Origin: Morchella semilibera
Lineage: Eukaryota > Ascomycota > Pezizomycetes > Pezizales > Morchellaceae
DNA: 64,000 nucleotides
Reading direction: 5' to 3'
Assembly (NCBI GenBank): GCA_009192285.1
Contig: WBVU01000003.1
Coordinates: forward strand, 5,239,973 to 5,303,972
The notes beneath the pieces are model-generated. The model did not search any database. It saw nothing but the letters and a program-made list of their open reading frames with translations, and was not told the origin of the DNA. The translations under genes were made by a program, and so were the position numbers. Every line of letters starts with the position of its first letter. Position 1 is the stretch's first letter. Positions 1-64,000 of this stretch are shown piece by piece.

Positions 1-1187
1 TCAATTTAAAACTACATGCAACAGAGATTAGATCTACATTGCTACAACAAACACGTAAGTACCCGGCGCGAGCCTTAAAGTTACAGTGACAGATATAGGA
101 ATAAATTGGCACATCGTCCTTTATATTCTTACCATGTCCCATTGGCGCGTTATGTCGACGAAGCCTCAGGTTTGGCGTATTCCACTGATATTGCGGCTCC
201 TGAAATCGTATTTTTATTCCCTGCGCAGCCTAGGAGATAGATTCCTCAGGAGGTATAGCACTCAGGCTGTATGTGTATAGGCTTGCCACAGTACGTACAT
301 ATTTGGATTTAATGTTTCAGGAACTGTGCTTCGTATGATGTACACCCGAGTGAAAAAGGTGAGGAGACAACGAGCGCCCATACTTAGGTTAAGTAATAAA
401 AGGCATACTGGTATTCAACCATGCCTTTTGACAAGTCCGGCGAGCGAAGAGAGGCTCATCCGAATGAGAGGATAAAGGTTATTGAAGAAGAGCTTTCCCG
501 GAAAGCTTGGGGGGAAGTGGGGATTAGATTGGGACAAGGTATTGGTGGTATACCAAAGAGGATGGCGGCAGTAGTAAATAATATAGAGGGCCATACAAAG
601 TAGCAAATAGGCTTCAGAGGCCATGTACCTACTCCCTTTTTCACCCTGTATTTAAAGCTCTTCTCGCTGCTTTTCTTTTCACTCTTTTGCCATGCCTAGG
701 CGTTGTTTCCTCACTTTTTCACACGGGTGTACGTACATGCGTGCGCGAACTGAGGTTGACTTATGCGCAGCTTCAAAGTGAGCAGCTTGCAATATGTACA
801 TACTTTACATGTACTAACAATAGAGAGTTAATATATCAAAGCATTAAGCTGAATTGGAAATTTAAATGTATTGCTATGTTAGATACATAGCTACATATAG
901 CGGGTGGATTTGGTTGGGGAGATGAGCTTTGTCCCACAAATTTCTCTGGAACACCAACGCTTAACCCGCACCATCCCGTAAACACCTGCCCATCCCACCA
1001 CAGTCTATTCCCTAACACCTCCGCCCACTAACACACCCCACCCCGCAAACACCTGCCCTATCCTGCGACTCTTTTTTTCCCCACCCCTTTGCCATTTGGC
1101 TACTTCATCTTTGTCTTACTCCAAGTTGATTGTGCTCTACATCTATCCATCCATTGTTCCCCCTCCCGCAACATTCCCGCCGACATT
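1..1187. other. 5' flank without a supported gene
   Basis: The only ATG-started frame of note is 421-603 (60 codons, charged, no recognisable domain, no paralogue seen), which I do not promote to a gene. The last 150 bases before 1188 are pyrimidine-rich with C-rich stretches, as expected for a fungal promoter or 5' leader of the gene that starts at 1188. Nothing else was seen. Confidence 0.4.
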
Positions 1188-3852
1188 ATGTCGCATTCCT
1201 CTACTTGCAGCTATCGGAGACTCAACCCGGCGAGTCGGGTCTTTGTGCCAATGGTGCAAAAACCACAGTTCCTCCCCAGCAAAGATAGCTACCCCGCCAG
1301 CGAAATAAGTTCGCTGGATGAAGGAATCGTCGACGCAATCACCGCCGTTGGAAATAATGACGACCCTCCGATATGGTGGCTTCGAGCCCAATCATCCCTT
1401 CCTTCGAGCACAGTTGTAACACGCCCCCCACCCCCCCACAAGAGTACCCAACTACCATCCCCTCTTTCCCACAGTGTGATAAACCCTGAGAACCCAGAAA
1501 ATTGTACCACAAGTCAGTTGAATGGCAGCTGGAGGAGTAATCATGATGTTCCCCATGCCTCTCCTACTTCTAGCACTTCCATAAATGCTCTCTCGATTAG
1601 CTCTGCAACGCATGCTACCTCAACTACTTCTGCACCTGTCTTCACTGAGTCTTCTATTTCAACAACTGCTGCAAAGACCCCAGCAGCACCAAGTGGTAAG
1701 GCCGAGACCTCCCCTCAGTCAGCTGCTCAAAGCACTCTGGACAAACTCTTTGATACTTCTCAGGCCGGATCAATCGATGATTGCCAAGATGATGTGCTCA
1801 ACGAGAAGAATTGTGCGTATGGGAGCGATGGGGGAGCTTCTGAATCGGGTTGGACAACTGCTTCTGGTGGAATGGCGTTTTCATTTTCATTTCCCGACGG
1901 AAAGCCCTTGGGTCAGCAAATCGTAAGTGATCAGCTCAGGAAAGAATTCAATAATGTACCAACGGCTCTAATTGTGATCCTTTGTTGGCTATAGTTCAAG
2001 ATGAATGGTATTCCAGTCATATCTTTCATCCCAATACACATGTGTCCACCCGTCGAGAGTCCAAGGAGCGAGATCCAAAGTAAGGCTTCTCCAGTCAACA
2101 AGAAAATCAATCATTTAGAGAGTGGAGTCCCAATTGTCAGAGATATTTCGAAAGATAAGATGGCGGGAGTTAGGGTCACCGAAGAGAAGGTTGAAGACCC
2201 TGTCCAAAGCCGTCCCATGGTCACAAAACCAGTCTCAGAACTCTTAGCAGTCGAGAAACAACGTACGTTTTGCGAAAAGTATAGTTCTCAAGTCGAGACA
2301 ATGTTCTCTGGGATGTCGTCAAAGTATCCGCAGCCCACATCCACACGTGCGGTAAAAGAGGCTAGGCAGGCCGAATCAGAGGCTAAAAAAGCGGAAATGA
2401 TGGTAGCTCGTGCATCGCCTCCCAGGTCTGCTGAAGTGGGAACAAAATGTCAGGTTTCAACTCCTGAGGCAAAAAAAGTCCCTACGGGTAGGGTTAATCA
2501 GCATGAGATAGTTGAACCTGATGGTTCTGGGATTCCGCCTAACTGGGCAGAGTGTGAGCCAGACCCTTCTACTCGGCCTAATTCTACAAACGGGTGGATT
2601 AATTGGAAAGTGAGTAATTTATATCAATCTTGCCGCTCACGCAAATACTAATACTTATGTTTTACTTAGCCGAAGCCCAAAACGGGCCCTGCGTCTGCTC
2701 GTAGTGGACACATGACAATGTCAGAGTATCAAGCAGCAATTGCATATAGGCCTCAAGGTGCCGACCACGATTATGAGGCAATTAAAGCACGCGCTGCAGC
2801 CAAGCGCTTCAGTGGACCTGAATATCAATACTACAATGAGAAGCCCAATAAGAAACGCCGACCGAAGCATTCTCCACGAAAAGTAGTTCCACAATCTACG
2901 CTACCTCCTATGTTTCCCGATGTCCTTCCATGGCGTGAGGTAGTACCGCAGCCACCTAATACTACTGGCAAAAAGATGCCAGAATTGGATTTCTGCGGCC
3001 AGCCGATGGAGAAAGGAAGAGGCTTTGATGGAACCATCAAACATTGGGGTGTCCCAACAAGAAATCAAGATCATGTCCCATTCATTGAAGTATGACTCTC
3101 CACAACGTCTACACTCAGATCATAATTAATGTATCCATCAGATTAACGCGATTGCATCTGATTACACTACCGATTGTGATAAGGATACGGATGACCCTAC
3201 TAGAAAGGTATGACGCGATATCTTTAATCATATAGCTGGGTGGATTTTAATATTACAAGCAGTCTGTGCGTCGTTTTCCGCCGCCGAAGGCGTGTTCAGT
3301 GAGTAAATACACTACATATGCTCAGATTCAAGCCGACGTGAGTATTATCCAATGATCCTTCAACATAATGGCATACTAAGCCTTTCATTCCATTCCTAGT
3401 ACCGTAAAGATAAGGCTGCAACTCGTCTTAAGAAAAAGGAAGAAAAAATGAAGGCATTGGAACAGCCTGCTCCTCTCCCTCGCCTAATAGGCAGTGTTTT
3501 TGAGAAGAATGGATTTACCCTTCGTGAGCGGATCGGAACCTTCCTCCGCTCTCTGAATCCAGATTTCCCAGATCCTCCGGATATGCCTTACGAAAGTCAA
3601 GAAACTGAACCTATGGTAACCTGCGCTGAACAGGCACAGGTGAAAGATGACTCTGGCGCGAAAGAGATCATCATCAATTGTGTGGAGGATGAACTTGAGA
3701 AGCCCCGCCGCGAACCTCATATAGAGCCAATCAGAGGACGCGCCGACATGGAGTGGTATAGAACTCACGATGGATGCTGGTCGCAACGTTTCCCGGCACA
3801 AAAGAAGTCTCTCCCTCCACTACCTCCAAACGAGCCTACCATTGATTGGTAG
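1188..3852 (+). CDS. six-exon gene, unknown Ser/Thr/Pro-rich protein (about 787 aa)
   Basis: Predicted exons are 1188-1922, 1995-2609, 2670-3089, 3142-3207, 3263-3337 and 3400-3852. All five introns (52-72 bp) begin GTAAGT, GTGAGT or GTATGA, end in AG, are all phase 0, and the frames join without a stop, which is strong internal support. The intron at 2610-2669 has a clear ACTAAT branch site. The reading frame is open upstream of 1188 but has no ATG there, so 1188 is the chosen start. The N-terminal 245 residues are Ser/Thr/Pro-rich and probably disordered. Exons 3-6 are basic, with a Lys/Arg/Pro-rich stretch near 2840-2890. The C-terminus ends in a Trp- and Pro-rich segment. No signal peptide, membrane helix or known domain was recognised. 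It may be a nuclear or scaffolding protein, but function is unknown. Confidence 0.6.
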
Positions 3853-6163
3853 TTCTCTGCTGACATCAGAGTTATGGGGTTTTGATAAGCCCTCAGTACG
3901 TTTGAAACCTGTGCAGAGAGTAACGCCGCATATTAAATGCAAATCCTTGGAGAGCTTTAGGAGGGCGTTATGTCATGGTATCTGATTTCTCATGGAAAAC
4001 ATTGTAACATGCTGTAAAAAAATACATATAGCCTAGCATATATGTGTAACTTGAAATGAACATAAGTACATGTATGTACCTCTCCGCATTGAGACGGGTT
4101 GGCGGAAAGAAATTGATGTAGCAGTGAAGACTCGCGGGTTTCTTGTCTAACTGCATGTGTTTCATTTTTCGCCACTATCACTTTTGCCTCCGAGGTTTTA
4201 CCTCGCCCATCTCTACGATAACCCCTTTTATACATGTACCTAGATACATCCGCGTCAAGCCTTCTTGGCTGTAACCTAGTGCTGCAAAAATAAATCAGAA
4301 GTAAGTACTAATACCGCGCTGTGGAACAGATACAGACATCCGTTACTACCTGATGCGTTCTCCGCAACAAATAACAACGAACCCACTACAGCCAACACCC
4401 TTCCATAGTTGTACATGTAGTTATAGATCACACGGAGCGTCTTGCAACAATGATTAAATAAACATTCTGCTACCTCTTTGATAAGGGACGCTGTTGTTCA
4501 AATTCATAACATACAACATAAATCAGGGGATTACCTCTGTTTTTCGCGCTCACTAGCTAAAGATGAAGGAAAAACGTGCAGAAGACAGCTAAACCTGTTC
4601 AAGAGCAGTGCAGTTGTGAATTAGGGTGTAATCTCTGGCGATTATGGTCTCGTGGATAGTAGATCTTGACGGTGTTACGTTCATATCGGGTGAGTGACCA
4701 CTTATATATTAGCTAGGCCAATTCTGCGGCTGGGTATATATGATTTACTGGTTTCTTCAGGTAGCAAGCATACTTGCATTAAGCGTTACTCAGGCAATTT
4801 TGTCGCTTTAGCAGAGCAAGTTTATGTGGTTTTGTATCATAAAATTGCTTCCAGTTTTTGTTGTTGTGGACAGATGTTTCTCTAACATTGCATCACGGGC
4901 TATAATCACTTGGAGTGGATATATATAATGTAACTGGTTAACAGAGAGGTGGGGGGGGGGGGGAGGGAGGGCAATCCCGTTAGTCTTTGGATCTAGTTGG
5001 CAGCTCTACATGTATCTATCTGTTCCTCCACAATCCATCGAGTGAGAGATCATGATCAAAGAATGCACTTGAGACCTTGCATTTCCGGTTTCAGTTCGGC
5101 GTATCTCGTTGGCAGCAGCAGCAGCAGCTCAGGGGACGCCCGGGGGGGGGGGGGGGGACGGGTTGTCGATCATTCGGTGGGTGCACATAAGATTAATTGC
5201 CGGATGCTGCGCCACCGCCCTGCGGCCGACCGAAATCTGACAACCCTGTAGACTTGAGCCCAAAAACACGGATCACGTATCACGTATCTACATAATTGTC
5301 AATTGATTCGAAAAAAACTGTGCCGTGGAGGCGGCAACATACTTTGTCGCACGTCACAGTTGATAGGAAAAAAAAAAAAAAAAAAAAGGCTTAGCTAGCC
5401 AGGGACTCAGTAGTGAAAAATTTCAATGATGTCGGTAAAAAAAAAAAATCCATATCTTCAAAACTCGATTTTTCCCACAGACCGGATAGTTAGATGGAGT
5501 TTTGGCGGGGGGTTGTTCTCCCAATTGTGGATTTTACCCGGTTACACTGAGTTCACGGGGTACATCTAAAATTGTGTAGGAGGCTGTTTGAGCCCAGAAA
5601 CACGTGATCCCCCCATCAACAAAAATAGATCGAGAAGCGCGTCAGAACTGGCGAATGGGGTCTTTTCCTATGGATTTGTAGGACCAGGGGTAGCTTCTCT
5701 ATGTAGCTCATGGAAGCTTAGGTACACGCTTTAACGGTTGCTAGGAGCTAACCAATACAGAACGCGTTAACCGCGCTTGAGAGTACATGTAGCTAAAAAT
5801 GTTGTATGTAGCTACATGTAGACACAAGCTCTCTTCCCCCCCCCCCCCAAACCCCCATTGACGATTTGAACTCGTTCCAGACACGCCAGGGGTAGAATAG
5901 ACTGGTTTCAAGTGGGCTGTGGAATCTGATAAAATAAAATGATACATATTGATGTTCTATGCACATTTAAGTCATAACATCTTAAACACAGCCGCAGTAA
6001 TACTTACCTCAGTCAGTAGTGACCAGACAAGCAACAAGCTTACCTCACTGACTCACCGACACCTACAGCGAACAAACAGTTAACTATCGCCCGTACCCTC
6101 TCCACCATTAATTCCTAGATCAACTATCGCATATCTTCTACGACCTGTATCTATACCCAACCA
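3853..6163. other. intergenic, homopolymer-rich
   Basis: No supportable gene. The stretch holds long G tracts near 4951-4965 and 5141-5157, a poly-A of about 20 at 5368-5387, a poly-C at 5837-5848, and several TACATGTA palindromes (near 4070, 4232, 4412, 5005, 5788, 5812). The final 150 bases are C/T-rich and probably form the promoter of the gene at 6164. Confidence 0.4.
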
Positions 6164-6973
6164 ATGTGCTACTTCCTCAGCGTTCGATACTCGCACTGTA
6201 ATCACCGCATCGTCTTCGTCGTACAAACTCCTCCTTATTCCTGTATTGACAACTGCGAACCACCCACCTCACAAAGCCCTGACGAGGTCCAGCACTCGCG
6301 CTCGAATCGTACCCTCTGTCCCTCATGCTACACTGCCCGATACCCCACGCGCACGATCCATCCACCGATACTCCGCGAGCCCGCCCCGAACCCCCTAAGC
6401 TTCATCAGTCCTGTCGTAACAGGGGAGTATGAAGGCGACGAAGATACTCTCGACCGCTTCCGCAAGAAGCGGAGAGAGCACAGAGCACAGCAGGCTCGTA
6501 AGGGACGGACCCAGCTCGAACCTGTGGGTATTGCAGAACAGGCGATCCTAAACAGTGGGTGGCTGGCGGCTAAAAGGAAGAGGAGGGTGTTTGAAGAGGA
6601 CAATCATGACGATGATGAGGATACCCGCAACTTCGACCAGGTCCTGAGGGGCCTCAGAGGTATTCATGACGGGGAACATGACGTCGAGAGAGAGCGTGGT
6701 GGGAGAATAAGATGGGTAGAGAGATACTTTGCGGGAGAACCGGACTACGATGAGGATGATGAGGATGATGAGGATGAGGACGAAGAAGAGTCTGAGGGGG
6801 ACTTGAAGTCTGTAGCAGAGTTTGAGAGTTTGCCTGCAGCCCTGGAACAGAGCAGTCCTAGCTGTGCTGCTGATTCCGATGGTTTAGAGGTGGGGGGCCG
6901 GTTTGGTGTCCGTAGTGGAGTTAGCATTTCCCCCGTGTCTACCGTGGCCACTGGTCGTCGTAATTCAGTATGA
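6164..6973 (+). CDS. small Cys/His protein with acidic C-terminus, tandem copy 1 (269 aa)
   Basis: A single-exon frame starting at ATG 6164. The N-terminus carries Cys2, then Tyr-Ser-x-Cys12-x-His14, Cys27-x3-Cys31 and Cys52-Pro-Ser-Cys55-Tyr. This M-C-...-Y-x-x-C-x-H-...-C-P-x-C arrangement recalls small, poorly characterised putative zinc-binding proteins common in filamentous ascomycetes (family resemblance, not a named domain). Residues about 95-150 are rich in Arg/Lys. A run of Asp/Glu follows at about residues 195-215, encoded by GAT/GAG repeats at 6749-6790. The next gene downstream (7339) repeats the Cys/His pattern and the R-S-N-R-x-L-C-P-x-C-Y motif, so the two are probably diverged tandem duplicates. 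The basic-then-acidic layout suggests a nuclear or chromatin-associated protein; that is inference. Confidence 0.65.
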   Translation: MCYFLSVRYSHCNHRIVFVVQTPPYSCIDNCEPPTSQSPDEVQHSRSNRTLCPSCYTARYPTRTIHPPILREPAPNPLSFISPVVTGEYEGDEDTLDRFRKKRREHRAQQARKGRTQLEPVGIAEQAILNSGWLAAKRKRRVFEEDNHDDDEDTRNFDQVLRGLRGIHDGEHDVERERGGRIRWVERYFAGEPDYDEDDEDDEDEDEEESEGDLKSVAEFESLPAALEQSSPSCAADSDGLEVGGRFGVRSGVSISPVSTVATGRRNSV

Positions 6974-7338
6974 TCTGATTATCAAAGTTTTAATGAATCT
7001 GGTTGCCTAATTTTCTGGAGAAGATTGTATTAGGGACTTTTCTTCGTATTATTTTTGTTCTATTATTTTACACCCTTTTCTTCACGTCTTGTCTCAACGG
7101 TTTGGGTAATATCGGTTTAGAAAATGCAAATTTCAAGTCTCATTTTTCTTTCCATCGTTAAGCAGATGTATGGTTGCATGCACGGATATTATAACCATAG
7201 ATCAACTAGTGAAACATCTATTTGGACGATTGCCAAAGCATACCTCTAGCAACTTCCGCACATCCAGACACCCAAACCTAGTAATCATCTATAATCGCTG
7301 CAAACTTACAAAGAACATCTGTTATCACCAAATCCACA

Positions 7339-7785
7339 ATGTGCTTAGAGGATCCGCTCGTCGTCAGATACTCCGGCTGCCACCATACGGTGCTAATGAT
7401 CGTTGCAACAGGGCCTAACTGCACAGGCCAATGCCATACCGATCAAACTTACCTCGAATTTACCACCATGACGCCTACAGCCCGCTCAAACCGTCGACTT
7501 TGCCCCTTTTGCTATTCCGATACCCCCCAGCTACCTATAGTCCGCAGACCCGCCCCCGAATACAGAGCAATCATTACCCCATTTGAGGAGGGCGTGTATG
7601 GATATCATGACTGCTTGAACAGATGGCGGCGCGAGAGCCTCAGTCACAGGGTGGATCAGGGGCTGAGAGGCCGGGAGCGTTTGGAGGACGAGACCTTGGC
7701 GGAAAGATTAGAGCGTATGCGGGAGATTCTTGAGTCCAGGAGGAAACAAAGGGTTTATAGAGAGCCCCAAGGAGAGGGGCATTAG
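7339..7785 (+). CDS. small Cys/His protein, tandem copy 2 (148 aa)
   Basis: A single-exon frame from ATG 7339, about 370 bp after the stop of its probable paralogue. It has Cys2, Tyr-Ser-Gly-Cys14-His-His16, Cys28-x3-Cys32 and Cys55-Pro-Phe-Cys58-Tyr, matching copy 1 position for position with only one- to three-residue spacing changes. A shared R/P-P-A-P segment follows the CPxCY motif in both. After that point this copy continues as an Arg/Glu-rich helix-like region (residues about 85-148) and lacks the long acidic tail of copy 1. Likely a putative zinc-binding protein of unknown role. The C-terminus differs so much that the two copies have probably diverged in function. Confidence 0.6.
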   Translation: MCLEDPLVVRYSGCHHTVLMIVATGPNCTGQCHTDQTYLEFTTMTPTARSNRRLCPFCYSDTPQLPIVRRPAPEYRAIITPFEEGVYGYHDCLNRWRRESLSHRVDQGLRGRERLEDETLAERLERMREILESRRKQRVYREPQGEGH

Positions 7786-8174
7786 GTGGGGGATAAAGTG
7801 GCCGTTCCATAAGGACTTAGAGCCCTCGGGGATCCTAGTGTAAACATTGGCATAAGAAACTCGTATTTTCGTAGTTGTTTGTCAACATTACTACATGAGA
7901 TGTGATTCTCTTTTCTTAGTCGTTGCCCACAGTCACTAACCTTGATGAATCTAGTAATATGTACGAAAACCTCACTGAGATTGTCCGATTTTAGTTTATT
8001 CCAGGGTATGGAGTTTTATTATAGAATTCGAGCTGGTATAGGGATCTTTATTTCTTTGTGTTAGCAAAATAAACATCCCGATCAAAGGGGGCTTTATCAT
8101 CCAAACCATGCACCTTGACCTTTACTCAACCCAGACCGCTTCTCACCTCCCGCCATCACAATAACAAACGAAAG
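7786..8174. other. short intergenic region
   Basis: About 390 bases that are AT-rich in the middle. An ATG at 8108 opens only a very short frame that ends just before the ATG at 8175, so it may be an upstream ORF in the leader of the next gene. Nothing else was seen. Confidence 0.35.
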
Positions 8175-8841
8175 ATGAATCCCATCAGATCCAGTAAAAG
8201 GCTATCTGGGAACTTTCCACCCACCAACGTTCAATTCGGAAAACCCTCCCTTCCCCCGCAGCCTCCCCCCGTGGGTGCTCCTGATATCAGCAACTGCCTC
8301 TCTCCCCCGCTCGAGGACCCCTCCCCCGCAATGCAGGACAGTAGACCTCCCTCTCCATCGGTCTCAGTTACTCCTGCTGCGTCAGAGACCCGTAAAGAGG
8401 AGCATGATCGCAGTATCAGAGACATCAACGATAAAATCTTGGCGCTCCAGCAGAAGGTCGACCATGAGCTAGAGCTAATTCGTCATCTCATCGCCTCCCG
8501 CGAAGTTGCCATCGCGCACGAGGCCGAACTTAGCCGCATCGACCAAGCCTATGCAGACGAGGCAGGGAGGAAGAAGGTCCTTGAACGTGTCGAATCTTCT
8601 GCCGGAGGTACTAAGGGCAAGGAAAAGGAGGAGAAGGGTGTCGATCCGGGGAAGCAGAAGAAAAAGCTAATTAGCTATGCTAAGAGAGGGACTGTCAACA
8701 GAACTCCGGTCGTGAAGGGGGGCCAACCAGTCGCTGTAAGTCTTCACCAGTAGTGGCATCTTGATACCCTCTAAACCCCTGACATTAGTAATAATAATGA
8801 ATCAACAGAATCGTCGTTTGAGCACCTATGACGCTTGCTAG
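8175..8841 (+). CDS. coiled-coil protein, unknown (197 aa, two exons)
   Basis: Exon 1 is 8175-8735 and exon 2 is 8809-8841. The intron (8736-8808, 73 bp) starts GTAAGT, contains CTGAC about 15 nt before the acceptor and ends CAG, phase 0. The start is the first ATG in frame. The N-terminal 75 residues are Pro/Ser-rich. Residues about 80-140 are rich in Glu, Leu, Ile and Ala with a heptad-like spacing, so a coiled coil is likely. The C-terminal third is Lys-rich, with a Lys-Lys-Lys cluster near residue 170 that could serve as a nuclear signal. Third gene in a same-strand group with the two Cys/His proteins upstream. Not recognised by family. If the intron is not removed the protein gains only a few extra residues before a stop. 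Confidence 0.5.
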
Positions 8842-11800
8842 TCACCAGCGGCAGATAGTGGGAGATTTCCTTTACTGTGCTGAGACTTCAAAGCGGTCTT
8901 AAATACTAAAAGTAGAAAATCATGTTTTTTTTAAAAAGATTTCCAGGGTGTTTATGTTGACCCTAACCCCCATGATGAGTGATGTCTCATGTTTGGGCTC
9001 CAAAATGAAGATTGTGAAACTATGCTGGGGTTTTCCCCACCAGCATCAATACCAGTAGCTTATATAGCTAGAACCCAGGATCGGAACCGACCGAAAGAAA
9101 GCAGATGGGATATTGTTAATTGCATGAGAGAGGGGCGAAAGCTGGGCGGATGGTCATACATGTAGGAACAGATGTTCAGGTAAGTTATGGAATTAACCCG
9201 CCAGCTTGCAGCAGGATAATAAAGTATGATGTAATCTGGGTATACGTATACGTGTATCTACACCTCTGGTGGAAGCCATGTATGCTATAACAAACCGATG
9301 CGCTCCCTAATCTCTACATACTTGAATTTTGCTTAACCAAAAAGTGCTTACATATATATACACACCAAATGATTGAAATACAATCAGACAAAAACGGAAA
9401 GGAAAAATGCCACAATAAAATCAAGGGACCGATTTCTACATCTTCTTTCTTTCTTCTATTGAGGTCTGGATATGGTAGTTTGCAGGGTGATCACAGAGCC
9501 TCAGGTGCGTCTCGTGACTCCCAGCTGCATGTAGTTTTCAGACCTCCACACGCAATTCCGCTCAGTAGGTACATGTACTACAACTTGCCCCCCACCCCAC
9601 GAAACTGCTCTGTATTATCTAACTGGTCCACTACTTATTGGAGAGGTGGTCTAGATATTCATCTGATCGATGTGTAAACTGATATTACAGTATGGACTCT
9701 CCGTCTTTCATATCAGCATGCAGTCCATGAGATAGAAACTACATGTAAGGCGAGGAGTAAGAGATGAGGGCCGCTGCTAGGTGAAGCGCTGCCTAATATT
9801 CCGACAGTCTGTAGACGAATCATCGACATGAAATGCGCACTGCAACATCAACGAAAGGATTTCCTCCTGATCACCTGAGTATGCCTCTTTTGATAGGAGT
9901 ACCTGCTGTTTGCGTTAGAAACCTATTGAGTTATGGCGAAATACACGGTACCCTTCCGTCAATGGAAGCATGGCGTATCACTCGGATTATCATACCATGC
10001 ACGTGTAATAGATTGCTGGGTTGGTTTATTCATCGCCATGCACGTGTTTGAGGGACTTGGTTCTCCTGTTCTCCTGGAGCATTCGACGAGTTAATTTGCC
10101 TGCGTCACGCGTGTTGGCGCCACTTACGATATTTACACCGCCCCTGAGCTATTAATTCATTTCCACATAATTCCACATATTTGTGGGGGTTAAAGGGTTT
10201 ACGCCGGTGTATTTAATTGCCTGTAGTGGCGACATCTCTTTTATTATTCCGGATATCTATGGGGGCTTATTAATATACGAAACAGCAAAGTTACTCTCGG
10301 TATCGTAGTCCATCTAGCTTCATCGCCTAGTTTCACTCTTCGGTAAAATTCTCTTCTGCTCATTGCTTCGGTCCATGATCCAGCAGAGTCCAAACCAACT
10401 ATCATATATAGCCTGCAGGCATCAAAACTTTCCAGCTGAAAGCTCACGACTGAGACATTATCCATGCAATCATCAGCGAGCACATTCGTTTTTTCCCGGG
10501 CTTCCCCGGCCGGTCTTTTAGTGAAGAGGGAAGCCAGTACCCTTAGATAAAAGAAAAGGAGTGAAACGGAAACCGAGGGTTCACAGCTGGAACGACCAAT
10601 GAGCTTCGAGAAGTGGTCGTGAGATTACCTGGTCTAGATTTAAGTGCAGGTTCTATGCATGTCCTTCCGCACATAACCAATTTTGGCTCGTGACTACATG
10701 TGGCCGTACTGCGCAACATCCATTATTGCGCAACTGATAAAATTTTACAGGAATGATACCCAAACACATCGAACACGCCTGGAAGGAGGATCAATACTCA
10801 GGATTTCCCGACTACTTTCGTCTAGTCGTCTATATTCTAGGGACACCATTGTGTTACTACCGAAATGCATACATCAAGTATCATATTTCGTCGATACCGA
10901 AAAACAAATATCGGGACACATGCGCATCTACCGCCAGCTTGGTTCTTGGTCCGAACCCAAGGACACGGCAGAGGCATAAAATATAATTTATTAGAACTAC
11001 TGCATGTGTAATATAACATCTACTCTATAGCTACTCTAGAGACGGACCAGTGCCCGCGTCTAGAACATTTCAGATAATTTTATCGTTTTCTTCTTCCTAT
11101 TAGAAAATACCTCAGGTCAATTATATACTTTCTTGGACGTTTACCCACAAAAGTGGGGGTAAGTGTGGTTAGAGTACTTACATAATCATCATGGAAATTT
11201 CTACTCTACGCGCCGAGGTTCTCTTCTTGAACAACATTCCCCCCTGCAACCACCGTGGAAATAGACAGTCGCACATCTCTTTGGTCGAATCAAAACCCAA
11301 TACCCGGAGCGATGGAAAAAACTAAGCCTTTCCTGCTCTGTTTTCTGCCCTTCCGGGGTTTGGTACCTGCGTGCAAACTTTTGAATGGAAGGTGCGTCTT
11401 CTAGAGTATATGATCCATAGCCTGCAAGTCGCTGAATTGAAAGCTGGACTGAATTGCTAGTCTTGAGATATGCAGTTTCCTGGAGGTACAAAATTAAAAT
11501 ACCTTATATTGAGCAACTTAGATTAGCGAATAACCCCTTGGTGTTCACAAGTGGTCGCTAGTAGCAGGTCTACTAATCAACAATTAATAGAGTAGTTTTT
11601 TCTTTAAGGCGTCACCACAACTAATCATCGACACTAATTTTTTAACCCCAGTAACGACCATATCTGAGTTCTGATACTTGCCTCAGAGCTAAGCAACAAA
11701 GAGAAACCTCAGCAGATAAACATCTGTGCGCGCGACTACGTACCAGGCTCGCTATCAGGACAGGAGGTGACGACAGGTAGCCTGTCCCGGGCAAGAAGCA

Positions 11801-12152
11801 CTTACCTGACTTCTTTTCCCGTTCTAGTGCTGAGGGAATTCAACTCCTACAAGCTCTGTCGGAAGGGTTTTTATTGCCTATTCCATTCTAGCTGGGACAC
11901 TCCCACAATTCAGCCGGTGGAACATTCTCGGAACAAAGGGGCCGTCAAACTAAAACAGGAGTATTCTGTGCATATGCAAGATGAAGAAACTCGTCGCCCT
12001 GGATAATGCGGATTGCAGGAAATGCATTTTTTTTCTTTTCCTTCCTGGAGGACAATTGTTTGGCAGTAGAAGAAGAACTTCAAAAACATAGGTACACGCC
12101 ACCGCCGCAAGAAAACACAGGGTTCGCAAAGAATTCAGACTCACAAAATAAG
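8842..12152. other. 3.3 kb intergenic region
   Basis: Only short, unconnected frames are present (e.g. 9369-9677, 10683-10979 on +; 10244-10483 and 11201-11491 on -). None has splice signals that extend it, a recognisable motif, or coding-like composition. TACATGTA palindromes occur near 9164, 9571 and 9740. I see no gene here; the last 150 bases before 12153 are presumably the hydrolase promoter and leader. Confidence 0.4.
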
Positions 12153-12924
12153 ATGTCGCAAATACCAACCTCACAGCCCTACGCCTGGCCTCACGACAGC
12201 TCCCTCTCCCCTCTCACTACGGCCCTAGTAATAATCGACATGCAAAAAGACTGTCCGTCCTCCCCTCTCCCCCGCCCCGCCTCTCTCGCCAAGACCCTAC
12301 TAACACCCCACCTCCCCAGTCTGTGCCCCTGGCGGATACCTCGATTCGCAAGGCTACTCCCTCGCCCCAACCAACATTGTCATCCCCCAGATCGCCGCCC
12401 TGCTCTCCCTCGCACGCAAACTGGCCTTTCCGATCTTCCATACGCGCGAGGGTCACCGCCCTGATCTCTCCGACCTCCCCGCCCGTGAACTCTTCCGCAG
12501 CCGCAACAACGCCGCGCAGATTGGAATTGGCGATGTTGGGCCAATGGGGCGCCTGCTGATTCGCGGTGAGGAGGGCCACGACATCATCGAAGAGCTAAAG
12601 CCGCGCTCCGGGGAGCCCATCGTGGATAAGCCGGGGAAGAGCGCATTTGCGTATACGGACTTTGAGCTGCTGCTGAAGGTGCGCGGCGTCAAGAATCTGG
12701 TCATTGTTGGCGTCACGACGGATGTGTGTGTGCATTCGACGATGAGGGAAGCGAATGATAGGGGTTATGATTGCCTGCTGGTTGCAGATGCGTGTGGGGC
12801 GAGTGTCGGGACGCTGCATGAGGCGGCGGTGGAGATGGTGAGGACTGAGGGGGGCATCTTTGGCGCAACGGCGGTGTGTAAAGAGGTTTTGGAGGCCATG
12901 GAGAGAGGCGCGAGGGAAGATTAG
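12153..12924 (+). CDS. isochorismatase-family cysteine hydrolase (234 aa)
   Basis: Exons are 12153-12252 and 12320-12924; the 67 bp intron (GTCCGT...CCCCAG) restores the family signature I-D-M-Q-K-D-F-C-x-P-G-G across the junction, which proves the splice. The catalytic triad is visible: Asp29, Lys140 (in D-K-P-G-K-S-A-F) and Cys170 (in V-T-T-D-V-C-V-H-S-T), with the cis-peptide V-T-T just before the nucleophile. Length is close to the family norm for single-domain members. Such enzymes hydrolyse amides or enol ethers (isochorismate, nicotinamide, ureidoacrylate, biuret and others), and sequence alone does not tell which. No signal peptide, so cytosolic. The 3' end faces the 3' end of an APC permease 224 bp away; the pair may act on uptake and breakdown of one nitrogen compound, which is inference. 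Sense-strand composition switches from C-rich to G-rich along the gene. Confidence 0.93.
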
Positions 12925-13148
12925 TGGACCAACAGGGTTGCTATGTTGGAGTCATTGTGAATACGGAAATGGACGGGTTATTTTTTTATTTATTTCCTGT
13001 TTATTTTATTACCGGCGTTAAAGGCTTTTGGAGTGAGTGACTATGAGTCTAGTACAGATTATAAATACATTTCATATAAAGAAAATAGATTTTTTAAACT
13101 ATTAATAAACAAAAAAGATAAAAAAGACAAAAACCCGCCAAACGATCA

Positions 13149-14797
13149 TTACCTACTCCCCTCGCCCTCATCGGCCAACTTTTCCGCCGCCTCCTTATAA
13201 TATCTGGGCCCTTTATACACGCCCCTCGCACCGCCCAACCACCAAGCAGTGATCAGTGTCACCAGTCCCACCACAATCACGCTCGTCCAGTTCATATTCG
13301 TCTTTGTGACCGGCTTCACAAAGGGGAAGCAGAAGAAGACCACCATGACGGCAATCCACGCCAGACTCCCGATATTGACCACCCACCCCCATCTGCCCAG
13401 CCAGAAGGGCCCAGGCACCACTCCCTTCCTCCCGGTGGCCACATGGCCGCCAATGGCCCCGGCATAGCTCAGCGAGCTCAGCACCACGTACGACGTGATG
13501 AGCGCACTGAACGCCGTGGTGCTCAGCACATAGACCACGCTCAGCAGGGTCGCGCAGGCGCTCACCGCCACCGTCGCCCTCACGGGCCCGCCCAGGCGCT
13601 TATCCACCACGGCGAAGTAACCGCCGAAGGGGACGGCCCCGTCCCTCGCCAGGGACCACCAGGTGCGCCCGCCGGTGATCAGCGTGCCGATGAGCGTGGG
13701 GAACGTGGCGACAAAGAGCACGACTGTCAGGCCGACGGCGCCCGCCGTGCTCCCGGTGGCCTGTCGGTAGATCTCGGCGGTGGGGAAGCGGCTGGTGCTG
13801 TCGAGCACGGCCGGAAGGTCGCTGATGCTGTAGAACAGCGCAATGAGGTATATGAATGCCGTTGCGAAGCTGGTGGCGAGCTGCAGCAGGATCCCCTTTG
13901 GCACGTTGCGCTCGGGGCTGGGGATCTCCTCGGACAGGTGCGACAGGCTGTCGGGCGTGCCCACGGCGAAGGCTGCGTTGATCAGGCCGAGGACGAAGCA
14001 GAGGCCGTCGTTGTCCCAGCCCGTGCGGTCCGCGTAGGTGCTCCACACGTCGGCGTTACTGGCGCGGCGGCCCCGGGGCATGACGGCGAGCACGATGACC
14101 GTCACTACCAGCCCGCCCATGGACAGCCAGAGGGCCGCCGAGTTGATTGCTGGGAGGCGCTTGTGGCAGAGCACGACGATCGCGCAGCAGAGCCAGTTGA
14201 CGAGCTGGAAGGCGACAAAGACGTGCCATGCCTGCCACGAGGTCTCGGGGTGCGTGAGGTTCCAGAGGGCGACGAGCTCGTTGCCCAGCGTGCTGGAGAT
14301 GGAGGATGCGCTGAGGAGCCAGCCGGAGAGGTTCAGGAGGCCGGTGTAGAAGCCGAGGGCGCGGCCGTGGACCGGGCCGCCGGTGGTGGTGGCAATGTGG
14401 TAGACGCCGCCGGAGGAGGGGATGGACGAGATGAGCTCGCAGAGGGAGAGCGAGATGAGGGTGTAGAAGAAGGTGACGAGGAGGAGGCCGTAGAGGACGG
14501 CCATGGGCCCGCCGTTGAAGATGGCGAGAACTATGGTGCCGCCGGTGAGGGACCAGGCACTGTTTCAGTTGCAATGTCAATCAGTGGTCGGTTTTTCGAC
14601 CCCCCCCCCACCTCGCGGAGGAATATCCCCCATGGGGAATGGAAATGCTAACTGGCCCAGGGAGAGAGGACTCACTTTGCAACGACGATCCCGAGACTCG
14701 TCAGCGATAACAGCCCAAAACTTCTGTTCATCTGCTGCTTATGGCCCAGCGCCGTCTCGAGCTTCAGGGCATCGCGGTCCTCGGCACTGACGCTCAT
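13149..14797 (-). CDS. APC-superfamily amino-acid/choline/GABA-type permease (510 aa)
   Basis: Minus strand, exon 1 14797-14676 and exon 2 14559-13149. The intron (14560-14675, 116 bp) starts GTGAGT and ends ACAG; joining gives the continuous V-V-A-N-A-W-S-L-T-G-G family segment. The N-terminal cytosolic part carries G-H-K-Q-Q-M-N-R-S-F (residues about 18-27), followed by the F-N-G-G-P motif ending helix 1 (residues 55-59). The conserved loop S-H-L-S-E-E-I-P-x-P-E-R-N-V-P-K lies near residues 247-262, and around a dozen hydrophobic helices run through the protein. These are hallmarks of fungal plasma-membrane permeases of the choline/GABA/amino-acid branch. The substrate cannot be fixed. It converges with the isochorismatase-family gene. 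A poly-C tract sits inside the intron. Confidence 0.93.
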
Positions 14798-17642
14798 CGT
14801 TGCCGCTTCGAGGGTTGTTTTCTCCTCCACCGGCATATTCTGGTGGATATATTCAGGGTCTAGGTGGGGGGGGGGGGGGAGGGTATGCGTATACAGACAG
14901 ACAGGACAGGACAGGTCCTACAGGAGTGGGGAGGGTGCCAGAAGCAAGTTCAGATGACTGCAAACAGGGCAGGCAGAGGGTTTTATGTGGATGAAGAAGA
15001 AGGGCAATGGTATATGCCCTCCACACATATAGTTTTACCTACCGCTGCAGCGGCGGTGAGAATGTACCATAGGACATATAATGAGATTAATGGGGCTGGC
15101 TGCTGGCTGCTAACTACTTTTCTAGATGTTTATAGATGGGTGCTAACTACATGTACCTACCTCTTTTTTTTTTTTTCCTTTTCCCTTCTTTTCTTTTCTT
15201 CTTCTTGGACACCTACCCGGCCGGATATGCCCATTGAGAGAGAGGGGAGAAAGAGAGAGCGCCACCAGGGGGGGTTGTGAAAACTGCGTTCCTTTTGCTA
15301 ATAGCGGGTGAGGGTGTCCACTGTCAAGTTCGTGTTAGGTAAGTAGAGTAGCCCCTCCCGCTGCAGGATAGATGTATCATGTACCCACGATCGTGGTGGG
15401 AAGGTTAGGTGGGTAGAGAGCTGGGATGGGCCTGGATTAACTACATGTAACGTACTCTAGCTGATCGGTCGAGTACCGGGTTTAATTCACGTTCGGGATT
15501 TAGGATCTGGTCGAGTAGGTATACATAGTAGAAAGGAGAGGAGCATTAAATAGTAGTATTTCAATGTAGCTATAGAAATATGTAGTAATTATTTTACTTC
15601 CACTTTAGTGATCGATAGCGAACGAGCCAATGATCGCGCCGTCCGTAATAAAAAATACCCCCCACACACCCCTGCCGCGCTAATAATCCCCTCTACTCCC
15701 ACATACCAGTTATCATTTCACACCACCAGTAGGCGAACTCCTACCCGTCTGGTAGCTGAGCATGAGGTGGAAAAAAAAGAATTAACTAGATCCCCCCACA
15801 CCGCCGCCATCATCATCCCATCTTCGGGATCCATTGACCTGGAATGGGGAGCTGCAGCTGGTAATTGCAAATAACTGGTATCATATAAGGTGGTTTGCAG
15901 GTGTCAACATGCTTCCGTGACAGACAGGTAAACCCAGTAGAGTGCAAGATACATGTATGTACCAACTACATACTCCACATTAGCATATACATGTAACATT
16001 GTAATTTTGATTTGATGTCGACGTTGCGACGCGAAAGCCACCAGAACACCTCTCCCCGATCCCGGATCCCCCCCACGTCCGATGTTTCCAATCTCCCAAT
16101 CATCAACTTATGGCAAAACCATCCACCCCTAGGAGTGGTATATATTATGATACGATGGGGGGGGGGGGGGTGCAATCAATAAATATGCAGCCACATTGAC
16201 ACGATACATATTATCATTATATTGTCGGAGGGTGGTGGTGGTTTTTCGGGAGGGTGTTTTTCCGACTAATCATCAACAACAACACTCGCCCCGCCTCGGT
16301 CGGTACCTGCCTGCCTGTGACAGTAGCTACATAGATGCTGTACGTACTCTTGATACCGGCACCGGGAGTAGAAACTCTAGACTACGTATTCGCACACGCA
16401 TAACAGTACATGTAATAATCATAACAAAAGAAAAAGAGAAAGGATCCCATCTGGTGATCCCATCCCCATCCCAATCCCCTCCATCCCACGCGAGCTTAAT
16501 TACGGCGATGATTTACCTACAAAATCTGGACCCGGTTGGTTGCCATGCCATGCTGGGTTTGGGTAATTACAACCCGGCTAGTACTAGCCCTAGCAACGAT
16601 GCAAAAGCGGAGGGGAGAAAAGAAAAAGGAAGGAAGAAAAGAAAAGCAGGGGAAGAGGGTGAACCGTGAGGTGAGAGAGAGGGAAAAAGCAACGTGTATG
16701 TTCGGCCCCGGTATTTCAGGTGAGGTTCACGACGACGGACGCAGCACCGTCATGATCAAGACGCAAAAAAAAAAAAAAAGAAAGAAAGAAAAGAAAGAAA
16801 AGAAAAGAAAAGTGTACTTAGTATGCGGAAGTGGAGAAAAAAATATTCTCCGGACCGCGACTACCGGGTATGTCTTGGGAGGAAAGGATGATTACGAGAA
16901 GATGACGAGAAAAAAGTATAGAGTAGAGGCAAATTACTATATACTCTATAGGAGACAGAAATGGACGGAGAGAAACGTGCTAGGGTTCCCTAGAGAGAAC
17001 TGGAAACGTTATTATGATTCGACCCCATGTGTATTCTACCACCCAATTCCAATTCCACCATCCAATTCCACCACCCAATTCCACCACGAGGCGTATGTAC
17101 CTGCAGGCCACGAGAGAATTCAAGAATAGCCCCGGAAAACCCGGAAACCTGACTTTGAAAAAAAAATACCGGCAGAAAGCTGATCTACACCATGCCATGT
17201 AGGTACGTACATACATAATGTACCCCCCCCCCTCTCTCTGTACCTACATGCAGGTACCTACATGTATATGTACATTCTCCTGGAGAAAAGCAGTTAGCCA
17301 CTGAGAGAGTGGCCTGGCCGTCTCGCTACCTCATCAGATCCATCTCCCAGATGAGGTAGGGATAGCATCTTGGCCTGCGCTTTTTTTTTTTGCATGGCGG
17401 GGTGAAGAGCGAGGCGAGGCAAGCTAGAGATTCCCTCCCTAGTCCTGGATGGCCATCAGTGGGGGGGGGGGGGGCAATCTGGTCATGGGAGATGTGGGAT
17501 AAAGTATACCTACTGCCCGCCGCCCAGATGCTGGGTAGAGAGTGGATTAATGGTTGGTCGGTGCTTGTGAAAAGGGAAGTTGAAGGTGAGTCCGTATACT
17601 TACATGATCTGCAGAGATATTCGCATACCTATATCTGCATAG

Positions 17643-17673
<31 letters not shown>

Positions 17674-17759
17674 TCGCATTAGTACCGTCGTGATATGTGG
17701 GGACTGACTGAAATGGTGCCACTTATAGAGCAGATCAACTATATACAGCACCACTTGCC
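14798..17759. other. 3 kb intergenic region with simple repeats
   Basis: Likely contains the permease promoter (near 14800-15100) and the promoter of the gene at 17760. Simple sequence dominates: G tracts near 14867-14879, 16156-16170 and 17461-17474, a purine AAAG/AAG tract at 16766-16812, a CCAATTCCACCA-type minisatellite at 17037-17090, and a TA dinucleotide run at 17644-17672. TACATGTA occurs near 15149, 15444, 15951, 15990, 16410 and 17263. The frames at 16196-16669 and 16536-17129 are produced by purine-rich simple sequence, and I do not support a gene there. Confidence 0.45.
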
Positions 17760-19377
17760 ATGGCTCTCTCCTCCCCCACACCTCACCAGCTCACAGTCGA
17801 ATCGTGGATCTTTTACTCTATTGGTGTGCTGCTCATTTCTGGGCGAATGTTTGTCTCTCCAATTAATACTGCACTTTCTTGCCCTACAGTTACACTTGTA
17901 CATGTGCTGATAAGCTGGGGTAGATGTTCCCGCCGACTCGTCCTGGGTGCGTTCAGGCAATTGCAGACCGAAGATTGGTTAATGGTCTTCAATGGCGTGC
18001 GTTTTCCCCCTCTCGTTTGTTTTGTGTTTATTTGCACTTTTTATATTTCTATTTTTAAAAAAGAAAAATACGAATACGTGCTGGGCTGCAAGTCACTAAC
18101 AAGCATCTGTGCAGTTCATATACACAATCTTGATGATTGGAATCAACATCTCCGGCCGCACAGCCACCAACCTACTTCTCCCCGGCGAGCTAGAGACCCT
18201 GACGCCGGACGACATCGAGCTGCGAATTTATGGAAGCAAAATTGTCATCCTGCTCGAGCAGGCAATGCTGATTGTCACTTGGGGGATCAAGGGGTGCATG
18301 ATACTCATGTATCACCGCCTCACGAGCAGACTCAATATGCAGATTGTCATCAAAGCCATCGCAGTATATATTGTGGTGGGATTCGTTGCGTGTGAGCTCG
18401 CGTGGTTTTTAAGTTGTAGGCCCTTTAAGGGGTACTGGATGTTGCCGGTGCCAATGGGTATGTTTTTATTGGTTGTTGCTTCCCGTTGTTATATACCTTC
18501 TCATTCGTTCGGTTATCTCGAGAAATCTCTCCTGGCCATCATTGGCTCGACAGGAAATTAAAAACATTGCTAACCACGGACCCGGACTCTAAACATAGAG
18601 CAATGCGCAACATACCAACATTATTCAATCACGCAAGCAACCTTCAACATCTCCTCCGACCTTATGATGCTCGCCGTCGGCATTCCCCTTCTTATGAAGG
18701 CCAAAGTCGAAGCTAAAAAGTGCGCCGGTCCCTCCAAATACCCCTTTTTCTTTTTTCGGGTCGAACTAACCAACCAATTCAACGAACAGGAAGATAATCC
18801 TCGTCGGCATCTTCTCCTGTGGTGTCTTTGTCGTAAGCTATCCCCCCCCCCCCCCCGGCGCGGCCCCCACCACTACTTCCACCCCACACGAGATCCTGAC
18901 TGCAGATCGGCATAGATCCTTGCTGCATGTCTAAATAAATACTACAACTTCTCAAATCCCTTCACGACAATCTATATGCTGTGGTATATCCGCGAGTCGT
19001 CGACCGCTATCTATGTATCCAACCTGCCGATGCTCTGGCCGCTCTTCCGACGCCTCTTCAATGTCGGCAGATTCGCAGACCACAGTACTGGCCAGAAGTA
19101 TGTCCACTCGGGCGGTGAACCGCTTAGTGTTTTGTCAAGGAGGGGGCCCGGTGGTACCAGGGATACCAGGGATACCAGGGATAGCACAAGCTTTGCGGGA
19201 AGTGAGGAGAGGATTAATAAAGGCGCAGAAGAGGGCGTGTTGGAGATTGAGCAGAGGTTCTCTTTCTCGATTGAAAAGGGGGGGGTAGACGTGGAGCTTG
19301 GCAGGGGAGAGGGGCCAAGTAAGATGGGGGGAGGGCATAAGGGGAGTCATACAACAACCATTTCTGCAGCCAGGTAG
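17760..19377 (+). CDS. fungal rhodopsin-domain integral membrane protein (376 aa, six exons)
   Basis: Exons 17760-17848, 17924-17996, 18115-18457, 18599-18719, 18790-18832 and 18916-19377; introns of 75, 118, 141, 70 and 83 bp all obey GT...AG, keep the frame, and several have CTAAC-type branch sites. The spliced protein has the layout of the large Pezizomycotina family of seven-helix proteins with a rhodopsin-like domain. Family marks include an R-x-x-x-x-L-Q-T-E-D-W segment after helix 1, a central C-R-P-F-x-G-Y-W motif, Q-C-A-T-Y-Q-H-Y before helix 5, the N-I-S-S-D-L-x-M stretch, and an R-E-S-S-T-A-I-Y-V-S-N-L-P motif before the C-terminal tail. The last 90 residues are hydrophilic and presumably cytosolic, with a short R-D-T repeat (19157-19181). 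Members of this family are not opsins in a light-sensing sense and mostly lack assigned functions. A C tract interrupts intron 5. Confidence 0.9.
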
Positions 19378-20220
19378 ATCTGAGTCAGTTGTCTTGTTCC
19401 CTCCTGGGGTGGGCTTTTGATGTATACCTATCGTTCGTGATTTTCCCTATGTCTGTGTTTATGGTTTCTCTTTTATTATGGATATGCGGTGGCGCCATTG
19501 AGTCATGTACTTGTACGTTTTATATGGGATTGGTAAAAAGGTTGGGCTAAAAATTATCTTCTGTTGTATAAATGTAGTCCTAGGTAGTAATCAACTAGTT
19601 TTAGCGGTACGCAATGGAACCTGTGGCTATAGATTTCATGCAGAGTCCATCGATCTTCCATGTACGTCAGGATTCAAGACTTTGAAACGACTACTACCGT
19701 GGTATCAACCTTATTATATCTGGTTGCATTTTCACCCACCATCACTCGGCCCTACAACTTTCAAAACCCGCACACACACCCCCCCCCCCCCCGGCCGGGG
19801 CATAAACTGAAAAAAGGTACCAACATCTAGATCTACACACTGATCCCCTTTAGCGCGGGAACCTTAAGTCCGGAAATCTGGTTCAAGGTCTCGGTCCCCT
19901 TCAGCGCGCGCGTGGTATATGTCTCAAATCCTTGCCCCTTGGAGAAGAGATGTGTCTTGGAATTTGCTTTTTCCCCCTTAGCTTTTCATCCTCACGGTAC
20001 CTCATTCCGCACACCAGATTAAAAACCCCACGACAACAACTCTCCTTTGCGGACAAGTTCAAGTTTACCGTTCTTCGTCCGCCATTCAACATCGAACGAA
20101 CGGCGTCGGTGGTCAGGTTAGCCTAGGTTAGCCACGGACCGGAACTTACTCCTCTATTATATCTACTTGCTCAACTCCTTTGCATAAGAAGAAGTTGCGC
20201 TGGACTAAAATGCACCACCG
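19378..20220. other. intergenic region
   Basis: No supportable coding sequence. It contains a C tract near 19780-19792 and a stretch at 19840-19915 with two GCGCG-containing blocks. C/T-rich sequence precedes the ATG at 20221. Other frames here are short and unconnected. Confidence 0.35.
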
Positions 20221-20612
20221 ATGCCGCCGACGCAGCCCTCAAGACAACCTCCAAATGCAGAAACAATTATCATCTCGTTCCTATGCGGAAGCCTAGTGCT
20301 ATCGTTCCTCCTGGCGGCGCTCGCCGCGGTCATGAGGGTCTATCCAAAGCCGCGGGTGGTGCCATTTATTAAGAGGATCTTGGCGAAGATGAGGAGGACA
20401 CCACCGCCGCCGCCGCCGGCGGATGCTGCGCAGGAGGAGTTACCAGAGGTGCAACAGAGGGAGGTACAGTTGGTGGATGCGCCGTTCGATTTTGGGTTAA
20501 GAGAGGATGTGGGGAGTGCGATCGGTGAGTAAGAGGATCTTGGCTTTGATAAGGGTGCGACTAACGCGTCTGGTGTGTAGCGTATCCTCCGCCAGTTATG
20601 GCTCGTAACTAA
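20221..20612 (+). CDS. small single-pass membrane protein, unknown (111 aa)
   Basis: Exons 20221-20524 and 20581-20612, joined across a 56 bp intron (GTGAGT, branch GACTAAC, acceptor TAG) with matching phase, adding a ten-residue Pro-rich end. A strongly hydrophobic stretch lies at residues about 13-39 (I-I-I-S-F-L then Leu/Ala-rich), followed by a basic segment (Lys/Arg, residues 40-60) and a run of six prolines. By the positive-inside rule, the C-terminal tail would face the cytosol. Not recognised. Composition is GC-rich and coding-like. An out-of-frame ATG 11 bases upstream (20210) is a competing but weaker start. Confidence 0.65.
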
Positions 20613-23600
20613 TGAAGGTTCATTTTTTTTTTGGGTTGGAGTTTTTGGGTTGGTTTATGATTTGGTTTCTTTTGTTGGTTGGCGTTTGTGATTGCTGGTA
20701 AGTATCTTATAATCTGGAGATCGAGATCTGGAGGAGTAGGAGGAGGAGGTTTAATGGCGCACGAAAGTTGTTCGTTGCGGTGACTGCTATACTGAATTGT
20801 TTCCTTTGTCAATGAAGTTGAAGATATATCAACAGTATGTATGAGTGTGTAAATGTAATGAGCTTAGGGTAATATAATGCTAATTGATGATAACATAAAC
20901 ATAATAACTGGGATGACTCCTTATTCACTTTCATCTGAGCCAGTTGTGGACTTGATCAATTGAGTTCTTTTCTTTAGTGTGCAGTCCCAGCTATCTCACT
21001 CGTTCTTGATATTTGTCATATATCGTAGGTTTCAGCGCCTGTATCATAAAATGTCAGTCTTACTACGCGTATGTGGTATTACTTGTTGAGAATTGTTTAA
21101 GACGAGATGGAGAGACTGAGGTATCCAAGTTACATACACGTCGCGTGTGTTCTTGAATGAAATTTGTCCCACGTGATGTAAGGGGTATTGTACCTGTTTG
21201 AGATTTTTGGCCTGCATTATGGCGTCTGCAACTGCTGTGTCAGGGTCAGGGTCAACAACGTATGAATATGTATGTGTATGATGTAGGTAACCTGCCGTAT
21301 TCCAGGTTGTACAAAAACGCTCTTTGGTTTCATTGGCACTGATCTACTTTAATAGATAGCGCTATTATTGTAAAGGTATAGTTGTAACTTGTCCCCCTGA
21401 GGTGCGTCGACGAGTAATAAGTGGAGCCTCAACGCCCAATCCAGGATACACGTATGTATGTATGCGCCAGTCTTTGGAGGTTTCGATTTCGTCACTGTGT
21501 AACAGCAACTAACTTCGATCGAGTTACCAGAATTAGAGACAAACTAAACTTCAATATCAAAGACAATTTTCGCGGGGCTCTCGATTACTCTAGAAGGCGG
21601 GTATCGGTGGATTTTATCCGAGAGGGCAATCGTGTGCAACCTACCTCATTGCTCGCTGTTTAGTGCATTAAAATCCCCTCGTGTCAAGCTAAGTAGCTAT
21701 TGTTTCAAGCCTAAGGGACTTGGCTTTTAAATCTTCGTTTCCAAGTCAGGGTTCCGCTATCAAAAATAGGATATCGTTTTGGAACCCACATTGCATTAGC
21801 CTACATATTGATCAGCTGTGGTTGCTAGGCGCAGGTCTGTCAAACATGTTAGCGAGCTGAGGGTGGAATGGAGGGGGGGTGAGCATGCAGAGGAAAAAAA
21901 GGGTCTAGCTATCAGACTGAGTGATCGAGCTAACATGGGGAGTTTCGGAAGAACTTGATCGCATTATCTTAACCCACCTAGGATCCAAAGATAAAACCAG
22001 TAACTGGTGAAACCGCCTAGGCAGGCCAAGTGCTATACCAAAGGATTGCCCTGGCGGGGGAAGGCTTTTCAATCAGGCATATAAGCATGTGAGACGCCGA
22101 GTGATCTTCCATGTTTCCGGGACAAGGCCCTGATCAGGAGGTGTCTGGAAAACCCAGGGTTAGGGTTCCATATCAACCGAGGGGAGCGGATTGGCTCAGA
22201 ATATTGAGGACTAGGTACTGTAGATGGGTGCGGGTAGATATTATGAAGAAGATGAAGGGAATGAAGAGATCATGTACGATGAGCCTGGGTCCTACGTGAT
22301 GTAAAGTTCATATCTGTCCTTATTTGCTGTTAGAGAAGTTGATATGTGCCGCGACTCATATGATCATGTAAGCATCTCCTCTTGCAGCTACACTTGCAGC
22401 TACACTTGCACTTGCAGCTACTCTACACTTGCACTTGCAGTTACATACACTTGCAGCTACAGGCAATGCAAGCTATCATAAGTTGCTAGAGCACATACCA
22501 GCGGGTATGTGGTGGGGGTACTCGTACTGTTTCCAGAACCTATGTCCTGCTTTGGACGTTGGAGGCGGCGAAATCTCGACACTTCCCCTTTCCTTTAAAC
22601 CATAACGACTTCCCGTGAAGCCGTGGTTTCCCGTCTCTGCGTGTGCGGTTGTGGCCTCTGTAATAATACCTCTGGACGGCTGATATCACGCATTGCGGAG
22701 AAATCGGGTTTATATTTATTTTGTAGTTGTGGAATAGTGTTGGTAAATGTGTGGATTTTGTTTTTGGTTTGATTTGCTTTTTGTTGATAGTTTCCTTCTC
22801 CTCCTTCTCCTCCTTCGTCTCCCTCTAGATCTCCTCCCTGCCCCTCCCCTCCCCCCCTTCTCTCCCATACCTCTCTAGAACCCCATCTCCCCAGCAAAAG
22901 GTATAAAGCTATGTATCTAGAATATCACATCCAAACAAACGCCACAGCGCCTGGTTGGAATCTCTCAGAGCCCTTACCAATATCACCATACTAACGCCCC
23001 CTGAGTTCTCGCCACTAGCGATCGATGGCAGAAACATGCGGCCAGAAAGACGTCTGTCGATCTTTATTATTATTAGCCATCTACTTAGGTGATGCTAGAG
23101 TACATGTAGTTGCGGATGACTACACGTAGCCGTAAATGTGAGCGTATGCTAGCATGCAATTGTATATTGCCAAGAGCGAACATAGTTGTTCCCTTGGGCC
23201 TTAGTTGAGTTAGTCCCCGGGGAACTAAGGCTTCTTTCTACTATAATGACGAGTACGACCTTCTGTTGAGGGCGTTGTCCAGGGTCGGGATCAGCTAGCG
23301 CTAGGTACGGATTGCGAGGGGGCCGGGGATTGGGGTGTACTAATAATAGGTTTTTGATGGCTTTTTTTTTTATATATTTTCCGTGTGCTCTAAGTTTTTT
23401 TCCAGAATCTATTAGACTTTAAATGCTACTTGTCTTCTTCCTACGATATACATGGCTGCGTGTATAGTATGAAAAAACGGGGTGAAATCAAGCTATCATA
23501 GGACTACGGAATTCAGCGACGAACACCTAAACAGCATTAGAGGAAGAATACTATACCAATACCGTATTTTTACCTCACTGCTAGCGTATTGACCCTCTTT

Positions 23601-26600
23601 GGTACACTAATCCAAATGTCTACTTATGCAGCCCTCCGTTAGATCTACTCAGGGTCGTCAAATTGGCGTGTCTGGCGTCAAACAATTCCGTGGTACCGAC
23701 ATCTCCAAGACCATCTGCACCACACATGTACCCCACGACTGTTCCGAGCCCAGGAGGGGAAATAGGTAGGGCGCGCTCCGGGGGCCTCTTCGTGCCAAAC
23801 CTCTACATAGTCTTTCGTGTACTGCGTAAGTACGGCCCGGAATTATCACATCGAATGCGGAGCCACCCCAGCGGGCAGCAGTAATCCACAGCCCTCGCAC
23901 CCCGGACTTGGGAATGATCCAAGATACCTTTCAAACCGCAACCTCATGCCTAACAGCACCCACGGTCCAGGCCCATCCCGCCAATTCCTGCCCGGAGATG
24001 AGCCAGAGCGCCCCGTGCAACCTTGTCTCAGACACTCAGACATGGGGATGCCGTGCTTCGGGTATGTGGTTGAGGGAGCAACACGGGACACGAACGAGAC
24101 CTCTACAATACAACGGCTAGTCGGAGATATCGATCCTAGATCCCCCCTTCTGCTGCTTTGGGAGCTCCGTGGCCTTGGCGTGGGGTCGGTCGCCCGAGTG
24201 ATGATACATGACGTCACGCGTTGTGGTCCGGCGATCTCGTAGCCCGCAGAAGACCGATGTGTGTCGACAAGCAGCTCTGAGACAGTATGAAGGCGGTCGG
24301 TATGTTTAGATTAATCTCCACATCCCCCGCTCCTGGTTTTTTTATGCTAATACGGCCCGAAGGGGAGATGTTCGCATACTTCAAAAGCCCCTACACGCTC
24401 GTTATTATAAGCCGTTCGACGATGAGCTACAGCCGCAGGAAGCCGAACTCGAGAGTCGGGAAACAGTGGCTCCGAAGGTTGTTGGGGGTAACCCCTCGAA
24501 CATCTTTGCGACTGGCCGCGAAAAAGATAAGAATTACCGGCTGCAGACTAGGAGGAAGATTGTAGAGAGGGGCTGAGGTAATAATAAGATGGGTCATCTC
24601 TTTGCCTCTAATGGCTGAGTGGCTGGCGGGTGGGGCGGGGAGCGGGGCGGGGAGTTGTATATACTGGGCTGATGGATGGGTAGAATAAAGATATATATAC
24701 GGCGGGAATTAAGGATGGTGTTACCTAGAGGAGAGTGCTGGCCTTGCCAGCCCACTGAGACCCTAGGCAGATATTGTGGGGGAGGTCAGAAGCGCTCTTG
24801 GAGATTTATTGCAAAAGTGGGTCTTGCGTGACCCAATACTACATGTATTTATGTAGTCCTTTGGCCCTTAAAGGAATGTTTTGCTGTAAGCATGGACCAA
24901 GAAACCGTATATGGGCACCGTACCTACATGTAAATTCGTACCTACATGTAAATTAGCAAAGAAGATTACCACCACCATGCGTTGGGGGGCTGTGGGGGTG
25001 GTCGTGAAGGAGAGGTTCCCCAGCCGCGCATGGGGTGGGTTCGATCCCTACCCCTGGTGGACTAACATTTTTTTATATTCCCTTTGAGGCCCAATACGAT
25101 AGGACCATCAGGTCACGCAAGACTCACTATTGTAGCAACCCCACCAGACTCTGTAAATACAAGGGACGTAACTCAAAGCACCACCGCCGGGCTAGTGATG
25201 GGCGGAAGGTGTTTCGGTCTGGATCGATGAAGGACATACATAGTGACTGGTAGAACATCGCGACAGCAACTTCTCTGATAACTGGCGGCGCTGGATTAGT
25301 TGCGGGGTTAAGCTCTTATGATCTGAAGCGTCTTCAAACTCCGCACACATGTGCTTCTGGCTTATATGCACAGAGCACAGCTTGTGGATGCACAGGCGGA
25401 CCTGCCACCCACCCCTCCTTTGTCGCGATTATCAGTTCCTACACGCAGTTGCTCAACACCCACCCACTATACTACATAGCTCTCAGCGCCGCAGAGGGAT
25501 CTGTATATATGGTGAGGCTATAGCTATGTATGCGGACCAGCTAGCTGGCTCCCTCGATGCTGAGTTCCCCCCCCGTTACTATGTGGTGGGTGTGGGTTTT
25601 GTGGGCGCTCCGTTAGGTGGTACGGCTGAACATAAGGTGGTGGGTTAAGCTGGTTCCGTTGGCTGGCACTAGCTAGGGCATCTAGTCATCCATCCATCCA
25701 CGCCCATGGACAAGAAGGGACTCCCACCCCACAGGAACGAACCACCAACAAACCGGCTGGCATCGGCAGTTCAATAGGGCCAACGTACTACTCCCACCCA
25801 GGGAGGGCGACAAAGGTGCTGAAACGCATATGGCCCATAACAGGGAGGTTCCAAGTAAAGAACAATATACGTCGTTCCAAAAACTCCCGGGCCAGTGGGC
25901 ACTGGGCCACAATCTCTTTGGCCTCCTTTATGCGGAATGCTACGTCTCAATAGGATACACCTTCTTTCATCCCACAAACGCCCGCCGTGTGCGAGTGATA
26001 ATCTGTGTTTCAGAGCCAACAGTTCAACATCCAACCTCGCAGCGCCCGGGGAGGGGGAGAATGAAGCCTTCTCAACGTCCCTAGAGTAGATCCAGGTTCG
26101 AATGTTTTCAGGGGGGGAGGGGATGTGTTACAGACACCTAACCCTGAGACAGACAAAGAACCAGCTGTATCTGAGACGCATATCGTGAGGGGGCGCATTG
26201 CAATTACTATTACGCTATGATACCTCGACGGGAGAGTGCCTCGCGCTGTATGTCTCTCTTGGCTAGCACGAACTGTTGGGATGCATGGCCATGGGGGTCA
26301 AGAACGTAGTATAATGACGGGCGCATCATGTTACTTGATCTGCAGCCCGCCCCGTTTGTCAAGTGACAAGAAAAAAAAAGAAGAACAATACCTGCAGGAC
26401 AAGAGGGGGGACGCCTGGGGATTGATTTGGGTTTGGATTTGGGGGAAGGTGGAAATCGATATATGCAGGCATGGCCGGAGGCCCAAAGCGTGGGCTTTGG
26501 GCTGTATTAAATACCTCCAAAGCCACCACCATAAAAAAAAAAAGAGATCAACACCATCACCGCTACAACACCATTCCCACGGCAAACAATCTATATTCTA

Positions 26601-26677
26601 CATCAACACCCTCTCTACCCAAACGAGCCACCACCGCCGCGACCCCAAGCCCCAACCCCAACCCCAACACCGCCAAA
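20613..26677. other. 6 kb gene-poor region
   Basis: No gene that I can defend. A minisatellite built on CTTGCAGCTACA occupies 22381-22465. Partial copies of a dispersed repeat lie at 23466-23490 and 23561-23593. A region at 23626-24242 has overlapping open frames on both strands (e.g. 23817-24242 on +, 23846-24217 on -) and several possible splice sites; a diverged or decayed gene is possible but I could not build a consistent model. A B-box-like GGGTTCGATCCC sequence sits at 25037. TACATGTA occurs near 23101, 24839, 24926 and 24943. Confidence 0.4.
22381..22465. repeat. minisatellite, CTTGCAGCTACA-type unit
   Basis: Imperfect tandem copies of a short unit containing CTTGCAGCTACA and the shorter CTTGCA variant, roughly seven in all, are visible directly. 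It lies in non-coding DNA. Confidence 0.8.
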
Positions 26678-27184
26678 ATGTCCAACCCCCTCTTCGTCAA
26701 CATCCACACCCAGCCCACCTCCACCTTCACCCTCCACACCACGCACCCCAGCGCCTCCCTCTCCCTGCACCAGAGCCACCCCACCTCCTCCCTCCAAGTC
26801 CAACTAACACCCACGAACCTAACCGTGGCGCTCAACTCCACGCCCACCGCCCCGGCGTCCCTCCCCGCCCCCGCCATCCGGAACCTGCACCCGCCGCTCC
26901 TCCTAGGCCCCGACTATGCATATGCCAGCAGCGGCAGCACCTCGGGCGGCAGCTCGCGCCGCCGCCCCACAACCCACGGCGGCTTCGCAACCCGCGAGAA
27001 CAGGGTGCTCGCGGCGCACCCAGACGATGTGTACCGCGTGGGCCGCTACGAGGGCAGCGTGAGCAACTGGGAGCTGCTGGCGAAGCGGGTCCAGGGCTTG
27101 GACCACCTGAGTGCCAGTGGGGTGGGGGAGTCGGGCGGCGAGAGGGGGAGGGGATATGGCAGTGGGAAGAGTAGGAGGAGGTAG
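26678..27184 (+). CDS. unknown protein, Thr/Pro/Ser-rich then Gly/Arg-rich (168 aa)
   Basis: Single exon; ATG 26678 is in a good fungal context (CCAAAATGT) although the frame is open further upstream. A TATTAAATA element lies at 26505-26513 and C/A-rich leader follows. Residues 1-75 are Thr/Ser/Pro-rich with alternating hydrophobic positions, as in a beta-rich fold. The middle has an R-R-P-x-x-x-G-G-F-A-T-R segment, and the C-terminal 30 residues are Gly/Ser/Arg-rich. The sense strand is almost free of G in the first 200 bases and becomes G-rich after about 27000, like several nearby genes. An overlapping longer frame (26236-27174) exists but lacks these features. No family recognised. Confidence 0.55.
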   Translation: MSNPLFVNIHTQPTSTFTLHTTHPSASLSLHQSHPTSSLQVQLTPTNLTVALNSTPTAPASLPAPAIRNLHPPLLLGPDYAYASSGSTSGGSSRRRPTTHGGFATRENRVLAAHPDDVYRVGRYEGSVSNWELLAKRVQGLDHLSASGVGESGGERGRGYGSGKSRRR

Positions 27185-28378
27185 GGGTTGGGACGGGGCT
27201 TGTGTGGGTGCTTTAGGTAGAGTGGGGATTTCTGGAAGTCGTGTCGGCGGCGGTGGTTGTGTGGATGTGGGGTGTGTATGTGTAGTCATCTAGGGGGGAG
27301 GGGGGGATATGCAATCTTTGTTAGTTTATGAATAATGACCTTTGCTGCTTTGAGTATTGTTTTTGGATAAGTGTCAATGATTGAGCGGGCGAAAAACAAA
27401 TTAACCAACCCCGAGTGATAAACCATGAGGGCGCCATAACGTCAACCATCGTGTGTACCGCCCCCCCCGGCCACTGCAACAAACATCCAAGTGCCAATCG
27501 CCGACTAGTAGCCCAGTAAACACACTGTACATACATAAGCAAATTAAAAGGCCCACATCCTATTCCTCCACCCCCCTGAGCCACCGTCACACCCCATCAC
27601 TCGCCCCCCTCCCTGCAGGACCATACCACAACCCCCGCCCACAGCACCACCACCCCCGCAGCCCTTCTATCCAGCAGGCATGTACTTATCCCGACCGACC
27701 GACCACGGCCAACACACTTCAATGGCCAACACCCCCCCCCCCCACGCCTAGAATGGGGGTTGGGGTAGACGGGGATATAAAGTAGTGACTACAGCTGAAT
27801 GGCGCCTCTTTCACTCATCTCCTCCCTTGACAGCCCCGCTCGGTCCCACGGCGTCTGCAGACGGGGTGCGGGTACGCGTGGAAGGGTGGTGAGGTGGGAG
27901 CTAGAAGGATGTAGATACGGTATATGATGGTGATACCGAGGATATCGATTGAGATGTGGTGACTGGTGCGGTTCGTTTTTGTGCTTCGTAATGGTCTTTT
28001 GTTTCATTTACTTTCTCTCTTTTCTAGCTAGCGTATACATGTATGTACCAATCTATCAATAATAAAAAACGAATCATGCCCGTGAATAACTCCAGAAAAC
28101 GACAAGATGACCTCCCACTATAACTACGAATGAACCCCCATACACAAACCCAAAAGCCAGAGAGTCCCACAAATAACTCCATAAATAAACTCAAAAGCCG
28201 GAGGGAAACCATATAAATGGTACATCACCAGCACAAGGCCCATCCCAATACTCCACGCTAATATCAAAACAGATATACCCAAAACGGGACCGTAACGCCC
28301 AAAAAAACTCCATAAAAAAGAAACCAAAAGCCAGAGGAAAACTATATAACCGGTATATTACTAGTACAGGGGCCCACC
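27185..28378. other. intergenic region with duplicated 3' end of next gene
   Basis: Holds a TATA-like GATATAAAG near 27774 followed by a 42-codon frame (27799-27927), and then the imperfect direct repeats described separately at 28151-28430. A C tract is at 27730-27742. No longer supported gene. Confidence 0.4.
27799..27927 (+). CDS. possible microprotein (42 aa)
   Basis: ATG-started frame about 25 bases after a GATATAAAG sequence. The product has an Arg/Gly-rich second half and no recognisable motif. It shows the same C-rich to G-rich change along its length as neighbouring genes, which is the only reason to list it. The TATA element is so close to the ATG that the mRNA might start after it. 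Could easily be chance. Confidence 0.15.
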   Translation: MAPLSLISSLDSPARSHGVCRRGAGTRGRVVRWELEGCRYGI

Positions 28379-28430
28379 TCAACATGAAAGAAGCAGCTTG
28401 CAAAGCAGATATACCCAAAACGGTCCCGCA
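28151..28430. repeat. imperfect direct repeats, about 133 bp period
   Basis: The segment 28193-28297 aligns with 28326-28430 (shared blocks: AAAAGCC[GA]GAGG, ATATAA, AGATATACCCAAAACGG), and part of a third copy lies at 28151-28190 (shared ACTCCATAAA). The last copy overlaps the final codons and stop (28379) of the minus-strand gene 28379-29614, so the repeat includes the sequence encoding the C-terminal membrane anchor. Confidence 0.75.
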
Positions 28431-29614
28431 AAGACCGCGAGGGTCAAAACCAAAACCCTACCTATCCCCGGGTTCGCAACCCTGAGCTCCCCCTCCGCCC
28501 GCTCCTGCCGCGCCGCCAGCCCATCCACGCGCCCCTTCAATTCTCTCACCTCACGCAGCATGGTATCCAGATTGCGATGCGCCGTCCACTGGCCGTTACC
28601 GACGTGGAAGAGTTTGTCCGGGTGCAGCTCGCCTTCTTCGCAGCATACGGAGGCAGCAGCAGAAGCAGCTGGCTGCGTAGCTTCCGTATTCGTGGTCTCC
28701 AGATCGGCGTCCTCCGACAATTCTTCCATCTCTTCACTCCCGGCCGCCCGCTCAATCTCACATTCGCTTCCGGGAGATTCATCCCATCCCTCCCCCTCCT
28801 CCTCCTCCTCTTCCCACCATTTCTCCGCCTCTTCCCACCATTTCTCCGCCTCTTCCCACCATTTCTCCTCCTCCTCCTCATCCCATTCCTCCTCCTCTCC
28901 CACCTGCTCATTCTCTTCCTGGGCCTCCATACTAATATCCTCCGGAGCGCCAGCCTCTCCAGACGATGAATACCCAATTTGTTGTTGGGATTGGTCCAGG
29001 TCTGTGATTGTGGCCTCGTTGGGCCCCGTGGATCCTAGTCCATAAGGCCTAGTGGACAACCCGCTCAAGCTGGAATCCGTGGCCATATCAGTCTCGCTAC
29101 CGCTGTCAGATAGTATGGCAGCGGTGGAGGCGGCGATGTCCTCTCTGCCAAGAGTAGTAGCAGCTCCCTCTGCAAGGGCCCTCAATGCCAGAATCTCGTC
29201 GTGGACCTCCCTTATGCGCTGGACCATTGTATCGTGCAACGATACGCATTTGGCGAGGGCGGGGGCGGGGAAATTTGGTTTGGGAGGGACTGCGGGGACG
29301 GTCTTCCTCCACTCCTCTATACGTAGCTGTGAGGGGACAGCAGGGTCTCCAACACTCTCGACCGGTCTCAACTGCATACCCCCAACCTCCCCATCTCCCA
29401 CGTCCACTTCCATTCCCACGGCGTTGTCGTCGTCCCATGCCTCAAGGTCCCTATCCATCCGTTCCTTTACACGGCCGACCCTTTTATGGTAGTCGAACAT
29501 GACGGCCCCGCCGTACGGTGCGATGGTAACCGTCTCCTCCTCTGCATGCCCCAATGTCGTAGTCCCACCGAAGATGGCTCTTGGTGGTGGCGAACTAGTA
29601 GATTGCCGGGTCAT
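28379..29614 (-). CDS. acidic tail-anchored protein with E-K-W-W-E-E-A heptads (411 aa)
   Basis: Single exon on the minus strand, ATG at 29614, with a TATATAA element at 29690-29696. Hydrophilic N-terminal region (residues 1-125), then a helical segment near residues 125-155 (V-Q-R-I-R-E-V-H-D-E-I), a Ser/Gly/Asp-rich linker, and a very acidic domain. That domain holds three direct repeats of E-K-W-W-E-E-A encoded by a 21-base tandem repeat near 28807-28869. A second helical segment (R-E-V-R-E-L-K-G-R-V-D-G-L) precedes a single hydrophobic helix at about residues 388-408 ending in S-C at the stop. With no signal peptide and one terminal helix, it is probably a tail-anchored protein facing the cytosol (ER, mitochondrial or vacuolar membrane); this is inference. 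No family recognised. Confidence 0.7.
   Translation of the reverse strand: MTRQSTSSPPPRAIFGGTTTLGHAEEETVTIAPYGGAVMFDYHKRVGRVKERMDRDLEAWDDDNAVGMEVDVGDGEVGGMQLRPVESVGDPAVPSQLRIEEWRKTVPAVPPKPNFPAPALAKCVSLHDTMVQRIREVHDEILALRALAEGAATTLGREDIAASTAAILSDSGSETDMATDSSLSGLSTRPYGLGSTGPNEATITDLDQSQQQIGYSSSGEAGAPEDISMEAQEENEQVGEEEEWDEEEEEKWWEEAEKWWEEAEKWWEEEEEEGEGWDESPGSECEIERAAGSEEMEELSEDADLETTNTEATQPAASAAASVCCEEGELHPDKLFHVGNGQWTAHRNLDTMLREVRELKGRVDGLAARQERAEGELRVANPGIGRVLVLTLAVFAGPFWVYLLCKLLLSC
28807..28869 (-). repeat. 21 bp tandem repeat encoding E-K-W-W-E-E-A (x3)
   Basis: Three near-identical 21-base units on the minus strand encode three seven-residue units in the acidic domain of the tail-anchored protein. 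The period is a multiple of three, so copy changes would preserve the frame. Confidence 0.85.
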
Positions 29615-29689
29615 CTCTGTTGTGTGTGCTATGTTCTACTTGCACGGTGTGTTGTGTCTGTGGTGTTTGGAAAGCGGAAAGGGGCTGGC

Positions 29690-29696
29690 TTATATA
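29690..29696 (-). promoter_or_regulatory. TATA element of the tail-anchored protein gene
   Basis: TATATAA on the minus strand, about 76 bases before the ATG at 29614. Confidence 0.45.
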
Positions 29697-30105
29697 CATA
29701 TTTTTTCATAGATATGTGGCATGATCAGAAGAGAGGGGGGGGGGGGGCGGGGGGCGATAGCTCCTCGTTCATATCTCCGCTGCGCTGGAGGTGGCCTAAC
29801 GACATATGTAAGTACATGTACCCATCGTGGCGTTTCTGGTTGTGGTTTTGGGGGGCTAGGAACAGTGAGCCGAGGGGCGGAAGGGCGAGGAGGAGATGAC
29901 TACTTGTCTTTGTCTGTTCCTGGTTTTCACAACTTGCCAGCGTAAGTAGTCAAGTTGGCCACCTTATTGGGGAAAAGTGGGGCCAATATTTGCACCGCCG
30001 GTTGACGGTTCTCTGTTAGCCCTCGGTTTTGTATACTAATGACGACAAGTCAAGTATAACTAGACGAAGACATCTCCGGTTGGGGGCGGATGGTGTCTTT
30101 TGCAG

Positions 30106-30180
30106 AGTGTAGTGTAGTGTAGTGTAGTAGTGTAGTAGTGTAGTAGTGTAGTCTAGTACATAGGGTGGTGTAGTAGTGTA
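30106..30180. repeat. TAGTG/TAGTAGTG minisatellite
   Basis: A run of GTGTAG and TAGTAGTG units visible by eye, ending at the left edge of the first inverted-repeat element. Related TAGTGTCG units reappear near 30725-30750. Confidence 0.8.
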
Positions 30181-30182
30181 TT

Positions 30183-30514
30183 AGAGCGTATTTACCAAGT
30201 GTTAAATTCGACAATTGACACTTTAAGAATGACGGTTGCGAGAGGCAAGATTGACATTTCCCCTCAGTTACCCAATTAACTACATCAGGAAGGATGATAG
30301 GAAAAACCCCATAGATAAATAATTCTTCACGCTTACTGTGAAATACGCTGGATGGATATATTGAACTACACATATGTAACAGTATAGTAAACATATCCAG
30401 GGATATCCTACATCCCCCACCTGTGGGCCTAGTCAGAATTGACAGTTTCGGCAACCCACTTTTTAATATGGCAAAGTGTAAATTGTGGGTTTTGACACTT
30501 GGTAAATACGCTCT
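30183..30514. mobile_element. MITE-like element, 332 bp, 42 bp terminal inverted repeats
   Basis: The first 42 bases (30183-30224) are the reverse complement of the last 42 (30473-30514) with only a handful of mismatches; the outer 20 bases match perfectly. Both sides are flanked by ATT, a possible target-site duplication, although a two-base TA duplication cannot be excluded. No transposase frame is inside, so it would be non-autonomous. Confidence 0.75.
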
Positions 30515-30874
30515 ATTAATTAGGTAGTGTAGTAGTTGATAGATATAGGGATAGGGGCTTCCTTAATAGGAAGTATGATTACTAAAAGGGGTGAGTTGAT
30601 TATTGATGATTATCCAAAGTGGATATCGTCTTTACTTTATAGAAACGTCTAGTAAGAGAAAACAAAGAGAGCATTATCCCGATAAGGAAAGAACAGCTTC
30701 TTTTACCTAGAGACATATTCCAGCAGTAGTGTCGTGTAGTGTCGTGTAGGGCTTGGACCTACGGCGCACCAGATAGAGACACGTGCGTTATATAAGCCCG
30801 ATCTCCGCACCGATCCCCGCGCCGCACCGGATAACTTACACTTATTTGTTTGTTTAAACTAAAGGACATTATGT

Positions 30875-31104
30875 TACTTTAACGCCAGATCGGATATTCC
30901 TATCAGCCTTAGAAAGTTTGTCTTATAAAAATAAAGACCTTATAGATTTTTTTTGAACCTTATATGTTCCTTAAAATCATATTTATATCATACATAAAAA
31001 GGCTTGAAAAAAGTCTATAAGGTCTTTACTAGACTAGCTTTTGACCAGGCCCTCGCTAAAGCTGAACTCAGGCCCATAGGAATATCCGATCGGGCGTTAA
31101 AGTA
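30875..31104. mobile_element. foldback MITE-like element, 230 bp, TA-flanked
   Basis: The first 30 bases (30875-30904) are the reverse complement of the last 30 (31075-31104) with one mismatch, beginning and ending with TA as in Tc1/mariner-type insertions. A second inner inverted pair (about 30941-30967 with 31005-31031, built on AAGACCTTATAGA) makes the whole element able to fold into a long hairpin. No protein-coding potential. Confidence 0.75.
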
Positions 31105-31268
31105 TTACCTGCAAACACCAAACCCATCTCGGTTGCCTCAACCACCAAGATACATGTGGCCCCAGGCCTGTGACCTTGCAGTAGTTATAGGGACTGGATC
31201 TCTCCAATGTCAGTAACTCTAAATAAATACATAATAATCTACTCTTACAGACATGTTTCATAGCCCAG

Positions 31269-32166
31269 TTAGGCCGGGCCCGAATCTTCAGGCTCTACTG
31301 GCTGTACAAACACCTCAGTCTCAGGGTTTATACCCGCCTCCGCCGCATGTGATGTCGCCGCCTCGTCATCTGAAGAATTACCATCCGTCTCCGCATCCTC
31401 ACTGCTGCCACTATCATCCACCTCATACCCAAGCAAGGCACTACCCTCACTCCCACTCTTCCCCATCCCCCTACCCCTCAAGCCCATCCTATCCTTCGCC
31501 TTCCCGGCCACCTTATGCACCACCTCCCTGCCCCCCTCCACGACCCTCTTGACCCTCTTCTTAACCCTCCTCCCCCTGCCATCCCAGCAATACAGCAGCA
31601 CCTCGCGGTCCACCACGCCATACCCGCCCAGAGTCCCTCGATCCGCCATCTCCCTCGCCCCCTTCATCTCCTCCTTCGCCGAATCCCGCAACCTCCCCTC
31701 CTCGGCCTTCTGGAACAGGCAGACGCCGCGCCCCGTCTCTCCTCCTCCTCCGCCCTCTAGCGCGGCCACAAGCTCGTGCTTACACTGCGCGACGGTGTAG
31801 CTAGAGAGGAAGTTCATTGATGTCGTGCGCGCGCTGCCAGCCTCCTTGCAGAGCAGGGCGAGCGGGCGTACGTCGTGGTCGAGCGAGTGTGCGCGTTGCT
31901 GCACCCACAGGGTTGCGCCGTCGTCGACGTTGTAGGAGGCGAGGGTGCGCTCGGGGTGGAGTCGGATAGAGCCGAGGCAGAGGTCCCATTTGGTGGGGAC
32001 TGTCGGGATGTGTGATTGGATTGTGGGCAGCAGGGTCGACACTTGGGCCGTGTCGTCGGTGGTGATGGGGAGGGTGAGGTTGAATTGCACTGGGGGGTGT
32101 TAGTGGGTGTGGTGTCTGCGAGGGGAGGGGGGACTGACCGTAGCGGATGCTGAGGTTGATTTGCAT
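31269..32166 (-). CDS. ubiquitin-like-domain protein (282 aa)
   Basis: Minus strand, exon 1 32166-32139 and exon 2 32089-31269; the 49 bp intron (GTCAGT, branch CACTAAC, acceptor CCCAG) has matching phase. Residues 1-78 have a ubiquitin-like fold pattern. A first strand M-Q-I-N-L-S-I-R-Y is followed by a second strand with L-T-L-P-I and a helix after D-D-T-A. The fold closes with the S-I-R-L-H-P-E-R-T-L-A-S-Y-N-V-D-D-G-A-T-L segment, which matches the ubiquitin R-T-L-x-D-Y-N-I-x-x-G-x-x-L motif. There is no C-terminal Gly-Gly after this domain, so it is an integral Ubl domain, not a conjugated modifier. The middle (residues about 105-200) is mixed and highly charged, possibly a second degenerate domain. 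The last 60 residues are acidic and Ser-rich. Such proteins often act as adaptors for the proteasome or other ubiquitin machinery; the exact role is unknown. Confidence 0.78.
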
Positions 32167-32758
32167 GGTGGGGATAGGTAGGTATGGATGTAGATTTGAG
32201 GATATGTAGATCTTGAGGTTGACGGAATAATGCAGACTTGAAAGGCTTTACCAACCCATGCAGTGAGACCACATATCAAAGGCCACAAGACCAGAAATAC
32301 TTGTATTCTACACGCTTCCCAAGAACACCGTAGTATATTCATTCCGATCATTGACAGTGCACGTGACCAATCATCGAGTGATACGACGTGATGTGAAGCG
32401 GTATTCAATAGTTGCAGGTGGAGACGAGAGATATCGCTCTGTGGGTGGGGGACAAAGACACATAGAAATTGACATACAGATTAAACAGACACAGACACAT
32501 AAACTGACACAGACACATAAACACCCCTGTAGTGGGTTCTGGTTCTCTACGCTGGCCTTCGGTGGGATTGGTCATGCATGGGGGGGTATAGGGCTACGGT
32601 TTCATGATCATGAGATCTCATCTATGGTTTCTATTGAGATTCCTCCTTACGAATTCTACACCATCAACACCATCACACATTATCGTCAGTATAATCTCTC
32701 TCATCCCATCCCATCCACAATCCTCTCTCCCTCTCTCAATCCCACCGCCGCCACCACA
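32167..32758. other. divergent promoter region
   Basis: About 590 bases between divergently transcribed genes (Ubl gene on -, 201 aa gene on +). A CACAGACACATAAACTGA direct repeat lies near 32490-32521, and C/T-rich leader precedes 32759. No gene is seen. Confidence 0.4.
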
Positions 32759-33496
32759 ATGTCCTCACCCCCACCCCAAGAAGAGCACTACGACATCCTC
32801 ACCCCCTCAATCTACAACCCCCGTCTCTCCCCACACCAACTCTCCCACCTCCGCCCCTGCACACCCACACGCTCACCTCAACAGCACACACCATCGCCCT
32901 CTCCGCGCGCTTCGACCCCCCCGCCAACCCCTGGCTCTACCACAACCGCTCCTCATCCCCCTCCCCGGCCCCGCAAGACGACAGCGAGGTCCTAACCCTC
33001 GACGCCGACATCCTCGAGCGCAACCTGTCCACAGGCGTCATTGGCGACTGCGGCCGCAGCGGATGCCGCGTCGCAGTGGGATGCGTCGAGTGTGCTGGAC
33101 GCCTCCCGTACCCCTCCCCCTCCCCCTCGCCCCATTTCCCCCGGAGTAAGCTAACGGTGTATGTGTATGTGGCGTAGACCGGTGGATCCAACGCCGCGGA
33201 CGAGCTTCCGCGCCGCGGTTGCAGCGGCGATGGGTGCTGCAGCCGTGGCGGCGGCGGTAGAGGCAGACGACCAGTATCCGACGCGTCTGCAGCTAATGGA
33301 GGTTCCGGCCGCTAGGGGGAGGAAGCTTAACGGCGGTGGCGTAGGGCCCAGGATCAAGTACTGCAGGAAGAGGCCGGCGGTGGAGGACATGGAGGAGGAG
33401 GAGGAAGCGGAGGTCGTGGTGAGTAAGCCGCATAGGTCGAGGGTGCAGCTTGCCGCGGTGGAGAAGAGGCGGAGGGTGATGAGGAAGAAGGGGTAG
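32759..33496 (+). CDS. unknown basic protein with Cys cluster (201 aa, three exons)
   Basis: Exons 32759-32822, 32885-33107 and 33178-33496; introns of 62 bp (GTCTCT...CAACAG) and 70 bp (GTACCC, branch GCTAAC, acceptor TAG) keep the frame. Without the second intron the frame stops at 33177. Exon 2 encodes a Trp/Pro-containing N-terminal segment and a cluster of four cysteines (C-G-R-S-G-C-x5-C-x2-C, near residues 77-90). Exon 3 encodes an Ala-rich helix, an R-K-L/K-Y-C-R-K-R-P basic patch, a run of glutamates and a Lys/Arg-rich C-terminus, consistent with a nuclear protein. I recognise no family. The gene again runs from C-rich to G-rich on the sense strand. Confidence 0.6.
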
Positions 33497-34425
33497 TTAG
33501 GGGTGCTTTTTTTTTTTTAGTGCTGGGTGCTTGCTGATACATACATAGTAGCAGCACCTAGGGCCGGGCAGTAGTATTAGACTCGCCCTATTAATATTAG
33601 CGTCAATGCTTCGCTCTCTGCCCCTCTAGAATAAGCATATAGTCCATTAGAACCAGTCGAGTGATAATTCATGACCCTCGAATCACAACCACGCCCTGCG
33701 TATCCCAGCCCCCAAAGAACCAAGAGCCCATAACCCCAGCGCCAGAGTCTCGGCCTGGACTAGTCTCAACCCAGGTCGGCCCTGCGGCGTAGGTTCCAAC
33801 ACCGAGTGATGCCCCATGACGCGTGCCCACGAACCCCAACCCTCCGTATCCAAGCCAGGCAAGTTAACAGGACGCCGTACAACAAGCGGGAGGAACAGGG
33901 CTGAGGAAACTCGGCGAGTAATGTAGCCACGGGCAACGATTCCTCCGGGAGGGCGCTTCAACAGTTTCCTACTCCCAGTTGCGGAGCATGCGTACGTGGT
34001 TGGGGAAATCCAAAAAGTTGCAATAGCTGTACAGCATGTTACGTTAGTCGCTGCAGAACCTCCCGTCGGTGGTATATTAGGCGTGCAGGGCTCAGATTGT
34101 CAAGTATATCCATACTTACGTACAGTGGTGATGATGGGAGGAAGAGGGCTATGCATACATACATGTACTTGTACTTACTGCATACCTTTTGATATCGTGG
34201 CGGGATGGTAGGGTATTCAAGTCTGGCAGAGGTATTTATGTCCTGTGTTTCAACCTGTACAGCGCCCCATGGACACGGGACTCTCGAAAGAGATTCAAGT
34301 CTTTGCTGGGGGTAGCTTTGATATACCACCACCTACGGCACCATACCGCTATAAAAGCTCCCCCCCCCCCTCACAACCACCACCACCACCACCAAACTCA
34401 AACCAGACCAATTAAGCCAACCCCA
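33497..34425. other. intergenic region
   Basis: Contains a minus-strand frame (33683-33961) without motifs and, near 34349, a TATA box listed separately. A C tract is at 34361-34370 and CCACCA repeats run from 34376 to 34394. No gene is supported. Confidence 0.4.
34349..34357 (+). promoter_or_regulatory. TATA box (CTATAAAAG)
   Basis: A near-consensus TATA element 77 bases before the ATG at 34426, followed by a C-rich and CCACCA-repeat leader. Confidence 0.5.
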
Positions 34426-35066
34426 ATGCCACATCACCCCCACCGCGACATCATCATCCCCTCCCCCGCCCCCCCGCCCCCCCTCCCCGCCGCACCACAA
34501 CCACCCCAAAGCCAGCGCCAAAAACACGCACGCTGCCCAACGGCGCAGTCATAAAGGTGCGGCGCTGCGCCGCCAGCAACGGCTTCAGCGCCGCCCAGGA
34601 GGCGCACGCCCTCGCCCTCGTCAGGCGGCTGCATAAGGCCCAGATCGACGACGAGGTTGCGGCGGATGCGCCGGAGCCGTGGAGGAGGCCGGGGGTGGGT
34701 TGTGGCTTGGTGGGTATTATTAGGTTGTTAGTTCGGATGGCTTGTCGGTGGCTATGTGTTCCGCGCTGTGGTGAGGACGGGGTTGGTATAGTGTATTGCA
34801 GAGATTTAGATTTAGATTCGAGATTTAGATGGCGTATTGGCGTCGCTGTGGCGAGGAGGGGTCAAATAACTAGATTATCTCGTCCATCTCCCACCCCCCA
34901 GCTGCAATGTATGGCCACGTTTTCTATGTGCCCAGAACTTAGTATACAGATCCTCACCGTCGTGTTCTATGAATACCCATATCGAGGATCCAGGCCCATG
35001 TCTATCTGGGAACCGGCCATAAAACAGGTCTGCCCTGGGCTGCTTGGCTGTGGTTTGTTGATTTAG
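34426..35066 (+). pseudogene. frame-broken gene or assembly error in a C tract
   Basis: A TATA box precedes ATG 34426, which opens a Pro/His-rich 42-codon frame. Coding-like sequence then continues in a different frame from about 34490. It reads P-K-P-A-P-K-T-R-T-L-P-N-G-A-V-I-K and an Ala/Arg/Leu-rich helix with C-A-A-S-N-G-F-S-A-A-Q-E-A-H, and it stays open to 35066. No GT donor exists between 34426 and 34547, so splicing cannot join them. The frame change falls in a run of C (34463-34490), where an indel or a base-calling error is likely. Everything after about 34690 looks non-coding, so the true end is uncertain. Function is unknown. As with neighbours, the 5' part is C-rich and the 3' part G-rich. 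Confidence 0.4.
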
Positions 35067-35562
35067 GTTGTTGGTGTCTACGTCTTGAGGCCTGCTGTTG
35101 GTACGAAATAGGTTCGAAGGTAAAGCATCGGGGGTGTAGAGGTATATAGGTCTCCTGTAGGACAGTGTGGGTGAAGTAGTCCTAACGCTAAACACGGCTG
35201 ACTCTTCACGGGTTCGATGTATTATGAGAATAGAGGCCGTAACAGTGCGACCTCAGGCGGTTTGGTTCCAAACAAGCCGTTGTGGACACTTCGTAGTAAG
35301 ACTAGCAGAGGCAAAATAATGAAAAAAAAAATACTTTATAGTTTTTTCGAAACCTCTCAAGCTCTACAACCACGACACAAACTAATAGTAGGACACACTT
35401 GTGGCTAAAATTACAAAGATTCCCGCTATGCTACGCCTACATTGAGGGATGTACAAGAGAGGTTCGCAACTTCCTTCTGAGGACGGCAGATGTTTTCACT
35501 TTCAAATTTGACATAGACCCACTAGCTACACGTACAGCTGAGGTCACTAGTTTCAAAACTTC
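35067..35562. other. downstream flank of PAF1
   Basis: About 500 bases between the frame-broken gene and the PAF1 stop codon. I see no coding sequence or repeat. Confidence 0.35.
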
Positions 35563-36877
35563 TTACAAGCCCATTCTAACCCGCTTCACCTCCTGCCTCC
35601 TAGTAAGCTCTTCATCGTACAGCTCCCTCACAGAGACATTAAGTCTCTCAACCGGCTCTGACCTCTCCAACATCTTTCCGCCACGGGCCGGTTGCAGAAC
35701 AAACTTGGCATCGATAGGGGAATAATATGCCGCCTTGGCCTTCTTAGTATCACCTCCGTGTAAAACGACAGCAAATGTATCAGTCGCCTGCTTCTGCACA
35801 CGAGTTTCATACGTGCGCAGATACTTGTAGGGAAAGGTGTGGTTGCCGTTAAGAGGACATGGCATGTAGTCAGAGTCACTCCCGTAGTCTGCAAAACTAC
35901 GTTTAGCATCTTTTGCAGCGCGCTGAGTGGATGGAAGATAGTAGTCAAATGTCTGCTCTGTACCGCCCTCCGTTGGCCGGTCGTGCGGAATAAGGATGCC
36001 AACATCGAGTCTAGGATCTCTACGCGGAGGCGGTGGAATGGGGGCTGTCTGAAAGCTAAAGACCATGAATCCACCAGAGTCACTGCACGCCTCCAGATCC
36101 GGCAGCAGCGGGAACTCGTCCACTGCCGTGAGACCAGGGCGGTCGGGATGCTTCATGAACTCGAGCGGCTTCCATCTCTGCTCCGCCTGAGCCGAGAACT
36201 CGTCTTCTTCTTTTTCGAGGTTCGGTGTCTGGCGTGGTGTGCTTGGGTTGGCTGTATCGAACCCGCGAAGGACCGCCTGTAGAATGCGGGTGGGCTCCTG
36301 GTACTCTTCGTCGTGTGCACGGATGGTAGCAAGCTTCGCCATGGCGAGGCGCTGCGTGCGTGCGGATGCTGACACATGTGCATATTGGGGCCCATCTGCG
36401 GAGATGTACTCGGTGCGGCGGAGAAAAGAGGAGGCCTTTCTTCCGAGGGATGATAGAGAGTTATCCCTGCGGAGGAGCTCGGTGGTGCGAAGGAGTAGTC
36501 GATCAGTGGGGTGTACATTGAGGTGGCTGAGGGCCGGAATAACTGCGGTGGGTATTTTGTCAGGGCTGTCTATGGAAAGTTATGAGAGTTCTTGGGTACT
36601 CACCCTTGTCTGTTCCATTGTACATGCCTGGCCCAAGGGTTGCGTCTAATGGCATTCCGCACTCAGCGTCCACATCCACGCTCATACCTTCGGTAAGAAG
36701 TCTCAGAGGCGTGAACGAAGTGCTGCAAAACATTGGGATGGCATCGATTGACATATCAAGTAGCTTTGGAGGGCATAGTGGTTCAGCGAGCTGAGTACCG
36801 TAGCGGATGCGGGCAAGGTAAGTTTGCTCCTTGCTCATGCTATATGGCCTGGGTTCAGAGCTTCTACTGGCATCCAT
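35563..36877 (-). CDS. PAF1: RNA polymerase II-associated Paf1 complex subunit Paf1 (426 aa)
   Basis: Minus strand, exon 1 36877-36604, exon 2 36569-35563. Hallmarks of Paf1 are present. An N-terminal Y-L-A-R-I-R-Y (residues 20-26) is followed by P-P-K-L-L-D and a V-D-A-E-C-G-M-P-L-D motif. After the intron come the I-P-A-L-S-H-L-N and S-S-F-L-R-R-T-E-Y-I-S segments, and the K-H-P-D-R-P-G-L-T-A-V-D-E block sits near residues 231-243. Paf1 is a core subunit of the Paf1 complex, which acts in the nucleus on elongating RNA polymerase II and histone modification. Length is close to the yeast protein. The intron as predicted (36570-36603, GTGAGT...CATAG) is only 34 bp; a 58 bp alternative (GTACAA donor, 36566-36623) would delete a conserved-looking segment. 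Low skew, unlike the neighbours to the left. Confidence 0.92.
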
Positions 36878-38235
36878 AACTGCGAGACCTTGTTGTTTGA
36901 GCTAATAGAGTGGACATAAGAAGAGGTGTGTATGTTCATGTAGCATGTACTCTAGAGCGGCGGAAAGACAAAGGAGAGTGCGTGGGCTTGGCATCCTAGC
37001 GTTCGAGGTTTCCTGCATGAAGGGAAACCTCGACTTCCTAGAATCATTAAGGAAGTAATCATTTGAGCATACTCTGCTGCAAGCAGAGATTTTACCACTT
37101 GTTGATCTATTAGGGATTTCTACCCTATCGTACCTCGAATGCATTCTTTTGCACGGAATCTAATGAGCCCTGGACACCGACAAGACGGAAAACGATTAAT
37201 TGGTTCGAGACGATGGACTGCCGGTGCCGCCATCGACTACGTCTATACCAGGAAACATGTTCAGCAAGAGGTCTTTGATAAAGCAAGCGATTTCCGTATT
37301 CATCGTGTTATATCACATCAGACCACTCGTTTCAGGTGTTGGTTTTCCCGGCTGTTTATTCGCAAATCGGACTTATCTCCAACAACAACTTACACCAAGT
37401 GTACTCAATGGAGGACCCCCCCATATATAGGCGATAGATCTATAGCAGCTATTCAATTGATTGAATCAATCGGAAATTAAACCGGCCCCCCGCAAGGAAA
37501 GAGATACTCCTCTGTCCTAGCTGATTCTTAGTCCAGCTGTGAAAGGTGCAGTGTTTGGATTCATTGCAACGAGCAATAGAGGGGCGGGCTCCCCCAGAGA
37601 GGAGGGGAATTAAGGCTCCAACCACATTGGAAAGGTACGTTATTCCCTGTTGGTTGCAGCCACTAAATAGAGCAGAGAATAGGATGGGATTTATACAACA
37701 TTTAGTAAAGCCATAATTAGAAACAACTTAAAAACAAACCTGCCCAACAGATACAACGAAAATGAACTTTATAAATTCAGAAGGCTTTGGCGCCTGAGCA
37801 AGAACGCTCGAGTGTTACAAAGGCAAACATATCCCTCTTATTACTAGGATATTTCAAAATATCGACCACACTGGAGATCGATGAACTCAAAGAATATCTA
37901 GATATCCTCCTGATCAACAAAGATGCTATATACAAAGACAAACTCTGAGGGTCGGAAAAACCTTGCACTATCGGTCTTTAGGATTAATTGGTGTAGGACA
38001 ATGCTGATAGGGTGACCTCCGGCTTTAAAAGGTCGCCCCCAGCTGTACGGTAAATTCAAGTCTCCAACTCCGCTATAACTTTACGTCGCCGAACTTTCGG
38101 CAAAGTAACTATTTCGAGGAACACCCATTGTGTTGCTAAAAGATACAAAGCAATACCGATTGATCTAGCTTTCACGGATCAAGGTAATGGCAAGAACGAC
38201 TAAATAGACAAGAGAGCATAAAACTAGGAGAACAA
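36878..38235. other. intergenic region
   Basis: Short frames only (e.g. 37139-37480 on +, 37777-37968 on -) without motifs or coding texture. Probably includes the PAF1 promoter near 36880-37050 and the 3' region of the GH17 gene. No repeat is obvious. Confidence 0.35.
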
Positions 38236-39316
38236 TTACATGTAGCAATCAAGACGGATCTTCAGCTCTCTGTCCACGGTGGCTACACCAAAATGCTTCT
38301 CAACGTCTCCATTTTCACCTTCCTTAGAGGGCTCGTCAACTATTACACAATTAGTAAATCATATCACATGTGCGTACTTTTTGTCTAGTATAACCTACAG
38401 GCACTGAACCAAAAGAACGGTATACCCCGGGTCACAAGTGGACAAACTGTGTCATACCAATACTTCTGTAGGTTCACGATTGAGGTGTGAGCACCCCCGA
38501 ACGGTGGGCCAGCCGAAGGCCAGCCGGTCTCACCAACGATGACTGGCTTATCGGGAATTAGGTCTTTGACGGTCTCAAGGTTTCCAGTAAATATACTACC
38601 GGCAGCTTCGATCGGTACTCCTTGCCAGTAGGGAAACCCATTTGTTAGAACAACCTTAGTATTTTATTAGTCGACATGAATTTAATTATTGATTCCGGTT
38701 CAGAAACGTACATCTGACACGGCTAGAACAATCTTCGCGCTAGGAGCGACCAGTTGTGTCCAGGTGTCGGCACACCCGATGGCAACATACGGAGCACCAA
38801 GTGTTACTTTCACCAACATCTTGATTTGGTTGATGTAGCGAGCCAGGGTTGTAGGCTTCAAAGAACCCTGATAGAGATGCTCTGACCCAACATTTATCCC
38901 CGCGATCCAGTCTGTCCCCCATGTTCTGATTGCATATTCAAGTTCGTCGCGCTCCCGGAGGTACTTTTCCTTGGGCGTAGCCCATATCGTCACCCAAATT
39001 TTGATGTGGGTAGCCTGAGCAGCTGGGACCGCATTCTTAAGATTGAAACAGTCGGAGGTAGAAAACAGTCTGGCGGTATTCACTTGAATAATATCATGTG
39101 ACCAGGATCGTATGGCTCTAAAGTCTTCAACCCAGTCTTCGGTAGTCTTGCATGCGCCATCGGCCTACCAGACTTATCAGAAAGCTCCTTTAAGGAAATA
39201 AGATTATAACTTACACGTTTATGGCCTATATTGAAACCAACATTTCCGGTAAGTACAGGGGAGGCGTAGGTGGCCCCAAGACACAGAAAAAAAGAGAGAA
39301 TACTGCAGAATCTCAT
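38236..39316 (-). CDS. GH17 glucan endo-1,3-beta-glucosidase, secreted (304 aa, four exons)
   Basis: Minus strand exons 39316-39215, 39164-38712, 38654-38399 and 38339-38236; introns of 50, 57 and 59 bp with GTAAGT, GTACGT and GTAGGT donors. Spliced product: signal peptide (M-R-F-C-S-I-L then a hydrophobic core, cut near residue 19), G-F-N-I-G start of the barrel and D-F-R-A-I-R-S-W. Then come S-T-S-D-C, the acid/base Glu129 in V-G-S-E-H-L-Y, F-P-Y-W-Q-G, the nucleophile Glu227 in V-G-E-T-G-W-P, and the closing F-W-F-S-A-F-D-E-P. Both catalytic glutamates of family 17 are present and the length is normal, so the enzyme should be active on cell-wall beta-1,3-glucan. No GPI signal or Ser/Thr-rich tail is visible, matching the Bgl2-like secreted type. 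The stop codon lies inside a TACATGTA palindrome. Confidence 0.95.
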
Positions 39317-41604
39317 AATGAGGAGCTATTAAGGTTGTATAATGGGTTGGATGGCCGGTTTCTTGGATAGGCTCAAGGTTTTGGTCAGAAACTGGCAGGA
39401 TTTCGAGAACTCTCTCAATATAAAGAACCATTTGGCCCCAGGTGTCTTCAAGGGTAGGCCCTGGATATGACTTGCCACATATAGCTTTAGTTAGCGTCGT
39501 CAAAAAGGTATCTGTGATTCTTGAAATGGCAACGTTGCAAGTAGATTAACTTGCCTAGAATCCCCAGCGCTTGTCACTACCCCCATATGTATATTTCTAA
39601 ATCTCGGCTCTTGAATATTCCGTTGGTATGGGTAATCTAGCGTTAAAGTAACATCAGACCGCATTAACGGGCTTCCTTCATTCTCAAACAAGGTGGCGGC
39701 GGACCAAGTCAGGTAAGCGGCCTCAAAAGATCCTGTTGCTAGAGACATACATGTAAGTACCATCCATGGACACATTTGAAGTCATAAGGTGTGATAAAAG
39801 CTCACCTACACTGATGACCACCCGTACTATATTAGTCGAACACGTGTGCTACCGCACGTTTTTAGTTTCTTGACGCGGAGATCGCTCCTTGGCTACCTTC
39901 TATGCTGGAGAAAAACCACCAATAACTACATGTAACCTAGTATTTTCGTAGATATTCCTAGCAATAAGCGTGTATACGGAGTACAGCTAGCCTATTGCTC
40001 GTCACCCCCGGTATTCTGGGGGACCAAATAGCCTGAAAATTGAGATTTCTATCCTGAGTCTCACTAGCTAGTCAGCACACACTCCAAGATCCAGACTTCA
40101 AATAGAAAATTCAGCGGCCATAAAGAACGTAATAGAAACTGGTAATTAGACCTTTTACAATGACAAGGCTACCCAAGATCGGGAAATACCAAGACCATTG
40201 ATTCCTAACTCCTTCGGTCCCACCTTGTCGAAGGGGATACCAAGATATAAATTAAATGGAGCTTATGTTGGCGAAGAATGGAGGTTGCAAAAAAAGAAAG
40301 CGGGGTGTCGATGGCTAGTAAGACAAATTGTGGGACTTTAAAGCGGGGCTGTTTACTTCTTGGCGACTGTTCTTCTGGTCCTCTGGTTACCTCTCACGCG
40401 CGGCAACTCCTTTGCCGCAGTAGAGTTTATATGGCCACGTACGTCTTGGGACTGATTTACTCTGACTTTCTCACGGCCATACAAGAAGTTAGTAGATACA
40501 AGTCAGGAAAAGAAGCCGATCGCGAGGTTAGAAACAAACCAGGGCCCTATCTCTATGAAAATGCTCCAAAGCCAATGCTCCTAGATTAAGCGTCAAGACA
40601 TCCTCAGCGACAATAAGCACTACGAGCTCGGGGCTCCAAAGAAAATAAACTAATCGAAGCGCGATGGCTCACAAAGTGGGGCTGCATGTATGTATGTATG
40701 AGTTATCAACAAAATGTCCTGTTGCTACCAGTGTTGTGTCGGCTAGCCGAATTTGGACAAATTATTTGTGCACGGACCAGCTCGGGAGATTCCGCCTCAT
40801 CGCTGGTCACTCGTGGGCCGAGTGATATGATAGGAGTTGGAATTAATGACTGTTCTGGATTTTATATAGATTCAAGCTAGTTTTTTTAGACCGCAGCAGC
40901 AAATGAGTTAGGTATATAGCTAAGGTCTTCTCGATCGTTCCTCGTTTGAACAAGTTGAAATACGGCTTCCTATGGAATTTAGGCTATCAGTAGATATTCT
41001 AGACTTTACGGTTTTAATCAGGTAGCTATATTATCTTAAGAGTACTGCTATTTTAGAGTAAGAACCGCCCAACTTATTTACCTTTTAATACTCGCTCCTA
41101 CAAACACTTGTTCACACATTTTACCCACTTAAGCCCCGGTACTCGAACGTACCACCTTCCTACGCCCACCTATTAGATCTGATCTTGACAAAATCACTGT
41201 AATTATAGTTGAGAGTGCGCCTTTGAAGGCTCACTATTTGCTCCCCTTCGTATTCTTACTCTGAACACCCACCCCCACGTCCAATGCTAACCTAGGTACT
41301 ACGGTGGTGATTATTGAATATTGAAGGTATGCGCTATGCGTACTTTGTTTGTAGCGTGTGTCAAACTGGGGTCGGGTTAGTAGTGCCATAGTAGGCCTCC
41401 TGGTGGTCCCCCAATTAACCTGGATCAGAAAAGCAGTGCTGAGCTTTCCCGCTGCCCCACACGACGACAGCACCCCAACTCATCCCCAACTCATTTTGAA
41501 AGTTCGAGTTTTTTTTCACACAGCCACCACCATATCGACTACAACCCAGAACCAGTACCATCACAATACCAGCAAATCAATAACTATCCTATCCCACAAA
41601 TACG
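39317..41604. other. 2.3 kb intergenic region
   Basis: Minus-strand open frames at 39219-39503 and 39500-39775 have a coding-like look (aromatic and Asp/Glu content), but they cannot be spliced together with any GT...AG intron I can find, and the first overlaps the GH17 first exon. They may be a decayed gene. The + frame at 40278-40589 has no motif. TACATGTA is present near 39747 and 39927. Confidence 0.35.
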
Positions 41605-43064
41605 ATGGATAGGGTCATAAAATCAGATTCTGTCGTAAGTTTTAACCTGCCCCTACAGCAGTTGTGATAGATCTCTTTCGCCCTGCGCCCCCACTAACCC
41701 TGTGCTTAATACAGCTTTCCGAGGAAGAAATAGTCTTTAAAGGCCGCAATATCCCCAGTACTCCGCGTGACGGGAAAGACCACGGCAAAAGCAACGCTCA
41801 CCACCGTCCCCCATCGAGCCCCTGTTCCGCTGAACCAGATTCACCAGCCTTGGGGGCTACTCCCCTATGTGATGCTGCTCGCTCAGCACCTTTGGGGCCC
41901 GAACAGCAGGGTCAAAACCCCCCCATAGCAAACCCTCGCGCACCGTCAAGTATTTACTCGGAGTTTGTCGATTCTTCCCCTGGAGGTGCAAGCCTTCCTG
42001 GACGCTGCGTTAGGTCGGATCATTTGGGCTCCTCATATAGAAGGCTAGTGAACGGTGTACCCTCTGAAAAATCTATCGGTATTAGCATTACACCTAGTCC
42101 CTATCACTATTTCTTTATGTCTAACTTGACTAACCTCTCTGTGAGAACTGTAGAAGATAGAGGAAAACGATTCGAAAACAACCCATCTCAAGCTAGTACT
42201 ACCACGATTGAGCTTCCGCAGCACACAGGTGAGTGACAGTAGCATCTCTATATTGGCGTAAAACCTTAGCTGATGAATCCATGTAGCACGTGCAGAAGGA
42301 AGTGTGACAACCTTCGACAGAGATCATCCTGATTGGGAAAATGTCGAGCACGCCGGCCCCGCATGGCATATGCGAGATCAAATTTATCGTCCTTCGATAT
42401 ACAACCACCCTAGTGGGGACGTAATTCAAGCGTGGCTAGAGGACGCTGCTTCGGGGGAATCCTGTCTTCCAGATGATTGTAAGCATCATTTTCAAACCCT
42501 GGTTTATTAACTATGGAAGCTTATGTACAGTACATGTAGTTTTTTAGGTTATGTGTGATCTGAAAGCAAGCGTAACTGTGCTTCTGTCCGTTAAGAAGTT
42601 GGGGGTATGATGTCAAGTCTAGTGTGTACTTGACTGCAGATTAAACGGATAACAGCTATAGGAGCTTTGCGGAACACGCGTTTAGACGAGAACTACATGT
42701 AATTACTGTGGTCTATCCTACACTAGTGCAACGGCCAACTATTTCATGTACATAAGAAATCTTTGCTAGCTTGGAGCATTACATGTACATGTAGTAAGAT
42801 AAGAAGTACCCAGGTACGTGTAATTACAATTAGGATCAAGATACAACCTCTATTACAGGTGCCCTTTCATTTCTTGATGACAACAAGCAGATCGATTTAG
42901 ACATAAAGAGGATGATGAAATTAGGCGTGTGGGGGTACTGCAAATATCTCCGCATGGCGCATACTGAGATAACTCTCGAGAAACCCAAGGAGGGAGAAGA
43001 CCTAACTTTTACCAACTTGGGGTTCTGGAATACATGTAGTTATGGTGGGGAATATTTGAATTAA
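41605..43064 (+). CDS. unknown protein (about 313 aa, four exons)
   Basis: Predicted exons 41605-41634, 41715-42228, 42287-42478 and 42859-43064. Introns 1 and 2 (80 and 58 bp) have GTAAGT and GTGAGT donors and AG acceptors with consistent phase. The third (42479-42858, GTAAGC...TTACAG) is long for this window at 380 bp and holds several TACATGTA palindromes. Reading through instead ends the protein at 42510. Exon 2 is Ser/Pro-rich and probably disordered; exons 3-4 (F-D-R-D-H-P-D-W, then D-L-D-I-K-R-M-M-K-L-G-V-W-G-Y) look like the folded part. No domain recognised. Confidence 0.5.
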
Positions 43065-43673
43065 GTACATGTAGGTATAGTCACTCCGCAAAAGTGTTTG
43101 TGATTCCAATTTCAAACTAGGAGATTTTCTATATATAATCATAGCAAACCGTCAAAAAAAACAAAAACAAGGGAAGACCTCTATAGCTAATCAATGACCT
43201 ATCTTCTTTTTATAACCCACTGTATGATATTTTTTTTGTTGTTCTGAATTTCAACTTTAATCCAGTATGAAAAAACGAGGTGAAATCACTACCAATAGGA
43301 TCGACCGTATTCCTACCGCACTGATAGCATTTATTGACGGGAATACTGTAGTGTACTTCAACATCAATACCACAGCCGCGGGCGCGCCACACTGCGCACT
43401 GACAGTAAAACTAAATCACGAACACTTTACTTTTGCTGAGTGGCTGTACATGTTCTCTCACTCGAAAATATTTTACTGTTGGTCCCGACCATTGGCACAT
43501 GTACAAGGGAATATTTTCCTAAGTCTCCACCACTACCACACCACCATTTGACAACAGCGCGGTCTCCATGCAACTTGTTAAATAGATCTTTCCCCAGTTC
43601 ACATCCCCACACTCAAATCCCAGGGAATCCCCGCACTCAAATCCCAGAAAATCCCCGCACTCAAATCCCAATC
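43065..43673. other. leader region with dispersed and tandem repeats
   Basis: Includes a copy of the dispersed repeat (43264-43288 and 43304-43337) and the 24 bp tandem repeat directly before ATG 43674. A frame at 43267-43551 covers the dispersed repeat and may be a gene relic. Confidence 0.45.
43603..43673 (+). repeat. 24 bp tandem repeat (x3) adjoining the start codon
   Basis: Three copies (43603-43626, 43627-43650, 43651-43673) of a unit with ATCCCC[AG]CACTCAAATCCCA. The period is a multiple of three and the repeat is open in the same frame as the following gene, encoding N-P-R-T-Q-I-P-E-like octapeptides, although no in-frame ATG precedes it. Confidence 0.85.
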
Positions 43674-44527
43674 ATGGCTCCCTATTCCGTTGAGATTCCC
43701 CCTGGCTACCACGATCCCGGCCTCCTCGCTTTCAACGAGAACGGCCATGTCTATATGCGAACTCCCGGGGAGGTGTATAATAACATCTCACCCGAAAGCC
43801 CCTTCTCATCCTCCAACGAATCTGACCGCAACTATAATTACCGCGGCTCTGATAAGAGGATACAGCTTCAACAACCCAGCCAAGCATTCTTGTGGAACAT
43901 GTCCGCCATATTCGCCTACGACACCCAGATGCGCGCCGAACAGGCTGAGTCACACCGCAGCAGAATCGAGAATGCCCGCAGGAACTACAGAGCTCGTGTT
44001 GATTACTCAAGCCGCCTGGAGGGGCCGCCTGAACTTATAGTTACACCACGACCTGCTGTGGAAACAAACTTGATGCAGGTCATTGGTCTTCTTGAATATC
44101 AACAGCGCCTAACACACGAGGGCTGCCAGCGGTGGAAGCTTATCGAAGGCTGGCTTCTGTGGGCGAGGGCATCGATAGGAATGCTTCATACAGTTCAGTT
44201 GGAGCACCTATTAAATGTTCATCGGTTCCTAGAAGAAGGGGTGGACGAAAACGATAGAGTGAACGTTGTCGATTTTGACTCCTATAGAAGCTACGATGCG
44301 GAGAGCGATGGATCCAAAGTTCTTGAGCAACATCCCACCGAAGCTAATGCCGAGTCTAAACCTGAGGCCAATGTCATCGGACATTCTGCGCATCACCGAA
44401 ACTTAGGTATTCCTCCTAACCAATGAGCGATGCTACTACACTACTTTTATGATACTTTATACTAACGGATTAGGCAGGCTTTGATATTAAGATTGATGTC
44501 AGCGATCGTCAGATTATCCGATCTTAA
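43674..44527 (+). CDS. unknown protein, helical (about 260 aa)
   Basis: ATG 43674 lies directly after the 24 bp repeats. Main exon 43674-44406, then an intron 44407-44477 (GTATTC donor, strong ACTAAC branch, GCAG acceptor) and a short last exon ending at 44527. If the intron is not removed, the frame stops at 44426. Residues 60-120 are Arg/Gln/Glu-rich and probably helical. Residues 120-190 hold a hydrophobic helical hairpin (L-M-Q-V-I-G-L-L-E-Y and W-L-L-W-A-R-A-S-I-G-M-L), not long enough for certain membrane segments. The C-terminus is acidic. No family recognised. One of a series of orphan genes on the + strand here. Confidence 0.58.
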
Positions 44528-45937
44528 ATTTCACCTCCGAGTCAGAATTGGAAGATATAGTCACTATAAGTTCCGGCCCATCCTCCACTCGTACAATTGT
44601 TCATACCCTAGCTCTCTTAATAGATGAAAATGTAAGGTTATCCTGTGAGATGGATATTTAGCCATATCATTGGGTTGGTTTGAGGGGTCTATCTTTTTGT
44701 TTTTATATTAACCGCCTACATGTTGTTTTATGTGGATCAACTGTGTGATTACATTAATTCTTTCAAGTCAAACAAACAAACACGGATGTTAATTGTCACA
44801 GCATATCTCAGGACAGCATGTGATACGAAATTAGCCTTATCAAAAAAAAAGATTAGGGTTTGGAAATACCAGTGATTCCTCGTAGTATATCTTGAAGTGA
44901 GAATTTTAGTTTGAGCCATGACAGCAGACGATAGCTAAACGGAATATAAATTCAAACGATAAATTGAGAAAAGGACTAATGAGTCTTGTCTAGCAAATCC
45001 CTATGACCATTCACTCTCCGTAATATATTTCCTCTGTGTATTCCTTGTTCTCCTATCCCTTCGATGCATACCCTGGCTTGTAGCTGATCCTCTCTATTAG
45101 GGCGCCGTAAACAGCCTTTATAGAGACGCGATTCTATGGGCCATCATGTTTGATTCGTGGTAATGACGGCGGTCTAATCTTCTTTCTTATCAATTGTAAG
45201 GGAGCATCAGGTATCGTAACAACCTACAAGCGCTCCCAAAAAGTAAGAACTATAACATTTACAGAACATGGAATTGCTTGAAACATGTAAGTTATGCGAT
45301 ATTGGACAACTCTGCCCTCGACTCGACACTTGTCATACATACATGTATCTTTCATAATTCACCGTCAAGCTCTACATGTACATGTAGTTATGAATCATGG
45401 CGGTAATCCTGGGGTACCCTAGGAGCTTAATTCAATCTGAAGAAACGAGCCCGTTGACACTCTAGACCTCTTCCGAGTAGCACCCGTTTATACTTATGGT
45501 GGAGTATAAATGCGCATAAGAGCCCATCTCTATGGGTCCAGCTGCAAATTTCTGAGAGCCATTCATTTCCTTATGACAGAGAATGTATTGCATAAGAGTA
45601 TGTGTACGTTACTCCTGCCTATGTATGTATCATTCATCAAATGAGAAGAAGGATCGATGCTAAAAGACACACTTTGCCTCATAACATATTGGGTAGTGCA
45701 CTACTCTATCCTCCCTTTCTGTCCTTCTTTAGTCTTAGTATTCTCTGCATTATGATTTGTTGCTGGGAATAGTTGGTTGTCCAACTTTTTTTTTTTCGGC
45801 GCGGCTCAAATTATAAAAGTTTATGTTCAGCTTATCGGCTACATATCATGTCAATGCAAAGGAGTCCCTCGGGCTCCACCACTTCTTTCGCTCTGATCTG
45901 CTCTCACTTTTCCCAGACATCATAATACCACACCGCA
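44528..45937. other. 1.4 kb intergenic region
   Basis: AT-rich; TACATGTA doublets near 45343 and 45372-45385. No coding frame of note and no repeat besides. A C/T-rich leader precedes 45938. Confidence 0.4.
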
Positions 45938-47632
45938 ATGAATCCCTCCAGTGATGGCGCCAAAGGCGATCCAACCATTTCAGCATTTCGTCAATTCGAG
46001 CTGATGCAGGTAGATGGGAATCATCACCCAACGAGAACAGTGGCTGCGGCAACTCCAGATACTTCAAAAAGACAGAAAAGAAAGCTAAAGAAGCAACTAT
46101 ACCATAGCTCTCAAGGCTTGTCTGAAAAGAACAAGTCCCCTAACGCCCCAGCAGCTGGAACCTGTTCTCCAGCTCCCCCAGGCGCATCCACCCGCGATAT
46201 GACCTCCCAAAGTCGACCTCGCGCTGGCGATCCTGGCCATTCTAATAGTTCGTCAGTCAGGCAATTACGCCCTAAGGATTCTGGAAATCTCGGTGGTGAA
46301 GGTCACCAAACGCTGACTCAGAAGGGCGGCTTTGTTCCACCGCAGTCCCTCCTCTACCAAGAAGGAATACGGGGGAACTTCCACCGCAGGATCTTAAGCT
46401 ACCCACTCCCGGCCATCTCTACGCCTCCCACCGTCAAACAAATGCGAAACTTTGAGCGCTACAAGATTCAGGACAATCATCTCGAACGTGAACTCAAGCG
46501 TGGGCAGCGCTACGACGATCCTGTTCTTGAGAACGCGCCTAGGATGCCTCGCTCGGATAAGCTACGACTACAAGAGCTTGAAAGGCTAGAGCGTCTTCAA
46601 AGAGAATCCCAAGCAAAACCCTCTACTAAGTCCCCCCAATACCCTCTAGCTGGCAATACCTCCAGCAACAGTAGCTTCCACGACGACTCCAACTATCTTG
46701 GTGGCTCCCCCGAATGGCCTCAGGATCCTAAAATTATAAAGCAGGCAAACAAAGAGCGTAGCCTTTATTGCAATGAACTTGCTCCCGATAGTTATCGCGT
46801 CCATGGGAGGATATCGGAGGATCCGATTGCCAAATTCATCCCCCGCAATGTAGAGGTCCATCCACAAAATACCAGGACCACCCATGCTATGCCCGCGAGA
46901 GCTGATGGGGCTGACCCGGTCCTGACAGTCTACCACTCTAGCGCTCCTCAGGGTAAGCAGCTCAATATTTCAAGTGCTTTCTGTTCGCTCACAATTTCTA
47001 ATTTGATTACAGATGAGACCCCTGCGATACGCGCGAGGAAAATTGTCAACGAGTTCAGAGAAGGGAAGGGTCTTGGTGGGCCACTGGGACTAAGCAATCA
47101 CCCTGACGCTAAAGTCCGCGGTGAAGAGAACATAGTGGCCCTTGAGCGAGAATACCATCGCCAGGCCACTAATGACCACAAAATTCACAGGTTTTTCATC
47201 AAGCGTGCCAAGTGCGACTTCACTCTGATGACAACCATTAAAAATGTCCTCAAACGTGGCATACCAAGCCCTGCTGAAATCAAGGAAATGATGGAAGCCA
47301 TTAGCTACCTCGAAGCTGGCCTCAAGAAAAACCCTGCTTATGGCCCCGATGATCCTTGGTTCGAGAGAATTGCGTGGATCAAAGCTACTGTTACTGGACC
47401 CCATGGTAGGCAGGTCAGGGCTCTTCGGAGCATCTACAGGCTTCTCAACGGCGAGGGCATCATGTTCCGTGAAGATGAAAACAGCGAGGTCTACAAGGGG
47501 GCTGAATCTAACCACATCAATCTTCTTCAAGAAAGAGACGGTTCCTCTTGGTCGGTAGGCCCTCCAACACCAGAAGTGCGACTAATGCTAATGATTGCAG
47601 AGTCTTCTGACAACGCCGCCGGCCACCGATAG
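45938..47632 (+). CDS. unknown protein (544 or 564 aa)
   Basis: One long frame from ATG 45938 to 47632. A 60 bp GTAAGC...ATTACAG segment at 46953-47012 looks like an intron, yet has no stop codon and is a multiple of three, so both spliced (544 aa) and unspliced (564 aa) products are possible. The N-terminal 130 residues are Ser/Pro/Lys-rich with a K-R-Q-K-R-K-L-K-K basic patch that could be a nuclear signal. A charged helical stretch follows (E-L-E-R-L-E-R-L-Q-R-E, residues about 210-222). The C-terminal 200 residues look folded (R-K-I-V-N-E-F-R-E-G-K-G-L-G-G and F-F-I-K-R-A-K-C-D-F). No domain recognised; no transposon signature seen. Confidence 0.65.
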   Translation: MNPSSDGAKGDPTISAFRQFELMQVDGNHHPTRTVAAATPDTSKRQKRKLKKQLYHSSQGLSEKNKSPNAPAAGTCSPAPPGASTRDMTSQSRPRAGDPGHSNSSSVRQLRPKDSGNLGGEGHQTLTQKGGFVPPQSLLYQEGIRGNFHRRILSYPLPAISTPPTVKQMRNFERYKIQDNHLERELKRGQRYDDPVLENAPRMPRSDKLRLQELERLERLQRESQAKPSTKSPQYPLAGNTSSNSSFHDDSNYLGGSPEWPQDPKIIKQANKERSLYCNELAPDSYRVHGRISEDPIAKFIPRNVEVHPQNTRTTHAMPARADGADPVLTVYHSSAPQGKQLNISSAFCSLTISNLITDETPAIRARKIVNEFREGKGLGGPLGLSNHPDAKVRGEENIVALEREYHRQATNDHKIHRFFIKRAKCDFTLMTTIKNVLKRGIPSPAEIKEMMEAISYLEAGLKKNPAYGPDDPWFERIAWIKATVTGPHGRQVRALRSIYRLLNGEGIMFREDENSEVYKGAESNHINLLQERDGSSWSVGPPTPEVRLMLMIAESSDNAAGHR

Positions 47633-50146
47633 TAACAACTCGCTTGCAGATATGATATCTTAAGGTTGATTTTAGGGGTTTGGTATGTTGTTTGGGGCTG
47701 GGTACATCGATATGTAAAAGTTCGATTGGCCTGCCATGTTACGATAGAAAGTAGAATCATGTTATGTCATTCTCTTATAACATGTATATGCATGCACATG
47801 TAAGCTTTGATGGCTTTTTTATGGTACATGGGATGAGTTGTCTGTAGGCTTCAAGCTGCATTAGTTGTATCATGGTTCATGTACTTATGCCCGTGGGGAC
47901 GCCTCACCTATTACATTATCCTTCTCTTCCCCCTCTTTTTCTTCCATTTGCTTCCAACCTTATTTTTGGTAATAGTAGTAACAAGCTAACCCCGAACACG
48001 AACCCGTAGAGAAGGGGACTGGAGGAATTTCCGCCGGTGGTAGAAACGGTGAGGCACCTTGACTCGAAAAGCCTTAGTCCACCACATCAAGTACTTACAT
48101 GTAATTTGTAACTGTCCGCTGGGTTTACATGTTTATTCCTGAAATACTTTAACCCAGCTATATTATATTATATGAAAAATAGGTTTGTATTTACTATAAA
48201 ATCCGTATAACTAACTCAACTAGGTAAAGTGCTCACCTGTCTCTCAAAATATTTAGCCAAAATATTTACAGTATTAGGCCCGCTGGGCTTTGTGAAGCAA
48301 AGAACTAATTTTTCTAGGTTAGGCAAAGATATCTATTAGATCAGGGAGCTTAGGATACCACACTACATGTAAGTACCTCAATCTATGCTTTGCAAGAGTT
48401 ACTACTACATGTACATACATGTACTTAATGTATTATGATACTCAGCCCGACCTAGTATAATGAAGGGAGCATGTAAGAAGGCAGTTAATTCAGATACAAA
48501 TCTCGACATAGAGAGTTTAGCTTGCCTGACCAAGTTAGTTCCTTTTATTTCCGCTGTTTATCGCAACCTTCTTCTGAGCCCAGTATCCTGGATAAACCGC
48601 CATTATAGAAAGAATGAATGCACTATACTCAGTGCAGTAGTAGCGCGTATTGACGGGGATGCCTTAGCGAGCCCACACCCTTTTTTTATACTGTAGGGGT
48701 AGCTACAAGCAAGACTATTCCTGGTATGGAAATGGTTGCCCGCATGAGGAATGGCCCGACAACGTGCATACATATTTCAATGAGACATGCATTAACTTTA
48801 ACCCAACGACCTGGTTGACCTAAATAGGAAATTCAAAAATACATCCATCCTACCGTAAGACAGCCGTAGATCTTATCAGTAACAAATGGCTTTCTAAATG
48901 AAATTGGCGGGGGAAAACCCCAAGGCTGCACTGAGAATGGCAGACTTAGGTCCTAGATCCCTTTGATGGCCCTAAACACCTCCCGGGGATCGAATGTTCA
49001 TGATCTAATCCACGAGGTGAAGGTGAAGGGGGTGGAGTTTTTCCTATGCTTTGACGAACGGAGAGCCTTAGCTCTCCTAGCCTATGCGCTCTGACCCCTT
49101 AACTGTACCCCTTGTGGAGTCCTTTCTATCTTTACCGCACGCGCGCGGGGTTCATGAATTTATGATATTAGTGGAGACTTTGCCCAATCTACATATATAT
49201 CACCTTCCTTTGGCTTCGCCTAATCGCCTCAGGAACTCATTGGGGCTAACATTGAAGTGTCCCGTTTTCTTTGGGTTGGAGTGCGTATACGCCCCGGGTG
49301 GAGAGGCCCTCTCTCGACTAGTGAGTAGATAAATAATAGAAAAGGTACTCAAATTCTCGAATTAAACCAGCCAGTGCTTTGCAAATTTCTGCCTTATACG
49401 TAGCATACTACATTGTAGTTATAGATATACCATCGTGATCAGAGATTCATGATGACCTCATTACTCCTTTATGACCATATATCGTTTATGATTTATATTC
49501 TCGGATATTCTAGTCGGTACGATTGACTTTCAAGATTTTACTGCGGGAGTACGGAATATAATCGCCGTATAGATCCGTTAGTACTACCCACCTACTTCTA
49601 ACACCCCTCAAGCTTGCCCCTCTCCCGTGCAGTTGTAAATAATGATATCAATACATCATTATTTCCTCTAGGGTTTTCGTAGGGGAGGGCCTAGGGACAT
49701 AGAGAATACGTGTCCATCCCCACAGAAGGCTATTTTTTTGATATATACCACTCTCTGTTCAAAGTTTTAAGTTGTAAAAAGCTAAAGTAGATCCTGAAGG
49801 AACTACGAGGCTTTAACATTCCTCTATAAAGGCCCTGAGATAAACATGTTGTTAATGATTTATATTATAATTCTAGTACCTCTTGTGAAATGAGATACGA
49901 GAGACTTCTGATATATCTATAATCCCCGTCTTCATGCCCTGGTGGTGTCGTCTTTTTTAAGTAGTCGCGGGGATCTTTTGATTTCCACTTACATTCTCTC
50001 AGGTTAAGGGTTTGTAGTACCCCCTTCTAGTTTCCTTATAAACCTCCTCTCACCCTTCTACTTCGTCCCCCACCTCTTAGCCCGCCAAACATCGCCCCCT
50101 TTCCCCACTTCTGTTACCGAGAGTCTTTCAATTTAATCTATATCAA
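47633..50146. other. 2.5 kb gene-poor region
   Basis: The + frame 48460-48696 shows a short protein-level resemblance to the relic frame at 43267-43551 (S-A-V-V-A-R-I-D-G against T-A-L-I-A-F-I-D-G) and is probably part of the same dispersed repeat. TACATGTA is frequent near 47783, 48096, 48363 and 48405-48424. Nothing else is supported. Confidence 0.4.
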
Positions 50147-50653
50147 ATGGCCGAACAATCCAACGAGCAGGGCCAGTCCCACGTCACAAAGAATGGCGCC
50201 AGCATTAGCTCTCCTCTTGGCACACAATCCGTTGAAACCCCAAAGGAGAAATCGAATTTCCCCAATACCCCCAAAAGCGGGACCACGCGCGACCAACCGC
50301 CAAACTTAAGTAAAAGCCGTAGGGAAGCGGCCTTGCTGAACCGAAAGTCCCCACGCGAGGTTCTCTCACCAACACCTGCGGTCCGCATGCGTCGCATTGA
50401 ACGCCGGTAATAAATATAGTCTCTTCACTCATATGTGGAGTGCTAACAACGGCCTTTCGGTAACAGATCCCTTAGCCAAAACATCAACGAGTTTTCGGCT
50501 GCTTCTTCCCCACTTGAACAGTTTAGTGCCACTCTTCAAGAAGAGGATGATGGTCTCGGAATCCCATCCGTAGACCCTTCCGAGCAGCGTTCCCAAAGCT
50601 TGGACGTTGAAATGACTGATGATGGGCAAGAAATGCCCAACAGTGATTTTTAA
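50147..50653 (+). CDS. unknown small hydrophilic protein (148 aa, two exons)
   Basis: Exons 50147-50406 and 50467-50653; the 60 bp intron (GTAATA, branch GCTAAC, acceptor CAG) keeps the frame. The first half is Ser/Thr/Pro-rich with the basic motif S-K-S-R-R-E-A-A-L-L-N-R-K-S-P-R-E (about residues 55-71) and R-M-R-R-I-E-R-R at the junction. The second half is acidic (Q-E-E-D-D-G, M-T-D-D-G-Q-E-M). No membrane helix or signal peptide. The layout suggests a disordered nuclear protein. Not recognised. Confidence 0.6.
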
Positions 50654-51872
50654 AATGCGGGAACACCAGTAAGCGCTCAGCTGTAGGCTAATGTGATGAT
50701 AAGACTAACGTTGTATAGACTGTCTGCAGTCATTCATCTATCATTGATGAAGTATTGTCGTACTCTTATTATCCTATCGTTTTTAACAATTTCTTTTCCT
50801 GTGTTTTTTTGCCTCGGATAGTATATACGTACGCGGACAATCACTCACACGGCTCTCTCTGTGCGATGATTCTGCTTCGATATACTCTATCGGCTTTTTT
50901 CGTACGGGTACGGCGTAACTTTCTTTGCGAGCTGGGCGCTCAAGTATAATTATTAACGTGCCTCCGGCCTCATCTTTCTTGGTAATTTTTCTCCTTCGCT
51001 TTCGTAATTTTGGTAAAGCTAACTGTGCTAGTAGTATCGGTTCATTGAGAGATGTCTCATCCTAGCTAGTCGTTTCAATTTATTTCTTTCGTCAGTGCAT
51101 CACCTGCAAAAATTTTTGCTTTGATACCAACCTACGTCCTAGTATTTCTTCAGTGTTTGGTTGCTTGAAACCACCCTTCCCCGTGTATCCTTATAGAGGT
51201 CACGACAGAGTTCTTTCTTCTAGTTAGTTAAAGTGCTTCAATTCATGTAAACTTAGCCTGCTCTTTGTATGTCAAGAGCCGACTCATGTGGGATTAGATA
51301 AAAAAAACCAGCTGAGCCATACATGTATCTTCCTGGATGACGTAACAGTATGGCCTGTGCACTAATTCGCCAACCGAAGTAAGTTATGCACATTTTGTCG
51401 TTATCTTTTAAAACGAACCCGATCTCAATTACATGTAAGTCTCTAGACTTCATTGGAATGTACGGCCTAGTACAATTAGATGGATTATTCGTCTTTCTGA
51501 TGCATACATAGTATGATGGTGGGTTCCCGCAGCGGGTATTTTCACAGTTGTGATCTTATTATGATCCTGATCGTGACATGCTCTCACATGTTGTGCCTTT
51601 ACTTTGGCACGCTTTCCATTCCAACGCCCGTACCTACATACATAAACTACATGTATTTCTCCTCCATCTACCATCTACAGGGCGCACATCCAAACCACGT
51701 GCTTCATCGCTCCGGCCATCCCCCCACATCCCTCGCAAATAAAGAGCTGGAAAAATAGTTCTTTAGGCATCCCATACCTCCCAGAATACGACGAATCCTC
51801 TAGAGATAGGAGGAACGTTTAAAACACTCCAGCGGTTGAATTTTCGATATTTTAAAGGTTGACATTCGCAGG
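50654..51872. other. intergenic region
   Basis: No supportable gene. The frame 50755-50949 is short and without a motif. TACATGTA occurs near 51319, 51430 and 51649. Confidence 0.35.
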
Positions 51873-52654
51873 ATGAAGTCTCCAGCCGCCACAACCAGTG
51901 GCCTTGAAAAAGGTCTTGAATGCCGTGGGGGCGGACCAGGTATATATCCCCCCGACTTACTAGTCGAGGCATCATTGACGGTTTTACAGAACTCTCCCGA
52001 GCTACCCGTATAATACCTGATAATTCTCGAACAGGAGGACCACGATACACTCAGCTCACTCGGCGCAATACCATAAACAGTCCACACAAAGTCCCCAGGG
52101 AAAGGCTCAGGACCCTTTCAATGACCGCCCCGGCGGTGACAGAGCAACCGCTGCAGTCAGGGGAATCCCCCACCAGCAGCATATCTAGGCCAGTTTCACC
52201 AACAGATGCATTCCTAATGAGACAGCGCACGAGCCCTCCACCGGGCTTGATGTCATTAGCTGGGAGTATGCGTGCGATTCTCAGTGACCATTTCAAATAT
52301 GCCTGCTTCCACAGGGTCCCTCACAGCTACTTATGTGTCCAGGCTCACACCCATTGTGCCCACACCCCTCCCTGTGGAGAGTCCCACGAACACTGCATCT
52401 GGCGCCCTTTATGTAGAGAGACTCACCATCACTGCTTACAGGGCATTGCCTGCCAACTACCTCACGAACACTGCTTTATTTGGCATAACCCAATTCAGTT
52501 CAGGATGGAGGATGTGGTCGAAATTACTCTGACGACTCGTCTCCCCAACGGGTCGATGAGGAGGTACCGACCCGGGGATATACCAGTGATGAATTGCAGG
52601 TACTGTCGGCAGATGCTTGGCCTAGACTTACCCCGCTGTGGTGAGGGAAATTAG
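51873..52654 (+). CDS. protein with four 13-residue Cys/His repeats, putative metal-binding (243 aa)
   Basis: Favoured model: exon 1 51873-51939, intron 51940-51989 (GTATAT...TTACAG, 50 bp), exon 2 51990-52654. The unspliced alternative starts at ATG 51920 and shares everything after the junction. Residues 1-125 are hydrophilic and Ser/Pro/Arg-rich. Residues 138-184 (bases 52334-52474) are four consecutive copies of C-x3-H-x-H-C, separated by exactly five residues each: Cys138/His142/His144/Cys145, then the same spacing from Cys151, Cys164 and Cys177. Two extra Cys/His (C128, H130) precede them. A C-R-Y-C pair and one more Cys follow near the C-terminus (residues 225-239). Cys2His2-type ligand sets at fixed spacing strongly suggest binding of zinc or another soft metal. 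I do not know a family with this period. The Cys-rich module has no signal peptide, so it is probably intracellular. Confidence 0.6.
52334..52474 (+). repeat. protein-level 13-residue repeat, C-x3-H-x-H-C-x5 (x4)
   Basis: The unit is conserved in its Cys and His but not in the other residues or in the DNA. This argues for an old repeat kept by selection on metal ligands, not a recent microsatellite. Confidence 0.85.
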
Positions 52655-53977
52655 TATGTATGTCCCTTGGCCGTTTGTTATAGTCGAGATCTAACTTAAG
52701 ACCAGGTGTAAGAGACTGAGGCATTGCTGCAAAAATAGCAATACCAAAGTTATAAATCGATGCCGTTTATCTAGTGAAGAGGATTTTCAGGAAGGAAGTT
52801 GAGCAGATATACAATAACAGGTATCCTAGGATATAAGGGAAAGGTATCCGCGGCCTCCTCCTCAAAAGTTAGCTGGATGTGAGGTATCTACTCCTCTTGG
52901 ATTACAACCATACTCCAACATCCATATTAATTACCGGTTACCCTATCTTGTTGTCTGTCGGGGGCCTTCCTTGGAGGGGCCGCTGGGTTGAACCCTCACG
53001 ACGGTTACTCTTTCTTAACATGGAAGAATAGCGAGGGGAATCCTAATCTCGAATGAGATCGGATTAGTCCCCGATACGTGAGTGGGTCGATAGGGGGTTG
53101 GATATTTGCCGAGTTAGTGAGAAACGGCCCTTCTCGCTGGCCGCAGATCATTTTGTGGTCCTGTGTATTTGATAATGACAATTCAAATCTTCAAATTCAT
53201 TCGCTCTTAGTGATATTCTGCCCCCCCGCCCCCTTTTCTCTACTTTCTTTCTGAACCGTAGAAAGCTACATGGCCACTTCCCCAGGGACGTCTTAACAAT
53301 ATCATCTACAGATTTACATACTGACATATTTCGACAGTATCCAATCAGGTACATCCCGCGCGTGGAATTCTTCTCCCCTCCTGCTTCAACCTTGGGCTCT
53401 CTATATTGAGCAGCAATTTGAAGTTGAGCTAGATGACCGAGTTTCCTGGAAATTTGAATACAGATAGAGCGTGGTGTAATGACCTTATAAGAAAGCATTC
53501 TTTAAAGTTAAGCCCCATCAGCTGTTGTAAGGGCAAGATTCGATATTGGTTGCTCATACCACTGGGGATGTGTCACAATCTACCACTCACTCGCTTCTCC
53601 AAATTTTCTTTATAATCTGATATAATAAGAGATAAGACCAGGTTGACTATAGTAAAAGATAGGTGCCCCGAGTATAACAATAATCCTGGTAGTTAAATCT
53701 TCACAAATATATTCGCTTTTCATAATCGTATTTGCAGTACAACGCGGCACGCCGCAAACTTTTATTTCCGTTCCATCACGCTGCTTCCCTAGTAGGTATA
53801 TCAGAGGTTGTTACCTCATGGAGTACATAGGAATCAGTGCTCAGCAAGCAGTGATTTCATTACAACAACCCCCACAAAAGTACCACGGGGTTAATCCGCA
53901 CTTCTTAGTACACCTTTACAGACCCCTCCCCCACATCCCCATTTCTTGCTACCACTCTCACCTCATAGCCACTCTCC
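52655..53977. other. intergenic region between convergent genes
   Basis: An imperfect hairpin lies at 53035-53072 (GGGGAATCC...GGATTAGTCCCC). Frames on the minus strand near 53148-53498 lack motifs. No gene is supported. Confidence 0.35.
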
Positions 53978-54790
53978 TTATCTTGTAATTTCATTCTTAA
54001 AGATACCTTTACCGTGCATCCTACCTAGAGCTGCATCAGAAGCCAGCTCCACGTATATCAGCCCTTCCTCTATCCTCTTCTTATGTAACCTTTCATGTCG
54101 TCTTAGCATAGAATAGGTTGATAGCATCTTGGAATCCCTAAAGCTATAGGTTCGTGACGATTCACCTAGCTTATTGGGCTCTGGATCATTGGACATCATC
54201 CAATCCGAGATTCCTCTAGTACTATTCAAGTGATACCTCCTCCCCGGCGCAACAGGGTTTATAGGGATTGACTGCTTCCTTCTGTGAGTAACATACCCCA
54301 GACCGTACCCCGTCTCCCAGTGCTTAAAGAATATCCTCGTACAGCAACCAACTCTCATGAGAGCCATTTTGATTTGAACCCCTATCCTATGCGCAACAGA
54401 ATCCAGGTAATGTGCCGCCTCATGATCAGTGTCCGGGAATCCGAGAGGGCACAGCCTCGCAACGAAGTCGACACCTCGTCTCAGAATGTTCGACTCAATG
54501 TTTGTCCTCCCGATCACGCCAGTGCCAGGGAATAACTGGCAGGTTATGTCAGACCCGATCTTCCACCACCATTCACGGAAGTATCTAAAGGGAACGGTAT
54601 CAATGCGTAGTACAACGTGCTCGTCTTCAATACGGAAGGATATGTAGCATGTAGGAATCCATTGCAGCTGTATGGTGTACTCTGAGAACTCTTCGGTGAT
54701 TCTGGGACCTATTTCTAGAGTTCCTATATGATTATCGGACTGCTTATCTGTAAGATACTCCAGCAAATTTGCATCTACTATCTTAGACAT
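53978..54790 (-). CDS. unknown protein (270 aa)
   Basis: Single minus-strand exon; ATG 54790 is the first in-frame ATG (the frame is open further up without one). Mixed charged/hydrophobic composition over the whole length suggests a folded domain, with aromatic-rich stretches (F-R-Y-F-R-E-W-W-W-K near residues 67-77), Cys pairs (G-C-C-T) and a basic C-terminal third (R-R-H-E-R-L-H-K-K-R-I-E-E). No signal peptide or membrane helix. Not recognised; possibly lineage-specific. It faces the Cys/His-repeat gene tail to tail. Confidence 0.5.
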   Translation of the reverse strand: MSKIVDANLLEYLTDKQSDNHIGTLEIGPRITEEFSEYTIQLQWIPTCYISFRIEDEHVVLRIDTVPFRYFREWWWKIGSDITCQLFPGTGVIGRTNIESNILRRGVDFVARLCPLGFPDTDHEAAHYLDSVAHRIGVQIKMALMRVGCCTRIFFKHWETGYGLGYVTHRRKQSIPINPVAPGRRYHLNSTRGISDWMMSNDPEPNKLGESSRTYSFRDSKMLSTYSMLRRHERLHKKRIEEGLIYVELASDAALGRMHGKGIFKNEITR

Positions 54791-57700
54791 GATGGCTTGT
54801 GAGAACGTGGAGTCGAAAGCGAGAGTCTGGTATCCCAACCCTTAGAGCAGGGAATGAACTGTAGACGAGGGCTGCCGTGTAAAATTTTAGACCACTTGAA
54901 GGTGAAGCAACAATACCAAGAGACCACCTCTCGAGTCTTGTCAACGTTCTTCGTTGTCCCGAGCCCCTAAAGCTTTAAAATGCACCAAGTCTTAGAAGAC
55001 AGGGAAACAAATGCCAAGGTTGATGCAGGATGCTGATCAATGTTTCCCTCAAATGAAGGAATTTATGTTTGTTTATGGCTCATTGCACAGCCATGTCAAC
55101 CAGCTATCCCTATACAACTCCTCTACCAGAAAGTCTTGCGCTTCCAGTATCCCAGAGTCTCCCCATTTCATACATTTTTCTCAGTTCTGGCTCTAGCTCT
55201 ATAAATCTAGTATCTAGACCCTTCCAGTCAGACGATCCAAGTTGAAGCCGAGGCTTAGCAATCTAATGGTATAGGCTAAATGGGATTTCTTCTGACCACA
55301 AAGTCTTTGCTGGTCCTTAGAGGGCGGGGTTACCACATTTATTGCTAAACCATCTCATTGGTTCAATAAATAAAACGTACACGTGGGCTACATACATATA
55401 GGAACTGCTGTTTATACTCGCGTACCTGCATTGAAGTATAGACAACACAGGACAAGCTGGATGAACTATGAAATTGTTTTTCCTAGCTTGAAGAATATGA
55501 CTCTGAGAAAGAAGCTTAATCTAAGCTAATGAGATTCCAAGTAGTTATCGACGGAGAGAACTACATTTTTTCATCTATCATCTTCTTAGCAGAGCCAGGA
55601 CAGGACCGAGATCATACAACTACATGTAGAAATAACTACAGCATGTCGTTTTAAGTACATATATGGATGTCTTGTTAACGTTTCTAGCATTTTACCTATA
55701 GAAGCGAGCTACTACATGATGTAGCTTCTTATTGCTGATATATACTTTCCTCCGGTTGCCACCATGGTAGGTATTGATCCATGAACGGAAAGATAGTTTC
55801 TCACTTTCATCATCTTTCGTGTTAAAACCCGTGCAATATTAATAGACTTTCAAAGTCGGTTGATTGGTACATTTGTAACTGATTTCCGGAAGTTGAGGCA
55901 GGATATCCCATTATCCTTCATGGGAGTGATTTCAAGTATCCCGAAAATTTCGAATCACGATGTAGCTTCACTTCAGCTTTGTTAGACCTAATGACCGCAG
56001 CGGAGGCTTACGTACTCTCGATCTATACGCCAAGTATTAGGTCCAGTTCTTTATTATATTACTGAGGCTCCCGTCTACTCGACTGATTAGATCCCTCTAG
56101 GTCTTTAACACTATAAACTTAAACTCATGACGTACCTCCTTCGCTCCGATTCTACATGTAGTTATGGGCCAAGATTTAAAGCCGCGTCTTATCAACATAG
56201 ATGAGACTTTCAAGGCCTGTCGTGAGAAATCTGTACCACCCCCAGCGACAACCCTAAGTGGTTGGTTCCAGGGCGGGCGCGGACGAGTGTGTACTGTACT
56301 GGCTTTGATACCCTTACCGCCTCAGCAGCTCCTTCCATGGATACATGTATTTAAGCTCTTACGAACCCTTGGTATGTAGTGATTTTGTTATACACCGGCT
56401 GCATTTATCTTCCCCAGTAGTCTTCTGAATCCCCCGGATCTAGACTTGAGTCAATGGACGTAAAATCTTCCTTCTCGCCCATTTCGAGTCCGTATACTCC
56501 TAATGAAATCTTTGCCTGTCCTCCCGCTTTATGGTTCTCCGTGCCGAAGAAGTGGCAATCTGCAAAGTCACTCAGTGGAACTTCGGTCTAAATGCCATCT
56601 TTCCCCAAATGATGTAAGATACCGGTAGCTCAGCTGCTGACCTACCAATCCCCCGTACCCTTCTTCGTCTATTAAAGCTCCAAATACCCCTGTTCACCTA
56701 CACAAGTACCTCAGTTAGCAACTTATATCTTTTCTGGGAAAACAAACGTCCTCTCTCCTGCTATCTCTAATCACACACGATGCCTACATCGCTGCGTTCA
56801 ATAGCATTTCTTATCCGAATTCTTATCTCCTCCCATGCAACCTATCCCGTACAGTATTATGAGCAAACGCCTGCTCTCAAACGGATTATCTCCTTCTCTT
56901 CTCTCTTGCCCCCAACTCTCACAAACGTAGAGGCAATGTTTTTCTGCTCTACGCTGCTTGGAGACAAACCTTACACCCTCTTTCCCTCTACTTCCCCAAG
57001 ATCCTAAGAGCAATATTGCTCCGCTAAACTCCTTCAAGGAAATTACTTGCCCATCTTGCAGTATATTTCCCATTCTCGGCCTCTTCTTGAGGATCCCCCC
57101 ACTTCCCTCTCCATGCCATAACTACATCGCGGTAGAGGATGAAGAACCCGAGAAATTTCAAATTTTTTCATCCCTCCTTCACCTCCTTCACCTCATTGTT
57201 CTTCTCCAATTCATCACCCTTTTGGAAGAACCAGGGCCGGAAGGCAATCAGCGTATTTCTCCCCAATTCTTTTCTCAATTGCAATCTGTTGCTAATTTCC
57301 CTTCTTTTCTATCCAGGTTATGCCCAAAAGTAGACAAGATTTCCTGATTGCAACCCCTAGGCGTTTGTCCAGGAGTTCATGCAGAGGGATTCAGATACAT
57401 TTGATGGGGTCCACCCTCATGCAAAATGGCTTATCCCCTGGCTTGCTCTCGCAGACCTGTCGGCCCTTGGCTGTAATTAGCACAGGTTCTATGAAGATTG
57501 AAGCATTTTGGTCAGCAAATATACATCGCTATCTCCGTTCTTTGGAAGGTATTCTTTGTGAGATAATTTCATCTCAGCTTATCTCTGCCAGAACAACTCT
57601 AATGCTAGAAAATAGGCATATAGACTCACCACAGAGAGCGTTGCGCCACCGGCGTGAACAGGATCTATTACGTTTCTATCATGCTCCGTTCATCGCCTAC

Positions 57701-60700
57701 AAGACTTCACTTCCGCACCCCCATCGATCGAGTGACTTCTCGCTTGACGATACTGCTCCGGGCCAGAGAAGAACCATATATCCCGCCTCTCTCTCCTGGG
57801 GCGGGTAAGAAACAAAAGCATTTGCCTTGGGTCCCTGCGGTCAGTATTCATGCCCTAGTTAGGTTGAGGTACAATGCGACTAATCGGCTTCCCTCTCTAG
57901 CCGAGAACTCCGTAAACCCTATAGGTTAGGGGATCCTGCAAACCTTTAATTCATTGGGGTCGGCCAAAGATGAATAGATCCTTCGGTGTGTGGTGAGTTG
58001 TTCCAATTTGGCAGCCGCAGATCATGTTGTTAATACCAGGTTTTCAAGGCTTTGCTCCTTTTCGAGAGCCCCCCCATACTTGAGATTGATGTGGAGGAAA
58101 ATCATGTTGAAACCCTCTGAGCCCATAAAATTGCGAGGTGGAACACACCCTCAGCCAAACTCCTGTAAACTGAACTTGAATGCTATTCGAAAAGACAAAA
58201 CTGAAAAGAAGAGTGTGTTTGTAAGAAGCTTATTACTCTCATGAAGTTCGTTTGAGCCATGTATTCGTACGGGGCATCTCTTTCCACTTCGTTCCTTACC
58301 TGCTTCCCTGCTTCCATCGTCGTTTCCTATAAGATACCTCGGTTATAAAATAGTAAAGGTTGAAACAGTTCGTAAGTCAGGGTGCTGAAAGCCAGGCCTG
58401 AAGTCTAGCAGCTGTGGGCGATGAACGATGAAGATGAACGATGAACGTCTGTTGTGAAAAGTGTGCCTAGCTTACATGCGTCGAGGCTAACTCTAAGAGC
58501 GGCTCAGCACTACCCGTATTTAGCCAAGATTTATCCTTGGTATATTCCGGGCTGCCTGTTACCCTTCGGATGGATCCAGACTTCATATAATCAAGCTCCT
58601 TTCATGGGCTCTGTTAGAACGAGTGGAAGAATTATCTCCCTTTCCCCTCTCTACCCCATGGGGATACTTGCTGTAACCTTCTGTTGAAACTTTCTAAGTA
58701 TCCAGAGTCATGAGAGCCCCTGGTAGAAGGAGTCCAATTACTGTTCTGCTCTATGTTTAAAAACCTTGCTTTAGCGGAACTCATCACGTTTTCTAAGCCA
58801 GGCATTTTACTTCGTACCCGTTACGCCTATCCCGAATGCCTGGCGCGAAGATTAAATCTTTTTTTTTCTTGGCCAACATCCAGTACCCTGCTTCTCCCCT
58901 CCAAAAACCTACCAACCCCACTCCACCCCCAAAAAAATCTCTCCTCACCCACCCTCAACTCATTAATTCACCCCTAACACACTGCACCCTAAAAATCTAT
59001 ATATCCAAGGAAATTATCTCAACTCTACCCTACAGTCCCCCCCTTCCTCCGCCCCTCCGTCTCCCATGCCCATACCCATACCTACCATCATGCACTACCT
59101 CCTATCTCCCCGCTCCTCTCGCAACCACCACCACGCCAGAAAACGCGCCCCAAGCACCAGCCCTACGACACGATGTCTCCAAGCACTGCAGGAGCTGATA
59201 GGCCATGCGAAACGACCACCTGCCTAATTCCTATAGACCCAGGCCCTTTCCCTCAGACTTCTTCGAGGTACTCCACCCTGTTACCAGGGTAAAAATCGAG
59301 GGTGTGGAGAACTACCAGCTTTAGGATATCAGTGGAACCTACAGGTGTAGTATACAAGCACAATTCGGTTGCTTTCTAATTTGGTTGGCCATAAAGGATC
59401 ATTCGTATAGATACTTCACAACCTATCACTCGCTAGCCATCACGTAAGAATCCACTAACTGATTTGGTATTAGCGGGTGCTTCACACCAGCAGAAACCTA
59501 CATGTAGCTACATGCCCCCGCCCCCATGAAAAGCCCACCGGCCTTCAAGTGGTCCCTACTTCCGATAGAACTCATCTTCCCTATGCTCCACCCACACATG
59601 ACGAAACGCTGGCTCGTGGGTCGGGTTTGAAAAAACAAAACAATTCCGTCCATAATGGACCCGTAAAAAGCAAAGAAGAAATAAACCAGGGGACTCAGCA
59701 GCTCACATATTACCTCCATATCAGATAAGAGCAAGGCCACAGAAATAATTAATCTTAAGTAGACTTTATCATCGTTGTTGGCTAGATTGTACAGGATTCC
59801 AACGTGACCCCGTAACATCCTTTCGTGGTCCGTCCGTCCCTGACACACTCACAACGCCCTGGGAACCGGAACCCGAACCACCAAAATCGTAACCTAAATC
59901 ACCGTATCATCTACTCCACCGTTGAGACCCCTTATCTCCGCGCGCTCGGTCTCTATAATGTGGGATTGCTGCCGGCTGGGGGGTCTACTAAATCACACCC
60001 TTTACAACGCTCTTGAAGTAGTACCTGAGGTTGAGAGCAATTACTTGTATTGATGATAATGAGAGAGGAGAGGTTTCAACCTACCCCTCTCGATATAAGT
60101 ACAGTTCCTTCTTAGTAGACAACTATCTTCTGCGTTCTTTGCCACATATCTCTTATCCCTGTTAGGGCTCCATGCTTATTAATACATCTTGAGTGGTATC
60201 GTAAAGTAGACTACCACACCTCTTCATATCCATCTCCTTCTGAACGTTTTATCTCCTCTACCCCCCCTATCTCCCCCCTCCCCCTCCCCGCCGCCATCTC
60301 CCCGCCGCCATCTCCCCGCCCCTCAACGACGCCCCGTCTCTATCCTGAACAGCGCCTCCCCTGTCACTATCGTCCGTTTCACCTTCAGTCATAACCCTTC
60401 TTCTCCTGCAGGTGGTACAGACAGCACGGAGCTATGCCATCGACCTCCAAATGCCGCTTCTCCTTCCCTCTCATCTGCAGTGTAGGCTTCAACCACTCTA
60501 ACAAAAAGCGCCGATGAGAAAGGAAATAAAAAGAAATAACATATTGCGGTTTGACAAAATTATCCGGACGCAACGGCTATAAGCTACGGATTAACAGCCC
60601 AAAATAAGCCACAAACAGTCCTAAATTTTTGCAAGAAATTTATGAAATACTCGCTAGCCTAGTTAATACCGGTATTCAGCCCGACGGTCTTGTAGTGGAG

Positions 60701-63700
60701 TTTTGTCTATTTTTTGTTGGAGGCGCGCCTTGCATCAGGCGTCCGGGTAATTTTGACAACCCACAATATATTTCCGCAGAGAATTTTATGTCGTCGGCGT
60801 GCCCCGTTGGCCAGGGTTCTCTCCCAACTAATACCTTAACACGGGTAGCCAGATTCGATACTGTTGATTCGCCCATTGCCTTCTCTTCCGGCTCAAGGAC
60901 AGAATACATATAGTTTTTCTTTCCTTTTTCAGCATTGATTGTTTAGAACAGGCGAGAAAGAGTTGCGTATGCTCACTTTTACGAATCCAGGCCTTGAACA
61001 CCAAGTTGTGAGTAAATTGTTAGAAATATTCTAGGGACGATGATATCACTTACCCTTTTATAGGTTGATAGTAGCAGCGAGGCGACAAAAAAAATTCTTT
61101 CCTAAAACGATAAATGTTAGTAAAGTGAGAAATAACTTTGGTAGCAGGTTTAACACTCTTTTGCGTCAAATTTAAAGCTTTACCCATTAGTATCAGTATC
61201 ACCTCACAGCCCTGGATAAACCAAGTGATATTATATGGCCTCACGGTTTTTTTTTATTACTTCATTAATATGGCCTCACGGTTGTTCAACTACTTCCAAA
61301 CTGATAAGAGCGGGTAATCCATTGGGTTGGTGAGAGAAGCGCTGGGTACTCTGTCCAACCCGAGGATAACTCAAGAGGTTGTCAGAATCTAGGAGATAGG
61401 CACGGAGAAAACAAGAGGCGGTAAGTCTCCCGGCCCTAATAGAAGTGATAGTTAAGGTTAATCAATGATCAGTAGGGAACTATTTCGGCTTACCCTCTTA
61501 AATCTCTCCCTCCCCCCCCAAAAAAAAGCAAAAAAAGCAAAAACAGAAGAAGGATGGAATAGGTGGGATATCTCTATCAAGTGAATCAGAGGCGGGAGAA
61601 GACGGTGGAAATGAGTGAGAATATACTAGAAAACAATATTAGAATAAGACGTACAAGTAAATCGTAGAGATTATTGTGTTGTATGATGACCTTCCCGCCG
61701 TTTCAAAGAGATGCAGTTGCAGCCGCAGATGGCCCAGCCTATTTTATCACGACTATCGAGTTATTCTCTTTTTTCCTTTAGTCCTCTTTCCCCCCCCCCC
61801 CCCCAGCTAGTGGCCAGACTACCACCATCACTCCCAATGGGTTAACATGGGAACCCGTAGGTAAAGTACCCACATGGGATAGGCACTTTATATATATCAG
61901 AATAAGGATATACAAGGGGCAGAAAATAGATAACGTAAGCTTACTATGTTTTTAACCGCCATGTATTTGTGTATACGTAACGTCCTTCTATTTAATGACT
62001 TTAGAACAATCTCGTCATATGATATTGAGCCCGACATACCTATCTAGGCCCGTTGCTCCTCACCTGAAGCGGTTGTTGAAAGTTCGAACTACCGAGTCGC
62101 CATTAGTATATAAATTAAACCATTAATCAGAGAATGAGGAGCCTAAAAAAAGGTACCAGCCCCAAACCACCTCGCCCCCCCCCCCCCAAAGACTGGAACC
62201 ACAAAAGGATCTATTATTCGACATGTATGAGTATCGGCCATAAAAAAAACAAGGGCCATTGCACATACAAACACCGTCTTCAGGGGCCTGACTCGCCAAG
62301 AAATAAATGGTGGACCCAAGTATTAGGGTTGTATTTCTACTATTTTAGCAGGAGAATATTAGCAGGGCAGGGCAATAATGATAATGACGATGGTAAAGGA
62401 AGGGGTGGATACAAGCAGCTGGACCTGGGACCACTGACAACATCAGCCGTCTCCACAGCTATTGTCCAATTAGCAAAAAATAGCTGTATGAATACCAATA
62501 GTACTCACATCCCGCTATTCCTACCCCCACCATCGCTTATCGACACCTGCCCACAACAATCGAGGCAGAAGAAACAGGCGTTTACGATATATATTTGTGA
62601 ATCGTGATAGGTGGCAAAAAAAGATATTAAGATAAGAATATAGCGAGATACACGTAAAGTTGAAAAAGAATGTGGAGAAGGTGTAAGAAAGCTTAAATGC
62701 GGGGTAAGTTGAACTATACGTGGCTAGTACTCGATGGAAGTTCTGCTCGTAATTTAGGTCCTCTACAGCACGCTAGTTTCTTGTCGGAAGCTCCTTTGGC
62801 AGACCCTGCAGGTAGTTTTGGCAGGTGTGTCAAGTCTATGTGTAATCTTATGGTATGAAATATCAAGTAGGTATTATCGTTATAACTCTCACCTTCTACA
62901 CTCTTCACTCGAAAGTACTATGTAATAAATCAACCAATCAATCCGCCATGCTAGTGCTGCACTTAGATATGGAGTATCAATCGACCAACCACACTACCCC
63001 GCTGTGTATGAAGTATTAATAAAATAAATAAACTACCCCACTACTTCTTGACGACATGTCTAGTCGAGTGATACTCATGATCGAGTGATTTGTTGTGATT
63101 ACTTCTTACCTGGTCCTACATGTGCATGGGTGCTATAGGCCGTGATAGAAAGGATATAGGAGGTGAACAAGACGAAGATATGGGATTAAATAAAGGCGAT
63201 ACATGTACTCTATCAAAGACAAGCATGGCAGCTCCGCTGCATGAAAGGAAAGGTGACAAGTGTTTCTCCACCATATTCCATCAGGCCGAACCCTTGCAAT
63301 TAATTCCTACCAAGTACGTTTACCACCATAAGAACCAGAAGTGCAGTCGCCCAGGGCGAGGATAATTGGTACAGAGGAGTGGCGATGACCTCCCCTACAA
63401 ATCACCCCTGTTTCTGCTCTTGTTCTTTTCGTGGTAAACAAACGCATGTATGTTTGTTGTTGCCATAACTCGGTACATGTATCTATATGTATGCGGTAGC
63501 CCGAGACTACCGCACTATGTCCTCATCTACCAGTGCTTCATGGATAGCTATATAGCTAGATCTCAGACAGTGCCCTACATTCAAATTTGATCCAACCCTC
63601 ATCACCTCGCCACCACCACTCCGGTATACTGCTTGGTCGACCACAGCGCACAACTAGCTCTGACTCTCAACTCGCTAGGATCGAACTGTAGCCCCAGTAC

Positions 63701-64000
63701 GAATCCCCTTCTACCTAATCTGGGAACTATTCCTCCGATTCTTGATGTAGCCTCAGCTAGTGATGGAACCTAGGCGTGAGACCATCTACGTGTAGTTCAT
63801 TGAGAAAAGCTAGCCAGCGAGAAAAACCCCACTAGCGGCAATATCACTTAAATAACCGTAAGTACTAAAAAAATAATAAATTGATGGCCTCAACTTAAAG
63901 AGAAATGACTGTTATCCTGTTAATTTCAGATCTATGCACCCGGCGACCCGCACCCTACACTCATCACTAATATCTGGGCCCACACAGAACATTGTTATCG
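54791..64000. other. 9 kb gene-poor region
   Basis: I can support no gene of normal size. Overlapping frames at 56780-57929 are C/T-rich, change frame repeatedly and cannot be joined by splice sites, so they may be a decayed gene. A 45-codon frame at 59090 is listed separately. C tracts lie near 61789-61804 and 62168-62177. A short direct repeat (ATATGGCCTCACGG) appears near 61234 and 61269, and a perfect 7 bp hairpin (GCGGTAG/CTACCGC) at 63493-63513. TACATGTA occurs near 55620, 56153, 56342, 59500, 63201 and 63473. Frames at 62134-62607 and 63120-63365 have no motif. Confidence 0.4.
58998..59227 (+). CDS. possible small basic protein (45 aa, ATG 59090)
   Basis: A TATATAT element (58998-59004) stands 86 bases before ATG 59090 with a C/T-rich leader between, as in other fungal genes of this window. 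The 45-codon frame ends at 59227 and encodes a His/Arg/Ser-rich N-terminus and a short helix (C-L-Q-A-L-Q-E-L-I-G). No homologue or motif recognised. The promoter-like arrangement is the only support. Confidence 0.2.

Follow-up and report, generated by a model that had tools for sequence, protein, structure and literature searches.

The window, meaning the whole 64 kb stretch of DNA analysed here, carries an amino-acid permease, Paf1 and an isochorismatase, together with long open frames that have no Pfam family (43440-44426 and 45926-47632 on the + strand, 53978-54841 on the - strand), and the part around these frames, 43440-54841, may be rich in orphan genes. Another frame with no Pfam family (6119-6973, + strand) has an N-terminal region containing several Cys and His (MCYFLSVRYSHCNH..., LCPSC) followed by acidic runs. 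The genome as a whole yields two HET domain matches, compared with none in 14 prokaryote control genomes, and is probably that of a filamentous ascomycete. At 51920-52654 on the + strand, an open frame counted from its first Met encodes 244 aa, inside which the initial annotation had claimed four exact 13-residue units of the form C-x3-H-x-H-C-x5; reading the DNA confirms all four. The features of the locus are as follows.

51941..51947, + strand: TATA-like stretch TATATAT, found by eye
52121..52654, + strand: putative coding region of 177 aa, running from Met68 (the likely start) to the stop codon
52121..52279, + strand: N-terminal stretch, residues 68-120, Ser/Pro-rich by eye and probably disordered
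52304..52333, + strand: C129-x-H131-x3-H135 directly before Cys139, positions as read, a possible N-terminal cap
52334..52372, + strand: repeat unit 1, CVQAHTHCAHTPP, first Cys Cys139, read from the DNA
52373..52411, + strand: repeat unit 2, CGESHEHCIWRPL, first Cys Cys152, read from the DNA
52412..52450, + strand: repeat unit 3, CRETHHHCLQGIA, first Cys Cys165, read from the DNA
52451..52489, + strand: repeat unit 4, CQLPHEHCFIWHN, first Cys Cys178, ending in an extra C185-x3-H189
52595..52639, + strand: C-terminal C226-x2-C229-x10-C240, positions as read, a possible extra metal site
52641..52705, + strand: candidate 65-base intron with GTGAGG donor, CTAAC branch site and CCAG acceptor, found by eye

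The placing of the array at 52334..52474 is correct, base 52474 being the final base of its last ligand Cys; the first Cys of each unit had been numbered 138, 151, 164 and 177, one too low when counted from the Met at 51920. The Cys residues of the array stand at positions 139, 146, 152, 159, 165, 172, 178 and 185, and the 47 residues from 139 to 185 comprise 8 Cys, 10 His, 2 Lys/Arg and 4 Asp/Glu, with 2 Gly and no Phe by eye. The linkers are hydrophobic in part (IWRPL, LQGIA; AHTPP is not). Additional Cys and His had been described on both sides of the array, and are found there as C129, H131 and H135 before it, and as H189, C226, C229 and C240 after it.

The start of translation is likely to be Met68 (52121) rather than the Met at 51920, because the TATA-like stretch falls within the first 67 codons of the longer frame. 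Use of the candidate intron would convert the protein end from CGEGN to CGVRD, altering the last residues alone. Codon usage does not favor this frame. For residues 68-244 the synonymous codon score is -0.033, third of the six frames, and for residues 1-244 the frame ranks fourth of six, on a scale trained with 12 Pfam-backed stretches (nine MFS stretches of this genome and three window genes) that are themselves imperfect, as five of the nine MFS stretches contain in-frame stops, probably introns read through. The true frame came first in 10 of 12 left-out control genes, and three other unrecognised open frames of the window (43440, 45926 and 53978) rank second or third. A hexamer coding score (22 long ORFs) puts the 244-codon frame at -0.24, below the median of -0.20 for 53 wrong-frame pieces, on a measure that failed its own control by scoring the real amino-acid permease at -0.12 vs 0.12 for an overlapping ORF on the opposite strand. 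The lack of codon support may mean that an orphan gene here is young or little expressed, or that there is no gene at all. A scan for bacterial-type promoters and terminators found none of either, and has no bearing on a fungal gene.

Protein and DNA searches of the organism's own genome (56.8 Mb, 23 contigs) found one copy of the array. The sole other match of the repeat region there (C16:918551-918685, E 0.10) was discarded: the 551-codon ORF at that place appears by eye to encode a transporter, and the match falls in another frame than that ORF's own. The DNA pattern of one unit occurs 182 times in the genome vs 76 times for a reversed control, and among the 100 of these 182 matches that were listed, up to contig C15, none lies 39 bases from another; very divergent further arrays elsewhere in the genome are possible. 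Of the 100 listed matches, 19 resemble by eye a short, dispersed MITE-like inverted-repeat element that carries a 24-base one-unit pattern (L049 366-389 and L050 169-192), and in L050 there is a stop in the motif's frame within the element. A third matched stretch, L051, holds a single motif with stops nearby. Contig pairs C9/C10 and C12/C13 display identical Helicase_C scores at near-equal offsets and share pattern matches, a picture that could come from an assembly retaining both haplotypes or some contigs twice.

Beyond this genome, the description of the protein as otherwise unrecognised holds for Pfam (no family at E up to 10, in a search whose HMMER filters may drop weak matches), for NCBIfam (no family match) and for plasmids (no relatives), and is matched by the lack of a paralogue among the own-genome results. 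Ten stretches of viral contigs fit a peptide pattern, none of them a relative. Sequences of solved structures gave weak matches, which we set aside: three CFAP141 sequences in the profile search (E 0.11-0.24), through short single-motif matches, and four accumulation-associated protein sequences with the whole protein, at E values no better than 2.6 and by way of residues 50-93. The two-unit DNA pattern was found in three stretches of viral contigs and in 13 of prokaryote genome contigs, and all 16 were read in frame. Fourteen of these were dismissed by eye as Arg/His/Cys-rich low-complexity or otherwise unvalidated frames, and another (L003) as a 12-codon frame with a stop inside the pattern. 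One of the 16 (L017) codes, by eye, for a believable protein, a DUF1844 protein of a Thermoguttaceae bacterium (L017:3656-4150, - strand). Like the fungal protein, it has 13-residue units fitting C-x3-H-x-H-C-x5, here CDCGHEHCGSDSN-like and located in an N-terminal tail; unlike it, it is bacterial, its units are near-identical to one another and have an extra Cys at position 3, and the partner domain is different. This apparent metal-binding tail is probably convergent with the fungal array. No literature on CX3HXHC-type motif strings, or on 13-residue Cys/His repeats, was found among openly licensed PubMed Central papers. The protein is perhaps restricted to its fungal lineage.

The pattern is rare and non-random. 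Across the six frames of the window, C-x3-H-x-H-C matches these four units and nothing else. When residues 121-195, whose composition is already 12% Cys and 19% His, were shuffled 200,000 times, one motif arose in 5,979 shuffles, two in 64, three in 1 and four in none. All 16 ligand Cys and His are kept across the four units, while at the nine non-ligand positions any pair of units has between none and one residue in common. At the DNA level, unit pairs have 6-12 of 27 non-ligand bases in common (22-44%, against a random expectation of 26%), which suggests that the units, if duplicates, have decayed close to randomness outside their ligands. TRF listed no DNA tandem repeat at the array, and no direct repeat (minimum 14 bases) was found in 51000-53500, which together argue against the array being a minisatellite of recent origin. 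In the ligand codons there are three deviations from the majority base, each a third-position T/C change (3 of 16 third positions vs 0 of 32 first and second positions, p 0.03), and the array's frame has four invariant columns vs none or one in each of the other five.

Part of this evidence bears on whether a gene exists here at all. If the frame were open by chance alone, across the remains of a 39-base tandem repeat that decayed long ago, this would account for the unsupportive codon usage, and for the absence of a homologue from the collections searched (own genome, viral contigs and plasmids). In simulations of neutral decay, which assume homogeneous decay and a tandem-duplication origin of the units, at least four invariant columns arose in 1,512 of 600,000 runs at the observed overall identity of 50% (and in 769 of 300,000 runs of a separate simulation), but at least four invariant Cys/His columns arose in 0 of 600,000. 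With the ligand columns taken as given post hoc, the probability that all 16 ligands would be kept, were their codons decaying at the non-ligand rate, is approximately 1e-12. As the pattern is also kept in one frame only, and the frame stays open for 244 codons, we regard the absence of a gene as quite unlikely. Selection for metal ligands, proposed at the outset from the repeat pattern, thus draws support from within the protein (16/16 ligands kept, the neutral simulation and the confinement to a single frame), consistent with a translated product under such selection.

Comparison with known metal-binding families sets the spacing apart only in part. Zinc fingers of the C2H2 type are spaced C-x2-4-C-x12-H-x3-5-H, CCHC zinc knuckles C-x2-C-x4-H-x4-C, and NF-X1 fingers C-x1-6-H-x-C-x3-C-[HC]-x3-4-[HC]-x1-10-C; none of these three patterns matches within residues 68-244. 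The array resembles CCHC knuckles and C2H2 fingers in offering four Cys/His ligands per short unit, and knuckles are similar in size to its 13 residues, but the spacing differs from both. To this extent the initial view that no familiar family has this spacing was borne out, but it is right only in part: it had overlooked the CCCH fingers, whose general pattern, C-X4-15-C-X4-6-C-X3-H as given in PMC2267713, is matched by six overlapping stretches of the array, including those from residues 139, 152 and 165 in the form C-x6-C-x5-C-x3-H. That form is described as rare, in tomato and soybean, in PMC12026475. Divergent CCCH-type fingers of this spacing, acting on RNA, would explain the C-x5-C-x3-H that the array contains. 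Against this, the matches from 139, 152 and 165 have Cys152 and Cys165 in common, leaving consecutive fingers without four separate ligands each, such that only two of the three could form at once. The array also has a 13-residue period, and the conservation of an extra His (H7), and of all units equally, is left unexplained. It is not basic, has no Pfam match even at E up to 10, and with 2 Gly and no Phe in residues 139-185 lacks the Gly/Phe richness cited for CCCH fingers in PMC2267713. Because the matches share Cys, the extra His is unaccounted for, and both Pfam match and Gly/Phe richness are absent, we have not filed the array as CCCH, a reading that we consider improbable.

Dense ligands also recall metallothioneins and other Cys/His metal buffers. 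A buffer or store of this kind, in which the array soaks up Zn (or Cu, Ni or Co) and has no fixed fold, fits the very high density of Cys and His in residues 139-185. Metallothioneins carry C-x-C or CC pairs, however, and the array contains neither; a buffer would have no need of a strict 13-residue register or of hydrophobic linkers, His equals Cys at the conserved positions, and the array makes up just part of a 177-244 aa protein. Metal storage is thus an unlikely principal role. Much less plausible still is a secreted protein bonded by disulfides in place of metal. It would suit the many, regularly spaced Cys, but leaves the equal conservation of His unexplained, and by eye no signal-peptide-like hydrophobic start follows Met1, Met68, Met100 or Met111.

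We favor instead a compact, tandem metal-binding array, most likely of Zn(II), in a fungal protein found once in its genome, which would form a rod-like scaffold with a probable protein partner; taken whole, this proposal has in our judgement an even chance of being right. Equal numbers of Cys and His at conserved positions favor Zn(II), Co(II) or Ni(II) over Cu(I). Each 13-residue step provides two Cys and two His, and the four units could therefore hold about four metals with no sharing of ligands. The ligands of one metal might come from within a single unit (C1, H5, H7, C8), or from neighboring units (C8-x5-C1-x3-H5-x-H7). Grouping between units appears more likely, since it would place the adjacent His and Cys on separate metals and allow a last site to be completed by C185, H189, C226 and C229. 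Structure prediction by AlphaFold, run without relatives, was too poor to use in choosing a fold (mean pLDDT 33.9 for residues 68-244, and 47.1 for residues 121-195).

Metal binding would give this otherwise short sequence its fold, that of a rod-like scaffold whose partner would most likely be a protein. With few charges and hydrophobic linkers, the array looks more like a folded scaffold than a protein that binds nucleic acid, and the lack of a basic surface also speaks against such binding. Taken with the partly hydrophobic linkers and the strict register, this makes a protein-binding scaffold our first choice of function, with moderate confidence.

More tentatively, and with somewhat less than even expectation, we propose that the array represents a new zinc-repeat fold, with one zinc per 13 residues bound by C-x5-C-x3-H-x-H or C-x3-H-x-H-C, its units joined head to tail with no linker and packed more densely than tandem zinc knuckles. 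Such a fold would trace back to tandem duplication within a single fungal lineage, after which the units diverged except at their ligands. If there is indeed one zinc per 13 residues, few repeating metal sites that we know of would be as compact, and the array would be a minimal case of metal ligands alone holding a repeat protein together, with possible use as a design template. It would also be an instance of a zinc repeat arising within an apparent orphan gene.
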